NCBI RefSeq assembly: GCF_001368915.1
Contig: NZ_CSTE01000002.1
Coordinates: 1,532,615 to 1,596,614, forward strand
Length of the DNA: 64,000 bases
Direction of reading: 5' to 3'
From: Haloferax massiliensis
Lineage (GTDB): Archaea > Halobacteriota > Halobacteria > Halobacteriales > Haloferacaceae
Shown here: positions 1-64,000 of the stretch, piece by piece
Numbering within the stretch: position 1 is the stretch's first letter
Layout of the letters: each line of letters begins with the position of its first letter
Notes under the pieces: model-generated
What the model was told of the DNA's origin: nothing
Databases searched by the model: none
What the model saw: the letters and a program-made list of their open reading frames with translations, nothing else
Position numbers and translations under genes: made by a program

Positions 1-371
1 ACGAACTGCGCGAGCATGACGTCGAACTAATCGTCTCCCACTACGACCGACAGAGGACTCCTCAGAAATCGGAGTTATCGACGATAATATCAGAATGTAG
101 TGACTACGGCGACGTGGCGAAGCTCGTCGTCGCCGCCGAGGAGAAGTCGGACTCGCTCGCGCTGTTACAGTCGTTCAACGCCGCCTCCGAGCGGGGGGTG
201 CGAGTCACCGGCTACGCGCTGGGAGATATCGGCCGCCACACCCGCGTTATCGGGGTTTTCTACGGCGCGTCTATCGCCTATGCGCCCATCGTGAGTGACG
301 AGCGCGCTCAGGACGACATCGACCTCGGAACGCTGTCGAACCTCCTCGAATGGGTCGCTTCGGCGAGGTGA
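1..371 (+). CDS. 3-dehydroquinate dehydratase-like protein, C-terminal part (5' end outside window)
   Basis: The reading frame is open from base 3 to a TGA at 369-371 and gives about 122 residues that align with the second half of the complete AroD at 891-1634. Shared landmarks are a V-S-H-Y-D segment (ISHHDF in AroD), the D-V-A-K segment carrying the Schiff-base lysine of type I dehydratases, and a G-R-H-T-R-V-I-G block near the end. Both catalytic positions (His and Lys) are present, so it may be an active paralogue, although the rest is clearly diverged. It lies about 520 bp upstream of aroD in the same orientation. Whether the N-terminal half is intact cannot be seen. Inference: tandem paralogue, possibly degenerate. 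Confidence 0.75.
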   Translation, partial: ELREHDVELIVSHYDRQRTPQKSELSTIISECSDYGDVAKLVVAAEEKSDSLALLQSFNAASERGVRVTGYALGDIGRHTRVIGVFYGASIAYAPIVSDERAQDDIDLGTLSNLLEWVASAR

Positions 372-890
372 GCCCTGAAGAAACACGCGTGGCGCATCGA
401 CGCGACAGTTCGCGCCGAGCCGGCGAGTGCGTCCGAGGACCGCCCGCGACCGTCGACAGCGAGAAGCGTCTCGGTTCGGGAGCGTCGTGCTCGATAATCC
501 GCCAATTATATCAGATGTAGTATATTCAATGAGAACAGTCATATTCGGCTCAAACAGAGCCGTTTTGGCCCGAGCGAACGCCGTTCGAACCGAGGGTCCC
601 GGACGACCGGACGGCCGGCCGCTCACGGAGGCATCGCGTCGCCGACGGACGCCGACTGCCGGTGCCCGTTCGCCCCGTCGAAGAACAGATGGCCGACTCT
701 GACTCCCGAATATCGACGATTTCTCGGCTACATTCAAGTTGGGACTGATAACTGTTCGGCTCAAACTCGACATCATCGATGAACGTTCCTGAAAATCCGC
801 CGAAAACGGCGTCTCTCACCGTCTACGAGGAGGTGAGAACTCTTGCGTCGACAGCTAACATTTATAGGCGGCGGGGTGATAGGCGTTCAC
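372..890. other. intergenic region without a recognisable gene
   Basis: About 520 bp separate the aroD paralogue from aroD. Open frames here have arginine/proline-rich translations typical of GC-rich non-coding DNA and match no family I recognise. The stretch 495-545 is locally AT-rich, and the aroD promoter sits at the right end. I see no RNA gene or repeat that I can defend. Confidence 0.5.
860..866 (+). promoter_or_regulatory. TATA box of aroD
   Basis: An ATTTATA element ends 24 bp before the ATG at 891. This spacing puts the transcription start at or next to the start codon, the usual leaderless arrangement in haloarchaea. It also argues for the ATG at 891 over an upstream in-frame TTG at 843. 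Confidence 0.6.
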
Positions 891-1634
891 ATGAAACTCG
901 ACGAGTCTGCACTGGCGGCGACAACAAACGACCTCACACGAGAGGTGGACGCGCGAGGGGTGGCAGACCTCATCGAATTCCGAATGGACCAAGCGGACGA
1001 CCCGCTCGAACAACTCGCCGCGTACGACGGCGAACTCCCGATAATCGCGACCAATCGCGCTCGCTGGTTCGGGGGAAAGGCGAGCGACACCGGCCGGCTG
1101 GACGACCTGTTTTCCGCATCTCGGTACGACGCCGTGGAGTTCGTCGACATCGAACTCGAAACCGTCCGCGCCAAGGAGTGGCTGGCCCACGAGTTCCGCG
1201 AGAACGACGTGCAGCTCATCATCTCGCATCACGACTTCGAGGAGACGCCCGACCGCGACGTGCTCGACGCCATCATCGAGCAGTGCGCGGAGTTCGGTGA
1301 CGTCGCCAAGGTGGCCGTCTTCCCCCAGAATCAAGGTGACACGCTCACGCTCTTGGAGGCCGTCAACGACGCGACCAACCGCGGCATCGACGTCGCCGGC
1401 ATCTCGATGGGCGAAATCGGGAGCCACACGCGCGTCATCGGCCACCTCTACGGGTCGAAGCTCGGATACGCGCCCCTCCTCGCGGACGACAATGACTACG
1501 CGCCGGGGCAGATTCCGCTCGAAAAGCTCGCCTCGCTCATCGAACTCACGAAAAACGAGCGCGTCGACGGACAGGTCATCGACACCATCCGGAGCGAGGT
1601 GTCGGTGCCGAAGGAACTGACGCTCTCGGACTGA
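891..1634 (+). CDS. aroD: 3-dehydroquinate dehydratase, type I
   Basis: This 247-residue protein converts 3-dehydroquinate to 3-dehydroshikimate in the shikimate pathway, in the cytoplasm. The type I fold is shown by EFRMD (29-33, end of an early beta strand), ISHHDF (111-116, catalytic His) and the DVAK segment with the Schiff-base lysine at 140, followed by GSHTRVIG near 177-184. Length is normal for the family. The ATG at 891 is preferred because a TATA box lies just upstream and because homologues start at this short MKLD-type N-terminus. A diverged paralogue lies upstream. The next gene is convergent. Confidence 0.93.
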   Translation: MKLDESALAATTNDLTREVDARGVADLIEFRMDQADDPLEQLAAYDGELPIIATNRARWFGGKASDTGRLDDLFSASRYDAVEFVDIELETVRAKEWLAHEFRENDVQLIISHHDFEETPDRDVLDAIIEQCAEFGDVAKVAVFPQNQGDTLTLLEAVNDATNRGIDVAGISMGEIGSHTRVIGHLYGSKLGYAPLLADDNDYAPGQIPLEKLASLIELTKNERVDGQVIDTIRSEVSVPKELTLSD

Positions 1635-1709
1635 CGCCGGCGACCCTGCGGCCGCCCGCCGTCAGCAGACTCGTTTCATCTCTTCTCGCCGCGGACTCGA
1701 CCGCCGGCG

Positions 1710-2660
1710 TCAGTCGGCAAGCCGCTCGACGTCCGTCAGCACCGCGCTCGCCGTCTCGGGACCGCCGGCACCTTGGCCGGTGATACCCAGTCGACCGCAG
1801 TAGTCGGCTTCGATTTGGACGGCGTTTTCCGTTCCCGACGGGGCGACCGCCCCGTGCTCGGGCACTAACCGCGGGCCGACGCGAACCGCGCCGTCCGCGA
1901 CTTCGACGATGAGTCGAATCGTCTGGCCGTCCTCGGCGGCGAGGTCGAGCATACTGCCCGAAAGCTCCTGAATCCCCTCGACTTCGGCGTCGTCGAGCGC
2001 GTACTCCGTCTCGCCGTCCGAGAGGACATTGGCGACGATGACGCCCTTGAGCGCCGTGTCCGTGCCGTCGACGTCGAAGGTCGGGTCGGCCTCGGCGACG
2101 CCGAGGTCCTGTGCCTCCGCGAGCACGTGTTCGTAGTCGAGTCCCTCGGCGGCCATCCGCGAGAGGACGAAGTTCGCCGTCCCGTTCAGCACGCCATAGA
2201 CAGCCGACACGCGCGACGGGCCCACGTCCTCGATAGTCGAGAGGATGGGAAGCGCGCCGCCGACGGTCGCGCCGAAGCGGACGGTCCCTTCGCTCTCGGC
2301 TTCGAGCGCGCGCACGTCGGCGTAGCGCTCGGCGACCGGACCTTTGTTCGCCAAGACGACGTGGCGGTCGTCGCCCAGCGCGCGCTCGACGTGCGAGAAG
2401 CCGGGTTCGGCGTCGCCGAGCGTCGTCGGCGTCGCCTCCACCAACACGTCGTAGTCGGCGTCGAACACCGACTCGGGGTCCGCGTCGCCGACCACGCCGT
2501 CTTCCCGCTTCTTCGCGAGCACCGCGTCGGCGTCGATGCCGTCGGCGTCGACGACGGCGCTCTCGGAGTCCGCGAACGCGGTCACGACGTGGCCGTGCTC
2601 GGCGGCCAGTTCGACGACGGCGCTGCCGACCGCGCCGGCACCGAGGACGCAGAGCCTCAC
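1710..2660 (-). CDS. hom: homoserine dehydrogenase
   Basis: NAD(P)-dependent reduction of aspartate semialdehyde to homoserine for threonine and methionine synthesis. The 316-residue protein opens with a Rossmann GAGAVG motif at residues 7-12, followed by the ANKGP segment that contacts substrate and cofactor, and a central VLNGTANF...DPTFDVDGTDTA...K catalytic region. It lacks the C-terminal ACT domain found in longer bacterial forms. The upstream gene supplies an ACT protein instead, so regulation is probably in trans. It starts with GTG, overlapping the TGA of the ACT gene (GTGA), which implies translational coupling. Confidence 0.92.
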   Translation of the reverse strand: MRLCVLGAGAVGSAVVELAAEHGHVVTAFADSESAVVDADGIDADAVLAKKREDGVVGDADPESVFDADYDVLVEATPTTLGDAEPGFSHVERALGDDRHVVLANKGPVAERYADVRALEAESEGTVRFGATVGGALPILSTIEDVGPSRVSAVYGVLNGTANFVLSRMAAEGLDYEHVLAEAQDLGVAEADPTFDVDGTDTALKGVIVANVLSDGETEYALDDAEVEGIQELSGSMLDLAAEDGQTIRLIVEVADGAVRVGPRLVPEHGAVAPSGTENAVQIEADYCGRLGITGQGAGGPETASAVLTDVERLAD

Positions 2661-3190
2661 GCGCGACCCCCCACCGTCAGCGGCTCGACGAGCTGGAGGT
2701 CCTTCTCGTCGGCGATGTCGCGCATCGCCGAGAGGACGTCTTCGGTGGACCCCGATTCGGCGGCCAGTTGCAGGCGGGCGCTGGAGACGTCGATGGAGCC
2801 CGCGGGCGCGGACAGCGAGATGTCGGTGACCGTCGCGTTCCGGGTCGCCTCTATCTGCGTCAGCGTGTCCGAGAGGTCCGTCTCGATGAGGTGACCCGAG
2901 AGGATGATGGTCAGGCGCTCGCTGTAGCGCTCGGTTCCGGCCTGAATGACGTTGATGCCGGCCTCGCTCAGCCCCTCGACGATGTTGTCGAAGCGGTCGG
3001 GCGTCGCCTCGATGTCGACTTCCACCGGGATGTAGCCGCGCGGGGTGACGTTGCCGCGCTCGTGGAAAATCGAGAGGAGGTTCCCCCCGTGTTCGGCGAT
3101 GGGTTGCAACGAGCGCAGGAGTTCGCCGGGCTCGTCGACGAGTTCGAGTCGGAGCGTGTACGCCTGAACGTCGTTGCGGACCTCACTCAT
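2657..3190 (-). CDS. ACT domain protein, probable amino-acid-sensing partner of homoserine dehydrogenase
   Basis: A 177-residue protein with two ACT-like halves (about residues 5-85 and 90-177). The first carries an RLELVDEPGELLRSLQPIAEHGGN pattern (given here only as a family hallmark: D-x-P-G-x-L followed by G-G-N), the usual amino-acid-binding loop. There is no catalytic domain. It is the first gene of a two-gene operon whose stop overlaps the hom start, so it probably acts as the separate regulatory subunit of homoserine dehydrogenase, binding threonine or another end product. The ATG at 3190 is preferred over one two codons upstream because it gives the common M-S-E start. Confidence 0.85.
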   Translation of the reverse strand: MSEVRNDVQAYTLRLELVDEPGELLRSLQPIAEHGGNLLSIFHERGNVTPRGYIPVEVDIEATPDRFDNIVEGLSEAGINVIQAGTERYSERLTIILSGHLIETDLSDTLTQIEATRNATVTDISLSAPAGSIDVSSARLQLAAESGSTEDVLSAMRDIADEKDLQLVEPLTVGGRA

Positions 3191-3752
3191 CCGCACAACA
3201 CCGTACTACCGTGTCGTTCATTGTCGGAAATCGAGCGAGCACACCCATATACGTATTGCGTTCGAACGGGTCGGTCGCCGACCGCGACCGTCGGCCCGTC
3301 TGCTGTGAGAGAGTCATCACTGAGGGTTCGCCGTACGTGCGTCGGCCCGAAATGTACTCAGGTTCGCTACAAAGATTACCGCACCCGGATACCGTGCGCG
3401 AATCGAGTTGTGCTCGCTTTACACACAAGCACTATCGAGGGCAACACCCCCGACTCGGGTGTGTGTTCGAACATCGTGCAAATACCGCCGTATTAATCCA
3501 GAATTGGTTTATTTACGTCTGTTTGGGGAATTTTCTATCGTATTATTCATTTTCCACTCGCTGAGCGTTCGTCGGTCGTGTTCGTGAGCGCCGCGAGTCA
3601 TGCATTAACAAAACACAGACGCTTCCGCGACACTCTATTTACAACGAATAATAGTTAACATCTCGCACGGCGTATACGCTGGTGTATCCGCCGCCGACGG
3701 GAAGTGAGAGGGTTGCCGTCTGTGGACGGGTGCGACAGAAGGAAACACAGAG
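3191..3752. other. intergenic region between divergent genes
   Basis: About 560 bp between the ACT gene (minus) and the SnoaL-like gene (plus). It contains a short hairpin at about 3443-3466 (an ACACCC arm, a CCGACTC loop and a GGGTGT arm) and an AT-rich block at 3490-3560, much lower in GC than its surroundings. A TATACG-like sequence near 3248 could serve the ACT-hom operon. The open frames here lack family resemblance and I do not call them genes. Confidence 0.5.
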
Positions 3753-4199
3753 ATGGCATCAGCAAGCACACCGACACCGACGCCGACCGGGAACGAGCGA
3801 CTCGCTCGACGCTTCCCGGAGGAAGTCGCGAGCGAGGGGAACATCGGCCTCGTCGACGAGATTTGCGCCGCGGACGTCCGCGACCACAGTCCGCTCGGCG
3901 AGGTCCGCGGACGCGACGAACTCAAAGCCCAGATTTCGGGGCTCAAAGCGTCGTTCAGCGACTTCTCGGCGACGGTCGAAGACACGGTTTCGGCGGGCGA
4001 CACGGTCGCGATGCGCGTCACGCTCCGCGGGACCCACGACGGCGCGTTCATGGGCATCGAACCGACCGGGAAGTCCATCGAGGTGGGAAACATGGTGTTC
4101 ACCCGCATCGAAGACGGCGTGATCGCCGAGCGGTGGGTCCAGCCGGACATGCTCGGCATGCTCACGCAACTCGGCGCTGTCGAACTCCCCGAGGCGTGA
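3753..4199 (+). CDS. SnoaL-like/ester cyclase family protein (NTF2 fold)
   Basis: A 148-residue protein with the pattern of SnoaL-like polyketide-cyclase-type proteins: an N-terminal helix with the N-x-G-x-x-D-E-I segment, a D-H-x-x-x-x-x-x-G-R-x-x-x-x-x pattern, and strands ending in V-x-x-x-M-V-F-T-R-I-E-D-G-x-I-x-E-x-W. In this family the fold forms a small-molecule pocket, but members vary from cyclases to proteins of unknown role, so no substrate is assigned. It is monocistronic, followed by a convergent gene across a spacer rich in palindromes. The first 15 residues are low complexity and the true start could be slightly downstream. Confidence 0.8.
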   Translation: MASASTPTPTPTGNERLARRFPEEVASEGNIGLVDEICAADVRDHSPLGEVRGRDELKAQISGLKASFSDFSATVEDTVSAGDTVAMRVTLRGTHDGAFMGIEPTGKSIEVGNMVFTRIEDGVIAERWVQPDMLGMLTQLGAVELPEA

Positions 4200-4334
4200 C
4201 CGACGCCGAAGCCGATACCGTTTGCGCGACGAACGCGCGGCTCGACGGATGAGAAGGAAGAGCGCGGACGACCGGGCACCCGCCCGCACTCCACGGACAC
4301 TGGGGAAAAACCTCCCCGGTATACGCAACCCAAG

Positions 4335-4424
4335 TGCAGGTATCTACCTGCAGTAGACGCGTACTACCTCCACCGTTAAAACATTTTTCAAATGTCATAT
4401 GATGCGTGTGCACTGAACGCACAC
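4335..4424. repeat. three successive perfect palindromes in a convergent spacer
   Basis: Between the 3' ends of two convergent genes lie TGCAGGTA-TC-TACCTGCA (4335-4352), ACATTT-TTC-AAATGT (4381-4395) and GTGTGC-ACTGAAC-GCACAC (4406-4424). The T-rich middle one may be a bidirectional terminator. The first looks more like a protein-binding dyad. Confidence 0.5.
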
Positions 4425-4440
4425 CTCGGCGACCGGTCGG

Positions 4441-5172
4441 TCAGCCGTCGAACGTCGACAGTCGGCGGCGCTCCCGCGCGAGGGTTCGCGCCCAGTAGTC
4501 GAACAGGACGCTGTCGACGTCGTACACGTCGGCGATGCGGCGGACCCACTCGTCGTCCGAAAACAGCAGTCGCTGGAAGGTCCGCACGTCGGGGTCGAGT
4601 TCCGCCCGTCGGCCGGCGTAGTAGGCGACGGTCTGCTCTCTGGTCCGCTCGATCAACATCGGGGGGACGAAGATGCCCGACTCGCGGGCGACGTAGGCGA
4701 ACCACTCCAGGTGGAGGACGGCGTCGGCGAGGACGAACCGCTCGGCGAAGCCGTCGACGTACGCCGTCGCGGGCCGGCCGTCGACGTACACGTCTTCCGG
4801 GCGAGAAAACCGCGGCACCGACAGGTGCGGGAGGTCGTCGGCGTACTGTTCGGCGACCCGGCGGAGCCGGTACTCGGCGTAGGCACACGGGGCCGCGAGG
4901 CCGAGTTCGTACCACAACGGCATCCACTGACAGAACGGGTCGCAAAACACCGCGTCGGCCAGCAGGTCGGCGGCGACGGAGCGGGCGAGGTCCGGCGGCA
5001 GGTCGGTCCGCCCCGCCCGCATGGCGTCCGTCGCGCGGACCACCCGCGACTCGAAGTCGCCGACGCGGAGCCCCATCCCCGCGGCCACGTCGTGGACGTA
5101 CTCGGCACCGATTCGGTACCAGTCCGCGAAGTCGGCCGGGCGGCGGAGTCGGAGGAGGCGCAGGACGGTCAC
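4441..5172 (-). CDS. conserved hypothetical protein
   Basis: A 243-residue, mostly helical, soluble protein starting with GTG. I do not recognise a family. Visible features are arginine- and aspartate-rich helices, a central C-D-P-F-C-Q-W-M-P segment (around residues 98-106) and W-x-x-x-x-x-x-x-E-R-x-R near the C-terminus. No membrane segment, signal peptide or metal-binding cluster is apparent. Its upstream neighbour on the same strand is an OsmC protein 55 bp away, so the two may be co-transcribed. Coding is supported by haloarchaeal-type composition and lack of stops over the full length. Confidence 0.7.
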   Translation of the reverse strand: MTVLRLLRLRRPADFADWYRIGAEYVHDVAAGMGLRVGDFESRVVRATDAMRAGRTDLPPDLARSVAADLLADAVFCDPFCQWMPLWYELGLAAPCAYAEYRLRRVAEQYADDLPHLSVPRFSRPEDVYVDGRPATAYVDGFAERFVLADAVLHLEWFAYVARESGIFVPPMLIERTREQTVAYYAGRRAELDPDVRTFQRLLFSDDEWVRRIADVYDVDSVLFDYWARTLARERRRLSTFDG

Positions 5173-5226
5173 AGGGGCACTACGGAGGACGGCGGTTTGG
5201 CTCTGTCCCCGCGGGGCGACCGTCGC

Positions 5227-5691
5227 TCACTCCCGCCGGTCGAACGAGAGCGCGAGCGGCGTCGCGTTGTTCAGGTTGTCGCTGACCGGACAGCGCGCTT
5301 CGACCGCGGAGAGCCACGCGCCGATGGTCTCGGCGTCGGCGTCGACGTCGGCGGTGACCGCGACGCGGATCTCCTCGTAGCCGGCGCGGCCGTCCTCGCG
5401 CTTGCCCATGAACTTCCCGGGGTCCAGGTCGCCCTCGATGGCGATTTCGAGGTCCCGAACGTCGAGGTCCATCTCGCGGGCGACGACGTGGGACGTGACG
5501 TTCAGACAGCCGGCGAGCGCGCCGAGGACGTACTCGACGGGGTTCGGTCCGGCGTTCTCCCCGCCGAGCGACTGCGGCTCGTCGACGACGAACTCGAAGT
5601 CGCGGGCGGAGACGCGGGTCTCGGTCGGCGATTCGGCTGCCGCGGCGACGGCGAAGGTCAGGGTCTGAGTCTGGGATTTCTCGGCGGACAT
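5227..5691 (-). CDS. OsmC family protein (peroxide-reducing type)
   Basis: A 154-residue OsmC/Ohr-fold protein. Proteins of this family use two cysteines to reduce organic peroxides. Here both are visible, in L-A-G-C-L-N-V-T (mid-protein) and R-C-P-V-S-D-N-L (near the C-terminus), with the GGENAGPNP-type loop before the first. The C-terminal RCPVSDNL pattern is typical of the YhfA/OsmC branch. The ATG at 5691 is chosen over one 11 codons upstream because it gives the usual M-S-A-E start. It likely acts in the cytoplasm in oxidative-stress defence. The substrate is not known. Confidence 0.88.
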   Translation of the reverse strand: MSAEKSQTQTLTFAVAAAAESPTETRVSARDFEFVVDEPQSLGGENAGPNPVEYVLGALAGCLNVTSHVVAREMDLDVRDLEIAIEGDLDPGKFMGKREDGRAGYEEIRVAVTADVDADAETIGAWLSAVEARCPVSDNLNNATPLALSFDRRE

Positions 5692-5755
5692 ACTTCCGTA
5701 GAGACGCCGCAGAGCGATAGCCACAGAAGACGGTTCTCAGCCGTCGAGAAGCGTG

Positions 5756-6364
5756 TCAGCGACTGTCTGAGCCGGCGTCTATCGCGGCGGCGTCAGCGTC
5801 GTCGCCGGGGTTGGCATCGCCGGCGTCGTCGGCCAGCACGTCGTCGAGTCCCCACTCCGACGCCCGCGCGCGAGCCTCCTCGCGGGCCTCGGACCGAATC
5901 TCCTCGATGGCGTCGGCGTCGGCGAGGAACGATTCGACCGCGCTCTGGTCGCGGCCCTCCTCGCGACGGGCGTCGGGGGCGGCGTCGAGGGTCTTCGCCG
6001 CCAACCGCTCGTCGCCGGCGAGGACGCGGGCCGGCTCGCCCGGCGGGACGCGGAACGCCTCGACCTCGTGGGCGTCCGCGAGGGCGTCGGCGTCGACGGC
6101 GTGGACCGCGGCGCGGGTCGGGCCGGTGACGGCGAACCCCTCCAGCCCGTCGCGGCCGCCGACCTCGCGCTCCGTGTCGTAGGCGAGGACGGGGACCCCG
6201 TCTTCGAACGTGACGACGCCGCGGGTGGCCTCGCCGAGGAGCAGCGCGTCCTGCGGCTCGAAGACGACGTACCCGGTGAGTTCCTCGTCGAGCACCGTCC
6301 GAAGCACCGCCGCGGCGTCGTCGACGACGCGCGACCGGCGGAGTTCGCCCCGTGGAATTCTCAT
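5756..6364 (-). CDS. haloarchaeal acidic protein co-encoded with MinD2
   Basis: A 202-residue protein with an N-terminal globular half (1-110) resembling a small beta-rich domain (GYVVFEPQD...GVVTFEDGVPVLAYD) and a strongly acidic, alanine-rich C-terminal tail (about 160-202) that is probably disordered. Its ATG overlaps the stop of the upstream MinD-type gene (ATGA), so the two are translationally coupled. In H. volcanii, from memory, minD2 (HVO_0595) is followed by such a gene (HVO_0596), and both influence cell shape and motility. Biochemical function is unknown. The conserved pairing suggests it acts with the ATPase. Confidence 0.78.
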   Translation of the reverse strand: MRIPRGELRRSRVVDDAAAVLRTVLDEELTGYVVFEPQDALLLGEATRGVVTFEDGVPVLAYDTEREVGGRDGLEGFAVTGPTRAAVHAVDADALADAHEVEAFRVPPGEPARVLAGDERLAAKTLDAAPDARREEGRDQSAVESFLADADAIEEIRSEAREEARARASEWGLDDVLADDAGDANPGDDADAAAIDAGSDSR

Positions 6365-7134
6365 ATCCGCTCGGGGACGACGGCGCTTTTGAACCGCTCT
6401 GCGACCTCGCGGCCGTCACCGTCGCGCACGTCGAGTCGGGCGGCCGCCTCGCGGAAGGCGTCAGCGGCCGGGCCGTCGGGCGCGTGTGCGAGGAGGGGTT
6501 TCCCCTCGCGGCGGGCCGCGCGGACCGCGTCGCTCTCGGGAACCGACGCGAGCGTCTGCCCGCCGAAGTAGCGGCCGGCCTGCTCGGCGATTGTATCCAC
6601 GTTCTCGTCGGGGCGCACGCGGTTGAACACCACGCCCGCCGTGTCGGTGCCGTAGGAGTGGGCGTACTCCTGGACTTTCAGCCCGTCGGACAGAGACGGC
6701 ACGGTGGGTTGGAGGACGACGACGATGCGGTCCGCGAGGACGACGGGGAGCACCGCGCTCTTCGAGCCGAGCGCGGCGGGCGAATCGAGGAGGAGCACGT
6801 CCGTGCCGGCGGCGAGTTCGGCGACCACGTCGCGGAGACGGCCGGGGTCCGCGGCCTCGAACGCCGCGAGGCTCGTCCCGCAGGGGACGACCGACATGCC
6901 GAATCGCTCGTACACCGCGTCGGACACCGCGGCGTCGCGCTCGTCGACGAGTAAGTCGTGGAGCGTCACGTCGGCGTCGTCCAATCCGGCGTGGAAAAGC
7001 AGGTTCGCCATGCCCGTGTCCGCGTCGATGACGGTCACGTCGTAGTCCTCGGCGAGCGCCATCCCCAGCGCGAGCGTACTCGTCGTCTTCCCGGTGCCGC
7101 CCTTCCCGCTGGCGACGGCGAACGCCTCGACCAT
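6361..7134 (-). CDS. minD2: MinD/ParA-type ATPase (MinD2-like)
   Basis: A 257-residue P-loop ATPase of the MinD/ParA group. The deviant Walker A motif SGKGGTGKTT lies at residues 9-18, with the signature lysine, followed by the VIDADTGMANLLF region and LLLDSPA as Walker B. Haloarchaea have several MinD paralogues that position polar structures such as archaella and chemoreceptor arrays. This one is assigned to the MinD2 type by its position next to the cobalamin cluster and its overlapping acidic partner (inference). No obvious C-terminal amphipathic membrane-targeting helix is seen. The ATG at 7134 is chosen because homologues begin M-V-x-x-F-A-V-A-S-G-K. Confidence 0.85.
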   Translation of the reverse strand: MVEAFAVASGKGGTGKTTSTLALGMALAEDYDVTVIDADTGMANLLFHAGLDDADVTLHDLLVDERDAAVSDAVYERFGMSVVPCGTSLAAFEAADPGRLRDVVAELAAGTDVLLLDSPAALGSKSAVLPVVLADRIVVVLQPTVPSLSDGLKVQEYAHSYGTDTAGVVFNRVRPDENVDTIAEQAGRYFGGQTLASVPESDAVRAARREGKPLLAHAPDGPAADAFREAAARLDVRDGDGREVAERFKSAVVPERI

Positions 7135-7257
7135 GCCCCCACGTGTCCGGCGATTTCGCATAAGTGTTCGGAACGGGATGGACGCGCGCCGACGAATATC
7201 GTGTCAATAGGTAACAAACATTAATAGCGAGGACATCATGGTGTGAAACGACCACCG

Positions 7258-7365
7258 ATGTTCAGAATAGTTATCCAATCGTTCGCTTTCGTGGTCGAAG
7301 ACTCGACGTTCGCGGTGTACGCGACCCTCCTCGCCATCGCGTTCATCGTGTACCTGAATCGGTGA
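7258..7365 (+). CDS. 35-residue membrane peptide
   Basis: An ATG at 7258 opens a 35-codon frame ending in TGA at 7363-7365. The translation has a short polar turn (V-E-D-S-T) between two hydrophobic stretches, the second (A-V-Y-A-T-L-L-A-I-A-F-I-V-Y-L) long enough to span a membrane, and ends in N-R. A TTAATA element lies about 32-38 bp upstream of the start, a credible promoter, and the gene is divergent from minD2. I know no named family. Coding is inferred from promoter, start, hydrophobic pattern and clean stop. Confidence 0.6.
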   Translation: MFRIVIQSFAFVVEDSTFAVYATLLAIAFIVYLNR

Positions 7366-7481
7366 CGTCTGTTCGAATCACGGCGTGCAAACGAGTCTCG
7401 CGCCCCGCCCGGAACGAAGCTGAGACCGTCGGTCGGTGCGGCTCGCGCCCGTGAGTCGGGTCGGCGGCGTCGACGCGGCGC

Positions 7482-8495
7482 TCAGGCCGCCTCGGCGAGC
7501 GCGTCGAGCAGGCTGTCGTTTTCGTCCGGGCGGCGGACGTTGATTCTGACGTGCGAGTCGAGACCCCGATAGTCGCGGGCGTCGCGGACGGCGAAGCCGC
7601 GCCGCCGAGTCTCGCGGAGCACGCGGTCGACGTCGGCGGCGCGGAACAACACGAGCGCGCTGTCGGCGGGGTGGGGGTCGTAGCCGAGTCGGTCCAACTC
7701 CGCGAGTATCCGCGGGCGCTCCCGCTCGACCCGGTCGCGCGTCGCTTCGAGGAAGTCGTCCTGTTCGAGACAGAAGGTCGCCACCTCCACCGCGGGGGCC
7801 GACAGCACCCGCGTACAGCGCGCCCGCGAGAGCCGGTCGCCGAGGTCGCCGGTCGCGGCCGCGAAGCCCGCTCGGAGCGAGGGGACGCCGAAGACGTTCG
7901 TCACCGAGTGGAGCGCGATAACGCCGTCGAGGCCGGCCGTGCTCGGGAGGCGCGTGAATCCGAGGTACGACTCGTCGACGACGACGGGCGTGTCGGCCCG
8001 GCGACAGTCGTCGATGAACGCCCGAAGCTCGCCTCTCGGGTACGCCGTCCCGACGGGGTTCGCGGGGTAGCTGAGAACCACCGCCGCGTGCGCGGCGGGG
8101 TCGACGCGCTCCAAGAGTCTGTCGTGCGGTACGTGGACCGGTTCGCCCCCTTGGAGCCGGATTTCGCGGGCGTACTCGCCACAGCAGGGAGCCGGAAGCG
8201 CCACGCTGTCACCCGGCGAGACGGTCACGCCCACCGCGAGCCGCATCGCCTCGACGACGCCCGCGGCGGGGACGACCTCGTCGGGGTTACAGCCGACGAA
8301 CTCCGCGGCGGCGACGCGGAACCGCGAGAAGTCGTCCAGCGAGTCCCGCCGCGCCGTGGAGAGCGCCGACTCGTAGACGCCGGCGAGACCGGACGGTCGC
8401 TCCGGGTTCGAGCCGGTGCTGAAATCGACGAGCGAGTGGTCGGCGGTCCCGCCGTGGGTCACGTGGCCGACGTCGGAAACGGAACCGGGGTCCAT
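7482..8495 (-). CDS. CobD/HisC-like aminotransferase-fold protein lacking the PLP lysine
   Basis: A 337-residue fold-type I PLP-enzyme relative, close to the threonine-phosphate decarboxylase CobD encoded at 9325-10324. The usual landmarks are present: an N-terminal HGG segment, N-P-x-x-x near S-Y-P-A-N-P-V-G, and V-V-V-D-E-S-Y-L for the pyridine-ring aspartate. In the cofactor-binding segment, S-x-T-K-x-x-G-x-P of the family reads S-V-T-N-V-F-G-V-P, so Asn200 replaces the Schiff-base lysine (codon AAC at 7898-7896). It therefore probably cannot catalyse normal PLP chemistry. Gene length is intact. It may be a non-catalytic partner, a repurposed enzyme or an early pseudogene. Confidence 0.82.
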   Translation of the reverse strand: MDPGSVSDVGHVTHGGTADHSLVDFSTGSNPERPSGLAGVYESALSTARRDSLDDFSRFRVAAAEFVGCNPDEVVPAAGVVEAMRLAVGVTVSPGDSVALPAPCCGEYAREIRLQGGEPVHVPHDRLLERVDPAAHAAVVLSYPANPVGTAYPRGELRAFIDDCRRADTPVVVDESYLGFTRLPSTAGLDGVIALHSVTNVFGVPSLRAGFAAATGDLGDRLSRARCTRVLSAPAVEVATFCLEQDDFLEATRDRVERERPRILAELDRLGYDPHPADSALVLFRAADVDRVLRETRRRGFAVRDARDYRGLDSHVRINVRRPDENDSLLDALAEAA

Positions 8496-8594
8496 ACCAA
8501 CGTGCTAGCTACCGACCATAATCAAGGCTTCTGCGGGAACCACTTAGCTACCAGCGTCGATTTCTCGGCCGAGAAGGCGTTTGGCCGGCAGTTC

Positions 8595-9332
8595 TCAGAT
8601 CGGAGAGACGGTCGCGCGCTCGTCGGCGACGACGCCGTAACTCGCCTCGCCGACGCCCCGCGGAATCGAGTCGGCGTCGTACCGCGAATCGAGGCTCGCG
8701 CGCACCGCGTCGCGGACGCAGACCCGCGCCGCGTTGCCGACCTCGGTCGCGCTCCCCGAGAACGTCACCGGGTCGCCGGCGGGGTCGCACGCGGCGACCA
8801 CCGCGTCGGTCGTCGTCCCCGGCGCGCCGCAGCGCGCGAGGAGCGTCGCCGCCTTCGCCTCGGCGGCCACGGCGACGAGGTTGGCGAGCGCGCCCGGCTC
8901 CAGCGACCGCGTCGTCCCGACGAGGACGTTGACCGTTCCGACCGGGTCGTCCCGCTCCTCTCGGTCGTCGCCGGCCGCCGCGTCCGAGGCGGGCGACGCG
9001 TCGTCCCAGTCGCTCGGCTCGCCGTCTATCGGCAGTTCCGCCGGGTTCGACACGCCCGCGGTGGCGACGACTTCGACCGGGCCGAACCGGGCGCGCCGGG
9101 CGTGTTCCTGCCCCACGCCAGTCAGGAGCGTCGGTCCGCGCTCGTCGAAGCCGGCCGCCGAGAGCCGCCGTTCGATATACGCGTCGAGGTCGGTCTCGGG
9201 CCAGCCCTCGGGGACGGTGACGTTGAACGCGGCGTCGGCCCGCGACTCGCCGCCGGCGTAGCCAGTCGAGAGCCAGCGCGTCTCCGGGCGAACCAGCCGG
9301 CAGACGCCGTCGCGGCGCGTCGCCTCAAACAT
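8595..9332 (-). CDS. cbiZ: adenosylcobinamide amidohydrolase
   Basis: A 245-residue CbiZ family protein. CbiZ removes the aminopropanol arm from adenosylcobinamide to give adenosylcobyric acid, the archaeal way to salvage cobinamide. Typical segments are S-T-G-Y-x-G-G near residue 22, T-A-G-V-S-N-P in the middle and G-T-T-T-D-A-V-V-A-A toward the C-terminus. An acidic insertion of about 25 residues after P-S-D-W-D-D is a haloarchaeal expansion. It overlaps the 3' end of cobD by 8 bp and lies inside the cobalamin operon. Its product needs CbiB and CobD to be useful, and both of those look damaged here. Confidence 0.88.
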   Translation of the reverse strand: MFEATRRDGVCRLVRPETRWLSTGYAGGESRADAAFNVTVPEGWPETDLDAYIERRLSAAGFDERGPTLLTGVGQEHARRARFGPVEVVATAGVSNPAELPIDGEPSDWDDASPASDAAAGDDREERDDPVGTVNVLVGTTRSLEPGALANLVAVAAEAKAATLLARCGAPGTTTDAVVAACDPAGDPVTFSGSATEVGNAARVCVRDAVRASLDSRYDADSIPRGVGEASYGVVADERATVSPI

Positions 9333-10324
9333 CGTCGGCGACAGCGGCGAGCGCCCGGAGCAGTTCGTCGTTCTCGTCCGGGCGTTTCACCGCGACGCGG
9401 ACGTGCGAGTCGAGCGTCGGAAACGTCGTCGCGTCCCGGACGGCGACGCCGCGGTCGCGGGCGGTCTCGACCACCGCGTCGACGTCGCGGTCGCCGACGT
9501 CCACGAGGAGAAACGGCGCGTCCGACGGGGAGACGTCGAAGGCCTCAGACAGCGTCTCGCGGAGTCGCTCGCGTTCGTCTGTGACGCGCGCTCGGGTGCG
9601 CGAGACGAACGCCTCGTCCCGCATGCAGTGCGCGCCGACGGCGGCCGCGGGCGTCGAGAGCGAGTCGGTCGCCGAGGTCGCCGACGGCGACGGCGAACCC
9701 GGCGCGGATGCCCGGCAGGCCGAACATCTTCGTCAGCGACCGGGCGACGACGACGCCGGATGTGCCCGCGAGACTCGGCTCGTCGGTGAAGTCGAGGAAC
9801 GCCTCGTCGACGACGAGAACTGTGTCGGCCTCGCGACAGCGCGCCGCGAACGCCCGGAGGTCGGACGCGGACGCGAGTTCACCCGTCGGGTTGTTGGGCG
9901 TGCAGACGACCGCGACCGCGTGGCCCGCGGGGTCGGCGTCGAGGAGTTCGTCGTGGGCGACCGCCACCGGCTCCGCCCCCTGCAGGCGAATCTCGCGGTC
10001 GTACTCGCCGAAGCTCGGTTCGGGGACGAGCGCGGTGTCGCCCGGCGAGAGCGTCACCTCGAACGCGAGCCGCAGGGCTTCGAGGCCGCCCGCGGTCGGC
10101 ACGACCGCTTCGGGGACACAGCCGACGTAGTCGCCGGCGGCCGCCCGGAAGTCGGCGTAGTCGTCGTCGGGGTAGCGGGTCGCGGCGTCGAACGCCTCCC
10201 GATACACGGCCTCGACGTCGTCGGGTCGCTCGGGGTTGGTGTTCGCGCTGAAGTCGAGGACGGTCGGGTCGGTGGTCCCGCCGTGGGGGACGCGGCTCCC
10301 CGCGCGGACGGATTCAGGGTCCAT
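9325..10324 (-). pseudogene. cobD: threonine-phosphate decarboxylase, frameshifted
   Basis: CobD makes (R)-1-amino-2-propanol phosphate from L-threonine phosphate for the nucleotide arm of cobalamin. Reading from 10324, the frame encodes residues 1-221 up to G-D-L-G-D-R-L and includes an intact PLP site, S-L-T-K-M-F-G-L-P-G with Lys199. The continuation L-S-T-P-A-A-A-V-G-A-H-C-M starts at 9660 in another frame and runs to the stop at 9325. One surplus base (9661) sits at the junction. Against the paralogue at 7482-8495, eight residues are missing there, so a 23-bp deletion is the simplest history. Without correction the product diverges and loses about 110 residues. A sequencing error is the alternative. 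Confidence 0.8.
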
Positions 10325-11366
10325 CGTCGATGTCGGCGTCGGCGCCGCCGGCGTCGGCCGCCGCGGTTCCGGTTCCGGTCCCGGTCTCGACTGCCTCGGG
10401 GTCCAGCGTCGAGAGCACGTCGAGCGTGGCCGCCTCCACGTCGTCGAGGACGCCCATCCGGTCGGCGAGCATGAGCGCGCCGCCCATGCCCGCGCCCTCC
10501 TTGGCCTCGCCCGCGGCGTAGCGGTCCAGCGGGTGCGTCTCGAAGCCGGGGTCGGTGACGGTCAGTTCGAGGTCGAACGCCTCGGCGGCGTCGGCCAGTT
10601 CGGGCACGTCCTCGGCGAGGTACGACGTGGTGGCGAGCGTCAGGTCGCCGCTCGCGCCGGCGTGGCGGGCGAGCGCGGCGGCCGCGAGCAGTTGGGTCCC
10701 GCCGCCGAGCGTCACGTCGACGCCGTTTTCGAGCGCGCCGACGGTGAGGCCGGCGACGACCGGGAGCACCGGGTCGCCGAGATAGCGGGCGGCGCGCCGG
10801 GGTTTGTGGGCCGCGAAGCCGGGTTCGACGTCGCTGGCCTCGAACGCCTCGGCGACGACATCCTCTTTCAGGCTCGTCGGGTTGTCCGGGAGCGACGACG
10901 AGACGGGGAACTCCTCGCCGAGCGCGCGGAACACGGCGAGCGCGGTGGTCGTCCCGCCGGGGACGGTCTCGCCGATGACGAGTTCGTCTTCGGGGAGCGC
11001 GAGGCCCATCCGGCGGGCCGCCTCGAACGCGCCGGGCGCGGTCGGGACCGGCTCGCTCTCGCGGATGTCGCGGCCGGGTCGCGCGCCCACGTCGATGGTC
11101 GGCGCGGCGCTCGGCTTGGCGAGGCCGGCGTCCACGGTGAGCACGTCGAACCCGGTGAGCTGTTTGACGGCGCGGGTGACGGCCGCGGGCGTCGGACAGC
11201 CCGTCGGACTGACCGGCGTCACCGGCGAGCGGACGGGCTCGCCGTACTCGATGATTTCGGCGTCGGCGCTCGGCGTGTGGCCGACGAGCGACGGGTCCGC
11301 GCCCGCGGCGCTGATGCCGGGAATCTTCGCCGTCTCGGTCGTGCCGGCGACGAGGACTACTCGCAT
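10314..11366 (-). CDS. cobT: archaeal CobT-type nicotinate-nucleotide phosphoribosyltransferase (UPF0284)
   Basis: A 350-residue protein of the archaeal CobT/UPF0284 family, which supplies the alpha-ribazole phosphate lower-ligand precursor. Recognisable parts are the N-terminal V-V-L-V-A-G-T-T-E-T-A-x-I-P-G-I-S-A-A-G, the central T-x-D-A-G-L, G-x-x-x-G-R-D-I and G-E-T-V-P-G-G-T-T-T-A segments, and the G-G-G-T-Q-L-L-A-A region. The last 30 residues are a low-complexity Gly/Thr/Ala/Asp tail. It overlaps cobD by 11 bp and cobY by 10 bp. Length and motifs look intact. Confidence 0.9.
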   Translation of the reverse strand: MRVVLVAGTTETAKIPGISAAGADPSLVGHTPSADAEIIEYGEPVRSPVTPVSPTGCPTPAAVTRAVKQLTGFDVLTVDAGLAKPSAAPTIDVGARPGRDIRESEPVPTAPGAFEAARRMGLALPEDELVIGETVPGGTTTALAVFRALGEEFPVSSSLPDNPTSLKEDVVAEAFEASDVEPGFAAHKPRRAARYLGDPVLPVVAGLTVGALENGVDVTLGGGTQLLAAAALARHAGASGDLTLATTSYLAEDVPELADAAEAFDLELTVTDPGFETHPLDRYAAGEAKEGAGMGGALMLADRMGVLDDVEAATLDVLSTLDPEAVETGTGTGTAAADAGGADADIDDGP

Positions 11367-11989
11367 CGGTCCTCCGCGAGCGCGATGTCTGTCGGGCGGT
11401 TCACGTTGAGTGCCAGTCTGGAATCTGCGGAGAGGTACATGGTCGAATCGGTGTCTGTGTCTGCGTCGGTGTCAGTGCCGGCGTTCGTCTCGGCGTCGAT
11501 ATCGGCGTCTGCGCCCGCGGGACCGACGACGCCCAGCCCAGTCGGGCAGACGGCGGTCCCCTCGTGGTCGAACACGAGCGCGTCGTCTATGCTGGCTCCG
11601 AGGTCGCGCTTCAGTTCGACGGGGACGCACGCGGTGGCGGCCCCGCCGTCCGCGGCCGCGACGACCGCGTCGACGTGTTCGGGAGCGACGAGCGGCAGGT
11701 CGGAAACGACGGTGACGACCGGCCGGGAGACGCGGTCCAGCGCGAAGTCGAGGTCGGAGACGTAGCCGTCGCCGGGGGCCTCGATGGGGTCGAGACCGAG
11801 GTCGGCGGCTCGCTCGCGGGTGTTCGGCGTGTGCGGCGAGGTGACCGCGCGGACGGTCCCGACGCTCGAATCGCGGAGCGCCGCGGCGACTCGGTCGAGC
11901 ATGGGCCGCCCGCAGATGTCCACGAGCGGCTTTTCGACCGGCGCGTCGAGGCGGGTGCCGCGGCCGCCGCACATCACGAGAGCGTCCAC
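11357..11989 (-). CDS. cobY: adenosylcobinamide-phosphate guanylyltransferase
   Basis: CobY activates adenosylcobinamide phosphate with GTP; it is the archaeal, kinase-free counterpart of CobU. The 210-residue protein opens with the nucleotidyltransferase signature C-G-G-R-G-T-R-L and has the K-P-L-V-D-I-C-G-R-P-M substrate loop and a V-V-S-D-L-P-L metal-binding strand. A Thr/Asp/Ala-rich stretch (about residues 160-183) is a low-complexity insertion. I chose GTG at 11989, giving V-D-A-L-V-M-C-G-G as in homologues. An ATG at 11974 that overlaps the cobS stop is the alternative. No second nucleotide kinase domain is present. Confidence 0.88.
   Translation of the reverse strand: MDALVMCGGRGTRLDAPVEKPLVDICGRPMLDRVAAALRDSSVGTVRAVTSPHTPNTRERAADLGLDPIEAPGDGYVSDLDFALDRVSRPVVTVVSDLPLVAPEHVDAVVAAADGGAATACVPVELKRDLGASIDDALVFDHEGTAVCPTGLGVVGPAGADADIDAETNAGTDTDADTDTDSTMYLSADSRLALNVNRPTDIALAEDRCE
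11434..11508. repeat. imperfect short tandem repeat inside cobY
   Basis: Bases 11434-11508 consist of imperfect repeats of a GTC/GTCTGC-type unit encoding an Asp/Thr/Ala-rich run in CobY. The repeats keep the frame, and such tracts often vary in length between strains. Confidence 0.5.
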
Positions 11990-12738
11990 GTCACCACCCC
12001 CGCGTGGACGGCCGCGGCGCGGGCCAGTTCGTTCGTCGCGCCGAGCAGGTCGCCCGAGACGCCGCCGAGTCGGGCGCGCCCCCACGAGCGGACGAGGAGC
12101 GCGACGACCGGCCCACAGCAGAGCGCCGCGACGACGGCGGGGCCGCCGGTGACCGGCGCGAGCGCGACGACCGGGAGACAGGCCACGGCGACCGCGAGGA
12201 GCCCCGACGGGCTGTTCTCGCCGACGAGCGCCGAGCCGAGTCCCTCGTGGGCGGGCGCGCCGAGACAGACCAGCGTCGCCATGCCGGCTTTCGCGCCGAC
12301 CTCGGCGGCGAGGGCGATTGCGACGGCGGCCGTGAGGCCGACGCGACCCCCCGCGCCCGCGAGGCCGAACGCGCCGAGCGCGAGGACGACGAGCGTCAGC
12401 CCGAACGCGAGCAGGCCGCCGACCCCCGTCTGCGAGTCTTTCAGGACCGACAGCCGGCGGTCGGCGTCGCCGTGGACGACCGCGGCGTCGCCGAGGTCCG
12501 CGAGGCCGTCGGCGTGGGTGACGCCCGTCACGAGATACAGCGTCACGAGGTACAGCGCGGCCGCGGTCGGTATCGGCAGGGGGAGCAAAAACGGGAGCGC
12601 GGCCAGCGCGCCGACGACGTAGCCGGCGAGCGGGAACGTCGCGGGCGCGCGCCTGAACGCGTCCCAGTTGGACTCGTCGCCGCCGACGGGGAGGCGGGTG
12701 AGGAAGCCGAGCGCGCCGCGGAGGGCGGTCAGAACCAC
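11974..12738 (-). CDS. cobS: adenosylcobinamide-GDP ribazoletransferase (cobalamin synthase)
   Basis: CobS joins adenosylcobinamide-GDP to alpha-ribazole(-phosphate) at the membrane. The 254-residue protein is strongly hydrophobic with about six or seven membrane segments. It has the N-terminal F-L-T-R-L-P-V-G motif and the acidic, Mg-binding H-A-D-G-L-A-D-L-G-D-A loop typical of the family, then K-D-S-Q-T-G-V-G-G. GTG at 12738 is chosen because it gives the family start just before A-L-R-G-A-L-G-F. It overlaps cbiB by 10 bp and cobY follows with a small overlap, so the cluster is translated as an operon. It appears intact. Confidence 0.9.
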   Translation of the reverse strand: MVLTALRGALGFLTRLPVGGDESNWDAFRRAPATFPLAGYVVGALAALPFLLPLPIPTAAALYLVTLYLVTGVTHADGLADLGDAAVVHGDADRRLSVLKDSQTGVGGLLAFGLTLVVLALGAFGLAGAGGRVGLTAAVAIALAAEVGAKAGMATLVCLGAPAHEGLGSALVGENSPSGLLAVAVACLPVVALAPVTGGPAVVAALCCGPVVALLVRSWGRARLGGVSGDLLGATNELARAAAVHAGVVTWTLS

Positions 12739-13085
12739 GCGACCACCCCCGCGACTGCGAACGCGAGGAGGCCGGCCCGCGAGACGAGTCGGACGCCCCG
12801 CGCGGCGGTCGCCGCGTCGGGAGCCTCCGGCCCCCCGTCGAGCAGGTAGTGACCGGGCTTTTCCAGTCGCGTTTGGAGGAGGACCGCGAGCGTCGCCATC
12901 GGCCACCCCGAGTTGGGCGACGACGGCCGCCGCGCCAGCTCGCCGACCCGCGTCGGACGGGACCACTCGCGGTCGACGGGCGAGACGAGTCGGCCGAACA
13001 GCGCGACCGGGTGGATACGTGCTGGGGGTTCGGCGAAGCCCCTGTCCAGCGCCGCGGCGGCGACGACGGCGGCCGCGGCGGTCAC
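12729..13085 (-). pseudogene. cbiB: adenosylcobinamide-phosphate synthase with large in-frame internal deletion
   Basis: CbiB attaches aminopropanol phosphate to adenosylcobyric acid and is normally a membrane protein of roughly 300 residues. Here only 118 residues remain. Residues 1-45 match the family N-terminus (A-L-D-R-x-F-A-E-P-P-A-R-I-H-P-V-A-L-F-G-R), and from about residue 54 the sequence is the family C-terminus (P-S-S-P-N-S-G-W-P-M-A-T-L, then L-E-K-P-G-x-Y). About 190 central residues, including most membrane helices, are missing while the frame is kept. The GTG start overlaps the stop of the upstream HAD gene. Activity seems very unlikely. A collapsed assembly is the alternative. 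Confidence 0.82.
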
Positions 13086-13717
13086 GGGCACGGGTCCTCC
13101 CCGGCGCGCAGTCTCGCCGCGACCGATTCGAGCGTCGTCTCCCGCAGGTTCACGAACCGGCCGCCGACCGCCTCGATACCGCCGTCTGCGTCCGGGTCGT
13201 CGCCGACGTGGACCAGCTCGGCCGCGTCGACGCCGAGGCCGCGGGCGGCCGCCTCGAACGCCTGCCGGTGGGGTTTTCGCCACCCGCAGGCGACGCTCGT
13301 CGTGATGTCGTCGAAGCCGCGCCGGTCGAGGTCCGACCGGATGAGCGTCCGAGCGACGAGTTCGGGGACCGAGCAGTTCGAGAGGAGGCCGACCGCGCCG
13401 GCCTCGCGGGCAGCCGCGACCGCGTCGACCGCGCCGGGACGGGTGGTCACCTCGGGGTCGAACGCCGTGATGACTGCTCGTCGGGCGGCGTTGTCCGGCG
13501 AGTCGACGCCCCGAGAGCGGAGCGCCGCGGCGACGTGGGCCGGAAGCGGGACTTCCGCGCCCTCGGGCGCGTCGATGTGGACCTCGCGGTAGGCGTCGTC
13601 CCAGTCGTCGGGGACGGCGACGCCGTACTCGCGGAGCGCGTCTGCGACCGCCGCACCGGGGTCTGACGGGTACTCGGCGTCGACGAGCGTACCGAAGAGG
13701 TCGAACGTGACTGCCAC
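13082..13717 (-). CDS. HAD superfamily hydrolase
   Basis: A 211-residue haloacid-dehalogenase-fold phosphatase. Motif I is F-D-L-F-G-T-L-V-D at the N-terminus (a D-x-F-G-T variant), motif II is L-L-S-N-C-S, motif III is the K of W-R-K-P-H, and motif IV is H-V-G-D-D-P-D-A-D-G. The cap region is helical. It is the first gene of the cobalamin operon and its stop overlaps the cbiB start (GTGA), so a role there, for instance removing a phosphate from a pathway intermediate, is plausible but inferred. GTG at 13717 is supported by a GAATATA element 28-34 bp upstream. Confidence 0.85.
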   Translation of the reverse strand: MAVTFDLFGTLVDAEYPSDPGAAVADALREYGVAVPDDWDDAYREVHIDAPEGAEVPLPAHVAAALRSRGVDSPDNAARRAVITAFDPEVTTRPGAVDAVAAAREAGAVGLLSNCSVPELVARTLIRSDLDRRGFDDITTSVACGWRKPHRQAFEAAARGLGVDAAELVHVGDDPDADGGIEAVGGRFVNLRETTLESVAARLRAGEDPCP

Positions 13718-13744
13718 TAGAATTTCATTGGCGAAACTGTACTT

Positions 13745-13751
13745 GAATATA
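13745..13751 (-). promoter_or_regulatory. TATA-like element of the HAD-cobalamin operon
   Basis: Read on the minus strand, TATATTC lies about 28-34 bp before the GTG at 13717, the spacing of leaderless haloarchaeal transcripts. No cobalamin riboswitch structure is visible upstream. Confidence 0.5.
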
Positions 13752-13802
13752 GCGAAGCGGGGGGTTCGGCCGTCCCGGTCTCGCCGGGTTTCTCGCTGGC
13801 CG

Positions 13803-14516
13803 TCAGCGACGGACCTCGGGGCCATCTCCCCAGACGTATCGCCCCCACCGTTCGAGGACGTACCACACCCCCGCGACGAGTACAATCCCGTTTCCGAGCA
13901 CGTACCCCGCGTTGTGGAGGTCGGTTCTCACACCCTCGAATCGGACTGATAGCGGTGGCTGGGTCACGCGGTAGTACCGCCCGTCGTACGCGATGAGAAC
14001 CGCAGTAAGGCGTTCGTGTGTCCGAAGTTCCCCCGTTCGAACGAGTTCGCGTCGTCGCGGGGTGGTGGCGGAGACCGCGAGCTCGTCGTAGAACGCGTGC
14101 AACGCGACTCGCTCGGCGGTGACTCGCACCGTCCCATCGTCCTCGCGTTCGTGGAGGCGGTAGACCTCATCGACGTCCGAGGTGATGCCGCTAGTCCCGA
14201 CGACGGCGTACCGGCGGTCGACGAGCGAGTCGGGGAACTCTGCCTTCGTTCGAGACCCGTTTGCGGCATCGCGGAGTGCCGTCCGTTCCGGTCGGTCACC
14301 GGGACCGTCGCTGGCGACGAACACCGCCGACGGCCCCGCCGGGTCGACCGTGGTGTCGTCCACGACGGCCTCGGCAGCGTCCTCAGGAGCGGGAGACAGT
14401 TCTCTCGCCTCGTAGGTGTACGTCCTGTCGGGGGTCGTCGCGTCGAGCGCAACCGACCCGCCGACGAGCGCGACCCCAACGGCGACTGCCAAAAGAAGCG
14501 TCTTGCGGGAGGGCAC
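13803..14516 (-). CDS. membrane-anchored hypothetical protein
   Basis: A 237-residue protein with one N-terminal membrane segment (about residues 6-24), an extracytoplasmic or cytoplasmic domain of about 170 residues, and a second membrane segment near residues 205-225. No catalytic motif is apparent. The middle domain contains D-R-R-Y-A-V-V-G-T-S-G and Y-D-G-R-Y-Y-R-V. GTG at 14516 gives M-P-S-R-K followed at once by the first hydrophobic segment. The upstream arginine/proline-rich extension of the frame is unlikely to be translated. Function unknown; the two-anchor layout resembles many haloarchaeal surface-facing proteins. Confidence 0.72.
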   Translation of the reverse strand: MPSRKTLLLAVAVGVALVGGSVALDATTPDRTYTYEARELSPAPEDAAEAVVDDTTVDPAGPSAVFVASDGPGDRPERTALRDAANGSRTKAEFPDSLVDRRYAVVGTSGITSDVDEVYRLHEREDDGTVRVTAERVALHAFYDELAVSATTPRRRELVRTGELRTHERLTAVLIAYDGRYYRVTQPPLSVRFEGVRTDLHNAGYVLGNGIVLVAGVWYVLERWGRYVWGDGPEVRR

Positions 14517-14625
14517 TACCGGAACCGAACGTGTCGGGTGGTAAGTGTCTTCTGTGGGAGGGTAGCAACTATCCGTCCGTCCACGGAACCGCGGAGTCAC
14601 ACCCCGAGCCCGCGACTGGGCTAGC

Positions 14626-15609
14626 TTACCACCGATGGTGAACGTGCTCTCGCGCGTACGCGTCGTAGACCTCTTCGACGCGCTGGAACTGGTCGGCCGA
14701 CAGCGGCGGGAGCGACGCCGCGGCGACGTTGTCGCGGATGTGTTCGGGCGACTTCGACCCGGGGATGACGGTGCTCACGGCGTCGAACGAGAGAATCCAG
14801 CGGAGCGTGAACTGCGCGAGAGACACCCCCTCGGGGACGACCTCCTGTATCGCGTCCGCGGCGGCGAGGCCGTCTTCGAACGGGATTCCGGCGAAGGTCT
14901 CGCCCACGTCGAACGCCTCGCCGTGTCGGTTGAAGTTCCGGTGGTCGTCCTCGCCGAACTCGGCGTCCTCGGAGAGGGCACCGGTGAGCAGCCCCGACGC
15001 GAGCGGGACGCGAACGATGACGCCGACGTTCCGGCGCTCGGCCTCCCGGAAGAACAGCTCCGCGGGTCGCTGTCGAAGCGGGTTGAAGATAATCTGGACC
15101 GTCTCCACGCCGTCGTACTCGATGGCCTTGAGCCCGTCTTCGACCTTCTCCACGCTCACGCCGTAGTGGTCTATCTTCCCGGCGTCGCGGAGCTCCGAGA
15201 GCGCGTCGAACACCTCGGGTCGGTAGTACACGTCCCGCGGCGGGCAGTGAAGCTGTACGAGGTCGAGCGAGTCGACGCCGAGGTTGTCCCGGCTTCGGTC
15301 CACGAACCGTTCGAGGTTCTCGCGGTTGTAGCCGTCGGCCTCGTGCGGGTCGAGCCGACGCCCCGCCTTGGTGGCGACGGTGACGTCGTCGTCGCGGTCG
15401 GCGAGCACGTCTCCGATTCGGCGCTCGCTGTCGCCGTCGCCGTACACGTCCGCGGTGTCGAGGAAGTTGATGCCCGCGTCGAGGGCGGCCTCGATGGCGT
15501 CGTACGCCTCCTCGTCGGTCACCGAACCCCAGCTTCCGCCGAGTTGCCACGTACCCAGCGCGATTTCAGAGACGTCGAATCCGGTCGTGCCGAGCGGTCG
15601 AAGATTCAT
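14626..15609 (-). CDS. aldo/keto reductase
   Basis: A 327-residue TIM-barrel oxidoreductase. The catalytic tetrad of the family can be followed in D-T-A-D-V-Y-G-D-G (Asp and Tyr), the T-K-A-G strand (Lys) and the L-V-Q-L-H-C-P-P strand (His). The C-terminal region has the V-I-P-G-S-K-S-P-E-H-I-R-D-N NADP-binding loop. These enzymes reduce aldehydes or ketones with NADPH; the substrate is unknown. It is a single gene with start ATG at 15609 and the typical M-x-x-R-x-L-G-x-T-G-x-x-V-S N-terminus. Confidence 0.92.
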   Translation of the reverse strand: MNLRPLGTTGFDVSEIALGTWQLGGSWGSVTDEEAYDAIEAALDAGINFLDTADVYGDGDSERRIGDVLADRDDDVTVATKAGRRLDPHEADGYNRENLERFVDRSRDNLGVDSLDLVQLHCPPRDVYYRPEVFDALSELRDAGKIDHYGVSVEKVEDGLKAIEYDGVETVQIIFNPLRQRPAELFFREAERRNVGVIVRVPLASGLLTGALSEDAEFGEDDHRNFNRHGEAFDVGETFAGIPFEDGLAAADAIQEVVPEGVSLAQFTLRWILSFDAVSTVIPGSKSPEHIRDNVAAASLPPLSADQFQRVEEVYDAYAREHVHHRW

Positions 15610-15741
15610 GCTGTCGGGTTGCGGGTAGACGGCAGTAAATCACGGGGTCGCGGCGAGATATACTCCGATTGTTCGTGAGGGATTTGGCGGCGGAGAATCG
15701 AAAACGAGTGTGGCCGTGTCCCCTCTCGACGATGGCCCGCG

Positions 15742-15845
15742 CTCCCCGATTTGAACTCACTCGCAACGCTTCGCGTTGCTCGCTGCTCAAATCGGGTCGA
15801 GACGTCCTTCACGTACAACACCGCTCGCTCCGCTCGCGGGTGTTG
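15742..15845. repeat. partial tRNA-Tyr 3' duplication and palindromes
   Basis: CTCCCCGATTTGAAC at 15742-15756 is an exact copy of the tRNA-Tyr T-arm region at 15860-15874. It is followed by an inverted copy (CTCAAATCGGG, 15786-15796) that encloses a perfect GCAACGC-TTC-GCGTTGC hairpin (15763-15779). A second inverted pair, CAACACC/GGTGTTG, occupies 15816-15845. The arrangement resembles the footprint of past integration at the tRNA 3' end. Confidence 0.6.
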
Positions 15846-15853
15846 AAATTCAA

Positions 15854-15927
15854 TCCGCTCTCCCCGATTTGAACGGGGGACAAGCCGATCTACAGTCGGC
15901 TGCTCTGCCAGGCTGAGCTAAGAGCGG
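15854..15927 (-). tRNA. tRNA-Tyr (GTA)
   Basis: On the minus strand a 74-base sequence folds as a class I tRNA. The 7-bp acceptor stem is CCGCTCT/AGAGCGG with discriminator A, the D-arm is formed around AGCTCAG...GAGCA, the anticodon stem GCCGA/TCGGC encloses CTGTAGA giving anticodon GTA, and the T-arm contains GTTCAAATC. There is no intron and CCA is not encoded. Confidence 0.95.
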
Positions 15928-16043
15928 TCACCGACTGCTATCCGGTCGACGCGTTTAACCATTATCATTCTCGCCGCCGCGTGCGTGTGCTGTGTGTCAG
16001 ACACGTGCGAACATTGATATGCCGCCGAGATAATCCCCGAGTA

Positions 16044-16649
16044 ATGAGTAAAATCACGTTCCGCGCCGACGACGCCCTCGTCGAGCGTCTGGACCGCCTC
16101 GACACCTCGAAAAGCGAGGTGATGCGCGAGGCGCTCCGTCAGTACCTCGACGAGTTGGAACGTGACGACGCCGCGGGCGACGCGTCCGACACCGCCGCCG
16201 GGGACGACGGGCTGGACGGTGCGCTCTCGGCGCGGGTCGAGGAACTCGTCGACGACCGACTGGACGAACGCCTCCCGTCGCTCGTCGAGGAAGCCGCGGC
16301 GGCCCGCGAGGCCGAACGTCCGACGCCCTCGGAGTTGAACGTCAACATCAACGTCGATGGTTCGAGCGACGAATCCCGCGTAAACGCGGGCGTCGACGGC
16401 GAATCGACCCCGGATACGGTTCGTAAGACACGGAACGAACTGGAGTCTGCAGACGCGGACGGCTCCGAGATGAGCTGTAGCCAATGTGGCGAATCCGTGG
16501 GTCCAGACCACGTGTACTGCCCGAACTGCGGCGAGAAGACGTCCCACCGCGTGTTCTGTGAATGCGGGGACGAGCTCCGCTCCGACTGGGCGTTCTGCCC
16601 CGACTGCGGCCGTCGGACACCCGCGGCCGACGTTCTGGAACAAGCATAA
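16044..16649 (+). CDS. cdrL: CdrL-type ribbon-helix-helix and double zinc-ribbon regulator
   Basis: A 201-residue protein with an N-terminal ribbon-helix-helix DNA-binding domain (S-K-I-T-F-R-A-D-D-A-L-V-E-R-L-D, then S-E-V-M-R-E-A-L-R-Q-Y, about 1-40), an acidic linker (45-145) and a C-terminal double zinc ribbon with four C-x-x-C or C-x-C pairs. This matches CdrL, the cell-division regulator encoded just upstream of cdrS-ftsZ2 in haloarchaea and reported to control that operon. The ATG at 16044 is preferred since homologues begin M-S-K-I-T-F-R and a GATAT element lies about 25 bp upstream. A GTAAGAC box falls inside its coding region at 16423-16429. Confidence 0.87.
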   Translation: MSKITFRADDALVERLDRLDTSKSEVMREALRQYLDELERDDAAGDASDTAAGDDGLDGALSARVEELVDDRLDERLPSLVEEAAAAREAERPTPSELNVNINVDGSSDESRVNAGVDGESTPDTVRKTRNELESADADGSEMSCSQCGESVGPDHVYCPNCGEKTSHRVFCECGDELRSDWAFCPDCGRRTPAADVLEQA

Positions 16650-16688
16650 CCGGCGATTAAAGCCCCCTATACGGGATATTCAGCTCCT

Positions 16689-16846
16689 GTCTTACAATCG
16701 CCGTTACATTTATATTCTATCCCTCTGTGGTGATTATCGCGTAAGACGGTTGTCTTACAGCCACCCGACGACGGCCCGAAACCCGGCGTCGTCCGTCGGT
16801 TTCCGGGTGTAAGACACACGCACACGAGTGCGGCGCGCCGTCTTAC
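16689..16846. promoter_or_regulatory. cdrS-ftsZ2 promoter with five GTAAGAC boxes
   Basis: The 212-bp region before cdrS holds a TATA element (ATTTATA, 16708-16714) and five copies of GTAAGAC or its complement, at 16689-16695, 16741-16747, 16752-16758, 16809-16815 and 16840-16846. The second and third form a perfect dyad with a 4-bp gap just past the expected transcription start; the last two face each other over 24 bp before the start codon. Placement around the TATA box suggests repressor binding. CdrL or CdrS are the obvious candidates (inference). Confidence 0.7.
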
Positions 16847-16861
16847 CGGGGGAATGTAAAC

Positions 16862-17047
16862 ATGGAGCGTGTGACACTACGAATTCCGAAGCAGCAGATC
16901 GAGGAGGTCGAGCGGATGGTCGAGACGGGAGAGTTCCCGAACCGATCCGAAGCAATCCGTTCCGCCGTTCGCGAGATGCTCAATGAACAGACGACAGACA
17001 AGCGACAGCGCGAATCTACCAGCAAGCGCGGCTGGGCAAAGGTGTAA
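16862..17047 (+). CDS. cdrS: CdrS ribbon-helix-helix regulator of cell division
   Basis: A 61-residue ribbon-helix-helix protein: [10 protein letters not shown] forms the strand, followed by two helices with [12 protein letters not shown] between them, then a basic tail. This is the hallmark of CdrS, the short regulator that is co-transcribed with ftsZ2 across haloarchaea and affects ftsZ2 expression and division. Only 2 bp separate its stop from the ftsZ2 ATG. The 5' region carries a TATA box about 150 bp upstream and repeated GTAAGAC boxes, one of which (16840-16846) lies 15 bp before this start codon. Confidence 0.92.
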
Positions 17048-17049
17048 CT

Positions 17050-18258
17050 ATGCAGGATATCGTTCGCGAGGCGATGGAACGGGACGAGGCCGAGCGCAAG
17101 ACGCAGTCGTCGCTCGACGACAGCGACGACCAGTTCGGTGACCCGCGAATCGTCATCGTCGGCGCCGGTGGTGCCGGCAACAACACCATCAACCGCCTGT
17201 ACAACATCGGTGTCGAGGGGGCCGACACGGTCGCCATCAACACCGACAAGCAGCACCTGAAGATGATCGAAGCGGACACGAAAATCCTCGTCGGGAAGTC
17301 CCTGACGCAGGGTCTCGGTGCCGGTGGTGACCCGTCGATGGGTGAACGTGCAACCGAGATGGCACAGGGCACGATCAAGGACGTGCTCGGCGACGCCGAC
17401 CTCGTGTTCGTCACCGCGGGGATGGGCGGCGGCACCGGGACCGGTGCGGCCCCCGTCGTCGCGAAGATCGCAAAGGAGCAGGGCGCAATCGTCGTGGGCA
17501 TGGTCTCGACTCCGTTCAACGTCGAGCGCGCCCGGACGGTCAAGGCCGAGGAGGGACTCGAAAACCTCCGGAACGAGGCCGACTCCATCATCGTGCTGGA
17601 CAACAACCGCCTCCTCGATTACGTCCCGAACCTGCCCATCGGCAAGGCGTTCTCGGTCATGGACCAGATCATCGCCGAGACCGTCAAGGGCATCTCGGAG
17701 ACCATCACCCAACCGTCGCTCATCAACCTCGACTACGCCGACATGTCGACCATCATGAATCAGGGCGGCGTCGCGGTGATGCTCGTCGGCGAGACCCAAG
17801 ACAAGAACAAGACCCAAGAGGTGGTCAACGACGCGATGAACCACCCGCTTTTGGACGTGGACTACCGCGGTGCGTCCGGCGGTCTCGTCCACATCACGGG
17901 CGGTCCCGACCTCACGCTGAAGGAGGCCGAGGGAATCGCGAGCAACATCACCGAACGACTGGAAGCCGCCGCGAACGTCATCTGGGGCGCTCGCATTCAG
18001 GACGAGTACAAGGGGAAAGTCCGCGTCATGGCCATCATGACGGGCGTCCAGTCCGCGCAGGTCCTCGGCCCGACGACGCAGAAGCAGGCCGACAAGTCGC
18101 GTCAGAGCATCCAGTCGCGCGAGTCACAACAACAGCACTCGGGTTCGGGTTCGGAGTTCGATAGCTCGGAACGAGCCCAGACGGCGCAGAGCGGCACGTG
18201 GTCCGACGGCGGCCGCGACGAAGTCGAGAAGAACAACGGTCTCGACGTCATCCGGTAA
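17050..18258 (+). CDS. ftsZ2: tubulin-like cell division GTPase FtsZ2
   Basis: A 402-residue FtsZ family GTPase. GAGGAGNN at residues 38-45 and the tubulin signature GGGTGTG at 126-132 bind GTP. The N-L-D-Y-A-D-M segment supplies the catalytic aspartates of the T7 loop. Residues 1-30 are a polar N-terminal extension, and after about 340 there is a Gln/Ser-rich linker and a short conserved tail ending D-V-I-R. Position directly after cdrS identifies it as FtsZ2 rather than FtsZ1; FtsZ2 is the paralogue mainly needed for ring constriction in Haloferax. It is expressed from the cdrS promoter. Confidence 0.95.
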
Positions 18259-18306
18259 CGCCCCGTCCGACCCGCGCGGACGCCGCCGCGCCCGTCGGGT
18301 TTCGTG

Positions 18307-18320
18307 GGTTCTTTTTGCTG
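18307..18320 (+). terminator. T-rich terminator after ftsZ2
   Basis: A TTCTTTTTG run about 50 bp after the ftsZ2 stop is the only T-tract in a GC-rich spacer between convergent genes, as expected for archaeal oligo-T termination. Confidence 0.45.
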
Positions 18321-18427
18321 ACGTGGTGTTTTCGACCGTGAGCGCTGCCGCCGACTCGGTCGATGCGACTCCACACCCGGCGCTGTCCGACCCGTAAGAC
18401 ACGCGCCGAAAACGAGGTCCGTCCCGC

Positions 18428-19393
18428 TCAGACCGCTTCTATCGACTCGATGAGCCGGCACTTCCGACAGACGTCGCCGGCGGTCTTCGACCCGCAGCGC
18501 TCGCAGTCGTTGAGGTCGACGCGGCCCTCGCCGCGGTACTCGCGGGCGGTCAGTTCGGCCAACTCCTCGTAGCCCGCCATGATGGAGTGGCGGGTGCCGG
18601 GGTGGTTCTCTTCGAGTTTCAACAGCAACTGCTGAATCTCGGCGCGGTAGGCCTCCGAGGAGTGGGGACACTCGGTGATGTGCGCCGGGAGGTCCTTCAG
18701 GTGGGCGTAGAGCGCGACCTCCTTTTCGGGCACGTCGCGGAGCGGCTTGGCCCGCGGGATGAACTCGCCGGCGTCGCGGCGCTTCTCGAAGTCGCCGATG
18801 CTGGCGTCGAAATGCTTTGCGACCTGCTTGAGGTCGCCCTCGAAGAAGTTCATGAGCGCCGTCTGCGCCTCGTCGTCGAGGTTGTGGCCCGTGAGCAGTT
18901 TGTCCGCGCCGAGGTCGTCGGCGAAGCGTTCGAGCAGGTCGCGGCGGAACACGCCGCAGTAGGCGCAGGCGGCCATGTTCTCGGGGTCCTTTTCGACCAC
19001 GTCGTCCATCTGGACGCCGAACTCGTCCTCGTAGGTGACCAGTTCGTGGTGGATGTCGAGGTCCTCGGCGAGTTCGACGCAGGCGTCGACGGACTTGTCG
19101 CGGTAGCCCTCGATGCCCTCGTGGATGGTGAGGGCGACGAGTTCGATGCGCGGGTCGCGCCCGAACGTGTCGTCGAGGATGTGTGTGAGGACGACGCTGT
19201 CCTTGCCGCCGGAGAGTCCGATGACCCACGTCTGGGGGTTCTCCGGGCTGGCGTCGCGGGGAAGCATGTTGTCCTCGCGGATGCGGCGGCGCACGCGTTT
19301 CTCGACCGAGGCGCAGAGATGGTCGTCGCAGAGATGGGCCCCGGAGTAGGCCGCGTGCATCACCGCGTCGCGGCCGCACTTGTCGCACTCCAT
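18428..19393 (-). CDS. ncsA: tRNA 2-thiolation protein NcsA/Ctu1
   Basis: A 321-residue adenylating thiolase that adds sulfur to the wobble uridine of Lys, Glu and Gln tRNAs, with a ubiquitin-like SAMP as sulfur carrier. It has an N-terminal zinc ribbon (C-D-K-C, and C-D-D-H-L-C), the PP-loop SGGKDS at residues 61-66, the C-A-Y-C pair (143 and 146) that carries iron-sulfur or catalytic cysteines in the family, T-G-H-N-L-D-D-E-A-Q, and a C-terminal C-E-R-C...C-R-K-C zinc ribbon. Start at 19393 gives M-E-C-D-K-C. UbaA, which activates the SAMP, is encoded at 44886. Confidence 0.93.
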   Translation of the reverse strand: MECDKCGRDAVMHAAYSGAHLCDDHLCASVEKRVRRRIREDNMLPRDASPENPQTWVIGLSGGKDSVVLTHILDDTFGRDPRIELVALTIHEGIEGYRDKSVDACVELAEDLDIHHELVTYEDEFGVQMDDVVEKDPENMAACAYCGVFRRDLLERFADDLGADKLLTGHNLDDEAQTALMNFFEGDLKQVAKHFDASIGDFEKRRDAGEFIPRAKPLRDVPEKEVALYAHLKDLPAHITECPHSSEAYRAEIQQLLLKLEENHPGTRHSIMAGYEELAELTAREYRGEGRVDLNDCERCGSKTAGDVCRKCRLIESIEAV

Positions 19394-19527
19394 TGCCGGT
19401 CGGTTGCCCGGCAGGAGGGATACGGGTTTCGCCTCGGGGCGACCGCGGCGTCGCTCGCGCGCTCGGCCGACGACCCGACCGCGCTCGGTCGCAACCGGTT
19501 TGGCCCTCCGACCCCCAGGGACAGTCG

Positions 19528-20175
19528 ATGGACAGAGACGCCGCCCTCGACCGCGTTGCCGCCGTCGTCGACGCCGTCGAGTCCGAGACGCTCCCCGTCC
19601 CGGTCCGCGAGGTGTGGGTCTACGGCGACGTGGCGCTCGGCCTCGACCCCCTCGACCGACTCGACGTGTACGTGACGAAAGACATCCTCCTCCGCGGCGA
19701 CCCCGGCGCGGCCGAGTCGTTCGAGCGGTCTCACGGCGTGAAGGGCGTCGGCAAGAGCGTCCGCGCCGAGTGGGCTCGCGAGCATCCCGACCTGCTTCGA
19801 GCCAACACAAACGGCTACGCGGCCCCCGAGAAGTGTCTCGCCGCCCACCTGCTCCCCGACGACGACGAACCGGTTCACCTCGAAGTGTGCAACGCCTCCT
19901 TCGAGGACAACGTCACCCAGCGGCTGAAGGGCGCGGTCGAACGCGAGGCCTACGAGCAGATTCTCGACCCCCGCGGCGTCTGCCTCTACGCCGACGGCCA
20001 GCGGTCGTCGGACGCGATGTCGAAGCTCCGAAACGGCGAGTTCGCCTTCCCGACGCTCTCGGGCGCGCTGGAGATGCTCGGACTGGAGGGAGACGAGGCC
20101 GAGACGGCCGTCGAGGCGATGCGAGCCTACCGGGCCGAACAGACCGGCACGTCGGTCCGCGGCGACGTGGTCTGA
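19528..20175 (+). CDS. conserved haloarchaeal protein of unknown function
   Basis: A 215-residue soluble acidic protein. It shows an N-terminal helix, then V-W-V-Y-G-D-V-A-L-G-L-D-P-L-D-R-L-D-V-Y-V, which resembles the strand and paired acidic residues of a nucleotidyltransferase (compare the G-x-x-x-x-G/D...D-x-D pattern), followed by K-D-I-L-L-R and later C-N-A-S-F-E-D-N-V. The resemblance is suggestive only, so no activity is assigned. ATG at 19528 is chosen over a distal upstream start overlapping the ncsA 5' end, since the extension has shadow-frame composition. It is divergent from ncsA. Confidence 0.75.
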   Translation: MDRDAALDRVAAVVDAVESETLPVPVREVWVYGDVALGLDPLDRLDVYVTKDILLRGDPGAAESFERSHGVKGVGKSVRAEWAREHPDLLRANTNGYAAPEKCLAAHLLPDDDEPVHLEVCNASFEDNVTQRLKGAVEREAYEQILDPRGVCLYADGQRSSDAMSKLRNGEFAFPTLSGALEMLGLEGDEAETAVEAMRAYRAEQTGTSVRGDVV

Positions 20176-20218
20176 GGGCGGAGCCGAGTCGAGGCCGGAC
20201 CGAGTCGGGGGCGACCGG

Positions 20219-20425
20219 CTACCAGTCGCGGTCGTCGGCGCGGTCGGTCTCGCGGCCGCGCGCCTCGTTGTAGCGCATCCCCTCGTCGCGTGCGCGACGC
20301 TCCGCCTCGTCGCGGCTCATCGTCGGCGGGTCCCGCGTCTCGTCTCGAATCGCGGCGTAGAGGGCGACTGCGGCACCGATGCTGAGGAGGACGAAGAGGA
20401 GGAACACGAGACCACCGGCGGGCAT
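20219..20425 (-). CDS. small membrane protein with charged tail
   Basis: A 68-residue protein: one hydrophobic segment at about residues 3-25 (L-V-F-L-L-F-V-L-L-S-I-G-A-A-V-A-L-Y-A-A), then a highly charged C-terminal half rich in Arg, Asp and Glu. It would sit in the membrane with the tail in the cytoplasm. No family is recognised. ATG at 20425 starts just before the hydrophobic segment. Confidence 0.65.
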   Translation of the reverse strand: MPAGGLVFLLFVLLSIGAAVALYAAIRDETRDPPTMSRDEAERRARDEGMRYNEARGRETDRADDRDW

Positions 20426-20500
20426 ACGCTCACCAGCGGGCGCGAGAAAGGAAGTGGTTTCGGAGGTACATTTTTCACGGGGGTAGTTCAACGGTTCAAC

Positions 20501-20716
20501 ATGAGCCCTCCACCAAGCGCCGACCGAGACGGCTGTCCGAAATGCGGCCACTCCGAGACCGAAATCGACTCCATCGCAACCACGGGAAGCGGCCTCTCGA
20601 AGATGTTCGACATCCAGAACCGCCAGTTCACCGTCGTCTCGTGTGCGAACTGCGGCTACTCGGAACTCTACCGCGGCAAGTCGAACGGGAACTTCGTCGA
20701 CCTGTTCCTCGGCTGA
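20501..20716 (+). CDS. zinc-ribbon protein (DUF2082/COG3478 type)
   Basis: A 71-residue protein with a single zinc ribbon formed by C-P-K-C-G and, about 35 residues later, C-A-N-C-G-Y. Between them lies the characteristic T-T-G-S-G-L-S-K-M-F-D-I-Q-N-R-Q-F-T-V-V-S segment, and the C-terminus continues E-L-Y-R. This pattern is that of the COG3478 family, annotated as predicted nucleic-acid-binding Zn-ribbon proteins. The actual role is unknown. Its start is divergent from the small membrane protein at 20219-20425. Confidence 0.85.
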   Translation: MSPPPSADRDGCPKCGHSETEIDSIATTGSGLSKMFDIQNRQFTVVSCANCGYSELYRGKSNGNFVDLFLG

Positions 20717-20734
20717 GCGCCCGCGCGCCGCCGG

Positions 20735-21082
20735 TTACGACTCCGCACCGCCGTCCGCAGACATCCATTTTTCGCCCCACTCGTAGATGTCGTCGAACGC
20801 CGGAAGCAGCTCTTCGCCCTTCCGTGTGAGCGAGTAGTACACTGCGATGGGGCTGCCGTCTTCGACCTCCCGCTCGACGTACCCCAACTCCTGGAGGTCG
20901 TCCAGCACGCGCGAGAGCGTCTGAGAGTTCGCGCCCGTCGCGCGCTTGAGTTCGTTGAACCGGAGGTCACCCTCGCGTAACACGTGAATAACCGTCATCC
21001 GCCACCGCGACCCGATCTCTTCGAGCGTCTTGATGACCGGGCACTGTTCGTACTTCGCTTCGAGGCTCTGGTGCGGTGACAT
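20735..21082 (-). CDS. HxlR family transcriptional regulator
   Basis: A 115-residue winged-helix regulator of the HxlR type, seen in C-P-V-I-K-T-L-E-E-I-G-S-R-W-R-M, the L-R-F-N-E-L-K-R-A-T-G-A-N-S-Q-T-L-S-R recognition helix and the wing Y-S-L-T-R-K-G. Cys14 in the N-terminal segment corresponds to the redox-sensing cysteine of many HxlR proteins. It is divergent from an NAD(P)-binding reductase that it probably controls. A perfect dyad touches its start codon, so it is likely autoregulated. Confidence 0.92.
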   Translation of the reverse strand: MSPHQSLEAKYEQCPVIKTLEEIGSRWRMTVIHVLREGDLRFNELKRATGANSQTLSRVLDDLQELGYVEREVEDGSPIAVYYSLTRKGEELLPAFDDIYEWGEKWMSADGGAES

Positions 21083-21124
21083 CGGTGTGACCTACTCACA
21101 CCGAGGTTCGCTTAGGTATATTAA
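21083..21124. promoter_or_regulatory. operator dyad and TATA box between the HxlR and reductase genes
   Basis: CGGTGTGA-CCTAC-TCACACCG (21083-21103) is a perfect 8-bp dyad directly upstream of the HxlR start codon. About 15 bp further out is GGTATATTAAAC (21115-21126), a TATA element usable in either direction. A repressor on the dyad would block the HxlR transcript start. Confidence 0.7.
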
Positions 21125-21216
21125 ACTCACCCTCGTTGACCAAGTATGACGATGTAACCGCATCGTCGCGGCGAACCGGACGACGAACACGACCCACGAC
21201 ACACAACACACCCATC

Positions 21217-21855
21217 ATGAACGTACTCCTCCTCGGTGCGAGCGGCCGAATCGGTACTCGAATCGCCAACGAACTCCTGAACCGCGGGCACGCGGTTACG
21301 GGCGTCTCCCGAAGCGGCGCGGTCGACGGCGTCGACGACCCCAACTTCTCGGCGGTCGCCGGCGACGCGACCGACGCAGACCAAATCGCCCGACTCGCCG
21401 CGGGCCACGACGCGGTCGCCTCCGCGCTCGGCCCGAGCGGCGACGAGTCGCCCGAAGCGCTCGTCGAGATGCTCGACGCCGTCCTCGACGGAATGCGCCG
21501 CGCCTCGGTCGACCGCCTCGTCTGGACCGGCGGCGCGGGCATCCTGAACGTCGGTCCCGACACGCGACTCATCGACTCGCCGGAGTTCCCCGAGGAGTGG
21601 AAACCCGTCGCGAGCGCCGCCATCGAGGCGTACGGCCTGCTCGAAGACGCCGACGACCTGCGGTGGACCTACGTCGCGCCCGCGGCGCTCATCGAACCCG
21701 GCGAGCGGACCGGCGAGTTCCGGACCGCCCGCGGCGAACTCGTCGCCGACGAGGACGGCGAGAGCCGCATCTCGATGGAGGACTTCGCAATCGCCTTCGC
21801 TGACGAACTGGAGAGCGGCGACGCCGTCCACGAACAGCTCGCGGTCGGCTACTGA
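21217..21855 (+). CDS. NAD(P)-binding reductase, atypical SDR/NmrA type
   Basis: A 212-residue Rossmann-fold protein with the atypical SDR glycine motif G-A-S-G-R-I-G at residues 7-13, a V-S-R strand end for the adenosine ribose, and D-A-T-D marking the adenine pocket. There is no classical Tyr-x-x-x-Lys, as in the NmrA/BVR-B-like branch whose members bind NAD(P)H for reduction or redox sensing. It is divergently paired with an HxlR regulator, a common haloarchaeal pairing, which suggests induction by electrophile or redox stress (inference). ATG at 21217 begins M-N-V-L-L-L-G-A-S-G. Confidence 0.9.
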   Translation: MNVLLLGASGRIGTRIANELLNRGHAVTGVSRSGAVDGVDDPNFSAVAGDATDADQIARLAAGHDAVASALGPSGDESPEALVEMLDAVLDGMRRASVDRLVWTGGAGILNVGPDTRLIDSPEFPEEWKPVASAAIEAYGLLEDADDLRWTYVAPAALIEPGERTGEFRTARGELVADEDGESRISMEDFAIAFADELESGDAVHEQLAVGY

Positions 21856-21918
21856 ACGGACGGTCTCGTTTTTCGGCCGGTGACTCGGCCATCGGTTCGG
21901 CCCGACGAGCAGGCCCGG

Positions 21919-22716
21919 CTACACCCGGCCCGTCGTCACGTCGAACGGGACGACCTCGGCCCGGCGGTACTCGCCGTCTCGAATCTGCTGGACGACCTCG
22001 CGGCCCATCTCGCGCCACTCCCGGCGGACTGACTCGTAGGAGTCGTCGTCGAGCCCGCGGCGGAGGTCGGCCTCGTGGCGGTCCAGTCCCTCGCCGGTCG
22101 CCTTCTTGGCCGCGCTCCGAACGTCGTGGTCGTCGTACGGCGGTTCGGTCAGCTTGCGGTGGTGGTACCGACGGGTCCCGACGACCGAGAGGCCGGCGTC
22201 GGCGAACAGTCCACGAACGCGGTCGCCGAGCGCCACGTCGGTCGCCACGCCGTCGCGGAAGGCGTCTCTGACCCGGCGGTCGAGCGCGGCCTCCGCCTCG
22301 ACGGTCGAATCGACGCCGACGGCGGCGTTGTCGGGTTCGACCGTCGCCACGAGGTCCGACGAGACGCGGGCGAACTCGCTGAGCGCGGCCGTCGGGTCGG
22401 GGAGGTTCACGAGGAGCGCCTGACAGACGACCAAATCGAAACTGTCGGCGGCGAAGGGGAGTCGGGTCGCGTCGCCGGCGACCGCCTCGATGCCGGCGCG
22501 GTCGGCGGCGACAGAAAGCAGGTCGGTGTCGGCGTCGACGCCGACGACGCGGGCGTCGGCGGCCTCCGCGAGGACGCGCGTGAACTCGCCGGTCCCGCAG
22601 CCCACGTCGAGGATGCGGGTCCGACCGCCGAGGTCGAGGTCGGCGAGGGCCGCTCGGGAGTCGTCCCACATGCCCTCTCGCGTCCGCCGGAGGTACGATT
22701 CCGAGAAACGTCGCAC
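21919..22716 (-). CDS. class I SAM-dependent methyltransferase
   Basis: A 265-residue methyltransferase. Motif I L-D-V-G-C-G-T-G-E-F lies near residues 36-45, the acidic end of strand 2 is V-G-V-D-A-D, and A-G-D-A-T-R-L-P-F and D-L-V-V-C-Q-A-L-L-V-N-L-P-D follow as the post-motifs of the UbiE/Methyltransf_11 group. The C-terminal 100 residues are helical and charged and may form the substrate side. Substrate unknown. GTG start at 22716. Confidence 0.9.
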   Translation of the reverse strand: MRRFSESYLRRTREGMWDDSRAALADLDLGGRTRILDVGCGTGEFTRVLAEAADARVVGVDADTDLLSVAADRAGIEAVAGDATRLPFAADSFDLVVCQALLVNLPDPTAALSEFARVSSDLVATVEPDNAAVGVDSTVEAEAALDRRVRDAFRDGVATDVALGDRVRGLFADAGLSVVGTRRYHHRKLTEPPYDDHDVRSAAKKATGEGLDRHEADLRRGLDDDSYESVRREWREMGREVVQQIRDGEYRRAEVVPFDVTTGRV

Positions 22717-22794
22717 ACGCGGAGTCGGGCGCGGCGACCCAAAAAACAGTCGAAACAGTCGATGCGGGGGCTCAGCGGCCCCCCGTTCGGCGGC

Positions 22795-23676
22795 TTACTC
22801 CCCGTCGGCGCGGAGTTCGCGGACGCGGTCGATGTTCCACGCGAAGCCCTTGCCGTCCTCGGTGGGCGTCTCCAAGACGAGCGGCACGTCGTTGTCGACG
22901 ATGGCGTCGTGGTTGATGAACGCGCGCATGCCCTCCTCGCCGATGAGGCCCTCGCCGATGAGCGCGTGTTCGTCCTTGTTCGTCCCGCACTCGTGTTTCG
23001 AATCGTTGAGGTGGACGCACTTGAGGTGCTCCAGACCGACCTCGGCGTCGAGTTCCTCGAACGTCTCGTCGACGCCCGCGGCCGTCGAGAGGTCGTAGCC
23101 CGCGGCGAACGCGTGGGCGGTGTCGAGACAGACGTCGAGGTCCTGTTCGGACGCTTCGAGGACGTAGCCGAGGTGGGCGAAGTCGTCGCCCATCTTCGTT
23201 CCCGACCCCGCGTCGGACTCGATGAGGACGGTGACGCCGTCGGGGATGTCGAGGTCGTCGAGGACGGACACGGCGTTGTCGAGGCCCTGCTGTTCGCCCG
23301 CGCCGGTGTGGGCCCCGAGGTGGACGTTCACGTACTCGATGCCGAGTTTGTCGGCCATGTCGACCTCCGTCTGCATCGAGTCAAGCGACTTCTGCCGGAG
23401 GCCGTCTTTGGGCGTACAGAGGTTGACGAGATACGACGAGTGGATGACCCACGGGCCGGCCAGTTTGTCGGCGGTCTCCTCGCGGAACAGTTCGGCCTCC
23501 TCGTCGGAGATGTCGGGGTCGCGCCACACCTGCGGCGAGGTGGTGAAAATCTGCCCGCAGTTGCCGCCGAAGGCGACCTGCCGGAAGACGGCGTTGGCGA
23601 CGTTACCGTGCGGTGGCGTCTCCTCGTCGGAGGAGACCTTCGAACTGGACATCGAGACGTGTGCGCCGACTTGCAT
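22795..23676 (-). CDS. nfo: endonuclease IV (AP endonuclease)
   Basis: A 293-residue TIM-barrel AP endonuclease that nicks DNA 5' to abasic sites in base-excision repair. The zinc ligands are spread over hallmark segments: G-A-H-V-S at the N-terminus, [15 protein letters not shown] in the middle, [29 protein letters not shown] and the terminal L-E-T-P. Length and motifs are standard. ATG at 23676 gives M-Q-V-G-A-H-V-S. Confidence 0.94.
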
Positions 23677-23739
23677 GGAGAGTCCGACGGGGTACCCGAA
23701 CAAAGGGACTTCGGAGTCGGCGGCCCGGCCGGCCGCCGC

Positions 23740-24567
23740 TCACTCGGACCGCGACCCCGGCCGGCGGCGAACCCAGTCGTCGGCGCGGTACTTCCCCTCG
23801 ACTTTCTCCCGCGCCCGGTCGAGTTCGTCGTCGGTCCACGACCCTTCTTCGGCGTCGACGAACCCCGACAGCGACTCGGTCAGCGCCGCGACGAACGCCT
23901 CGCGGGAGGCGTCGGCGAGTTCGTCGATGCCGACGACGCGCTCGCGGAACGCCTCGGGCGTCACGTCGTGGCCGTCGAAGACGCCGAGGTGCGTCTCGGC
24001 GTCCACCGAGTAGGTGAGAGAGCCGTGCTGGACGACGGCGTCGCGGCGGCGGTACTGGGCGTTGCCCGCGACCTTCCGGCCCGCGGCGACCATGTCGTGG
24101 GCGGGGTGGAGCGCCCGCAGGTAGCAGGCGGGGTGCCAGATGACGGGCACGTCGTCGTCGACGAAGTCCACGTCCACGCCGACCGCGCGAATCGCGTCGA
24201 GAATCGGCTCGCACAGCAGGTGATAGCAGTCCATGAGGTCGCCCGGTAACTCCGATTTCGGCGCGGCGATCGAGTAGGCCACGTCGCCGTGACGGTCGTG
24301 GTAGATGCCGCCGCCGCCGGTCTGTCGGCGGGTCACGTCGATTCCCTCGCGGTCGCAGTAGTCCCAGTCGACCGTCTCCGGGTCCTGTCCGTACCCGAGC
24401 GAGAGGCAACTCGGCTCCCACGAGTAGACCCGGACGGTCCGAGGGCCGCCCGCGGCGGCCGTCTCGCCCGCGACCTCGTCGAGCGCCATCTGCATCGGTC
24501 CCGGTCGGACCTCCTCGCGAATCAGCCGCCACTCGCGGTCGGCAATCGATTCCTGCGAGTCGTTCAT
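23740..24567 (-). CDS. lplA: lipoate-protein ligase A family protein
   Basis: A 275-residue biotin/lipoate ligase-fold protein that would attach lipoate (or octanoate) to E2 or GcvH proteins. Motifs are N-terminal M-A-L-D-E, the lipoyl-AMP loop R-R-Q-T-G-G-G-G-I-Y-H, and the catalytic lysine segment G-R-K-V-A-G-N-A-Q, then Q-H-G-S-L. The C-terminal part contains a short accessory region with W-T-D-D-E-L. Start ATG at 24567. It cannot be told from sequence whether it uses free lipoate or acts as an octanoyl transferase. Confidence 0.88.
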   Translation of the reverse strand: MNDSQESIADREWRLIREEVRPGPMQMALDEVAGETAAAGGPRTVRVYSWEPSCLSLGYGQDPETVDWDYCDREGIDVTRRQTGGGGIYHDRHGDVAYSIAAPKSELPGDLMDCYHLLCEPILDAIRAVGVDVDFVDDDVPVIWHPACYLRALHPAHDMVAAGRKVAGNAQYRRRDAVVQHGSLTYSVDAETHLGVFDGHDVTPEAFRERVVGIDELADASREAFVAALTESLSGFVDAEEGSWTDDELDRAREKVEGKYRADDWVRRRPGSRSE

Positions 24568-24732
24568 ACGTCGGTTTCGTCCATCCGGGAGAAAGCGATT
24601 TCGACGCTCGACCGTCGCGGCGAGTCCGTGCGGCCCGCTGCGGCGGTCACCGGTCAGGTCACCGACCGCCGCCGCGGCAGAGTCGGCCGACGCGAGCGAT
24701 TCCGTTAAACCGCGTCGCGGTGACGTGGGACC

Positions 24733-25383
24733 ATGAAGTTCACCCGCGTCGCCCTCGCCGCGACCGACCCCATCTCGCTGTGTGAGTTCTACGTCGAGAC
24801 GCTCGGCTTCGCGGCCGTTCCCGGGTCGCAGCGCTCGGCGACCGCCGGGGAGACGACTCTGTGGTTCGAACTCGGCGACACCGACCCCGGCCACCTCGCG
24901 TTCACCGTCTCCGCCGCGGTCGACTCCGTGGTCGCGTGGCTGACCGACCGCGAGGGCGTGACCGTGCTCGACACCGACGAGGGGCCGAGCGTCCGGTTCG
25001 ACTTCCTCGGCTGTGACTCCGTCTACTTCGAGGACCCCGAGGGCAACGTCGTCGAGTACGTCTGCTACGACGGCGACGCGACCGGCGAGTTCGACCCGGC
25101 GACCGACCTCCGCGGCGCGACCGAGGTCGGGATGGCCGTCCCCGACGTGGAGTCGTTCGTGGCGTCTCTGACCGAGGCGCTCGGCATCGAACCGCTGGAA
25201 TCGTTCGAGGGCGGCGAGCTCGTGTTCGTCGGCGACCGGGACGCCCGCTTCGTCGTCTCGCCGGCCGGCCGCGCGTGGTATCCGACCGACAGCGAGGCGA
25301 CCGTCGGCCCGGTGTCGGCGCAGTGCGACGCCGACGGCGTCTTCGACCCCGAGGGCCTCCCGTACCGCGTCAACGCCGAGTGA
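24733..25383 (+). CDS. VOC family protein (glyoxalase/dioxygenase fold)
   Basis: A 216-residue protein with two vicinal-oxygen-chelate modules. The first is clear: F-T-R-V-A-L-A-A-T-D, F-Y-V-E-T-L-G-F, G-H-L-A-F-T-V and F-E-D-P-E-G-N-V-V-E-Y, with a histidine and a glutamate in metal-ligand positions. The second half (about 120-216) repeats the fold weakly and lacks obvious ligands. It is often annotated glyoxalase-like, but no substrate can be inferred. Single gene, ATG start 12 bp after a short GC-rich leader. Confidence 0.87.
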   Translation: MKFTRVALAATDPISLCEFYVETLGFAAVPGSQRSATAGETTLWFELGDTDPGHLAFTVSAAVDSVVAWLTDREGVTVLDTDEGPSVRFDFLGCDSVYFEDPEGNVVEYVCYDGDATGEFDPATDLRGATEVGMAVPDVESFVASLTEALGIEPLESFEGGELVFVGDRDARFVVSPAGRAWYPTDSEATVGPVSAQCDADGVFDPEGLPYRVNAE

Positions 25384-25431
25384 CAACTCGTTTCAGAGAA
25401 ACGTTATTACTCCAACGAGAGTCAACGAACT

Positions 25432-26487
25432 GTGAACGTCTCTCGTCTCGTCAGCGCAGGGTCGCTCAGTCTCACCGGGCTGGCCCTGTTCGCCATCGTC
25501 TCGAACAGCGTCGGCTCGGTCGCATCCGACCTCGCGGGACTCGTCGCTGCGGCCTTCGGACTCGTCATCTCGGTGCTCTTCGTCGCCCTCGGCCCAGTCG
25601 TCTACCGAAGCGACCTCAAGACCGTTCACATCGACCGCGTCGCCGGTTGGAACCTCCTCGGCGTCGTCGTCACCGCGTTCGTCCTCGCACTCATCGGGAG
25701 CTACCAGCGGGCCGCGGGCGGAACGGTCAGCGAGCCGCTTTTCAGCGCCGCCGTGGTCGTCGGCGTGAGCGCCGTCGCGCACGTCCTCATCGGTCTCAAC
25801 GACGTGCGCCGGATTCGAGCCCGCGAGCTGTCCGAGCAGTACAAGCGCTCGGCGGTCATCAATCGGCTCGTCCGCCACAACCTCCGACACACCGCGCAGT
25901 TGCTCCTCGGCTGGGGCGACCAACTCGCCACTGACGGCGGCGACGACGCGACCGTCCACATCGGCGAGCGACTGAAAGCGACCGGCGACGACCTCGGAAC
26001 GATGAGCGACCAGGTCAAGACCGTCACCCAACTCGTCGACAGCGACCCCGAGGGCGAGACGGTCGACCCGCGCGCGCTCCTCGAACCGCTGGTCGACGAC
26101 CGCTCGGCGGCCAACCCGGAGGCGACTATCACCGTCCGCGGCGACGACTCCGCCGCGGTCGTCGGCGGGAAGAAGCTGAAAATCGCGTTCCGCGAAATCG
26201 TCGAGAACGCGCTCGAACACGCCGGCCCCGCCCCGACGGTCGAAATCACCTACGAGCGCGTCGGCAGCGAGGTCGTCGTGCGAATCGCGGACGACGGGCC
26301 GGGCATCCCCGACCACCAGCGCGAACTCATCGAACAGAACGTCGAAGAGAGCGACCTCGCCCACGGCAACGGGCTGGGCCTCTGGCTCTCGAAGTGGATC
26401 GTGGAGGCCTACGGCGGCGAGCTTCGGCTCCCGGCGACCGAGGACGACGAGGGCGCAGTCGTCGAGTTCCACCTCGACGCGGCGTGA
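25432..26487 (+). CDS. membrane sensor histidine kinase
   Basis: A 351-residue kinase. About four membrane helices fill residues 5-125, followed by the dimerisation helix with the phosphorylated histidine in L-V-R-H-N-L-R-H. The catalytic domain has an N box (F-R-E-I-V-E-N-A-L-E-H), a G1 box (I-A-D-D-G-P-G-I) and G2 (G-N-G-L-G-L-W-L-S-K-W-I-V). No PAS or receiver domain and no adjacent response regulator gene is seen; such orphans are common in haloarchaea. GTG start at 25432. The signal is unknown and probably perceived in or near the membrane. Confidence 0.9.
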   Translation: MNVSRLVSAGSLSLTGLALFAIVSNSVGSVASDLAGLVAAAFGLVISVLFVALGPVVYRSDLKTVHIDRVAGWNLLGVVVTAFVLALIGSYQRAAGGTVSEPLFSAAVVVGVSAVAHVLIGLNDVRRIRARELSEQYKRSAVINRLVRHNLRHTAQLLLGWGDQLATDGGDDATVHIGERLKATGDDLGTMSDQVKTVTQLVDSDPEGETVDPRALLEPLVDDRSAANPEATITVRGDDSAAVVGGKKLKIAFREIVENALEHAGPAPTVEITYERVGSEVVVRIADDGPGIPDHQRELIEQNVEESDLAHGNGLGLWLSKWIVEAYGGELRLPATEDDEGAVVEFHLDAA

Positions 26488-26636
26488 GTCCACAGCCGCG
26501 GAAGCGAGGGGAGTGACTTATTTTCGGGTTCGCTGACTGAATCGGCCGCTCGGGAGACGTACAACCGACCAGAAGAGCGGTTCTGGAGTCGGGGCCAGTC
26601 CGAGTGGTTATACCCTCTGAGCGGAACTATCCCACA

Positions 26637-27404
26637 ATGCGCGAGGTCGTGTTCACCGTCGAGTACGAACGAGGGGTCGACCCGTTGATGGACGCCTTCA
26701 TCGAGCACCCCGATTTGTACGCGCGGTCGATGCAGGTACAAGCGACCAGCGAGGCAGTATGGGGCGTCGAGAAACTCGTCGGCACACCGTCCGGCCTCGA
26801 CGAGTACGACGAGCGCCTCGAACGGGTCGCCCAAGATTCGAGTCTGGTTGGGATGTGCGGCGCACCGATCACCGAGTACAGGTGCGAGATTCTCTCGTCG
26901 AACCCGGAATCGCGGAAAATCTACTCGCTCCAGCGGGAAGGCGACGACCGACGGTCGATCCCAACCGCCGCCGCGAACCACCTCGGAGAGGGAGTGATAC
27001 TGCGGTCGGAACGCCACCGCGACCAGTTCCGCTGGAACCTCCTCGTCGACGGCTCGCTCGGAGCCTTACACGACGAGGTTCGAGCGAATCTCCGGGACGG
27101 ACTTTCGCTGACGGTCGAACGACTCGGCGAACCGCCCTGCCTGCTCGAAGACGGACGAACACAGAACGACCTTACGACAGCGCAAAAGACGGCACTGGAA
27201 GCCGCACTCACTCACGGCTACTACGAGGAACCCCGAGAGGCCTCGGTTAGCGAAATCGCCGAGGAAATCGGCGTGCCGAGTTCCACGCTCCAGTATCGAC
27301 TCAACCGGGCCGAGGCGTGGCTCGCCGAACAGTTCGCCGCCGATTCGATGACGGTCGATATCGACACGTCCCTCGACCTCGGAGACGTTGAATTCATCGA
27401 GTAG
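26637..27404 (+). CDS. bacterio-opsin-activator-type HTH regulator
   Basis: A 255-residue regulator with a C-terminal HTH_10 domain: L-T-T-A-Q-K-T-A-L-E-A-A-L-x-x-G-Y-Y-E-x-P-R, then V-S-E-I-A-E-E-I-G-V-P-S-S-T-L-Q-Y-R-L-N-R-A-E. The N-terminal 190 residues form the sensory part, resembling the Bat-associated domain. An element containing TTATA ends about 24 bp before ATG 26637, supporting this start and a leaderless transcript. The MBL-fold hydrolase gene 79 bp downstream on the same strand is a likely target or operon partner. Confidence 0.88.
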   Translation: MREVVFTVEYERGVDPLMDAFIEHPDLYARSMQVQATSEAVWGVEKLVGTPSGLDEYDERLERVAQDSSLVGMCGAPITEYRCEILSSNPESRKIYSLQREGDDRRSIPTAAANHLGEGVILRSERHRDQFRWNLLVDGSLGALHDEVRANLRDGLSLTVERLGEPPCLLEDGRTQNDLTTAQKTALEAALTHGYYEEPREASVSEIAEEIGVPSSTLQYRLNRAEAWLAEQFAADSMTVDIDTSLDLGDVEFIE

Positions 27405-27483
27405 TCGCCACCACACTCGACCCGAGGGAGTTGGAATATTTCAGAACAAATCGTAACCGGTCAACTCCCCAAGCAAGGTGCGT

Positions 27484-28245
27484 ATGACAAGCGACTCCGA
27501 GATTCGCGTACGACTCGTGCGAAACGCGACGGTGCTTGCGACGGTCGATGACACCACGTTCCTCGTTGACCCCATGTTCACGCCGCAGGGCGAGATGCCG
27601 ACGGTGACGGACAATCCGGCGGTGCCCGAGTTCCTCACGACGGCGAATCAGAAGCGAAATCCGTTGGTGCCGCTCCCGGACGTCGAACTCGACTACGACG
27701 CCGTGGTCGTCACGCATCGCCACCCCGACCACTGGGACGAGGCAGCCAGAGAGAAACTCGATTCGGACGTGCCGCTGTTCTGCCAACCAGAGGACGCAGA
27801 CGCGTTCAGTGACGAGGGCTTCGCCGACGTGCGACCCGTCGAGGACGAGACGTCGTTCGACGGGGTGACGATTCACCGGGCGCCGGGCCAGCACGGCCAC
27901 GGCGAACTCGCCGAGGGGATGGGTCCGGTCTCCGGGTTCGTCTTCGAGGGCGAGAAATCGCTGTACATCGCCGGGGACACCATCTGGTACGACCCGGTAG
28001 CGGAAGCGCTCGACCGGTTCGAACCTGAGATGGTCGTCCTCAACGGTGGGGAAGCACAGTTCGACCAAGGCGAACCAATCACGATGGGTGTCGAGGACAT
28101 CGCGGCCGTCCGGGAGGCCACGGATGCGACCGTGGCAGTTGTCCACATGGAAGCCATCAATCACTGTCTGCTCTCTCGTGAGGAACTGCGAGCGGAGACC
28201 GAGAACGTCCTCGTCCCCGAGGACGGTGAGCAGGTGTCTCTGTAA
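27484..28245 (+). CDS. MBL-fold metallohydrolase
   Basis: A 253-residue metallo-beta-lactamase-fold protein. The metal site is shown by V-V-V-T-H-R-H-P-D-H-W-D (H-x-H-x-D-H), a later P-G-Q-H-G-H, and Y-I-A-G-D-T-I-W-Y as the bridging aspartate strand. The form is close to UlaG-like hydrolases. Substrate unknown. An alternative start two codons upstream cannot be excluded. It follows the HTH_10 regulator gene. Confidence 0.87.
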   Translation: MTSDSEIRVRLVRNATVLATVDDTTFLVDPMFTPQGEMPTVTDNPAVPEFLTTANQKRNPLVPLPDVELDYDAVVVTHRHPDHWDEAAREKLDSDVPLFCQPEDADAFSDEGFADVRPVEDETSFDGVTIHRAPGQHGHGELAEGMGPVSGFVFEGEKSLYIAGDTIWYDPVAEALDRFEPEMVVLNGGEAQFDQGEPITMGVEDIAAVREATDATVAVVHMEAINHCLLSREELRAETENVLVPEDGEQVSL

Positions 28246-28464
28246 CGGCAGTTTCGCGGACTACTAACGGTCCCGAGCGATAGGTAGACCACCTCTCCGT
28301 AGCAACTTCTCCGGTCAGTTCTGACGCGAGACGCCGACCGCCAGCACCATCTTCCGACACTCCGCGAGTCGCCACACCCGATTTCGTATCGTCACATGAG
28401 ATTTATCGCGGGCGACGTTCGCCGACTCGCGGGCCTTTTACGCCTCGCCGACGGACGGACGTGC

Positions 28465-29373
28465 ATGGTACGGAACGTCGCCGGCGTCATGGCCGAACTC
28501 GAACCCGAGGACTTCTATCTCCTCTCGGGCGTCGAGCAGGGCATGCGCTTCAGCGAGTGGGTCAACCGGGGGAAGCTCCCGAAGAACTCGGGGCTGACCG
28601 CCGAGGAGGTCGACTACCGCATCGACCGCTGTATGACCCGCGAGCTCGTCGAGCGCAAGACCATCCAGTACGAGGGGTACAAGCTCACGGTCGAGGGGTA
28701 CGACGCGCTCGCCCTCCGGACGTTCGCCCAGCGAGACACCATCCAGGGGTTCGGCGCGCCGCTCGGCGTCGGCAAGGAAAGCGACGTGTTCGAGGTGCAG
28801 TCGTTCAAGCCGCTGGCGCTCAAGTTCCACCGCGAGGGGTACACCAACTTCCGCGAGGTGCGCCGCGAGCGCGACTACACCTCCGAGAACAACCACGTCT
28901 CGTGGCTCTACACCGCTCGCAAGGCGGCCGAACGCGAGTACGAGGCGCTCGAAACGCTGTTTCCGAAAGTGTCGGTCCCGCGTCCCGTCGACCACAACCG
29001 CCACGCAATCATCATGGCGAAGCTCGACGGCGTCGAACTCGCCAAGGCGAAACTCGAACCCGAGCAGGTGACGGGCGTCCTCGACTTGATTCTCTCCGAG
29101 ATGGCCGACGCCTACGAAGCCGGCTACGTCCACGCCGACATGTCCGAGTACAACGTCGCGGTCGGCGAACAGGGTATCACGGTCTTCGACTGGCCGCAGG
29201 CCGTCCCGACCGACCACGACAACGCCCGCGAGCTCCTCGCGCGCGACGCGAAGAACATCGTCGGCTACTTCCGCCGCAAGTACCCCGCCGAGATGCCCGA
29301 TGACGTCGACATCGACGCGCTGTCGGCCGCCATCGCCGAACACGAGTTCGAGAGCGTCACCGCCCACGCCTGA
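28465..29373 (+). CDS. rio2: RIO-type protein kinase Rio2
   Basis: A 302-residue atypical kinase of the Rio2 group, needed in archaea and eukaryotes for late maturation of the small ribosomal subunit. An N-terminal winged helix (about 1-85) carries F-Y-L-L-S-G-V-E-Q-G-M-R-F. The kinase domain has the P-loop G-V-G-K-E-S-D-V-F, the A-L-K-F-H lysine strand, the catalytic loop Y-V-H-A-D-M-S-E-Y-N (Asp225, Asn230) and the metal loop F-D-W-P-Q (Asp242). ATG at 28465 is preferred to the one at 28396: homologues start M-V-R-N-V, and a CTTTTA element lies about 25 bp upstream. Confidence 0.93.
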   Translation: MVRNVAGVMAELEPEDFYLLSGVEQGMRFSEWVNRGKLPKNSGLTAEEVDYRIDRCMTRELVERKTIQYEGYKLTVEGYDALALRTFAQRDTIQGFGAPLGVGKESDVFEVQSFKPLALKFHREGYTNFREVRRERDYTSENNHVSWLYTARKAAEREYEALETLFPKVSVPRPVDHNRHAIIMAKLDGVELAKAKLEPEQVTGVLDLILSEMADAYEAGYVHADMSEYNVAVGEQGITVFDWPQAVPTDHDNARELLARDAKNIVGYFRRKYPAEMPDDVDIDALSAAIAEHEFESVTAHA

Positions 29374-29500
29374 CGGCCTTTCGCTCGACGACCCGGTTTC
29401 CACCCGTACGAGCGTCAGCTACCGGTCTCGACCGCTGGGAGACCGCTCGACGGGTGAAAATAAACCACATACTGCGATATGAAATTCGGGTTCCGGCGTC

Positions 29501-30169
29501 TCAGTCCCGGAAGTCGTCCGGGACCGACCCGATGAGCAGAGAGTCTTCGACGAGCGCATCTGTCCCCCGTCTGAGTCGCTCGGAGAGCGACTGGTGCGAG
29601 ACGCCCATCTTGTCGGCCAGTTCGGAGAGCGAGACTCGTCGGGGGACTTCGAAGTAGCCCTCCTGCGCCGCCGTCACGAGCGCCTTGAACTGGCTTTCGG
29701 TGAGGCCGTACCGGCCGGCCGGTTCGGCGTCCATCTCTCGAATCGACTCGACTTCGAATCTCAGCCCGTGTTCCGCCGCGAAGTCGTGCGTTCGCGCGAA
29801 GTCGTCGCGAGCCGGGTAGAGTACGCGGAACTGCCACTCGTCGCCCCAGCCGTACGCGTCGAGAATCGTCGCGTGAGAGTTCGTTATCATCTGCAGGAGC
29901 AGGTGAACGTGGTCGACCCACGCCATCCGGTAGAGGAATTCGTCGTCGAACTCGGAGAGACAGGTGACTTCGTCGACTGACGGGTCTTCCCGCAGGGCGT
30001 CGTCGATGTCCGAGCGGTCGGCGTGACGAATCCACACCAGGGGCATCACGGTGTGTTCACCGCTTTCGATGATGCGTTCGCACTCGATTTCGACGTCCGG
30101 AAGCGCGGAGAGCGTGTGACCTAACGCGAATTCTTCGGACGGGATCGCTCCCCGTACGATAGTTGCCAT
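29501..30169 (-). CDS. HTH_10 (Bat-type) transcriptional regulator
   Basis: A 222-residue regulator whose C-terminal domain reads L-T-E-S-Q-F-K-A-L-V-T-A-A-x-x-G-Y-F-E-V-P-R-R-V, then L-S-E-L-A-D-K-M-G-V-S-H-Q-S-L-S-E-R-L-R-R-G, the bacterio-opsin-activator HTH. The N-terminal 150 residues are a separate sensor-like domain without metal-binding cysteines. ATG 30169 gives M-A-T-I-V-R-G. It is divergent from a small gene at 30281. Target genes are unknown. Confidence 0.88.
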   Translation of the reverse strand: MATIVRGAIPSEEFALGHTLSALPDVEIECERIIESGEHTVMPLVWIRHADRSDIDDALREDPSVDEVTCLSEFDDEFLYRMAWVDHVHLLLQMITNSHATILDAYGWGDEWQFRVLYPARDDFARTHDFAAEHGLRFEVESIREMDAEPAGRYGLTESQFKALVTAAQEGYFEVPRRVSLSELADKMGVSHQSLSERLRRGTDALVEDSLLIGSVPDDFRD

Positions 30170-30280
30170 AGCGGTGGATAGGCGAGCGTGGTACATTTGT
30201 CTGCGGGCGGCGCGCCCAGCGGGCGGCCCGGGGCACGCGCAAGCCCGCCGCTTACACCGCTTCGGATACTCGTTCAGAGC

Positions 30281-30481
30281 GTGATCGGACACCAACTGCT
30301 GGACTCGAAGTGGACGAAAGCGCTGAGCGCGGTGACCTCGGTCGTCGCGGGGGCCAGAGCGCTGACGAAGGGGCGAACCAAACGGGGAGTGCTATTGGTG
30401 GCTGCCGGAGCGTTCTCGCTCCGGTGGAGCAGCGCCGGATTCGCGGCGCAACTCGCCACCGAAGCGTTGAACCGCCGCTAA
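30281..30481 (+). CDS. small hypothetical protein
   Basis: A 66-residue protein starting with GTG and containing a basic stretch (K-G-R-T-K-R-G), a moderately hydrophobic segment (V-L-L-V-A-A-G-A-F) and a helical C-terminus ending in N-R-R. No family is recognised. The assignment rests on a stop-free frame with haloarchaeal composition and its clean position between two genes. Confidence 0.45.
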   Translation: MIGHQLLDSKWTKALSAVTSVVAGARALTKGRTKRGVLLVAAGAFSLRWSSAGFAAQLATEALNRR

Positions 30482-30688
30482 GTCGGCGTCGGCGAAGCAC
30501 GCCCCGCGATGGACCGAGCCTTGCCAATGCAGGGACCGGCCTCATTGTGCGCGGGCGGCAATCACGACCGCGATGAGACACACAGTTCACGCCGACGAGA
30601 CCGGAGACGCTCGCGCTCCGAAGCCGCCGAAACCCGTCGCACACGTGCGGGAGGTGAAACGCGGGGGGACGTCGCCCACCGCCGGTCG

Positions 30689-30904
30689 ATGACGCTCGCG
30701 TCACTCGCGGCGCTCGGCATGCCCGCTTCCGCGCCGCTGCAGGCCGGCGGCGGCGGTCTCCTCTACTACGGTATCGTGTTTTTCGTACTCGCTATCGTCG
30801 CCGGACTCGCCGGCTTCCGAGGAGTCGCCGGGCTGTCGATGAAGGTCGCGCGTATCCTCGTCGTCGTCTTCCTCGTGCTGGCCATCGTCACGTTCCTGCT
30901 GTAG
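30689..30904 (+). CDS. DUF1328-type small membrane protein
   Basis: A 71-residue protein. Residues 22-71 match the DUF1328/YtjA pattern: L-L-Y-Y-G-I-V-F-F-V-L-A-I-V-A-G-L-A-G-F-R-G-V-A-G, then a second hydrophobic helix ending I-V-T-F-L-L. Members are two-helix membrane proteins often linked to stress responses. ATG 30689 is chosen; the upstream open frame is low-complexity and arginine-rich. Followed by a convergent gene. Confidence 0.85.
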   Translation: MTLASLAALGMPASAPLQAGGGGLLYYGIVFFVLAIVAGLAGFRGVAGLSMKVARILVVVFLVLAIVTFLL

Positions 30905-30929
30905 GGACGACCGAACACGTTTTTCGAGC

Positions 30930-31769
30930 CTAGGCGCCACCGTTAGCGTCGTCTGTCGCCTCGTCGCCGGGATACCAGTCGGCGTCGGCGTCGACCCGGT
31001 TCGCCAGCACCGCGTTGACGACGACGCCGAGGAGCAAGGCCAGCGAGCCGACGTACAGCCACGTCAGAACGAGCAGGACGCCGCCCGCGGCACCGTAGAG
31101 TTCGATGCTCTGGGAGACGCCGAAGTAGACGCGCAACACCTGTAGCGACGCCGTCCAGCCGAGCGCCGCGAGCGCGGCCCCCGGAACCGGTTCGAGCGGG
31201 GCGACGTCGACGCCCGGAAACAGCGCGTACATCGGAACGAAAAGCACGGTGAGCACCACCCACAGGAGAATCGGCGCGGCGACCGACCACAGCAGTTGTG
31301 TCACGCGGAAAGAGACGACGAGACCGACGGCGGCGATGACGCCGACGCCGACCGCGACCGTCGCCATGACGAGCGCGCTGTTGAGGAACCGCCTGAGCAT
31401 CGAGACCTCTTTTCGCGCGCCGTACACCTCGCTGAAGACGCTGTCCATCCCCCGAAACAGCCGGAACGAACTCCAGAGGAAGATGCCGAGGGCGAGCGCC
31501 GCCGCGCGTAATCGCCCGGCCGACTGCCCGCTCACCTGTCTGAGCGTCGATTCGAACTGCGAGAGGTCGAGGCCGAGGAGCAGTTCGAACGTGGGGAGCA
31601 GGGACTCGACCCGGCCGTACGTCGTGACGAGGACGAAAAGCAGGAGCGCCAGCGGGACGAGCGAGTTGAACGCGTAGTACGCGAGACTCGCGGCCGTCAC
31701 CGTGACGTTCTTCTCGCGGGTGACGGCGAGCGTCCGCGCGGCGAGGCGACGGGCTCCGTCGCGGTCCAT
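30930..31769 (-). CDS. YihY/UPF0761 family membrane protein
   Basis: A 279-residue polytopic protein with about six membrane helices. The family signature is seen in A-A-S-L-A-Y-Y-A-F-N-S-L-V-P-L near residue 30, S-S-F-R-L-F-R-G-M and G-A-A-G-G-V-L-L-V-L-T-W-L-Y-V-G-S near the C-terminus. The family includes proteins once called ribonuclease BN; it is a membrane protein of unknown function. An acidic C-terminal tail is present. ATG 31769 (M-D-R-D-G) is preferred to one 18 codons upstream. Confidence 0.88.
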   Translation of the reverse strand: MDRDGARRLAARTLAVTREKNVTVTAASLAYYAFNSLVPLALLLFVLVTTYGRVESLLPTFELLLGLDLSQFESTLRQVSGQSAGRLRAAALALGIFLWSSFRLFRGMDSVFSEVYGARKEVSMLRRFLNSALVMATVAVGVGVIAAVGLVVSFRVTQLLWSVAAPILLWVVLTVLFVPMYALFPGVDVAPLEPVPGAALAALGWTASLQVLRVYFGVSQSIELYGAAGGVLLVLTWLYVGSLALLLGVVVNAVLANRVDADADWYPGDEATDDANGGA

Positions 31770-31868
31770 GAGCGTCAAACGAGAGGCCCACGTAATAATT
31801 CGGTGGCGGGCCTGCGAACGCACCGCACGGCCGGCGGCGCTGGCGTCTCGGAAACGGGGGCGGTCGGT

Positions 31869-32939
31869 CTACTCGACGGCCGCGAACTCGACGGAGTCGG
31901 CCTCGAAGTCCTCGACGAACGCGCCCTGTCCGCCGACGCTGTAGGTCCCCTCGGCCGTCTCGATGACGAAGGCGTTCTCGACCGGGAAGGAGTTGTTCGC
32001 GGGTTCGAGGAGGCCCTGACGGATATCGACCACGCGGCCGCGGAGTTCGGTCGGGCCGTCGGTGTGGACCATCCGCCCGCGGACGGTCACGTCGAGGTCG
32101 ATGCCCGCCCGGTCGCAGAGGGCGGCCTGCAGGACGGCGTGGCGGAAGTTGTGGTACGTCGCCGGGAGCGGGTCGGGGTCGGTCGTGTACGCCTCGGCGG
32201 CCATCGGCCAGTAGTTCCCGAAGAAGGAGCCGACGATGACCGGCCCGAGGTGGGGCTGTGCGAAGACGATGGCCTGCGACTCGGAGTTCGACCGGGCGAC
32301 CATCTCGCCGGGGGAGATGAGTCCCGTCCGCGAGTCGACGGTGAGCATCGTGGGCATGAGTTCGTGCCAGACGCGGACGAGCGAGGCCGCGCCGTCAAGC
32401 GCGAGGTCGTCGTGCGGTTCGACGCCGCTGACGACGAGGGAGACGAGGACGCCGCGCTCGCGGGCGGCGCGGAGTTCGTCTTCGACCTCGCCGAGCACGT
32501 CGTAGGGGAGCGACAGCGTGATTTCGGAGTCGGCGCGGCCGACGAGCTCGGCGATGCGCTTGAGCACCGTCACGCGGGACTTGATGACCTCGAAGCGCTC
32601 TTCGTCGCGGGCGGTGGCCGTGTAGCGTTCCTCCAGCGCGGGGCGCATGGACTCGACGCTCTCGGAGAGCGATTCGATGACCTCCATCGGCGGCAGCGGC
32701 CGAATCGTGGTCGGCACGACGTGGTCGTTGATCTCCACGAACCCGCGCGATTCCAGTTCCTTGCTCACGCTGTAGACGTAGCGCTTGGAGACGCCCGCCG
32801 CGTCGGCGATCTGACTCGCCTTCGCCTCCCCGAGTTCGAGCAGGGTCAGATACGTGTCGACGACCTTCTCTGAGAGCCCGAACTGCTTCAGGAGGTCGGC
32901 GAGTTCCCGGTCGTCCATGGTCGGACTGTCATCGACCAT
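31869..32939 (-). CDS. TrmB family sugar-responsive regulator
   Basis: A 356-residue TrmB family protein. The N-terminal winged helix (about 8-80) contains F-G-L-S-E-K-V-V-D-T-Y-L-T-L-L-E-L-G and A-S-Q-I-A-D-A-A-G-V-S-K-R-Y-V-Y. A central part (about 110-230) and a C-terminal effector domain with the G-R-V-V-D-I-R-Q-G segment follow. TrmB proteins bind maltose-type sugars or sugar phosphates and control transport and glycolytic genes. It starts 5 bp after the stop of the GH13 amylase gene, so it is in that operon and is the likely regulator of the module. ATG at 32918 is an alternative start. Confidence 0.9.
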   Translation of the reverse strand: MVDDSPTMDDRELADLLKQFGLSEKVVDTYLTLLELGEAKASQIADAAGVSKRYVYSVSKELESRGFVEINDHVVPTTIRPLPPMEVIESLSESVESMRPALEERYTATARDEERFEVIKSRVTVLKRIAELVGRADSEITLSLPYDVLGEVEDELRAARERGVLVSLVVSGVEPHDDLALDGAASLVRVWHELMPTMLTVDSRTGLISPGEMVARSNSESQAIVFAQPHLGPVIVGSFFGNYWPMAAEAYTTDPDPLPATYHNFRHAVLQAALCDRAGIDLDVTVRGRMVHTDGPTELRGRVVDIRQGLLEPANNSFPVENAFVIETAEGTYSVGGQGAFVEDFEADSVEFAAVE

Positions 32940-32944
32940 GGTAC

Positions 32945-35125
32945 TTAATGGCTCGACTCGCCGACGGCGCGGAGCACGACCGCGTCGGCGACGGTGACGC
33001 GGACGCCCCCGTCGTCCCCGACCGCGTCGTTCGCGCCGACTCGCTCGCCCGTCAGGAGGTCGGTCCCCTCGACGTCCGCGCCGAGTTCGACGGTCGTCGG
33101 CTCCCCGTCGAAGTTCAGGACGACCACGAATCGGTCGGTGCCGTCGTCGCGGGCGAACGCGACCACGCGGTCGGACTCGACGCCGCCGTCTCCGGCGGGA
33201 GCAACGCCGGCGGGGACGGGTTCGACGCCGCCGACGCGGAGTACCTCGTGGGCGTCGCGGAGGCGGGAGAGTCGCCGGTGGAAGCCCACGAGGTCGCTGT
33301 CGGCGTCGTACCAGCGCATCGTCCCGCGCTGGGTTTCGACGCCGGTCTCTTGGCCGTAGTAAATCATCGGCGCGCCGGGGAGCGTGAACGTCGCGGCCGC
33401 GGCCGCCCGAAGCGCGTCGTCGCCGACCGCGCTCCGGTAGCGCTCCTCGTCGTGGTTCTCGACGTACCGGAGTTGCACGGCGTCGTCGGGGAAGCCGTGC
33501 CAGCGGGCGTCGGCGACGGCGTCGAAGATGGCCGTCGCCGGTTTCTCGCCCGCGCCGACCTCGCGGAGCGCCCCGTACAGCGTCGTGTCGTAGTGGGCGT
33601 CGAACTCGGTTTCGTGGTACGCGGGGTCCCGCGGGATGGTCTCGTCGAGGAGCAGGAAGTCGGGGTCGTCGGCCTTCACCCGCTCGCGGACCTCCTTCCA
33701 GAAGCCGTGAGGGACGCCCCACGCCACGTCGCAGCGGAAGCCGTCGACGACGCCGGCCCACTCGGCGACCACGTCGAGCATCCACGACCGGACCGCGGGC
33801 GAGTCGTAGTTGAGGTTCGGGATGCGCGTCCAGTTGAAGTAGTGTTCCGCCGCGCCGGGGCCGCCCCAGTCGACGTCGGAGGGGTCCTCGCGCTCGGGGA
33901 CGCGGGCGTAGTGGTCCTCGTAGCCGGGGACGCCGGTCGAGTGGAACTGGAAGGCCGGGTGGTCCCGCGACGTGTGGTTGATGACGAGGTCGAAGACGAC
34001 GCGGATGCCGGCGTCGTGACAGCGGTCGACGAGCGCCTCGAAGTCCTCGCGCGAACCGAGGTCCGAGGCGGTCTCGAAGTAGTCGGTGACGTGGTAGCCG
34101 TGGGTCGTGTGGCTCTCCAGTATCGGCGTGAGCCACAGGCAGTCGACGCCGAGCGAGTCGAGGTAGGGGACGCGCCGGGCGAGTTCGTCGAACGTCGGGT
34201 CGGGCGTCTCGCCGGCGAACGACCGGACGAACACCTCGTAGACGGTCGCGTGGTGGGCCCACTCGGGCGCGTCGCCGGGGCGCGAGACGGCGAGGCCAGC
34301 GGGGCCGGAACCGGGTTCGCCGCCCGCGTCCCCGGAGTCCACGACCAGCGTGTCGAGAATCGAATGCCGGACGTACGGCCCCTCCGACTCGGTCGTCGTC
34401 TGGACCGCGACGGCGTGGACGCGGACCGGTTCCGACGAGTCGGACTCGCGGAGCGTCTCGACCGGCACGCGCAGGCTGTCGCCGTCGATCTCGCAGTCGC
34501 CCGGTTCGAGCGCGTCGCGGCCGTCGAACAGGAACTCGACGGCGAGCGTCGCCTCCGCGGCGTCGGGCGCGGGCTCCGCGTCCGCGACGACGACGAGTTC
34601 GTCTCCGTCTGCAACTTCCTGCGCGTCGAGTCGAACCCGCGGGCGGCCCGGTCCGGGAACCGCGACTTCGCCGCGGACCTGTTCCGCGAGGTCGTCGTTC
34701 GGGGCGAACCCGAACGGGTGCGTGCCCGGCGGGAGCGCCACGTCGAGGGCGTAGTCGTCGCCGGCGCGGCGCGGGCGGTCGCGGCCGACGAGGCGGTCGT
34801 TGAACGGGCCGATGACGGACACCTCGTCGGGCGACGCGGGTTCGAGGTCGGCCGCGGGGACCGTCATCGTCGCCGGGCGGCGGTCGTCGGGGAAGGCGCG
34901 AACGGTCTGTTCGTGGCGGTCGTCCGGCGCGTCGAGTTCGAGGCGGTACGTGCCGGGAACGTCGGGGTCGAGGTGGACGACCGGCCCGGAGCCGACCGCG
35001 ACGGCGCTCTCGGCCGGCGCGTCGAGGACGCGCCACCGGTACGTTGCGTCTCGTTTCGGGGCTCTCGGAGCGAGTTCGACCGGACGACCGACCGTCGTGA
35101 CTCGCGGCGGACCGGGGTGATGCAT
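32945..35125 (-). CDS. intracellular alpha-amylase/glucanotransferase family enzyme (GH13)
   Basis: A 726-residue GH13 enzyme acting on alpha-1,4-glucans. The first 240 residues form beta-rich accessory domains. The catalytic barrel has region I D-L-V-I-N-H near residue 378, region II G-F-R-C-D-V-A with the nucleophile Asp near 462, region III L-L-D-E with the acid/base Glu near 492 and region IV Y-V-E-N-H-D near 556. A C-terminal beta domain closes the protein. No signal peptide, so it works in the cytoplasm on imported maltodextrin. Specificity (amylase, cyclomaltodextrinase or neopullulanase) is unresolved. It is divergent from the glucoamylase and followed by trmB-type gene. Confidence 0.92.
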   Translation of the reverse strand: MHHPGPPRVTTVGRPVELAPRAPKRDATYRWRVLDAPAESAVAVGSGPVVHLDPDVPGTYRLELDAPDDRHEQTVRAFPDDRRPATMTVPAADLEPASPDEVSVIGPFNDRLVGRDRPRRAGDDYALDVALPPGTHPFGFAPNDDLAEQVRGEVAVPGPGRPRVRLDAQEVADGDELVVVADAEPAPDAAEATLAVEFLFDGRDALEPGDCEIDGDSLRVPVETLRESDSSEPVRVHAVAVQTTTESEGPYVRHSILDTLVVDSGDAGGEPGSGPAGLAVSRPGDAPEWAHHATVYEVFVRSFAGETPDPTFDELARRVPYLDSLGVDCLWLTPILESHTTHGYHVTDYFETASDLGSREDFEALVDRCHDAGIRVVFDLVINHTSRDHPAFQFHSTGVPGYEDHYARVPEREDPSDVDWGGPGAAEHYFNWTRIPNLNYDSPAVRSWMLDVVAEWAGVVDGFRCDVAWGVPHGFWKEVRERVKADDPDFLLLDETIPRDPAYHETEFDAHYDTTLYGALREVGAGEKPATAIFDAVADARWHGFPDDAVQLRYVENHDEERYRSAVGDDALRAAAAATFTLPGAPMIYYGQETGVETQRGTMRWYDADSDLVGFHRRLSRLRDAHEVLRVGGVEPVPAGVAPAGDGGVESDRVVAFARDDGTDRFVVVLNFDGEPTTVELGADVEGTDLLTGERVGANDAVGDDGGVRVTVADAVVLRAVGESSH

Positions 35126-35153
35126 ATCCACCCTCGGGGGAGGGGGACCCTTA

Positions 35154-35206
35154 CCGTTTCGAAACGGCATGAAAGTTTGAAGGAACATTACACCAAGATT
35201 ATTATC
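35154..35206. promoter_or_regulatory. divergent amylase/glucoamylase promoter with perfect palindrome
   Basis: CCGTTTCGAAACGG (35154-35167) is a perfect 14-bp palindrome located 29-42 bp upstream of the amylase start, over its promoter. GATTATTA at about 35197-35204 is the TATA element for the glucoamylase, 26 bp before its ATG. The palindrome is a candidate operator for the co-encoded TrmB-type regulator. Confidence 0.6.
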
Positions 35207-35229
35207 TGCAGGGGCCCCACGACTCAGCG

Positions 35230-37236
35230 ATGCAACTACGCGACGCGCTGGCCGACTACAAGCGGCACGCAGACCACCCGACGCGGTTCCCGGGCGAGCG
35301 ACGGACGACGAGCGGCCTGTTTTCGGGCCTCGGCAGCCGGTTGGTCCACGTCGAGACCGACGGCTCGCTCCGCGACTTCGGCTACCCGTTGTCCGGGCTC
35401 TGGGGCGTCGAGCGCTCCCGGTTCGGCGTCCGTCCCGTCGGCGACGAGGCCGGCGTCCACTGGTTCGACGAGGGCGCGAGCCAGTCGTACGCGGACGACG
35501 GCGCGCTCGTCGTCACCGACCACGAGACGCCCCACGGCGACGTGACCCAGTACGACCTCGCGGTCGGCGACGGCCACGTCAGTCGGTTCGAGACCGACGC
35601 CGACGTGGAACTCGTCGCGTTCGTCCACTTCCAGCCGGACGGCCGCGACACGCTCGTCGGGCAACTGACTCACGGCGACGCCGTCGAGGCGTACCACGCC
35701 GAGGAACACGACTTCCTCGCGTCGTCGCCCGCGTTCGACCACGTCGAGGGTCGGGTTCCCGAGGGCTTCGACGAACTGCTCTCGGAGGGCGAGGTCGAAC
35801 TGCCGCGGCCCCGCACCGACGACTGCTACGAGGAGGGCCAACTGAGCGGCGCAATCGTCGGGACGGTCCCGTTCGAGGCGGGCGCGGCCGCGGTCGGCCA
35901 CCTGCTCACCGACGACACCGAGACGGACCGCGAGGAGGCGCTCGAAACCGTCCGCGACCTCGTCGCGCGCGACCTCGACGACCTCCGCGAGCGCGCCGCT
36001 GGACAGGTCGAGGGCGCGGTTCCCGACCACCGCGAATCGGCCGCGATGCGAGATGACGTCCGCGTGCTCTCGCTGCTTTCGGGGGCGCTCGGCCTCCGCA
36101 TCGCCGGCCCCGACTTCGACCCCTACTACGCCTACTCCGGCGGCTACGGCTACACGTGGTTCCGCGACGACGCCGAAATCTCGAAATTCCTCTTCGAGTC
36201 CGACGAGCGACTCGACCTCGGCCTCGATGCGTGGCACGAGCGGAGCGCCCGCGCCTACTGCCGCACCCAGCGCGAGGACGGCTCGTGGCCCCACCGCGTC
36301 TGGCCCTTCGACGGGTCGCTCGCGCCCGGCTGGGCGAACGCCCGCCTCGAATCCGGCGACGACGCCGACTATCAGGCCGACCAGACCGGGAGCGTCATCG
36401 CCTTCCTCGCGGCCTACCACGACCGCTGTGCCGACGACGACCTCCGCGCCGACATCGAGGGGACGCTGGCGCTCGCCCTCGACAGCCTCGACGACACCCT
36501 CGGCGACGACGGCCTCCCCGTGGACTGCCAGAACGCGTGGGAGAACATGACCGGCAGGTTCAGCCACACCGCGGCGACGTTCCTCGAAGCCTACGCCGAA
36601 CTCGCGCTGTCTGACCTCGATTCGGCGCTGACCGACCGCGCCGCGGAGCGCGCCCGCGAGGTCTACGAGGGCATCGACCTCCTCTGGAGCGAGGGCCGCG
36701 GCTGTTACGCGCTCCGCGTCGCCGACGGCGGACTCGACGACCGCTACGACTCCGCCGCGCTCGCGCTCGCGTCGGCCCACCGGACCTACGACCGACTCGA
36801 ACCCGTGGATAACGACCGACTGGACCGGCTCGTCCGCCACGTCGAGTCCGTCTTCGACGGGCTCTGGCACGACCCCGACGAGAGCGACGTGAAGGGACTC
36901 GTCCGCTTCGAGGGTGACGACTGGCGGACGCGCGAGCAGTCCTCGGAGAAGATTTGGACCGTCTCGACCGCGTGGGGCGCGAACGCCGGCGTCGAACTCG
37001 CCGCCCTGCTGGCCGCCCACGACGACGACCGGGCGGGGGCGTTCGCCGACGAGGGCCGGGCGCTCCTCGACCTCGTCCTGCCCGACGGCCCGCTGTGCAC
37101 CGACGGGGGCTACCTCGCGGAGCAGTTCTTCGACGACGGCACGCCCGACAGCGCGACGCCGCTCGGCTGGCCGCACGCGCTCCGGCTGGCGACGCTGGCG
37201 ACGCTCGACGTCGACGACGCGTTCGACGGGATGTAA
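35230..37236 (+). CDS. glucoamylase (GH15)
   Basis: A 668-residue GH15 enzyme releasing glucose from the non-reducing ends of alpha-glucans. An N-terminal beta-sandwich domain (about 1-260) precedes the alpha/alpha barrel. The catalytic side shows Y-S-G-G-Y-G-Y-T-W-F-R-D-D-A-E (about 303-317), W-P-H-R-V-W-P-F-D-G, W-E-N-M-T-G-R-F-S-H-T and S-S-E-K-I-W-T. It has no signal peptide, so it is cytoplasmic and complements the GH13 enzyme encoded divergently. The TATA element at 35197 gives a leaderless transcript. Confidence 0.92.
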   Translation: MQLRDALADYKRHADHPTRFPGERRTTSGLFSGLGSRLVHVETDGSLRDFGYPLSGLWGVERSRFGVRPVGDEAGVHWFDEGASQSYADDGALVVTDHETPHGDVTQYDLAVGDGHVSRFETDADVELVAFVHFQPDGRDTLVGQLTHGDAVEAYHAEEHDFLASSPAFDHVEGRVPEGFDELLSEGEVELPRPRTDDCYEEGQLSGAIVGTVPFEAGAAAVGHLLTDDTETDREEALETVRDLVARDLDDLRERAAGQVEGAVPDHRESAAMRDDVRVLSLLSGALGLRIAGPDFDPYYAYSGGYGYTWFRDDAEISKFLFESDERLDLGLDAWHERSARAYCRTQREDGSWPHRVWPFDGSLAPGWANARLESGDDADYQADQTGSVIAFLAAYHDRCADDDLRADIEGTLALALDSLDDTLGDDGLPVDCQNAWENMTGRFSHTAATFLEAYAELALSDLDSALTDRAAERAREVYEGIDLLWSEGRGCYALRVADGGLDDRYDSAALALASAHRTYDRLEPVDNDRLDRLVRHVESVFDGLWHDPDESDVKGLVRFEGDDWRTREQSSEKIWTVSTAWGANAGVELAALLAAHDDDRAGAFADEGRALLDLVLPDGPLCTDGGYLAEQFFDDGTPDSATPLGWPHALRLATLATLDVDDAFDGM

Positions 37237-37303
37237 GTCGGCGGCGGCGCGGCTGTCGAACGGCGAGGGGACCGAGAGAAAACGGCGAACTACTTCTTCA
37301 CGA

Positions 37304-38437
37304 CTACTGCGTCGGGGCCGCCCGCCGCTTCGATTCGCGGGAGAGGAGCGACTCGCCGGTCCGCGGGTGGAAGACGTGGAGGTCCGACTCGTCGAACGTG
37401 ACGCCGACCGTCTCGCCCGTCTCGGGTTCGACGTCCGAGTCGACGCGGGCGATGAAGTCCGGGCCGATGTCGAGGTGGAGGTAGTTGTCCGAACCGATGG
37501 GCTCGACGACGCCGACGGTCGAGTCGACGACGTTCGCGCCTGACGAGGCCGTGCGTACGTCCTCAGGTCGGATGCCGACGCGGAGGTCGGTCGCGTCGGT
37601 GGCCTCGCGGAGCGTCGCCGAGAACGACTCGGACAGGCGGTACGAGAAGCCCCCGTCGCCGACGAGCGCGAGGCGGTCGCCCTCGCGTTCGACCGACACG
37701 TCGAGGAAGTTCATCGACGGCGAGCCGACGAAGCCGCCGACGAACTCGTTGGCGGGGTTCTCGTACACGTCCTTCGGGCGGCCGACCTGCTGGAGCTTCC
37801 CGTCGTTGAGGATGACGATTCTGTCGCCCATCGTCATCGCCTCCTCCTGGTCGTGGGTGACGTACAGCGAGGTGATTCCGAGTTCGTTCTGGAGGCGCTG
37901 AATCTCGGTCCGCATCGTGGTTCGGAGCTTCGCGTCGAGGTTCGAAAGCGGCTCGTCGAACAGGAACACGTCGGGTTCGCGGACGATGGCGCGGCCGAGC
38001 GCGACGCGCTGTTTCTGCCCGCCGGAAAGCTCGTCGGGCTTGTCGTCGAGGAGGTCCTCGATGCCCATCATCGACGCCGTCTCGCGGACGCGCTCGCGGC
38101 GCTCGTCCTTCGAGAGGTCGGTGCTCATCCGCAGGCCGAACGCCATGTTCTGCATGACGGTCTTGTGCGGGTACAGCGCGTAGTTCTGGAACACCATCGC
38201 CACGTCGCGCTTGCGGGCGTGCTGGTCCGTGACGTCCTCGCCGCCGATTCGAATCGCGCCGCCGGAGGGCGATTCGAGCCCCGCGACCATGCGGAGCGTC
38301 GTCGATTTCCCGCACCCCGAGGGGCCGACGACGGTGATGAACTCGCCGTCCTCGACGTCGAGCGAGAGGTCCTCGACGGCGACGACGCGACCCCGGTCGT
38401 ACTCCTTGCGAAGCGCTTCGAGCGTGAGACGTGCCAT
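37304..38437 (-). CDS. sugar ABC transporter ATP-binding protein (MalK/UgpC type)
   Basis: A 377-residue ATPase for the neighbouring importer. Walker A is G-P-S-G-C-G-K-S-T at residues 38-46, the Q loop F-Q-N-Y-A-L-Y-P-H-K, signature L-S-G-G-Q-K-Q-R near 135, Walker B F-L-F-D-E-P-L-S-N-L-D and H loop Y-V-T-H-D. The C-terminal TOBE/MalK-type domain (about 240-377) contains V-G-I-R-P-E-D-V. It is divergent from the binding-protein and permease genes. M-A-R-L at 38437 is the conserved start; an upstream ATG at 38464 is possible. Confidence 0.92.
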   Translation of the reverse strand: MARLTLEALRKEYDRGRVVAVEDLSLDVEDGEFITVVGPSGCGKSTTLRMVAGLESPSGGAIRIGGEDVTDQHARKRDVAMVFQNYALYPHKTVMQNMAFGLRMSTDLSKDERRERVRETASMMGIEDLLDDKPDELSGGQKQRVALGRAIVREPDVFLFDEPLSNLDAKLRTTMRTEIQRLQNELGITSLYVTHDQEEAMTMGDRIVILNDGKLQQVGRPKDVYENPANEFVGGFVGSPSMNFLDVSVEREGDRLALVGDGGFSYRLSESFSATLREATDATDLRVGIRPEDVRTASSGANVVDSTVGVVEPIGSDNYLHLDIGPDFIARVDSDVEPETGETVGVTFDESDLHVFHPRTGESLLSRESKRRAAPTQ

Positions 38438-38496
38438 TACTCCCCGTCTGTCCCCATCGTCCATAATCGTTTTCCTATTTTCTGAATTTGTGATGC

Positions 38497-38648
38497 AATA
38501 GTTCGTATTAAATTTCAAACGGCTATCGATGCCACGAGACGCCTTCTATCGACGGTTCTCGAAGTTCTCACTGCTCGCCGAACTGGCGACTTTCGCCGCG
38601 AATGCGGGCGTCATTCCGAACTATTAAATATATGAACACATAGTTCAT
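38497..38648. promoter_or_regulatory. divergent promoter of the sugar importer with shared motifs and a dyad
   Basis: The 220-bp spacer between the ATPase and binding-protein genes has AT-rich TATA elements for both directions (about 38506-38515 minus, 38622-38631 plus). CGAACTATT occurs next to each: on the plus strand at 38618-38626 and on the minus strand at 38505-38497. ATGAAC-ACATA-GTTCAT (38632-38648) is a perfect dyad between the plus-strand TATA box and the start codon, well placed to block initiation. Confidence 0.65.
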
Positions 38649-38660
38649 CATAGATTCGTT

Positions 38661-39956
38661 ATGCCAATGAACCGCCGCACAATCCTGAAGCAACTGGCAG
38701 GCACGACGGCCGTCGGCGCACTCGCGGGCTGCGTGGGCGTGTCGGAGACCGATTCGACGCAGACACCCGAACAGAGCGGTGCGGAGGGCGACGGTGGCGA
38801 CGAGACCACCGCGGGGGCGGACGCCGACTCCGCGGGGCCGAGCGGGGCGTTCACGCTCTGGCACCAGCGCGCGGAAGCCGAGAAACAGGCGCTCGAAGCG
38901 AACGCCGAGACGTTCACCTCGGAGACGACCCACACGGCCAAGCCCGCCGAAATCGCCGACCTCCGGAAGAAGACGACCTCCGCCATCCCGGCCGGGCAGG
39001 GTGCGGGCATGTTCGACTGGGCCCACGACTGGACCGGCGAGTACTACCAGAACGGCTTCCTCTCGGACCAGAGCGACCAGTTGGACGTGGACCTCTCGGT
39101 CTACACCGAGCCCGCACAGGAGGCGGTCCAGTTCGACGGCGCGACCGTCGCGCTCCCCTACGCGGCCGAGACCGTCGGCCTCATCTACAACCGCGAGATG
39201 GTGGACGAAGCGCCCGAGACCGTCGCCGACATGACGGCGGTCATGGAGGAGTACCACGACCCCGAAAACGGGATGTACGGGCTCAGCTACCCGCTCGACG
39301 CCTACTTTATGAGCGCGTGGGCGCACGCCTTCGGCGGCTACTACTTCGACGAGTCGAACGTCGAACTCGGCCTGTCGAACGAGGCGACGCTCGACGGGTT
39401 CCAGTTCATCCTCGACAACTTCGTCCCGTACCAGCCGAAGGACACCGGCTACGACCCGCAGGCGGCGGTCTTCCTCGAAGGCAACGCGCCCTTCGCCATC
39501 AACGGGCCGTGGTTCCTCGGCGACGTCCGCTCGAACGACATCGACGCCGGCATCGCCCGGCTCCCCTCGCCCGAGGGCGACGCGGAGCCCAAGCCGTACA
39601 CGACGGTCAAACAGCTCTACTTCACCTCGACGCTGGAGGGCGACGAGGCGACGGCGGCCGCGTCCCGCGCGTTCGCCGAGTGGTACACGACGAACACGGA
39701 CGTGCTCTCGGCGAACGCCGAGGAGTTCGGCTACATCCCGGTCCACGAGGAACTCGCCGCGAGCGACGACCTCCCCGAGGCCGTCCGGGGCTTCTCGGAG
39801 TCCGTCTCGCTCGGTACGCCCATCCCGACGCACCCGAACATGGGCGACGTGTGGGGGCCGCTCGAAGACGCCTTCAACAGCGTGAAAAACGGCGACGCGG
39901 AGCTCGAAGCCGCGTTCACGAGCGCCGAAGAGAACATCCGGTCTAACTGGGAGTAA
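38661..39956 (+). CDS. ABC transporter sugar-binding lipoprotein (maltodextrin type)
   Basis: A 431-residue extracellular solute-binding protein of the MalE class. The N-terminus has the twin-arginine signal N-R-R-T-I-L-K and a lipobox L-A-G-C with Cys24, so it is exported folded and lipid-anchored. An acidic linker (25-58) precedes the binding domain, which has the family segments F-T-L-W-H-Q, A-L-P-Y-A-A-E-T and I-N-G-P-W-F. Adjacent amylase and glucoamylase genes point to malto-oligosaccharides as the ligand (inference). It is the first gene of the binding protein-permease operon. Confidence 0.92.
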   Translation: MPMNRRTILKQLAGTTAVGALAGCVGVSETDSTQTPEQSGAEGDGGDETTAGADADSAGPSGAFTLWHQRAEAEKQALEANAETFTSETTHTAKPAEIADLRKKTTSAIPAGQGAGMFDWAHDWTGEYYQNGFLSDQSDQLDVDLSVYTEPAQEAVQFDGATVALPYAAETVGLIYNREMVDEAPETVADMTAVMEEYHDPENGMYGLSYPLDAYFMSAWAHAFGGYYFDESNVELGLSNEATLDGFQFILDNFVPYQPKDTGYDPQAAVFLEGNAPFAINGPWFLGDVRSNDIDAGIARLPSPEGDAEPKPYTTVKQLYFTSTLEGDEATAAASRAFAEWYTTNTDVLSANAEEFGYIPVHEELAASDDLPEAVRGFSESVSLGTPIPTHPNMGDVWGPLEDAFNSVKNGDAELEAAFTSAEENIRSNWE

Positions 39957-39961
39957 GGACG

Positions 39962-40897
39962 ATGAGCGTCGTCGACAGCGCCGTCGAGCGCGTCGCGGAC
40001 AGCCCGGTGGTGAGCAGGGACGACCTGCCCCTGGTTTTGGTGCTCCCGGGGCTGTTCGTCTTCCTCGCGTTCATGCTGTTTCCCGTGTTGTATCTGGTGT
40101 ACCTCTCGTTTACCAACGCGGAACCGGCCACGCTGTTCCAGGGCAGAGAGCAGTGGGTCGGTCTCGCCAACTACGTTCGGGTCCTCTCGGACGGGCAGTT
40201 CTGGAACTCGATGGGCGTGACGTGGCTGTTCGTCGCCACGTCGGTCGCGCTCAAGGTGCTCGTCGGTCTCGGCGTCGGTCTCGTGGTGACGGGCAAGCGC
40301 GTCCGCGGCAAGCGGTTCATGCGCGCGCTCATCATCGTCCCGCTCGGCCTCCCGGGCATCTTCACCATCACCATCTGGCGCGGCATCTTCAGTTCGGCCG
40401 AGTTCGGCCTCGCCAACCAGTTCCTCCGGGCGGCCGGTCTCGGCTCGGTCGCGTGGCTCTCCGACCGCTGGATGGCCTTCCTCGCCTACAACGTCACCGA
40501 GGCGTGGCTGGCGTACCCGTTCATGGTCATCATCACCGTGAGCGCCCTCCAGGACGTGTCCGAGGAACTCCACGAGGCGGCGATGATTGACGGCGCGGGC
40601 TTCTTCGCCCGCTTCCTGCACGTGACGCTCCCCTCTATCAAGCGCCCCGTGCTGTTCGCCTCGATTCTCACCGCCGCGGCGTCGTTCCAGCAGTTCCTCA
40701 TCCCGTACGTGTTCAATCAGGGCGGGCCGTCGCGGACGAACGAACTCCTCATCGTCTACGGCTACCGCGAGGCGTTCCGCTTCCAGAAGTACGGCGAGGG
40801 CGCGGCCATCATGCTGGTCGCCGTGGCCGTCATCGGCGTCTTCATGATGCTGAACGTCAAGAAGGGACAGCTCGCCGACGGGGTGGACGACGCATGA
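39962..40897 (+). CDS. sugar ABC transporter permease (MalF type)
   Basis: A 311-residue permease with six membrane helices, beginning with the cytoplasmic N-terminus and first helix at about 22-45. The ATPase-contacting EAA loop reads E-E-L-H-E-A-A-M-I-D-G-A-G-F-F-A-R-F at about 199-216. It begins 5 bp after the binding-protein stop and overlaps the second permease by 4 bp (ATGA). It forms the heterodimeric pore with the next protein. Confidence 0.92.
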   Translation: MSVVDSAVERVADSPVVSRDDLPLVLVLPGLFVFLAFMLFPVLYLVYLSFTNAEPATLFQGREQWVGLANYVRVLSDGQFWNSMGVTWLFVATSVALKVLVGLGVGLVVTGKRVRGKRFMRALIIVPLGLPGIFTITIWRGIFSSAEFGLANQFLRAAGLGSVAWLSDRWMAFLAYNVTEAWLAYPFMVIITVSALQDVSEELHEAAMIDGAGFFARFLHVTLPSIKRPVLFASILTAAASFQQFLIPYVFNQGGPSRTNELLIVYGYREAFRFQKYGEGAAIMLVAVAVIGVFMMLNVKKGQLADGVDDA

Positions 40898-41970
40898 GCG
40901 TCATCTCCGACATCGCGGCCGAACTCGCCGACGACGCGCGGAACGCCGCGATGGCTCCCGTCGAGTCGCTCAAGGACGCCAAGTACACCCTCGAAGGCGT
41001 CCGCGAGGGGCGCATCAGCCCCGCGACCGTGCTGAAGACCGCCGGCGTCACCCTCGGTGCCGCGGTCGTCGTCGCGCTCCTGCTGTTCCCGCTGTACTGG
41101 GTCGCCGTCGGAGCCTTCTCGGGCACCGGCGCGTCGCTGTACTCGTCGAGCGGGATTCGCCTGTGGCCGGCTGACCCGACCATCGAGCCGTTCCTCTGGG
41201 TCGTCGGCGACCTCATCGTCCCGAGCTACCGAATCAGCATCGGCCTCGGCGGCTACGAGGTGTTCCTCCAGACGCCCGAACTGACGTTCCTCGACGTGTC
41301 GCAGTACGGCGTCACGGAGACTTCGGAGTTCAAGCGGTTCTTCGCCAACAGCCTCACCGTGGCGATTCCGACGGTGATACTCGCCATGTGTCTCATCGTC
41401 CCCGGCGCGTACGCGCTGTCGCGCCGGCAGTTCATCGGCCGCTCGAAGGTGCTGTACGGCTACGTCCTGTTCACCCAAATCGGCGGCGGGCTGGGCGTCG
41501 CGCTCCTCATCGCGCTGTACGCCCTGTTCGTCCAGTTCGGCTTCAACGACGACAAGCTCGCGCTGTCGGCGTACTACGCCGCCACCGCGGTCCCGTTCAA
41601 CACGTGGCTCCTGAAGACGTACATGGACGGGATTCCCGTCTCCTACGAGGAGGCCGCGATGATAGACGGCGCGCCGTCGTGGAAAATCGTCACCGAGGTC
41701 ATCCTGCCGCTGTCGAAGGCGGGGCTGGCGACGGTGTTCATCTTCACCTTCCTCACCGGATGGACCGAGTTCGTCGTCGCCCAGACGCTGCTTTCGACGG
41801 ACAACTACACCCTGCCCGTCGGGCTGTACTCGCTCGTCGGCCGGTACTCCATCCCGTGGGCCCGGTTCTCGGCGTTCGCGCTCACGTTCGCCGCGCCCAT
41901 CATGCTCATCTACCTGTTCGCACAGCGCTACATCGAAGGTGGCCTGTCGTTCGGCGGGATGGAAGGATAG
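40894..41970 (+). CDS. sugar ABC transporter permease (MalG type)
   Basis: A 358-residue permease, longer than the usual 280 because of a 45-residue N-terminal extension and an extracytoplasmic loop of about 80 residues between the first two helices. The EAA loop is V-S-Y-E-E-A-A-M-I-D-G-A-P-S-W-K-I-V. The C-terminus ends E-G-G-L-S-F-G-G-M, as in MalG-type proteins. Last gene of the operon. Confidence 0.92.
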   Translation: MSVISDIAAELADDARNAAMAPVESLKDAKYTLEGVREGRISPATVLKTAGVTLGAAVVVALLLFPLYWVAVGAFSGTGASLYSSSGIRLWPADPTIEPFLWVVGDLIVPSYRISIGLGGYEVFLQTPELTFLDVSQYGVTETSEFKRFFANSLTVAIPTVILAMCLIVPGAYALSRRQFIGRSKVLYGYVLFTQIGGGLGVALLIALYALFVQFGFNDDKLALSAYYAATAVPFNTWLLKTYMDGIPVSYEEAAMIDGAPSWKIVTEVILPLSKAGLATVFIFTFLTGWTEFVVAQTLLSTDNYTLPVGLYSLVGRYSIPWARFSAFALTFAAPIMLIYLFAQRYIEGGLSFGGMEG

Positions 41971-42031
41971 GCGTCGGGCCGCCGACGCGCGCCTCTCTTT
42001 CCGTTTGGGGGTCTCTACCGCCGAGTACGCG

Positions 42032-42904
42032 TCACTGACCAACAAGTCGTCCGTAGACTCTCGTCTCCGCCCGGTACGTCAGATAACTCGCCAAACCGAG
42101 GGAGAACACAACCGGGAGAACGAACGTGGCGGACGAGGAGACGAGGTCCGACACTCCGAGTACGGTGAACGCGGCCGAGACGAGTCCCATCAGGAGACTC
42201 AACACGAGAAGCGAGGGCAGGAGGACGACGAGAAACTCCGCCGCGCGGTCCCCACCGCGTTCGGAGTCGGTGAGGGCGTAGCCGGCAACTGCGCCGAGAC
42301 AAGTCGCCACCACAGTTGCTGGCCCACCGTCGAGACTGAAGTTCGTCCGTGTCGCCGCGAGGTAGCTCCCGTAGACGGCGAACCCGGCCATGCCGAGAAT
42401 CAGCCCGACGATAGCACCCCTCGCCGACCCGAGAAGCCTGCCGCGGTGGCGACGGTACCACTCGCGGTCGACCCGATAGGCGAGCAGGTGCGCGACACCG
42501 AATGCGGCGACGGCGGTGAGAGTCGGAAGGACGAAGAACGGGACCGTAAACAGCCGCTCGCCGAGCAGCAACTGGAACGCCATCGTGGGGACGATAGCAA
42601 GCGCCCAGCAAACGACGAACGACCCGACGAAGACGACGCGACGACGGTGGGCCGACGGCGACGTCGAACCCCGGCCAGTCGTAATCCAACGGTACCCACC
42701 GAGCGCGCCGACGACGAGTCCGAGCGGTGCGGCGAACTGAATCGACGTCACCCAGTCGGGCGGAAAGAACGCGGCTGTCGTCGCTCGGTAGTAGTTCCCG
42801 AGGAGTCCGCCGAGGGTATCCAAGACGAAGGCCTGCACCAGACCCCACTGAAGGGCAGCGACGAGGACCTGTTTCCGCGTGGAAGGCGTATCCGAAGAGG
42901 GCAC
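42032..42904 (-). CDS. polytopic membrane protein, unknown
   Basis: A 290-residue protein with about seven or eight membrane helices, separated by basic cytoplasmic loops such as R-V-D-R-E-W-Y-R-R-H-R-G-R. No conserved catalytic or transport motif is recognised. GTG at 42904 is supported by TATTATAAT at 42929-42937, about 25-33 bp upstream. Adjacent but convergent to the permease operon; no functional link is evident. Confidence 0.75.
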   Translation of the reverse strand: MPSSDTPSTRKQVLVAALQWGLVQAFVLDTLGGLLGNYYRATTAAFFPPDWVTSIQFAAPLGLVVGALGGYRWITTGRGSTSPSAHRRRVVFVGSFVVCWALAIVPTMAFQLLLGERLFTVPFFVLPTLTAVAAFGVAHLLAYRVDREWYRRHRGRLLGSARGAIVGLILGMAGFAVYGSYLAATRTNFSLDGGPATVVATCLGAVAGYALTDSERGGDRAAEFLVVLLPSLLVLSLLMGLVSAAFTVLGVSDLVSSSATFVLPVVFSLGLASYLTYRAETRVYGRLVGQ

Positions 42905-43004
42905 GTTCCGATACGACACCGCCGCCGTATTATAATGTGCTGACAGGACACCTCGCCAGCGCCGACCATTGGCTCTCGTTCGCACACCCGCTGTTAATCC
43001 GAAG

Positions 43005-43147
43005 TTCTTAACCCTCCCCATAGGGAAAATCCGCCAACTCGCTGGCAACGCGGGCACGCCAGAGGGCACCCGTCACGCACGGGACGAAATGTGGTCTCAG
43101 GGGAGTTCCCCGACGGACTGAATCGCAAGCGCCCGCGGTGATACACA
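43005..43147 (+). promoter_or_regulatory. promoter and leader of rpl15e
   Basis: TTCTTAA at 43005-43011 is the probable TATA element, which would give an untranslated leader of about 110 nt, unusual in this window where most transcripts look leaderless. The leader contains a CCCGT-CACGC-ACGGG hairpin (43069-43083) and other GC-rich stems. It could be the site of ribosomal-protein autoregulation. Confidence 0.45.
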
Positions 43148-43738
43148 ATGGCACGAAGCTTCTATTCCCACATCAAGGAAGCGTGGAAGACCCCGAAGGA
43201 AGGCAAGCTGGCCGAACTCCAGTGGCAGCGAAAACAGGAGTGGCGCGAGCAGGGCGCTATCGAGCGCATCGAGCGCCCCACCCGCCTCGACAAGGCCCGT
43301 GAGCTCGGCTACAAGGCCAAGCAGGGCATCGTCGTGGTCCGCGTCTCCGTCCGCAAGGGCGGCGCGCGCAAACAGCGCCACAAGGCCGGCCGCCGCACGA
43401 AGCGCCAGGGCGTCAACCGCATCGGCCGCCGCAAGTCCATCCCGCGCATCGCGGAGGAGCGCGCCTCGCGCAAGCACCCCAACCTGCGCGTGCTGAACTC
43501 CTACGGCGTCGGACAGGACGGCTCCCAGAAGTGGCAGGAAGTCATCCTCGTCGACCCCGAGCACCCGGCCATCCAGAACGACGACGACCTCAACTGGATC
43601 TGCGACGACACCCACGACGGCCGCGCCTTCCGCGGTCTCACCAACGCGGGCAAGAAGAACCGCGGTCTCCAGAACCGCGGCAAGGGCACGGAGCACATCC
43701 GTCCCTCCATCCGCTCCGGCAACGGCCGCGGCAAGTAA
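43148..43738 (+). CDS. rpl15e: 50S ribosomal protein L15e
   Basis: A 196-residue archaeal/eukaryotic-type large-subunit protein. It starts M-A-R-S-F-Y-S-H-I-K-E-A-W and contains the highly conserved Q-W-R-K-Q-E-W-R-like helix (here Q-W-Q-R-K-Q-E-W-R), V-V-R-V-S-V-R-K-G-G-A-R-K, and H-P-N-L-R-V-L-N-S-Y-G-V-G-Q-D-G-S. The C-terminus is basic and unstructured. It is unusually basic for this genome, as expected for an rRNA-binding protein. Single gene with its own promoter. Confidence 0.97.
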   Translation: MARSFYSHIKEAWKTPKEGKLAELQWQRKQEWREQGAIERIERPTRLDKARELGYKAKQGIVVVRVSVRKGGARKQRHKAGRRTKRQGVNRIGRRKSIPRIAEERASRKHPNLRVLNSYGVGQDGSQKWQEVILVDPEHPAIQNDDDLNWICDDTHDGRAFRGLTNAGKKNRGLQNRGKGTEHIRPSIRSGNGRGK

Positions 43739-43768
43739 CGCCCCGCGCACCGCGCCAACTTTCTCTCT

Positions 43769-44356
43769 TTATCGACCGTCGAGCGATAGCGCGTCCCATC
43801 GAGTGGCGTACAGTCCCGCACCGACGAGACCCGGTCCCACGAGTGCGACGACGACTTGGAGAACGACGACGGCGACGACGGCGCGGCTAACGCCACAGAA
43901 TCCGACGAGACACATCTGCGGACCGCCGAGCGAAAAGAGGTGGCCGTCGGTGAGTCCACCGGGTGCGACGAAGAGCGTGGCGACGACCAACATCGCAATC
44001 GGCCACCCGTAGGTCGCAAACCGAAGGGCAGTCTCCGAGTCGAGCTGTTGGAACCGGGCGACGAGCCGCTGTCCTACGAGGAGCGGCAGCGTCCACAACA
44101 CGCCGGCGGCGGCGACGCCCGCGACGAGAATCGTCGCCGCGACTTCCCACATCGAACTGCCGCCGGCGACGACCCACACGACGACGGTCACGCCGAGGTA
44201 GAACACACCCGCCGCGAAGAACGCGCGCTGGAGGGCGAACTGAAACGGGCGGTCCCACCCGCGCCACAACAGGTGTGCGCCGAGCGTCACGACTGTGGCG
44301 ACACCGACGGTCAGCGCGAGGACGAAGACGGGGAGCAATCCGAGAGGGAGAGCCAT
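43769..44356 (-). CDS. polytopic membrane protein, unknown
   Basis: A 195-residue protein with five or six membrane helices and short loops. Two cysteines lie close together in M-C-L-V-G-F-C-G near residue 150, otherwise no motif is seen. ATG 44356. Convergent with rpl15e. No function assigned. Confidence 0.75.
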   Translation of the reverse strand: MALPLGLLPVFVLALTVGVATVVTLGAHLLWRGWDRPFQFALQRAFFAAGVFYLGVTVVVWVVAGGSSMWEVAATILVAGVAAAGVLWTLPLLVGQRLVARFQQLDSETALRFATYGWPIAMLVVATLFVAPGGLTDGHLFSLGGPQMCLVGFCGVSRAVVAVVVLQVVVALVGPGLVGAGLYATRWDALSLDGR

Positions 44357-44392
44357 ACGCCGGACTCCGACGCGACTCTTGATAAAATTTTG

Positions 44393-44746
44393 TCAGAACG
44401 GCGACGTGGGACCGAGGTCCGCTTCGCCCTCGTCCGCGGAGCCGTCTTCGACCGCGCCGTCCCACGCGTCGAAGCCGCCGCGGAGGCTGGACACGTCGGC
44501 GTCGACGTTGTCGTCGAGCACCGAGGCGACCTGCTTCGAACTCTTGCCGACGTAACACGAGACGACGACCTCGGCGGGCCACTCGCGGTCGAACACCTCG
44601 GGGCCGAGCGTCGCCGCCGGGAGGTTCTCCGAGTCGGGGATGTGTCCGGACGCGTACGACGAGGGGTCTCGGATGTCGACGACGGCGAGTTCGTCGTCGT
44701 CGGCCAGTCTCTCGCGTAGTTCGTCGGGCGTCGTCTCGGCGACCAT
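44393..44746 (-). CDS. rhodanese domain protein
   Basis: A 117-residue single-domain sulfurtransferase. The N-terminal T-P-D-E-L-R-E-R-L, V-V-D-I-R-D-P-S-S-Y and G-H-I-P-D-S segments are typical, and the active-site loop is S-C-Y-V-G-K-S-S, with the cysteine that carries the persulfide. The last 18 residues are acidic and disordered. It is divergent from ubaA with 139 bp between starts. Given the role of UbaA in sulfur transfer, the rhodanese may supply or channel sulfur there (inference). ATG 44746 is chosen; the upstream open frame has shadow composition. Confidence 0.9.
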   Translation of the reverse strand: MVAETTPDELRERLADDDELAVVDIRDPSSYASGHIPDSENLPAATLGPEVFDREWPAEVVVSCYVGKSSKQVASVLDDNVDADVSSLRGGFDAWDGAVEDGSADEGEADLGPTSPF

Positions 44747-44854
44747 ACCCGACGTGAGCGGGCGGAGCGCCAAAGGCGCGTCGCTTCCGGCGATGTCGTC
44801 GGCGGTAGCGACGACGGGCTGAGAGTCGAGACGCGGGGCGCGCCCGTGCCGCGG

Positions 44855-44860
44855 CTTTAT
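44855..44860 (+). promoter_or_regulatory. TATA box of ubaA
   Basis: CTTTAT at 44855-44860 lies 26-31 bp before ATG 44886, the leaderless spacing seen across the window. Confidence 0.5.
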
Positions 44861-44885
44861 TCGGGGGCGACGCCAACCTCGGGAT

Positions 44886-45698
44886 ATGACGCTCTCACTC
44901 GACGCCACCCAGTTGGACCGCTACTCGCGGCACATCATCATGGACGAGGTCGGCCCGGAGGGGCAAGGGCGACTGCTCTCCGCGCGGGTCGTCGTCGTCG
45001 GCGCGGGCGGGTTGGGCGCGCCGGCCATCCAGTACCTCGCGGCGGTCGGCGTCGGCGAACTCGTCGTCGTCGACGACGACGCGGTCGAGCGGAGCAACCT
45101 CCAGCGGCAGGTCATCCACCGCGACGACGACGTGGGAACCCCGAAGGCCGAGAGCGCCGCCGCGTTCGTCCGCGGGCTCAACCCCGACGTGTCGGTCGAA
45201 CCGGTCGAGGCCCGCGTGGACAAGTCGAACGTCCACGAAATCGTCGCCGACGCGGACGTGGTGGTCGACGCCTCGGACAACTTCCCGACGCGCTACCTGC
45301 TCAACGACGTCTGTCGCTTCGAGGGAATCCCGCTGGTCCACGGCGCGATATACAAGTTCGAGGGGCAGGCGACGACGCTCGTCCCCGAGGGGCCGTGTTA
45401 CCGGTGTCTGTTCCCCGAAGCGCCCGAGCCGGGGACCGTCCCCGACTGCGCGACGACGGGCGTCCTCGGTGTCCTCCCCGGAACGGTCGGCTGTATTCAG
45501 GCGACGGAAGCGATGAAGCTCCTGCTCGACGAGGGCGAGGTGCTCGACGGGCGGCTCCTGTTTTACGACGCCATGGACATGACGTTCGAGACGGTCCCGT
45601 ACCGGAAGAACCCGGACTGCCCCGTCTGCGGCGAGGGCGGCGTCGACTCCATCGAGGACATCGACTACGTCGAGAGCTGCGCGATCAGCCTCGACTGA
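44886..45698 (+). CDS. ubaA: SAMP-activating E1-like enzyme UbaA
   Basis: A 270-residue ThiF/MoeB/UBA4-type enzyme that adenylates the C-terminal glycine of the ubiquitin-like SAMPs, for protein conjugation and for sulfur transfer to tRNA and molybdopterin. The nucleotide-binding G-A-G-G-L-G-A-P lies at residues 39-46, R-S-N-L-Q-R-Q at 69-75 and D-A-S-D-N at 128-132. Zinc ligands are C-Y-R-C (171 and 174) and C-P-V-C near the C-terminus. The catalytic cysteine in P-D-C-A-T-T-G-V-L-G is Cys188, the same number as reported for H. volcanii UbaA. Confidence 0.95.
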   Translation: MTLSLDATQLDRYSRHIIMDEVGPEGQGRLLSARVVVVGAGGLGAPAIQYLAAVGVGELVVVDDDAVERSNLQRQVIHRDDDVGTPKAESAAAFVRGLNPDVSVEPVEARVDKSNVHEIVADADVVVDASDNFPTRYLLNDVCRFEGIPLVHGAIYKFEGQATTLVPEGPCYRCLFPEAPEPGTVPDCATTGVLGVLPGTVGCIQATEAMKLLLDEGEVLDGRLLFYDAMDMTFETVPYRKNPDCPVCGEGGVDSIEDIDYVESCAISLD

Positions 45699-45745
45699 GG
45701 AGAGAACTCCAACGCGGCGTCGTCGAACGCTCCGAGTCGGTCGCG

Positions 45746-47404
45746 CTACCGGTCGAACTGGAACCCGCCGAACTCGTCGTCGGACCCGCCGTCGGTCGCC
45801 GCGCGGACCGAGTCGGCGTCCGCGCCGTCGACCGCGTCGTCGAAGTCCATCGCGTCCAGTTCCTCGACCGCCGCGGCGTCGCCGCCGACGAGGGCGTCCA
45901 CCCGGTCGGCGAGCGCGTCGAGCGCGACCGTCTGGTCGGCCGTCGCGTCGGTGATGTCGGTCGTCGACGACTCGGCGGCGGTCGCGTGCTCTTGGGCCGT
46001 CTGAATCGTGCTCGTGACCTCCTCGATGTTCGTCGCCTGCGAGTCGGTCGCGCGGGCGACCTCGGTGACGCCGTTGGCCGCGGAATCCGCGGCGTCGGCG
46101 ATTTCGGAGAGCGAGGCGAGCACGTCCTCGATTTCGCCGGAGGCGACCTGAATCTGCTCGTGGGACTGCTCGGAGGCCAGCACCGTCTCGTCGGCCTGTT
46201 CCTGAATCTCCGTGATGCTGTCGGCGATCTCCTCCGTGTGCTCGTGGGTCTGGTTGGCGAGCTGTTTGACCTCGTCGGCGACGACCGAGAAGCCCTCGCC
46301 GGCCTCGCCCGCCCGGGCGGCCTCGATGTTCGCGTTGAGCGCGAGCAGGTTCGTCCGGTCTGCGACTTCGGCGATGACCTCGACGACCTCCTCGATGACG
46401 CCCATGCGCTGTTGCAGTTCGGTCACGCTGTCGAGCAGTTCGTCGGAGATATCGATGACCTGGTCGGTCGCGGTTCTGATGCTCTGTCCGGCCTCGTGGC
46501 CGTTTTCGGCGGCCACGCGGGCCTGGTTCGCCGCCGACGCGACCTCGTCTGAGGTGGCGGCGATCTCCTCCATGCTGGCCGACAGTTCCTGCATCTCCTC
46601 CGCGCCCGTCGAGAGGAGGTCCGCCTGCTCCGTGACCTGCGACTCGATGTCGGTCGCGGCGGTCGCGGCCCGCTGAATCGCCCCGCCGAGGTCGGCGGTC
46701 GTGGCGTCGACCTCGCTGGCGAGGCGGTCGAACCGGGTCGCCATCTCGTTGAGGTCCGAGACGACCGCCAGCGTCTCGTCGTCGAGGACGCCGCGGTCGT
46801 CCGTGAACGACGCCCGGGCCGAGAGGTCGCCGGCGGTGAGGCTCCCGATGGTGGCCGAGACCTCCTCGACGAGCGCCTCGGACGCCCGCTGTTTCTCCAC
46901 CGCGTCGGTCCGGTCGTGGACGGCCTCGACCACGCCGACGAGTTCGTCGCCCTCGAACAGCGGTTGAGCGGTGAACGAGATGTGCCGCTTCGCGCCGTGT
47001 CTGTCCGTCATCGTGCTGGTGTCGCGGTAGAGCCGGCGGCCCTCGTCGACCACGTCGAGTCCGTGGACCACGTCGGCGCCCCGCGGGTCGTCGAGCACCT
47101 TGTCGGCGAGGGTCTTCGCCCGCCGGCCGTCCGGGTAGAACAGTTCGCTCACGTGTTCCGACCCGAGCGCCTCCGCAGCGGGGACGCCCGTGAGCGTCGT
47201 AATCGGGGCGTTCCACGCGATGATTCGACCGTCGGCGTCGAGGACGAACACCGGCATCCCCACGCCGTCGAGCAGGGCACCGGCGTGCAACTGCTCGGCC
47301 GCCGCCGCGACCGTCTCTCGTTCGTCCGCCTGTGCGCCGCCGTCGGTCCGCGTCCGAGCCCCGGCCCCCGGGACCAGCGCCGCGAGTCGCGAAAGCAGGT
47401 CCAT
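45746..47404 (-). CDS. soluble PAS-domain chemotaxis transducer
   Basis: A 552-residue methyl-accepting chemotaxis protein without membrane helices. Residues about 35-165 form a PAS domain ([16 protein letters not shown]). A coiled-coil region leads into the signalling domain, whose hairpin tip reads [15 protein letters not shown] with [10 protein letters not shown]. The C-terminal tail (about 500-552) is acidic and ends G-G-F-Q-F-D-R. It senses a cytoplasmic cue such as redox or energy state. It lies 181 bp downstream of a membrane transducer on the same strand. Confidence 0.92.
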
Positions 47405-47584
47405 GCGTCTACCTCACGTCGATTGCCGGTATAACGCTACGCTTCGAGCTATCATTGTTGATATTCGATGGTACAGAAGCGGTATCTTCTACCGAGTGGG
47501 TGCGGGAGAGGAACGGTCGAGAAAAGCGGTCGTCGGGCGGGGGAGAGCCGAAGGGGACCGGCGGGGGCCGAAACCGGGGACGAG

Positions 47585-50041
47585 TCAGTCGGAACGGCCG
47601 TCGTCGGTGCGGTCGGTGCCGTCGCCGTCGAGGCCGCCGTCAGTCGCCGGCGCGTCGAGTTCGGCGACCGAAGCGGCGTCGGAGTCGGTGAACGCGCCGT
47701 CGCGGTCCGCGCCGTCGTGGTCGACGGTGAACTCGGAGACGAGCGACATCAGCCGCTCGGACTGGGTGGCGAGGCGGTCCGCGCCGTCGGAGACCTCGCT
47801 GAGCGAGGCGGTCTGTTGTTCGGCCGCGGCGGCGACCGACTCGGCTCGCTCGGCGGTCTCGTCGCTGATATCGGACACGCGGTCCATCATCGACGCGACC
47901 TCCTCGGTCGAGGCGGCCTGCTCGTCGGTGGTCCGGCTGATTTCGTCGACGCCGTCGGTCGTCTCCCGGACGTTCTCGACGATGGTGTCCAGCGAGTCGC
48001 GGGCGGTCTGGACCGCGTCGACGCCGGAGTCGACGGCGTCGCGGGTCTCGCGCATCTCGGAGACGGACGCCGCAGACTTCGCTTGGACCTCCTCGATGGT
48101 CGCCTCGATTTCCTCGGCGGAGGCCTTGGTCTCGCCGGCGAGTTCCTTGACCTCGTTGGCGACGACCGAGAAGCCCTCGCCGGCCGTCCCGGCGCGGGCG
48201 GCCTCGATGTTCGCGTTGAGCGCGAGGATGTTCGTCTGCTCCGCGATGTCGGTGATGAGTTCGACGATGTCGCCGATTTCGGCCATGTCGCCTTCGAGGT
48301 CCTCGATGCGGTCGACCGTCCGGCGGGTCTGGGTCTCGACGGTCTCGATGGTGTCGATGGCGTTGGCGGCCGCCTCGTGGCCGTCCTCGCTCGCTTCGAG
48401 GGTGTGCTGGGCCGTCTCTTCGAGCTCGCTCGCCGAGGAGGCGACCTCCTCGATGGTCGCAGAGAGGTTGCTCGTCTCGCTCGTCGTCTGCCGGAGGTTC
48501 TCGCGCTGTTCGTGCGCGCCCTCGGCCATGACCTGCGTGGACTCGCTGACCTGCCGGCTGGCGCGCTCTATCTCCTGGGAACTCGCGGTGACCTCCTGGC
48601 TGGCCGCGGCGACGGTCTCGGCGAACTCGACGACCTCCGCGACGGTCGCTTCGAGCTCGTCGGCCATGTCGTTGAACGACCGCGCCATCTCGTTCATCGC
48701 GTCGTTGTCGGCGTCCTCCGACATCCGGCGCGTGAGGTCGCCGTCGGCGGCGTCCGCCATCGTCTGGCTGAACTCGGCGGCCGTCGCTTCGAGTTCGGTG
48801 ATGAGGGCTTCCAGTTCCGTGTGCGTTCGGCCCATCGACTCGCCGAAGGAACCCGGGATGTCCTCGTCGAGGACGGGGTCGTCGAAGCGCTTGTCCGCGA
48901 GCGCCTCGGCCTGCCCGGCGACGGTCGTCAGGTACGCCTGCATCGACTCGAAGGAGTCGTACAGCCGGCCCATCTCGTCGATGCGGGCGGTGTTCGGGAG
49001 GTCGCCGTCCACCTCGCCGCTGGCGATGTCGTCGGCGTTGCGGGCGACGACCGAGAGGGACCGCGCGGTGCCGCGGCCCATGGTCGCGCCGACGAGGAAC
49101 AGCGCGCCGACGGCGAAGGCGACGAGGAGCATCACGTTCGTCGTCACCTGCGACTGGAGCGCGAACGCCCGTTCGGCCGGGACGTGGTAGGTGAGCACCC
49201 AGTCGGTGCCGGTGATGGGCGCGTACGCCATCGCGTACTCGCCGGACTCCATGCCCGTGCGGGCGGAGACGACCTCGTAGCCGGTCTGGCCGGACAGCGC
49301 CGCGTCGATGGCCTCGATTGACGAGCCGTCGGCGGCCGCGTACTCGTCGAGGATAGACGCCTTGCGGTTGTCGAACAGGATGGTCCCGGACTCGGTGACG
49401 ACCTTGGTGTCGCCGGTCGCGTAGGGCGATTCGAACTGGTGGGAGCCGGCTTCGAGCGACGCCGTCAGGACGACTGCGCCGTTGGCTCCGGAGACGGGCG
49501 CGGCGAACGCGACGATCGGCTCGCCGCCGGACTCGTAGGGCTCGGAGACGGTCACGGACTGCCCCGACGCCAGCGCCGCGGCGTCGTCGGCCCACGGCGC
49601 GGACAGCGAGTCGAGCGACTGGCCGGTCGCGCTGTCGGTCGTGCTGGCGACGACCGCCCCGGTGTCGGCGTCGACGTAGTGGAGCGAGCGAACGTCGCCG
49701 GAGAGCTGGATGAGCTTCCCTTCGAGCCACCGCTGGTGGTCGGCCGCCGAGGTGCCCGCCGGCTGGTCGGCGAGCGACTCGGCGAGGAACGAGACGGTCG
49801 ACTCCTTCGAAGTCACCCAGTCGGAGACCGACTTCGCCTCCGTCGCCGCCGCGCCGCGAATCTGCGATTCGGTCTGCGACTCGACGACCGACTTGGTGTC
49901 GAAGTGGATGTACGCGCCCGCGCCGCCCATGACGAGCGCGATGAGGAGGAGCACGACGCCGAACTTCGCCGCGTAGCGCCGGCGAATCACGTTCGGAAGC
50001 GCCCGTTCGAGGAGGCTCGTCAGCCGCGAGAACGGGTTCAT
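47585..50041 (-). CDS. membrane chemotaxis transducer with extracellular Cache-type domain
   Basis: An 818-residue transducer. Membrane helix 1 (about 28-46) and helix 2 (about 300-324) flank an extracellular domain with double-Cache character ([19 protein letters not shown]). Two HAMP-like regions follow, then the signalling domain with [15 protein letters not shown] and an acidic tail. Its ATG overlaps the stop of the upstream solute-binding lipoprotein gene (ATGA). The pair parallels the BasB-BasT and CosB-CosT systems of Halobacterium, in which a lipoprotein presents ligand to the transducer. Confidence 0.92.
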
Positions 50042-51282
50042 TGCGCACCTCCGGACTCGAAGAACTGGCGCTGGAGGAGCTCGACCTGCTCGACGGAGCC
50101 GTCGTGGACCCGCTCGACGAGGTACGAACTCAGCGGTTCGAGCGCCTCCGTGAGGTCGACCCCGCTCGACGCGCCCTGATAGTTCAGTTCGCGGCCGGCG
50201 TCGACGAGCGTCCGAACCCGGTCGAACTCGCCGACGGAGACAGTGTGGCCGGTCCCGCCCGAGACGACCTGCAGGGCGTCGGCGATGGCCGGACCCGACG
50301 CCTCGCCGGCGTACTCCGCCGCGGTCGCCATGAGGAACAAGGCGTCGTAGGCGTTCGCCGCGTAGGGCTGGAGCGGCGCGATGTCGGAGAGCCGCTGGGA
50401 GAGGTCGAAGTAGCCGTCCGTTCGAACCGACGACAGCGAGGCGCTGTAGAAGCCCTCGTAGTAGGGCGGAATCTCGCCGTCGAACAGGCCCGCCGAGAAG
50501 ACCCACGGGGCCTCGTGGTCGGACGCGCCGTAGGCGTCGAGGACGCCCCGTTCCTGCCCGGGGACGCTGACGAAGCCGACCGCGTCGGGCGAGTCGGCGA
50601 ACACCTCGTCGACGACGCCGCCGAAGCCCTCCGCGCTCGGGTCGTAGCTGACCTCGGTAACGACCTCCGCGTCGAGTTGGTCGGCGAGCGTGGTTCCGAG
50701 GTCGGAGCCGAAGGCTCCGTCGACGGTGAGGAGGGCGACTCGGTCGGCGTCGGCGTACTGCGGCGCGTCGAGAATCTTCGCCATCGCGGTCGCCTGCAGG
50801 CTGTCGCTCGGGACGGTCCGGCCGAAGAACTTCCGGCCGTCGGCGCGCCCGGCGTCCGAGAGCCGCGGGTTCGTGCTCGCCGGACTCATCTCCATGACGG
50901 CGTCGGCCGCCGCCTTCGGCGCGAGCGCGAGCGACACGTCGCTGACGAGGCCGCCGACGAAGCCGACGACGCCCGCGTCGGCCAGCGAGGCGTAGCCGTC
51001 GGTCGCGACCGACGCGGACCCCTCCGTGTCCACGGCGGTCAGTTCGACCGGTCGCCCGAGCACGCCGCCCGCCCGGTTGATGTCCTCGACCGCCTGCTCG
51101 GCGGCGCGCTTGCCGTGCGTTCCAACCTGCTCCAGCGACCCGCTGACGGGCAACATCGCCCCGAATCGAACGGGTTCCCCGGACTCCGTTCCGAACGTCC
51201 CCACGCACCCGGACAGCGAGCCGAGTCCCACCGCGCCGGCGGCGGTGCGGAGAAACGTTCGTCTGTCGTACCTGACTGTCAC
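50038..51282 (-). CDS. ABC-type amino-acid-like solute-binding lipoprotein
   Basis: A 414-residue class I periplasmic-binding-protein-like protein of the LivK/branched-chain type. It carries a Tat signal D-R-R-T-F-L-R-T and lipobox L-S-G-C with Cys26, so it is a Tat lipoprotein. The binding domain has [22 protein letters not shown] and N-A-Y-D-A-L-F-L-M. No permease or ATPase gene is nearby; instead it overlaps a chemotaxis transducer gene, so it is more likely a taxis receptor subunit than part of an importer. GTG 51282 is supported by a TATA element 23-31 bp upstream. Confidence 0.9.
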
Positions 51283-51304
51283 AGATTTTCCGAGACAGCT
51301 CCCG

Positions 51305-51313
51305 TATATAATT
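51305..51313 (-). promoter_or_regulatory. TATA box of the binding protein-transducer operon
   Basis: Read on the minus strand, AATTATATA lies 23-31 bp before GTG 51282. The spacing fits a leaderless transcript covering the lipoprotein, the membrane transducer and perhaps the soluble transducer. Confidence 0.55.
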
Positions 51314-51500
51314 TTGGGCCGCCGATTATCATACGCTGTATTTTTGGGATTATTGTCCAATATCGAACACGAAACATGGATGTAGTACCATTCGACCCGT
51401 AGTCGGGTCGGCGAGCAGGGCGGTCAGGACCCGGGGCACGCGCACCCCCGATGGTCTGGGCATCGTAGCGTTTTATCCGCCGGCCCGCCCACGTGCGGAC

Positions 51501-54260
51501 ATGACTACTCAGGGAATCGTCGGACAGTTCCTCTCGCTGAAAGAGGAGACCGACGCCGACCTGCTCGCCATGCAGTGCGGCGACTTCTACGAGTTCTTCG
51601 CCGACGACGCCGAGACCGTCGGCCGCGAACTCGACCTCACGGTCTCCCAGAAGTCCTCGCACGGGTCGTCGTACCCGATGGCGGGCGTGCCGCTGAACGA
51701 CCTGACGCCCTACCTCAAGGCGCTCGTCGAGCGCGGCTACCGGGTCGCCGTCGCCGACCAGTACGAGACCGAGTCCGGCGACCTCCGCCGGGAGGTAAAG
51801 CGCGTCGTCACGCCGGGGACGCTCCTCGAAACGTCGCGCGCCGACGCGCAGTTCCTCGCGGCCGTCGTGACCGGCGGCGACGGCGTCGGCCTCGCGTTCG
51901 CCGACATCACGACCGGCCAGTTCCTCGTCACCGAGGCCGCGACCGTCGACGACGCCGCGGCCGAACTCTACCGCTTCGCCCCCGTCGAGGTCCTCCCCGG
52001 CCCGGACCTGCGCGGCGACGACGAGACGCTCTCGCGACTGCGCGAGGCCACCGACGCCTCCTTCTCGCTTTTCTCCGCCGAGGCGTTCGCGCCGGGTCGC
52101 GCCCGCCACGCCGTCCGCGAGCAGTTCGGCGCGTCCACGGTCGATAGCGTCGGCCTCGACTCCGACCTCGCGACTCGGGCCGCCGGCGGCGTCCTCGCCT
52201 ACGTCGAGGAGACGGGCGCGGGCGTCCTCCGGTCGATGACGCGCCTGCAGGTCTACCACCCTTCGGACCTCCTCGAACTCGACGCGACCACCCAGCGCAA
52301 CCTCGAACTCATCGAGACGATGCACGGCGACCGTTCGGGGTCGCTGTTCGACACGATAGACCACACCGTCACCTCGCCCGGCGGCCGACTCCTCCGCGAG
52401 TGGCTGACCCGCCCGCGGCGCGACCGCGACGAACTCGCCCGCCGACTCGACGCCGTCCAGTCGCTCGCGTCTGCCGCCCTCGCCCGCGAGCGCGTCCGCG
52501 AGGTGCTCGACGGAGCGTACGACCTCGAACGGCTCGCCTCCCGGTCGGCGTCCGGGAGCGCCGGCGCGTCCGACCTGCTGTCGGTCCGCGACACCCTCTC
52601 TGTGCTTCCCGCGCTCGCCGACGCCATCGAGGGGACCGAACTCGCGGACTCCCCGCTCGCGGACGTCGTCGCGCGGCCCGACCGAGACGCCGCGGCCGAC
52701 CTCAGGGCGGAACTCGCCGATGCGCTCGCCGAGGACCCGCCGAAGACGGTCACACAGGGCGGGTTGTTCCAGAAAGGCTACGACGACGAACTCGACGACC
52801 TCATCGAGCGCCACGAGTCGGCGAAGTCGTGGCTCGACACGCTCGCCGACCGCGAGAAGCGGGCCCACGGCCTCTCGCACGTCACCGTCGACCGAAACAA
52901 GACCGACGGCTACTACATCCAGGTCGGCAAGTCGGTCGCCGACCAGGTGCCCGACCACTACCGGCAGATAAAGACGCTCAAGAACTCCAAGCGCTTCGTC
53001 ACCGAGGAGTTAGAGGAGAAGGAACGCGAGATTCTCCGGCTCGAAGAGGCCCGCGGCGACCTCGAATACGAACTGTTCGAGGACCTCCGCGAGCGCGTTG
53101 CTCAGCACGCCGAACTCTTACAGGACGTGGGCCGGACCATCGCCGAAATCGACGCGCTGGCGTCGCTCGCCACCCACGCCGCCGGCAACGGCTGGACGCG
53201 CCCCGAACTCACAGACGCCGGGGCGCTCGACATCGAGGCCGGTCGCCACCCGGTCGTGGAGACGACGACCGACTTCGTCCCGAACGACCTGCACATGGAC
53301 GACGAGCGCGGCTTCCTCATCGTCACCGGGCCGAACATGTCCGGCAAATCGACGTATATGCGGCAGGCGGCGCTCATCACGCTCCTCGCGCAGGTCGGCA
53401 GTTTCGTCCCCGCCCGCTCGGCGACCGTCGGCGTCGTCGACGGTATCTACACTCGCGTCGGCGCGCTGGACGAACTCGCGCAGGGCCGCTCGACGTTCAT
53501 GGTGGAGATGCAGGAACTCTCGAACATCCTCCACTCGGCGACCGAGGACTCGCTCGTCATCCTCGACGAGGTGGGCCGCGGGACCGCCACCTACGACGGC
53601 ATCTCCATCGCGTGGGCGGCCACCGAGTACCTGCACAACGAGGTGCGCGCGAAGACGCTGTTCGCCACGCACTACCACGAACTGACGACCCTCGCGGACC
53701 ACCTCGACCGCGTCGCCAACGTCCACGTCGCGGCCGACGAGCGCGACGGCGACGTGACGTTCCTCAGAACCGTCGTCGACGGGCCGACCGACCGGAGCTA
53801 CGGGATTCACGTCGCCGATTTGGCGGGGGTTCCGCGCCCGGTCGTCGACCGCGCCGCCGACGTGCTCGACCGACTCCGCGAGGAGAAGGCCATCGAGGCG
53901 AAGGGCTCCGGCAGTTCGGAGCCCGTACAGGCCGTCTTCGACGTGGGAAGCGGGCAGATGAACGTCGCCGAAGTCGGTGGGACTGGCGGCGATTCGGCCG
54001 GCTCCGGCGCGCCCGCGAACGGCGCGACTGGCAACGACGCGGCGGGCAACGGCTCGGTGGACGCGGCCGCGGCCGTCGAGTCGAAGTCCGAGGCGGCCGA
54101 CGCCGGGACCGAGGCCGAGGCCGAGCCCGCGCTGGACCCGGAGACCGAAGCCGTCCTCGACGAACTGCGATCGACCGACGTGAACGCCACGTCGCCGCTG
54201 GACCTGATGGCGAAGGTGCAGGCGTGGCAGTCGAAACTCGACGGCGGTGACGGCGAATGA
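51501..54260 (+). CDS. mutS: DNA mismatch repair protein MutS
   Basis: A 919-residue MutS1-type protein. The mismatch-stacking motif G-D-F-Y-E has Phe29 and Glu31. Connector, lever and clamp domains follow, then the ATPase: Walker A G-P-N-M-S-G-K-S-T at 610-618 and Walker B D-E-V-G-R-G at 689-694, with the nearby T-H-Y-H-E-L. A low-complexity Ala/Gly/Glu linker (about 820-885) precedes a short C-terminal segment ending M-A-K-V-Q-A-W-Q-S-K-L. It recognises mismatches and recruits MutL, whose gene overlaps it by 4 bp. Confidence 0.96.
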   Translation: MTTQGIVGQFLSLKEETDADLLAMQCGDFYEFFADDAETVGRELDLTVSQKSSHGSSYPMAGVPLNDLTPYLKALVERGYRVAVADQYETESGDLRREVKRVVTPGTLLETSRADAQFLAAVVTGGDGVGLAFADITTGQFLVTEAATVDDAAAELYRFAPVEVLPGPDLRGDDETLSRLREATDASFSLFSAEAFAPGRARHAVREQFGASTVDSVGLDSDLATRAAGGVLAYVEETGAGVLRSMTRLQVYHPSDLLELDATTQRNLELIETMHGDRSGSLFDTIDHTVTSPGGRLLREWLTRPRRDRDELARRLDAVQSLASAALARERVREVLDGAYDLERLASRSASGSAGASDLLSVRDTLSVLPALADAIEGTELADSPLADVVARPDRDAAADLRAELADALAEDPPKTVTQGGLFQKGYDDELDDLIERHESAKSWLDTLADREKRAHGLSHVTVDRNKTDGYYIQVGKSVADQVPDHYRQIKTLKNSKRFVTEELEEKEREILRLEEARGDLEYELFEDLRERVAQHAELLQDVGRTIAEIDALASLATHAAGNGWTRPELTDAGALDIEAGRHPVVETTTDFVPNDLHMDDERGFLIVTGPNMSGKSTYMRQAALITLLAQVGSFVPARSATVGVVDGIYTRVGALDELAQGRSTFMVEMQELSNILHSATEDSLVILDEVGRGTATYDGISIAWAATEYLHNEVRAKTLFATHYHELTTLADHLDRVANVHVAADERDGDVTFLRTVVDGPTDRSYGIHVADLAGVPRPVVDRAADVLDRLREEKAIEAKGSGSSEPVQAVFDVGSGQMNVAEVGGTGGDSAGSGAPANGATGNDAAGNGSVDAAAAVESKSEAADAGTEAEAEPALDPETEAVLDELRSTDVNATSPLDLMAKVQAWQSKLDGGDGE

Positions 54261-56488
54261 GCGACATCAAACAGCTCGACGAGAAGACCATCCAGCGCAT
54301 CGCCGCCGGCGAGGTGGTCGAGCGGCCCGCCTCGGTCGTCAAGGAGCTGTTCGAAAACAGCCTCGACGCGGACGCGACGCGCATCTCCGTGGCCGTCGAC
54401 GCCGGCGGCGTGGAGGGCGTCCGCATCCGCGACGACGGCGTCGGCATGAGCGAAGAAGACCTCGAACTGGCCGTCCGCGAGCACACGACGAGCAAAATCG
54501 GCGACATCGAGGACCTCGAAGCCGGCGTCGGCACCCTCGGCTTCCGCGGCGAGGCGCTCCACACCATCGGCGCGGTGTCGCGGCTGACCATCCGGTCGAA
54601 GCCCCGCGGCGGCGACGTGGGCACGGAGCTGAAATACGAGGGCGGCGAGGTCGAGTCGATTCGACCCGCCGGCTGTCCCGAGGGGACCGTCGTCGAGGTC
54701 GACGACCTGTTTTACAACACGCCCGCCCGCCGGAAGTTCCTCAAGACGACGGCGACCGAGTTCGACCACGTCAACGCGGTCGTCACCCACTACGCGCTCG
54801 CCAACCCCGACGTGGCCGTCTCGCTCGAACACGACGACCGCGAGGTGTTCGCCACGGAGGGCCGCGGCGACCTGCAATCGACCGTGCTCTCGGTGTACGG
54901 CCGCGAGGTCGCGGAGTCGATGGTCCCGGTCGAACACGACGCCCCCGGCGTCTCCGTCTCGGGGCTCGTGAGCCACCCCGAGACGACCCGGAGCGCCCGC
55001 GACTACCTCTCGACGTTCGTCAACGACCGCTACGTCACCGACCGCGTGCTCCGCGAGGCCGTCCTCGACGCCTACGGCGGCCAACTCGACGCCGACCGGT
55101 ACCCCTTCGCGGTGCTGTTCGTCGACGTCGCGCCCGACGCCGTGGACGTGAACGTCCACCCGCGGAAGATGGAGGTCCGCTGGAACGACGAGGCGGGCGT
55201 CAAGCGCGAGGTGACCGAGGCGGTCGAAGACGCCCTCCTGAGCCACGGTCTCGTCCGGTCGTCGGCCCCGCGGGGCCGGTCGAAAGCCGACGAGGCGGCT
55301 ATCGAACCCGGTTCGTCGGACGACGACGCGGCGCAACTGGACCCCCACGAAGTCCGGGAGTCGGCGTCAGACGGCGAATCGGGCGGTGCGGAACCCACGT
55401 CAGCGCGGGACGTGCAGTCGGCGCGGGAGGCTCGGGAGTCACGAGCGGCCCGCGAGTCGGGCGCTCGGGCGAACTCGGACGCGACCGCGACCGACGACGC
55501 CGACCCGGACACCACGCCTGCAACTGAACGGGGGGCGGGAGTCGGTTCCGACAATTCGGCTGACAGCGACGCGTCCGGTTCGACTACCGAGACGCCCGCC
55601 GAATCGCCCGCTCAGACCTCGAACCCGTCGTCCGCGTCGCCGACGCCGCCCCGCGAGTACGACCTCGCGCCGGGGCCGGAGACGACAGACCAGTCGTCGC
55701 TTTCGACCGACGACGGGGACGAATCTGAACCGACGCCGGACGCGGCGTCGTCGGCCGAGTCGGAGGGGGACGAAAACGCGTCCCGAAGCCCTCCCTCGCG
55801 CATCGCCGCGCCGACGACCCAGCGCGACCTCTCGGGCGAGGAGGCGGACCTCTCGCCCGAGTTCGACTCGCTGCCGTCGATGCGAATCATCGGCCAACTC
55901 GCGGACACCTACATCGTCGCCGAGACCGACGAGGGGCTGGTCCTCGTCGACCAGCACGCCGCCGACGAGCGCGTGAACTACGAGCGCCTGAAGGGCGAAG
56001 TCGAGGGCGACACGCCGACGCAGGCGCTGGCCGAGTCGGTCGAACTCGAACTCACCGCGCGGGAGGCGGCGCTGTTCGAGGAGTACCGCGAGGCGCTGGC
56101 GCAGGTGGGCTTCCACGCCGGGCGAACCGGCGAGCGGACCGTCTCGGTGCGGACCGTGCCGGCGGTGTTCGACGCCGCGCTCGACCCCGAACTGCTCCGC
56201 GACGCGCTGACGGCGTTCGTCCGCGAGGAGGTCGACGGCGGCCGGAAGACCGTCGACGCCGTCGCCGACGAACTGCTGTCCGACCTCGCGTGCTACCCCT
56301 CGATTACGGGCAACACGTCGCTCCGGGAGGGCTCCGTGCTCGACCTGCTCGCGGCGCTCGACGACTGCGAGAACCCCTACGCCTGCCCCCACGGCCGACC
56401 GGTCATCGTCGAGTTCGACCGCGACGAAATCGCCTCGCGCTTCGAGCGCGACTACCCCGGCCACGGCGGGCGGCGAAGCGAGGAGTAA
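54257..56488 (+). CDS. mutL: DNA mismatch repair protein MutL, endonuclease type
   Basis: A 743-residue MutL. The GHKL ATPase has E-N-S-L-D-A (33-38), D-D-G-V-G-M (59-64) and G-F-R-G-E-A (95-100). Residues about 335-540 form a very long Ser/Asp/Glu/Ala-rich linker. The C-terminal dimerisation domain carries the metal-binding nuclease motif D-Q-H-A-x-x-E-x-x-x-x-E (Asp565 to Glu576) and the partner C-P-H-G-R-P (710-715). This marks a nicking MutL, as in organisms without MutH. It overlaps mutS at ATGA. Confidence 0.96.
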   Translation: MSDIKQLDEKTIQRIAAGEVVERPASVVKELFENSLDADATRISVAVDAGGVEGVRIRDDGVGMSEEDLELAVREHTTSKIGDIEDLEAGVGTLGFRGEALHTIGAVSRLTIRSKPRGGDVGTELKYEGGEVESIRPAGCPEGTVVEVDDLFYNTPARRKFLKTTATEFDHVNAVVTHYALANPDVAVSLEHDDREVFATEGRGDLQSTVLSVYGREVAESMVPVEHDAPGVSVSGLVSHPETTRSARDYLSTFVNDRYVTDRVLREAVLDAYGGQLDADRYPFAVLFVDVAPDAVDVNVHPRKMEVRWNDEAGVKREVTEAVEDALLSHGLVRSSAPRGRSKADEAAIEPGSSDDDAAQLDPHEVRESASDGESGGAEPTSARDVQSAREARESRAARESGARANSDATATDDADPDTTPATERGAGVGSDNSADSDASGSTTETPAESPAQTSNPSSASPTPPREYDLAPGPETTDQSSLSTDDGDESEPTPDAASSAESEGDENASRSPPSRIAAPTTQRDLSGEEADLSPEFDSLPSMRIIGQLADTYIVAETDEGLVLVDQHAADERVNYERLKGEVEGDTPTQALAESVELELTAREAALFEEYREALAQVGFHAGRTGERTVSVRTVPAVFDAALDPELLRDALTAFVREEVDGGRKTVDAVADELLSDLACYPSITGNTSLREGSVLDLLAALDDCENPYACPHGRPVIVEFDRDEIASRFERDYPGHGGRRSEE

Positions 56489-56597
56489 CCGAGCGGGTCG
56501 GTCGCGTTGCCCGCCGCTGTCCGCGACCCGGCCGCCGATTCTCGGAAGCGATAGCATCGGCGAGGATTCAAGTCCGGGCACCGAGACGGTGGAGGCG

Positions 56598-56900
56598 ATG
56601 AACCCGCTGGTCTTTCTGGGCATCTGCTTCGGGCCGCTGGTGCTCGTCGTCTCGTACCTCTTCACCGCGGCGACGGGGCCGAGCGTGCCGCCGTGGGCCG
56701 ACGCGGTCGGGCAGGCGATTCGGCTCTACGGGACGGCGGCCGCCGTGGTCGTCGGGCCGCTGGCGCTCCACGTCGACCGACTCGACCTCGCCCGCGAGAG
56801 CGACTGGGTTCCCTCACCCGTGTACTACCTCGTGGCGGTTCCGTTCCTGAGCATCCCCATCGCGTTCATCTACCTCGTCAGACGGTTGACCTCCGCGTGA
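56598..56900 (+). CDS. small three-helix membrane protein
   Basis: A 100-residue protein with three hydrophobic helices (about 4-24, 38-55 and 76-96) joined by a [11 protein letters not shown] loop. M-N-P-L-V at 56598 is preferred over an ATG three codons upstream. No family recognised and no link to the neighbouring repair or sugar-kinase genes is evident. Confidence 0.7.
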
Positions 56901-56960
56901 CCCGGCCGGGAGGGCGGCCGAATCGACCGCGGGCGCTTCGTTCGACGGCAACGCCGGAGG

Positions 56961-56967
56961 TTTATAT
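56961..56967 (+). promoter_or_regulatory. TATA box of kdgK
   Basis: TTTATAT ends 21 bp before ATG 56989, consistent with a near-leaderless transcript. Confidence 0.55.
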
Positions 56968-56988
56968 CGCGCCCGCGAACGGCCTCTC

Positions 56989-57945
56989 ATGACCGCATTC
57001 GTGACCTTCGGCGAGACGATGCTTCGGCTGTCGCCGCCGCGTGGCGAGCGACTCGAAACCGCCCGCGAACTCGAAGTGCAGGCGGGCGGCGCGGAGAGCA
57101 ACGTCGCCGTCGCCGTCGCCCGACTCGGACGGGACGCCGCGTGGTGCTCGAAGCTCCCGGACTCGCCGCTCGGCCGGCGAATCGTCGGCGAACTCCGGAG
57201 CCACGGCGTCGACACCGACGGCGTCGTCTGGGCCGACGACTCCCGACAGGGGGTGTACTACCTCGAACACGGGGCGGCCCCGCGCCCGACGAACGTCGTC
57301 TACGACCGCGCCGACGCGGCCGTGACGACGCTGGAGACGGACGAGTTCGACCTCGACGCCGTCCGCGACGCCGAGGTGTGCTACACGACCGGCATCACGC
57401 CCGCGCTCTCCGAGACGCTCCGCGAGACCACGGCCGACGTGCTCGACGCGGCGCAGGACGCCGGGACGATGACCGCCTTCGACCTGAACTACCGGACGAA
57501 GCTCTGGTCGCCCGACGAGGCCGCCGAGGCCTACCGCGACCTGCTCGGTTCTATCGACCTGCTTTTCGCCGCCGAGCGCGACGCGGCGACCGTCCTCGGG
57601 CGCGACGGCGACGCCGAGTCCGTCGCCCGCGGACTCGCCGAAGACTACGACATCGAGACTGTCGTCGTCACCCGCGGCGAGGCGGGGTCGCTCGCGGTGT
57701 CCGACGGCGCGGTGTTCGAACAGGGCGTCTACGAGGCCGAGACGTACGACGCCATCGGCACCGGCGACGCCTTCGTCGGCGGCTATCTCGCAAAGCACCT
57801 CGGCGGGGGAAGCGTGGCCGAGTCGCTGGAGTGGGCCTCGGCGACGGCGTCGTTCAAGCGGACGGTCGAAGGCGACATCGCCGTCGTCAACCCCGAGGAC
57901 GTCGAGCGCGTCGTCGCCGACGAGGGCGACGGCATCTCGCGGTAA
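56989..57945 (+). CDS. kdgK: 2-keto-3-deoxygluconate kinase (PfkB family)
   Basis: A 318-residue ribokinase-fold sugar kinase. It starts [14 protein letters not shown], typical of KDG kinases, has the [10 protein letters not shown] substrate motif near residue 27, and the catalytic signature G-T-G-D-A-F with Asp260. In Haloferax, KdgK phosphorylates 2-keto-3-deoxygluconate in the semi-phosphorylative Entner-Doudoroff pathway for glucose; from memory the H. volcanii enzyme is encoded at the equivalent locus. Specificity is therefore assigned by family and position. Confidence 0.9.
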
Positions 57946-58016
57946 CGCCGACGGGTGTCCCGACGACCGGACGGCCGACCGGCAGGCGTATTTCCGTCCG
58001 CCCAGTAGCCGCGGAT

Positions 58017-58661
58017 ATGGAGGTCACGACGGCCGGCCGGTTCCGGGTTTATCGCAGTCCGCGCGACGGAGACGAACTCCTCTTGCTCGAACTCCCCGAC
58101 GAGCGTATCGACTGGACCGACCCGGCCGTCGAGACCGACGCCGACGACGCCTACTCGCCGACCTACGTGCCGCAGACCGGCTACGGCGGCGACCTCGCCG
58201 AGCGCGTCTCGGCGCTCGAACCCGGCAACGAAATCGAGGCCACCCTGCGCTGGGAGGACGGCGACCCGCGCTTTGCGGCCGTGACGGTCCGCGACCGGAC
58301 CCGCTTTCGGTTCGTCGGGGCCGCGACGGGGCTGTTCGAGGCCGCCCGCGAGACGTGGCGGGCGACCGGCGACGGCGAGGCCATCGGCTCGCGCGTCACC
58401 TACGGCACCGACGGCGACCCGAACGCCGTGCTCTACGTCTTCGCGAAACAGCCCGGCGCGCGCGACCTGTTCGACGAGTTCGGCGACGGCGTCGTCCCGC
58501 TGGACCCGCTTTTGGACCGCCTCGACGACGAGACCGACGCGCCGGACGCGCCCCGCGAGGTGTTCGTCCTGCGCCCCCTCGACGAGGAGTTCGTCCTCGT
58601 CGCCATCGCGCTCGACCGCGAGGGGCTGTTCGCGCGGACGATGCGCGACACCTACTGCTGA
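58017..58661 (+). CDS. conserved haloarchaeal protein (DUF6663 type)
   Basis: A 214-residue soluble acidic protein. It has an N-terminal beta-rich domain of about 90 residues (G-R-F-R-V-Y-R-S, D-D-A-Y-S-P-T-Y-V-P-Q-T-G-Y) and a C-terminal half with V-L-Y-V-F-A-K-Q-P-G-A-R-D-L-F-D-E-F. I recall this pattern as a haloarchaea-specific family of unknown function, not confirmed here. ATG 58017 is chosen; the very long upstream open frame overlaps kdgK in another frame and is an artefact of GC content. Confidence 0.78.
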   Translation: MEVTTAGRFRVYRSPRDGDELLLLELPDERIDWTDPAVETDADDAYSPTYVPQTGYGGDLAERVSALEPGNEIEATLRWEDGDPRFAAVTVRDRTRFRFVGAATGLFEAARETWRATGDGEAIGSRVTYGTDGDPNAVLYVFAKQPGARDLFDEFGDGVVPLDPLLDRLDDETDAPDAPREVFVLRPLDEEFVLVAIALDREGLFARTMRDTYC

Positions 58662-58700
58662 CGCCGCGGTCGCCGCCAACTCCCGCCGCGACTCGCTCGG

Positions 58701-58868
58701 TCACGCGGGGCCGTCGTCGGCGTCGCTCGACGCGCGGGACCCGCACTCGGAACACCGGTAGACGGTTCGCCAGCCGCCGCCGGTGACGTACCGCCGCCGA
58801 AACGAGTGTCTCGCGCCGCACTCGTCGCAGACCGTCGGCGGCCCGTCCGGGTCGTCCGAGTCGTGCAT
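58701..58868 (-). CDS. 55-residue zinc-ribbon protein
   Basis: A short minus-strand gene: ATG at 58868, TGA at 58703-58701. The 55-residue product has two CxxC pairs, C-D-E-C-G (14-18) and C-S-E-C-G (39-43), separated by a basic and aromatic strand (F-R-R-R-Y-V-T-G-G-G-W-R-T-V-Y-R), which is a standard one-zinc ribbon. The ends are acidic and disordered. It is too small for routine gene callers but the paired cysteines are strong evidence of coding. It may bind nucleic acid or a protein. Confidence 0.82.
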   Translation of the reverse strand: MHDSDDPDGPPTVCDECGARHSFRRRYVTGGGWRTVYRCSECGSRASSDADDGPA

Positions 58869-59020
58869 ACGCCGAGTCGTGGCGGAGACGACCTAACTGT
58901 CACGCCGGCGGGCGTCGGCGTCCCCGTCGTCTCCGAGCGTCGAGCGGTCGAAAGGGAGTCCGGCCGGTTGCGAAGGGCGGGGGACGGGAAATCGACAGAA
59001 AAGCGGGGCGACGAAGCGCG

Positions 59021-59518
59021 TCAGCGCTCCTGTGACCAACGCTGGTAGACCGCCGAGCCGCCGAGGACGGCGAAAACGAGCGCGGCGAGGGCGGGCGCGC
59101 CGACGTTCGAGACGACGGGGACGCCGACGACGACGGCGATCATGAGGACGATACCGAGCGCGGCGAGGGCGGCGTAGTACTCGCTCCACGAGAGTTCGCC
59201 CTCGGGGACCACTTCCATGTAGACCGTCACGTCGCCGGCCTCGGCCAGCGAGACGACCTTCGACTCCTCGTCGTAGGTCACGATGTCGAGCTCGGCGAGC
59301 TTCGGGATGTGGGTCTGTTGCAGCGAGACGTAGGCGCTCTGTCGGATGTTTCGCGGCGGCGGCGACTCCCCGGTCTCGGCTTCCGCGATGCGCTCCGAGA
59401 GTTCTCGGAGGGTCAGGTCGCCGCCTTGGAGGAACTCGATGGCCATCCGACGGCGGTCGTTACTCAGTACCTCGTGAATTCGCGTCTCGGAGAGTCCGGG
59501 TTCGGATGTTGTCGCCAT
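59021..59518 (-). CDS. DUF7344-type winged-helix membrane protein
   Basis: A 165-residue protein. Residues 8-105 form a winged helix of the haloarchaeal DUF7344 kind (I-H-E-V-L-S-N-D-R-R-R-M-A-I-E-F-L, L-T-L-R-E-L-S-E-R-I-A, V-S-L-Q-Q-T-H-I-P-K-L-A-E-L-D-I-V-T-Y-D). Two membrane helices (about 115-135 and 140-158) follow. It may be a membrane-tethered regulator. Targets are unknown. ATG 59518; a GATATAG element lies about 40 bp upstream. Confidence 0.85.
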   Translation of the reverse strand: MATTSEPGLSETRIHEVLSNDRRRMAIEFLQGGDLTLRELSERIAEAETGESPPPRNIRQSAYVSLQQTHIPKLAELDIVTYDEESKVVSLAEAGDVTVYMEVVPEGELSWSEYYAALAALGIVLMIAVVVGVPVVSNVGAPALAALVFAVLGGSAVYQRWSQER

Positions 59519-59750
59519 ACGAGGATTCGATCGATTTGTGACTGGTCGCTTCTCCTATATCAACAGTTCGCCTCCGGTATCTGAATCGAAAACGCCGACG
59601 GCGGCAGAACACCCGGACGAAACCCCCGTCAGCCGCGGTTTCGACGCGAATCGGCGACCGATATCCGCGGCGGGGTCGGCCAACAGATACATCAGGCACC
59701 GTTCCCCCGTCGCGGCGCGAGCGAAGACGATTCGGGGAGCGATACGAATC

Positions 59751-59757
59751 TTTAATA
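59751..59757 (+). promoter_or_regulatory. TATA box of the NikR-type gene
   Basis: TTTAATA ends 23 bp before ATG 59781. The same AT-rich stretch continues to the start codon (GTTAATAT), where a repressor could also bind. Confidence 0.55.
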
Positions 59758-59780
59758 GGATTACCCATCGGAGTTAATAT

Positions 59781-60206
59781 ATGACCGTCGTCAGCGTCTC
59801 CATGCCGGAGGAGCTTCTGGAACGAATCGACTCGTTCGCCGGCGAGCACGGCTACACGGGGCGAAGCGAGGTCGTCAGGGAGGCTGCCCGAAACCTCCTC
59901 GGCGAGTTCGAAGACAAGAAGCTCGAAGACCGCGAGCTGATGGCCGTCGTCACCGTCATCTTCGACTACGAGACGACCGCCGTCGAAGAGCGGATGATGG
60001 GCCTGCGACACGAGTACGAGGGCCTCGTGAAGTCGAACTTCCACAACCACGTCGGCAACCACTACTGCATGGAGCTGTTCGTCCTCGAAGGACAGCTCTC
60101 GGACATCTCGACGTTCGTCGGGAAGATTCGCGCGACCCGCGACACCCTGAGCGTCGACTACTCGGTGATGCCGGTCGACGAGTTCACGGGCATCGTCGAG
60201 GACTGA
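59781..60206 (+). CDS. nikR: NikR-type nickel-responsive regulator
   Basis: A 141-residue ribbon-helix-helix (1-45) plus ACT-like C-terminal domain protein. In the NikR family nickel is held by three histidines and a cysteine spaced H-x(10)-H-x-H-x(5)-C; here His77, His88, His90 and Cys96 fit exactly within H-N-H-V-G-N-H-Y-C. It should therefore bind Ni(II) and repress nickel uptake genes. No nickel transporter or nickel enzyme gene is present in the window, so the targets lie elsewhere or the protein regulates itself. Single gene with its own TATA box. Confidence 0.9.
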
Positions 60207-60279
60207 CGGTTCGGGACAACCGCCGCCGGGGACGACGCCGACGAGAAGACTCAACAGGCCGCGGCGACGACATCCGTCG

Positions 60280-60546
60280 ATGAGCGACGCCGTCCCCATC
60301 GTCATCTACACGCGCACGGAGTGCCACCTCTGCGACGAGGCGGAGGCGACCGTCCGCGACGTCGCCGAGGAGGCGGACGTCCCGGTCGATATCGACCTCG
60401 TGAACGTCGACGCCGACGACGAACTCCGCGAGACGTACGGCGAGCGCGTGCCGTACGTCTACGTCGACGGCCGACCCGCGTTCAAGTTCCGCGTCGACGC
60501 CGACCGGCTCAGGGAGAAACTGACCGCGGCGCGGTCGCTCGACTGA
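60280..60546 (+). CDS. glutaredoxin/thioredoxin-fold protein
   Basis: An 88-residue thioredoxin-fold protein with active site C-H-L-C at residues 15-18, the cis-proline strand R-V-P-Y-V-Y-V-D-G-R, and a short C-terminal helix. The Y-T-R-T-E-C-H-L-C-D-E-A pattern is of the small glutaredoxin-like (DUF836) type. It probably works as a thiol-disulfide carrier. It starts 73 bp after nikR. Confidence 0.88.
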   Translation: MSDAVPIVIYTRTECHLCDEAEATVRDVAEEADVPVDIDLVNVDADDELRETYGERVPYVYVDGRPAFKFRVDADRLREKLTAARSLD

Positions 60547-60616
60547 ATCGACGGGACGGGAGGTGACGGAGCGAAACGGGCCTACGCCTATCACCTCGGC
60601 GCGCCTTTTGGTACGC

Positions 60617-61036
60617 ATGGAAGCTGATAGACGACTCCTTCGAGGGGCGCGGGAGCGGCTCGACGGGTGGACGTACACGGCCCGCGACCGGGCGTACCGC
60701 GAGCTGTTCGCCGGGGACGACGCCGCCGTCACGTCCGAGGAGCGACAGCTTCTCGACGAGGTGGACGCGGAACTCGCGGGCGACGGCGACGACGGGCTCT
60801 GGGGCACGGACGAGTACGCCGTCGTCATGGGACATCCGAAGAACCACCCGATTTCGGTCGTCTGCACCCGACACCCCGAGATTCCGGCGTCGTGGTCCCG
60901 GGGCGGCGAGAGCCTGACCGAGCCGGAGCGAGAGCAGTTCAACGACCTCCTGTGGGACTACTGCGAGCGCGTCCGCCGGTACGTCCAAGACGAGGTCAAC
61001 GAGTTCGTCGGCGTCGCGGGCGTCCCCGAGGAGTAG
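60617..61036 (+). CDS. conserved hypothetical protein
   Basis: A 139-residue acidic, helical protein with W-T-Y-T-A-R-D-R-A-Y near residue 16, G-H-P-K-N-H-P-I-S-V-V-C-T-R-H in the middle and W-D-Y-C-E-R-V-R-R-Y-V toward the end. No family with known function is recognised. ATG 60617; a TTTTGG element is only a weak promoter. The zinc-ribbon gene starts 10 bp after its stop, so the two are probably co-transcribed. Confidence 0.72.
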   Translation: MEADRRLLRGARERLDGWTYTARDRAYRELFAGDDAAVTSEERQLLDEVDAELAGDGDDGLWGTDEYAVVMGHPKNHPISVVCTRHPEIPASWSRGGESLTEPEREQFNDLLWDYCERVRRYVQDEVNEFVGVAGVPEE

Positions 61037-61046
61037 TCCGAGGGCG

Positions 61047-61229
61047 ATGCGCGTCATCCACCCGGCGGGCCGCCGTGCCTGTTATCGCTGCGGCGAGCGC
61101 GCCGACGTGGTCGTCGCCCGCGGCCACGACCTGCGGTACAGCTGTTGGGACTGTTCGTACGCGCTTCTCGAACACGGCGGCGTCATCGTCGCCGGCGAAC
61201 TGGGGAAGTCCCACCCGCGGTCGCCGTGA
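61047..61229 (+). CDS. small zinc-ribbon protein
   Basis: A 60-residue protein with C-Y-R-C-G and C-W-D-C-S pairs about 20 residues apart, forming a one-zinc ribbon, and a short hydrophobic C-terminal half (L-L-E-H-G-G-V-I-V-A-G-E). It follows a hypothetical gene by 10 bp. Role unknown; one of three stand-alone small zinc ribbons in this window. Confidence 0.8.
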   Translation: MRVIHPAGRRACYRCGERADVVVARGHDLRYSCWDCSYALLEHGGVIVAGELGKSHPRSP

Positions 61230-61337
61230 GCCGCGGCCCCCTGTAGATGGTACCGTTCTGCCCCTCCGTTCGCCTCGATTCCGACGACGTGAGAACGAGT
61301 CCCGCATTCAAGCCCGCGGAGACCCTAACGGTCGACG

Positions 61338-64000
<2,663 letters not shown>

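What the first reader, a model, noticed from the sequence alone, without database searches (positions are those of the whole stretch)
7482..8495. CobD-like paralogue with the PLP lysine replaced by asparagine
Seen: the segment that reads S-L-T-K-M-F-G-L-P in cobD reads S-V-T-N-V-F-G-V-P here, at the equivalent position (residue 200 vs 199), codon AAC. The rest of the gene is full length and keeps the ring aspartate. Known: fold-type I PLP enzymes need this lysine for the internal aldimine. Inference: a non-catalytic relative kept for another role (substrate or cofactor binding, partner of CobD or CbiB), or a young pseudogene.
Basis: partly seen in the sequence, partly recalled or inferred. Interest (0 to 1): 0.7.

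Follow-up and report, generated by a model that had tools for sequence, protein, structure and literature searches.

The report
Conserved dead cousin of B12 enzyme
All 15 Haloferax species examined carry a second copy of the vitamin B12 enzyme CobD in which the lysine that holds the cofactor has become asparagine and much of the active site has drifted, yet selection still preserves the protein, so it probably does a non-catalytic job that nobody has tested.

Summary
The gene at 7482-8495 (-) is the genus-wide paralogue listed in H. volcanii as cobD2 (HVO_0593). Residue 200 is Asn in 15/15 Haloferax CobD2 proteins; 88/88 other haloarchaeal CobDs I aligned have Lys. It is not a pseudogene: omega is about 0.16, no higher than that of catalytic CobD1 (0.21) in the same species pairs. 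It has a conserved promoter-like block of its own and a confident CobD fold.

The lysine is not the only loss: the ring-stacking Phe and other residues invariant in CobD are changed, and the pocket is no longer more conserved than the rest. Threonine-phosphate decarboxylation is therefore very unlikely; a non-catalytic role (partner or regulator) is the best reading, not proven.

Three other haloarchaea have CobD homologues with Asn, Thr or Ala here; one of these genomes lacks Lys-type CobD, CbiB and CobS altogether.

In this strain catalytic cobD1 is frameshifted (23-bp deletion) and cbiB has lost about 548 bp, so CobD2 is the only full-length CobD left. The paralogue was already listed; I found no report of its missing lysine.

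The parts
7482..8495 (-). cobD2 (HVO_0593 orthologue): Lys-less CobD paralogue, 337 aa
   Evidence: ORF; orthologues; named cobD2 in PMC8305020
7896..7898 (-). codon AAC = Asn200, at the position of the PLP lysine (CobD1 Lys199)
7809..7811 (-). codon of Arg229; Trp in the 14 other CobD2 and 87/88 Lys-type CobD (change seen only in this strain)
8516..8531 (-). conserved upstream block GAAGCCTTGATTATGG, 20 bp before the ATG; promoter-like (BRE/TATA), suggests own, near-leaderless transcription
   Evidence: alignment of 15 species; promoter function inferred
8595..9332 (-). cbiZ, adenosylcobinamide amidohydrolase
9325..10324 (-). cobD1, catalytic-type CobD (Lys199), disrupted: 23-bp deletion at about 9659/9660 shifts the frame
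10314..11366 (-). cobT candidate
11360..11989 (-). cobY
11977..12738 (-). cobS
12732..13091 (-). cbiB remnant: about 548 bp internal deletion (about residues 51-228 missing); no intact copy in the genome
6361..7161 (-). minD2 (HVO_0595 orthologue), next gene after cobD2
5756..6364 (-). HVO_0596 orthologue, reported partner candidate of MinD2
   Evidence: PMC11588486
15981..16649 (+). cdrS (HVO_0582 orthologue), far edge of the cobalamin block
   Evidence: PMC8406309
17050..18255 (+). ftsZ2

Best explanation
CobD2 is a conserved, catalytically dead CobD paralogue (a fold-type I pseudoenzyme). Shown: it keeps the CobD fold in the model, lacks the PLP lysine in every Haloferax species, has lost further PLP-pocket residues that are invariant in CobD, and is under purifying selection as strong as that on CobD1. 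Inferred: it cannot form the internal aldimine and does not decarboxylate threonine phosphate; it acts by binding. The most likely single role in Haloferax is a non-catalytic subunit or regulator of CobD1, pairing with it through the ordinary fold-type I dimer surface as LCB1 pairs with LCB2 in serine palmitoyltransferase. I give that specific role about 0.3 and the pseudoenzyme statement itself about 0.85.
For: Asn at position 200 in 15/15 species, with AAC and AAT codons, so the residue rather than one DNA change is kept. Lys in 88/88 other sampled haloarchaeal CobD. Mean omega 0.158 for CobD2 against 0.213 for CobD1 in the same 45 species pairs. Of 89 near-invariant CobD positions CobD2 keeps 66; fixed changes include N28G, S104C, R196H, K200N and G206S, and the ring-stacking F105 is C/S. 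The pocket is 99.6% conserved in CobD1 but in CobD2 no more conserved than the rest (0.907 vs 0.878, permutation p 0.18). AlphaFold model pLDDT 91.9, pTM 0.90; best solved match Salmonella CobD 1lc5, Z 38.3, rmsd 2.1 over 326 residues. Score to TIGR01140 (CobD) 192 bits, below the 290.55 cut-off that H. sulfurifontis CobD1 passes with 300. CobD1 is present in all 14 other Haloferax genomes beside CobD2, in the same cluster.
Against: No biochemistry. Heterodimer formation with CobD1 was not tested. CobD2 has its own conserved upstream block, so it need not be co-expressed with cobD1. Outside Haloferax a Lys-less homologue persists without Lys-CobD, CbiB or CobS. In this very strain cobD1 and cbiB are broken while cobD2 is full length, though those lesions look recent. 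D174, S197, R208 and R317, which in Lys-type CobD hold cofactor and substrate (by homology), are kept, so a ligand may still bind and an unusual reaction is not excluded.
Confidence: 0.65

Rival explanations
1. Recruited to the neighbouring cell-shape and division locus. Lys-less CobD homologues are CobDs left between cdrS-ftsZ2 and minD2 that took on a structural or regulatory role linked to MinD2.
For: In Haloferax cobD2 is the gene next to minD2. In genome G406 the Ala-type copy lies directly between cdrS-ftsZ2 and minD2-HVO0596, with the Lys-type CobD in a separate cobalamin cluster. In G234 the Asn-type copy lies beside cdrS-ftsZ2, with no CbiB or CobS found in the genome. In G454 and G449 Lys-type copies sit next to minD2 outside a cobalamin cluster.
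Against: In G397 and G467 an ordinary cobalamin cluster lies next to minD2, so the position may simply be where the cob cluster once was. G124's Thr-type copy lies near nadABC and gyrBA instead. No phenotype or interaction data.
Confidence: 0.15
2. Ligand sensor or carrier: CobD2 binds threonine phosphate, aminopropanol phosphate or PLP without turning it over and signals or channels it.
For: D174, S197, R208, R304 and R317 are invariant although the lysine and stacking Phe are gone.
Against: Other pocket positions vary between species (T148 to L/V/M, N145 to A/S, Y51 to D in three species), which argues against one tightly fixed ligand.
Confidence: 0.2
3. Enzyme with changed chemistry: a lysine-free PLP/PMP enzyme (as ColD and E1 use His) or a metal site from the new cysteines C104, C105 and C227.
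For: Lysine-free fold-type I enzymes exist (PMC8987622). 3FKD, a solved P. gingivalis protein annotated as CobD, has His in this column. CobD2 has fixed new cysteines C104 and C227 and, in 13/15, C105.
Against: Asn is not an acid/base; the ring-stacking Phe, a pocket glycine and the first Asn of NNPTG are gone; pocket conservation is not above background. Whether the cysteines lie together was not measured.
Confidence: 0.1
4. Missing L-threonine kinase (EC 2.7.1.177), the open gap in the haloarchaeal pathway.
For: The gap is stated in PMC8305020.
Against: The paper describes the gap for haloarchaea while CobD2 is confined to Haloferax in its family; no kinase domain found.
Confidence: 0.03
5. 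Decaying pseudogene.
For: In this strain W229R at a near-invariant site and 8 nonsynonymous to 7 synonymous changes on its own branch, beside broken cobD1 and cbiB.
Against: 15/15 species full length, omega about 0.16; the excess on the window branch is not significant (Fisher p 0.08 and 0.74).
Confidence: 0.04

Closest known systems
CobD, L-threonine-O-3-phosphate decarboxylase (Salmonella 1LC5/1LC7/1LC8/1LKC; TIGR01140)
   Same: Fold, full length, ring Asp, Arg residues for phosphate and carboxylate, position in a cobalamin gene cluster
   Different: Asn for Lys; ring-stacking Phe, NNPTG residues, pocket Gly and Asn28 changed; fails the TIGR01140 cut-off
HVO_0593 / cobD2 of H. volcanii (PMC8305020, Table 3)
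   Same: The orthologous gene: 51% identical to cobD1, numbered directly after cbiZ (HVO_0592)
   Different: That table marks its cobD assignment 'yes' with no characterised reference protein; the missing lysine is not mentioned in the main text
LCB1 subunit of serine palmitoyltransferase (PMC3794620)
   Same: Fold-type I paralogue that lost the PLP lysine and is kept
   Different: LCB1 is a known partner of LCB2; no partner is shown for CobD2
3FKD, Porphyromonas gingivalis protein annotated as threonine-phosphate decarboxylase
   Same: CobD-like protein without the lysine (His in that column)
   Different: His rather than Asn; bacterial; function untested as far as I could find
ColD / E1 sugar 3-dehydratases (PMC8987622)
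   Same: Aminotransferase fold with the catalytic Lys replaced
   Different: Use His and PMP for dehydration; CobD2 has Asn and a degraded pocket

Membership tests
CobD threonine-phosphate decarboxylase (TIGR01140 equivalog) | Lysine for the PLP internal aldimine | tested here: not met
   Asn200 in 15/15; Lys in 88/88 reference CobD
CobD threonine-phosphate decarboxylase (TIGR01140 equivalog) | Score above the curated cut-off of 290.55 bits | tested here: not met
   192.3 bits; H. sulfurifontis CobD1 scores 300.0
CobD threonine-phosphate decarboxylase (TIGR01140 equivalog) | CobD fold | tested here: met
   Model pLDDT 91.9; 1lc5 Z 38.3, rmsd 2.1 over 326 residues
CobD threonine-phosphate decarboxylase (TIGR01140 equivalog) | Decarboxylase activity | not testable with these tools
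   no assay available
Fold-type I PLP superfamily, Aminotran_1_2 (PF00155) | Pfam gathering score | tested here: met
   91.4 bits against 19.7
Pseudogene | Stops, frameshifts or relaxed selection | tested here: not met
   Open in 15/15; omega about 0.16
Non-catalytic heteromer subunit (LCB1-like) | Physical complex with the catalytic paralogue | not testable with these tools
   single-chain prediction only; no complex data

The most novel reading that the evidence does not exclude
CobD has been turned into a non-catalytic protein several times independently in haloarchaea (Asn in Haloferax; Asn, Thr and Ala in three other genomes), repeatedly at the cdrS-ftsZ2 / minD2 locus, where it now serves cell shape or division control rather than B12 synthesis.
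Probability: 0.12. Interest if true: 0.75.

Novelty: new variant of a known kind. Interest (0 to 1): 0.5.

Why it matters
A gene listed as a functional cobD in the model archaeon H. volcanii very probably cannot do that reaction (inferred from its 15 orthologues; the H. volcanii sequence itself was not among those held). It is a clean, genetically tractable case of a fold-type I enzyme becoming a conserved pseudoenzyme beside its active parent, with apparently independent repeats in other haloarchaea, one in a genome without Lys-CobD, CbiB or CobS. Annotation pipelines that count cobD2 as CobD would wrongly call the B12 pathway complete in strains such as this one, where cobD1 and cbiB are broken.

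Tried and rejected
1. A single ancient Lys-less CobD family: the first tree grouped all Lys-less proteins (support 0.85), but adding more Lys-type sequences of their own family moved Haloferax CobD2 into Haloferacaceae (0.96) and the others into family f3 with Lys-type orphans, so the first grouping looks like long-branch attraction; independent losses are preferred. 2. Haloferax-only phenomenon: rejected, Lys-less copies also found in G234, G124 and G406. 3. Pseudogene: rejected for the genus. 4. Threonine kinase gap: not supported. 5. Finding more Asn-type CobD by DNA pattern in 391 genomes of the class: 18 genomes matched, the 15 Haloferax, G234, and two others (G163, G290) that I did not follow up. 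7. Rate covariation of CobD2 with CobD1 or MinD2 was not run: 14 species with recombination would not be decisive.

Full report
What it is. The window lies in an assembly of 4,015,175 bp in 8 contigs, the figures published for Haloferax massiliense Arc-Hr (PMC5862939). The gene at 7482-8495 (-) codes for a 337-residue CobD homologue whose sequence reads HSVTN200VFGVP where CobD1 reads RSLTK199MFGLP. The codon is AAC.

Conservation. All 15 Haloferax species held have the gene, full length, the other 14 being 73-94% identical to this one, and all have Asn. Both Asn codons occur. The 14 intact Haloferax CobD1 proteins and all other Lys-type haloarchaeal CobD that I aligned, 88 sequences in all, have Lys. 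Across the genera of the family with CobD matches (24 of 28), only Haloferax carries this second copy (G040's second hit has the same score as the first and looks like an assembly duplicate; G376 in the larger sample has a tandem pair, both with Lys). It is already listed in H. volcanii as cobD2, HVO_0593, 51% identical to cobD1 (PMC8305020); the main text does not mention the lysine, and no other paper in the library mentions the locus tag.

Selection. By Nei-Gojobori counts the mean omega over 45 species pairs is 0.158 for CobD2 and 0.213 for CobD1. That is purifying selection, not decay. The region just upstream holds a block conserved in all 15 species (GAAG..TTGAWTAT, ending about 20 bp before the ATG), which I read as its own promoter, typical of near-leaderless haloarchaeal transcripts; this is inference.

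Active site. The model is confident (pLDDT 91.9, pTM 0.90) and matches Salmonella CobD best (1lc5, Z 38.3, rmsd 2.1 over 326 residues). Of 89 positions near-invariant in CobD, 66 are kept. Besides K200N, changed positions include N28G, S104C, F105C/S (the position that stacks on the PLP ring in HisC, by homology from my own knowledge), N145A/S, T148L/V/M, R196H and G206S. Asp174, Ser197, Arg208 and Arg317 are kept. In CobD1 the pocket is 99.6% conserved against 88% elsewhere; in CobD2 it is 90.7% against 87.8%, not distinguishable (the pocket list is mine, from CobD/HisC homology). The pocket is thus no longer the most constrained part of the protein. It also fails the curated cut-off for CobD. 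I conclude that it is very unlikely to be a threonine-phosphate decarboxylase.

Elsewhere. Lys-less CobD homologues also occur in three other haloarchaeal genomes of another family: G234 (Asn), G124 (Thr) and G406 (Ala). G124 and G406 have a normal Lys copy in a cobalamin cluster too. G234, a 99% complete genome, has no Lys-type CobD, no CbiB and no CobS match. A first tree grouped all Lys-less proteins; with denser sampling Haloferax CobD2 falls within Haloferacaceae and the others fall with Lys-type orphans of their own family. Independent losses are therefore the better reading, with modest support. A bacterial precedent is 3FKD, annotated as CobD, with His at this column.

Place. In Haloferax the order is ftsZ2-cdrS ... 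cbiB-cobS-cobY-cobT-cobD1-cbiZ-cobD2-minD2-HVO_0596. In G406 the Ala-type copy stands alone between ftsZ2-cdrS and minD2-HVO0596, and in G234 the Asn-type copy stands beside cdrS-ftsZ2. MinD2 affects cell shape and motility in H. volcanii (PMC11588486); cdrS regulates cell division (PMC8406309). But some genomes have a whole ordinary cobalamin cluster at minD2, so the position may only mark where the cluster used to be. I hold this as a rival, not the main reading.

This strain. Against H. sulfurifontis, cobD1 has a 23-bp deletion between TCGC microhomologies that shifts the frame, and cbiB lacks about 548 bp (about residues 51-228) with GCGTC microhomology. No intact cbiB exists elsewhere in the assembly. 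The published coverage is 620-fold Illumina mate-pair, so simple sequencing error is unlikely, but reads were not available. If real, this strain cannot attach the aminopropanol arm in the known way, and the Lys-less CobD2 is its only full-length CobD. CobD2 here also carries W229R at a near-invariant site; an excess of nonsynonymous change on this branch is suggestive only (p 0.08).

Mechanism. Shown: conservation, lysine loss, pocket loss, selection, modelled fold. Inferred: no aldimine, no decarboxylation, function by binding. The likeliest specific role in Haloferax is a non-catalytic partner or regulator of CobD1, by analogy with LCB1/LCB2 (PMC3794620): the two genes occur together in all 14 other Haloferax genomes, and fold-type I enzymes build their sites at dimer interfaces (established knowledge). 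It is weakened by the G234 case, which by the tree is however not orthologous to Haloferax CobD2.

Novelty. The gene was known; its predicted loss of catalysis, genus-wide fixation under selection, pocket decay and recurrence elsewhere were not found in the literature that I could search. New variant of a known kind (lysine-less fold-type I paralogue).

Noticed in passing
window 9325-10324: The catalytic cobD1 of this strain is frameshifted by a 23-bp deletion flanked by TCGC; intact in the 14 other Haloferax species.
   Followed up: yes
window 12732-13091: cbiB has lost about 548 bp (about residues 51-228) with GCGTC microhomology; no other copy in the assembly. With cobD1 this suggests loss of aminopropanol-arm synthesis in H. 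massiliense Arc-Hr.
   Followed up: yes
L122 9754-10830 (genome G234): Asn-type CobD homologue as the only CobD of a 99% complete genome that has no CbiB or CobS match; beside cdrS-ftsZ2.
   Followed up: partly
L125 9591-10634 (genome G406) and L123 8864-9940 (genome G124): Second CobD copies with Ala and Thr at the PLP lysine; the Ala copy sits between cdrS-ftsZ2 and minD2-HVO0596, the Thr copy in the nadABC/gyrBA region.
   Followed up: partly
L129 8405-10518 (genome G376): Tandem pair of CobD genes about 115 bp apart, both with Lys: a possible early stage of the same kind of duplication.
   Followed up: no
window 7482-8495, residues C104, C105, C227: Cysteines gained in CobD2 (15/15, 13/15 and 15/15 species), two of them at or next to the former ring-stacking position; a metal or disulphide site is conceivable.
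   Followed up: no
L093 (G163) and L095 (G290): Two non-Haloferax genomes match the Asn-type DNA pattern (in G163 away from its CobD gene); identity of these hits not checked.
   Followed up: no
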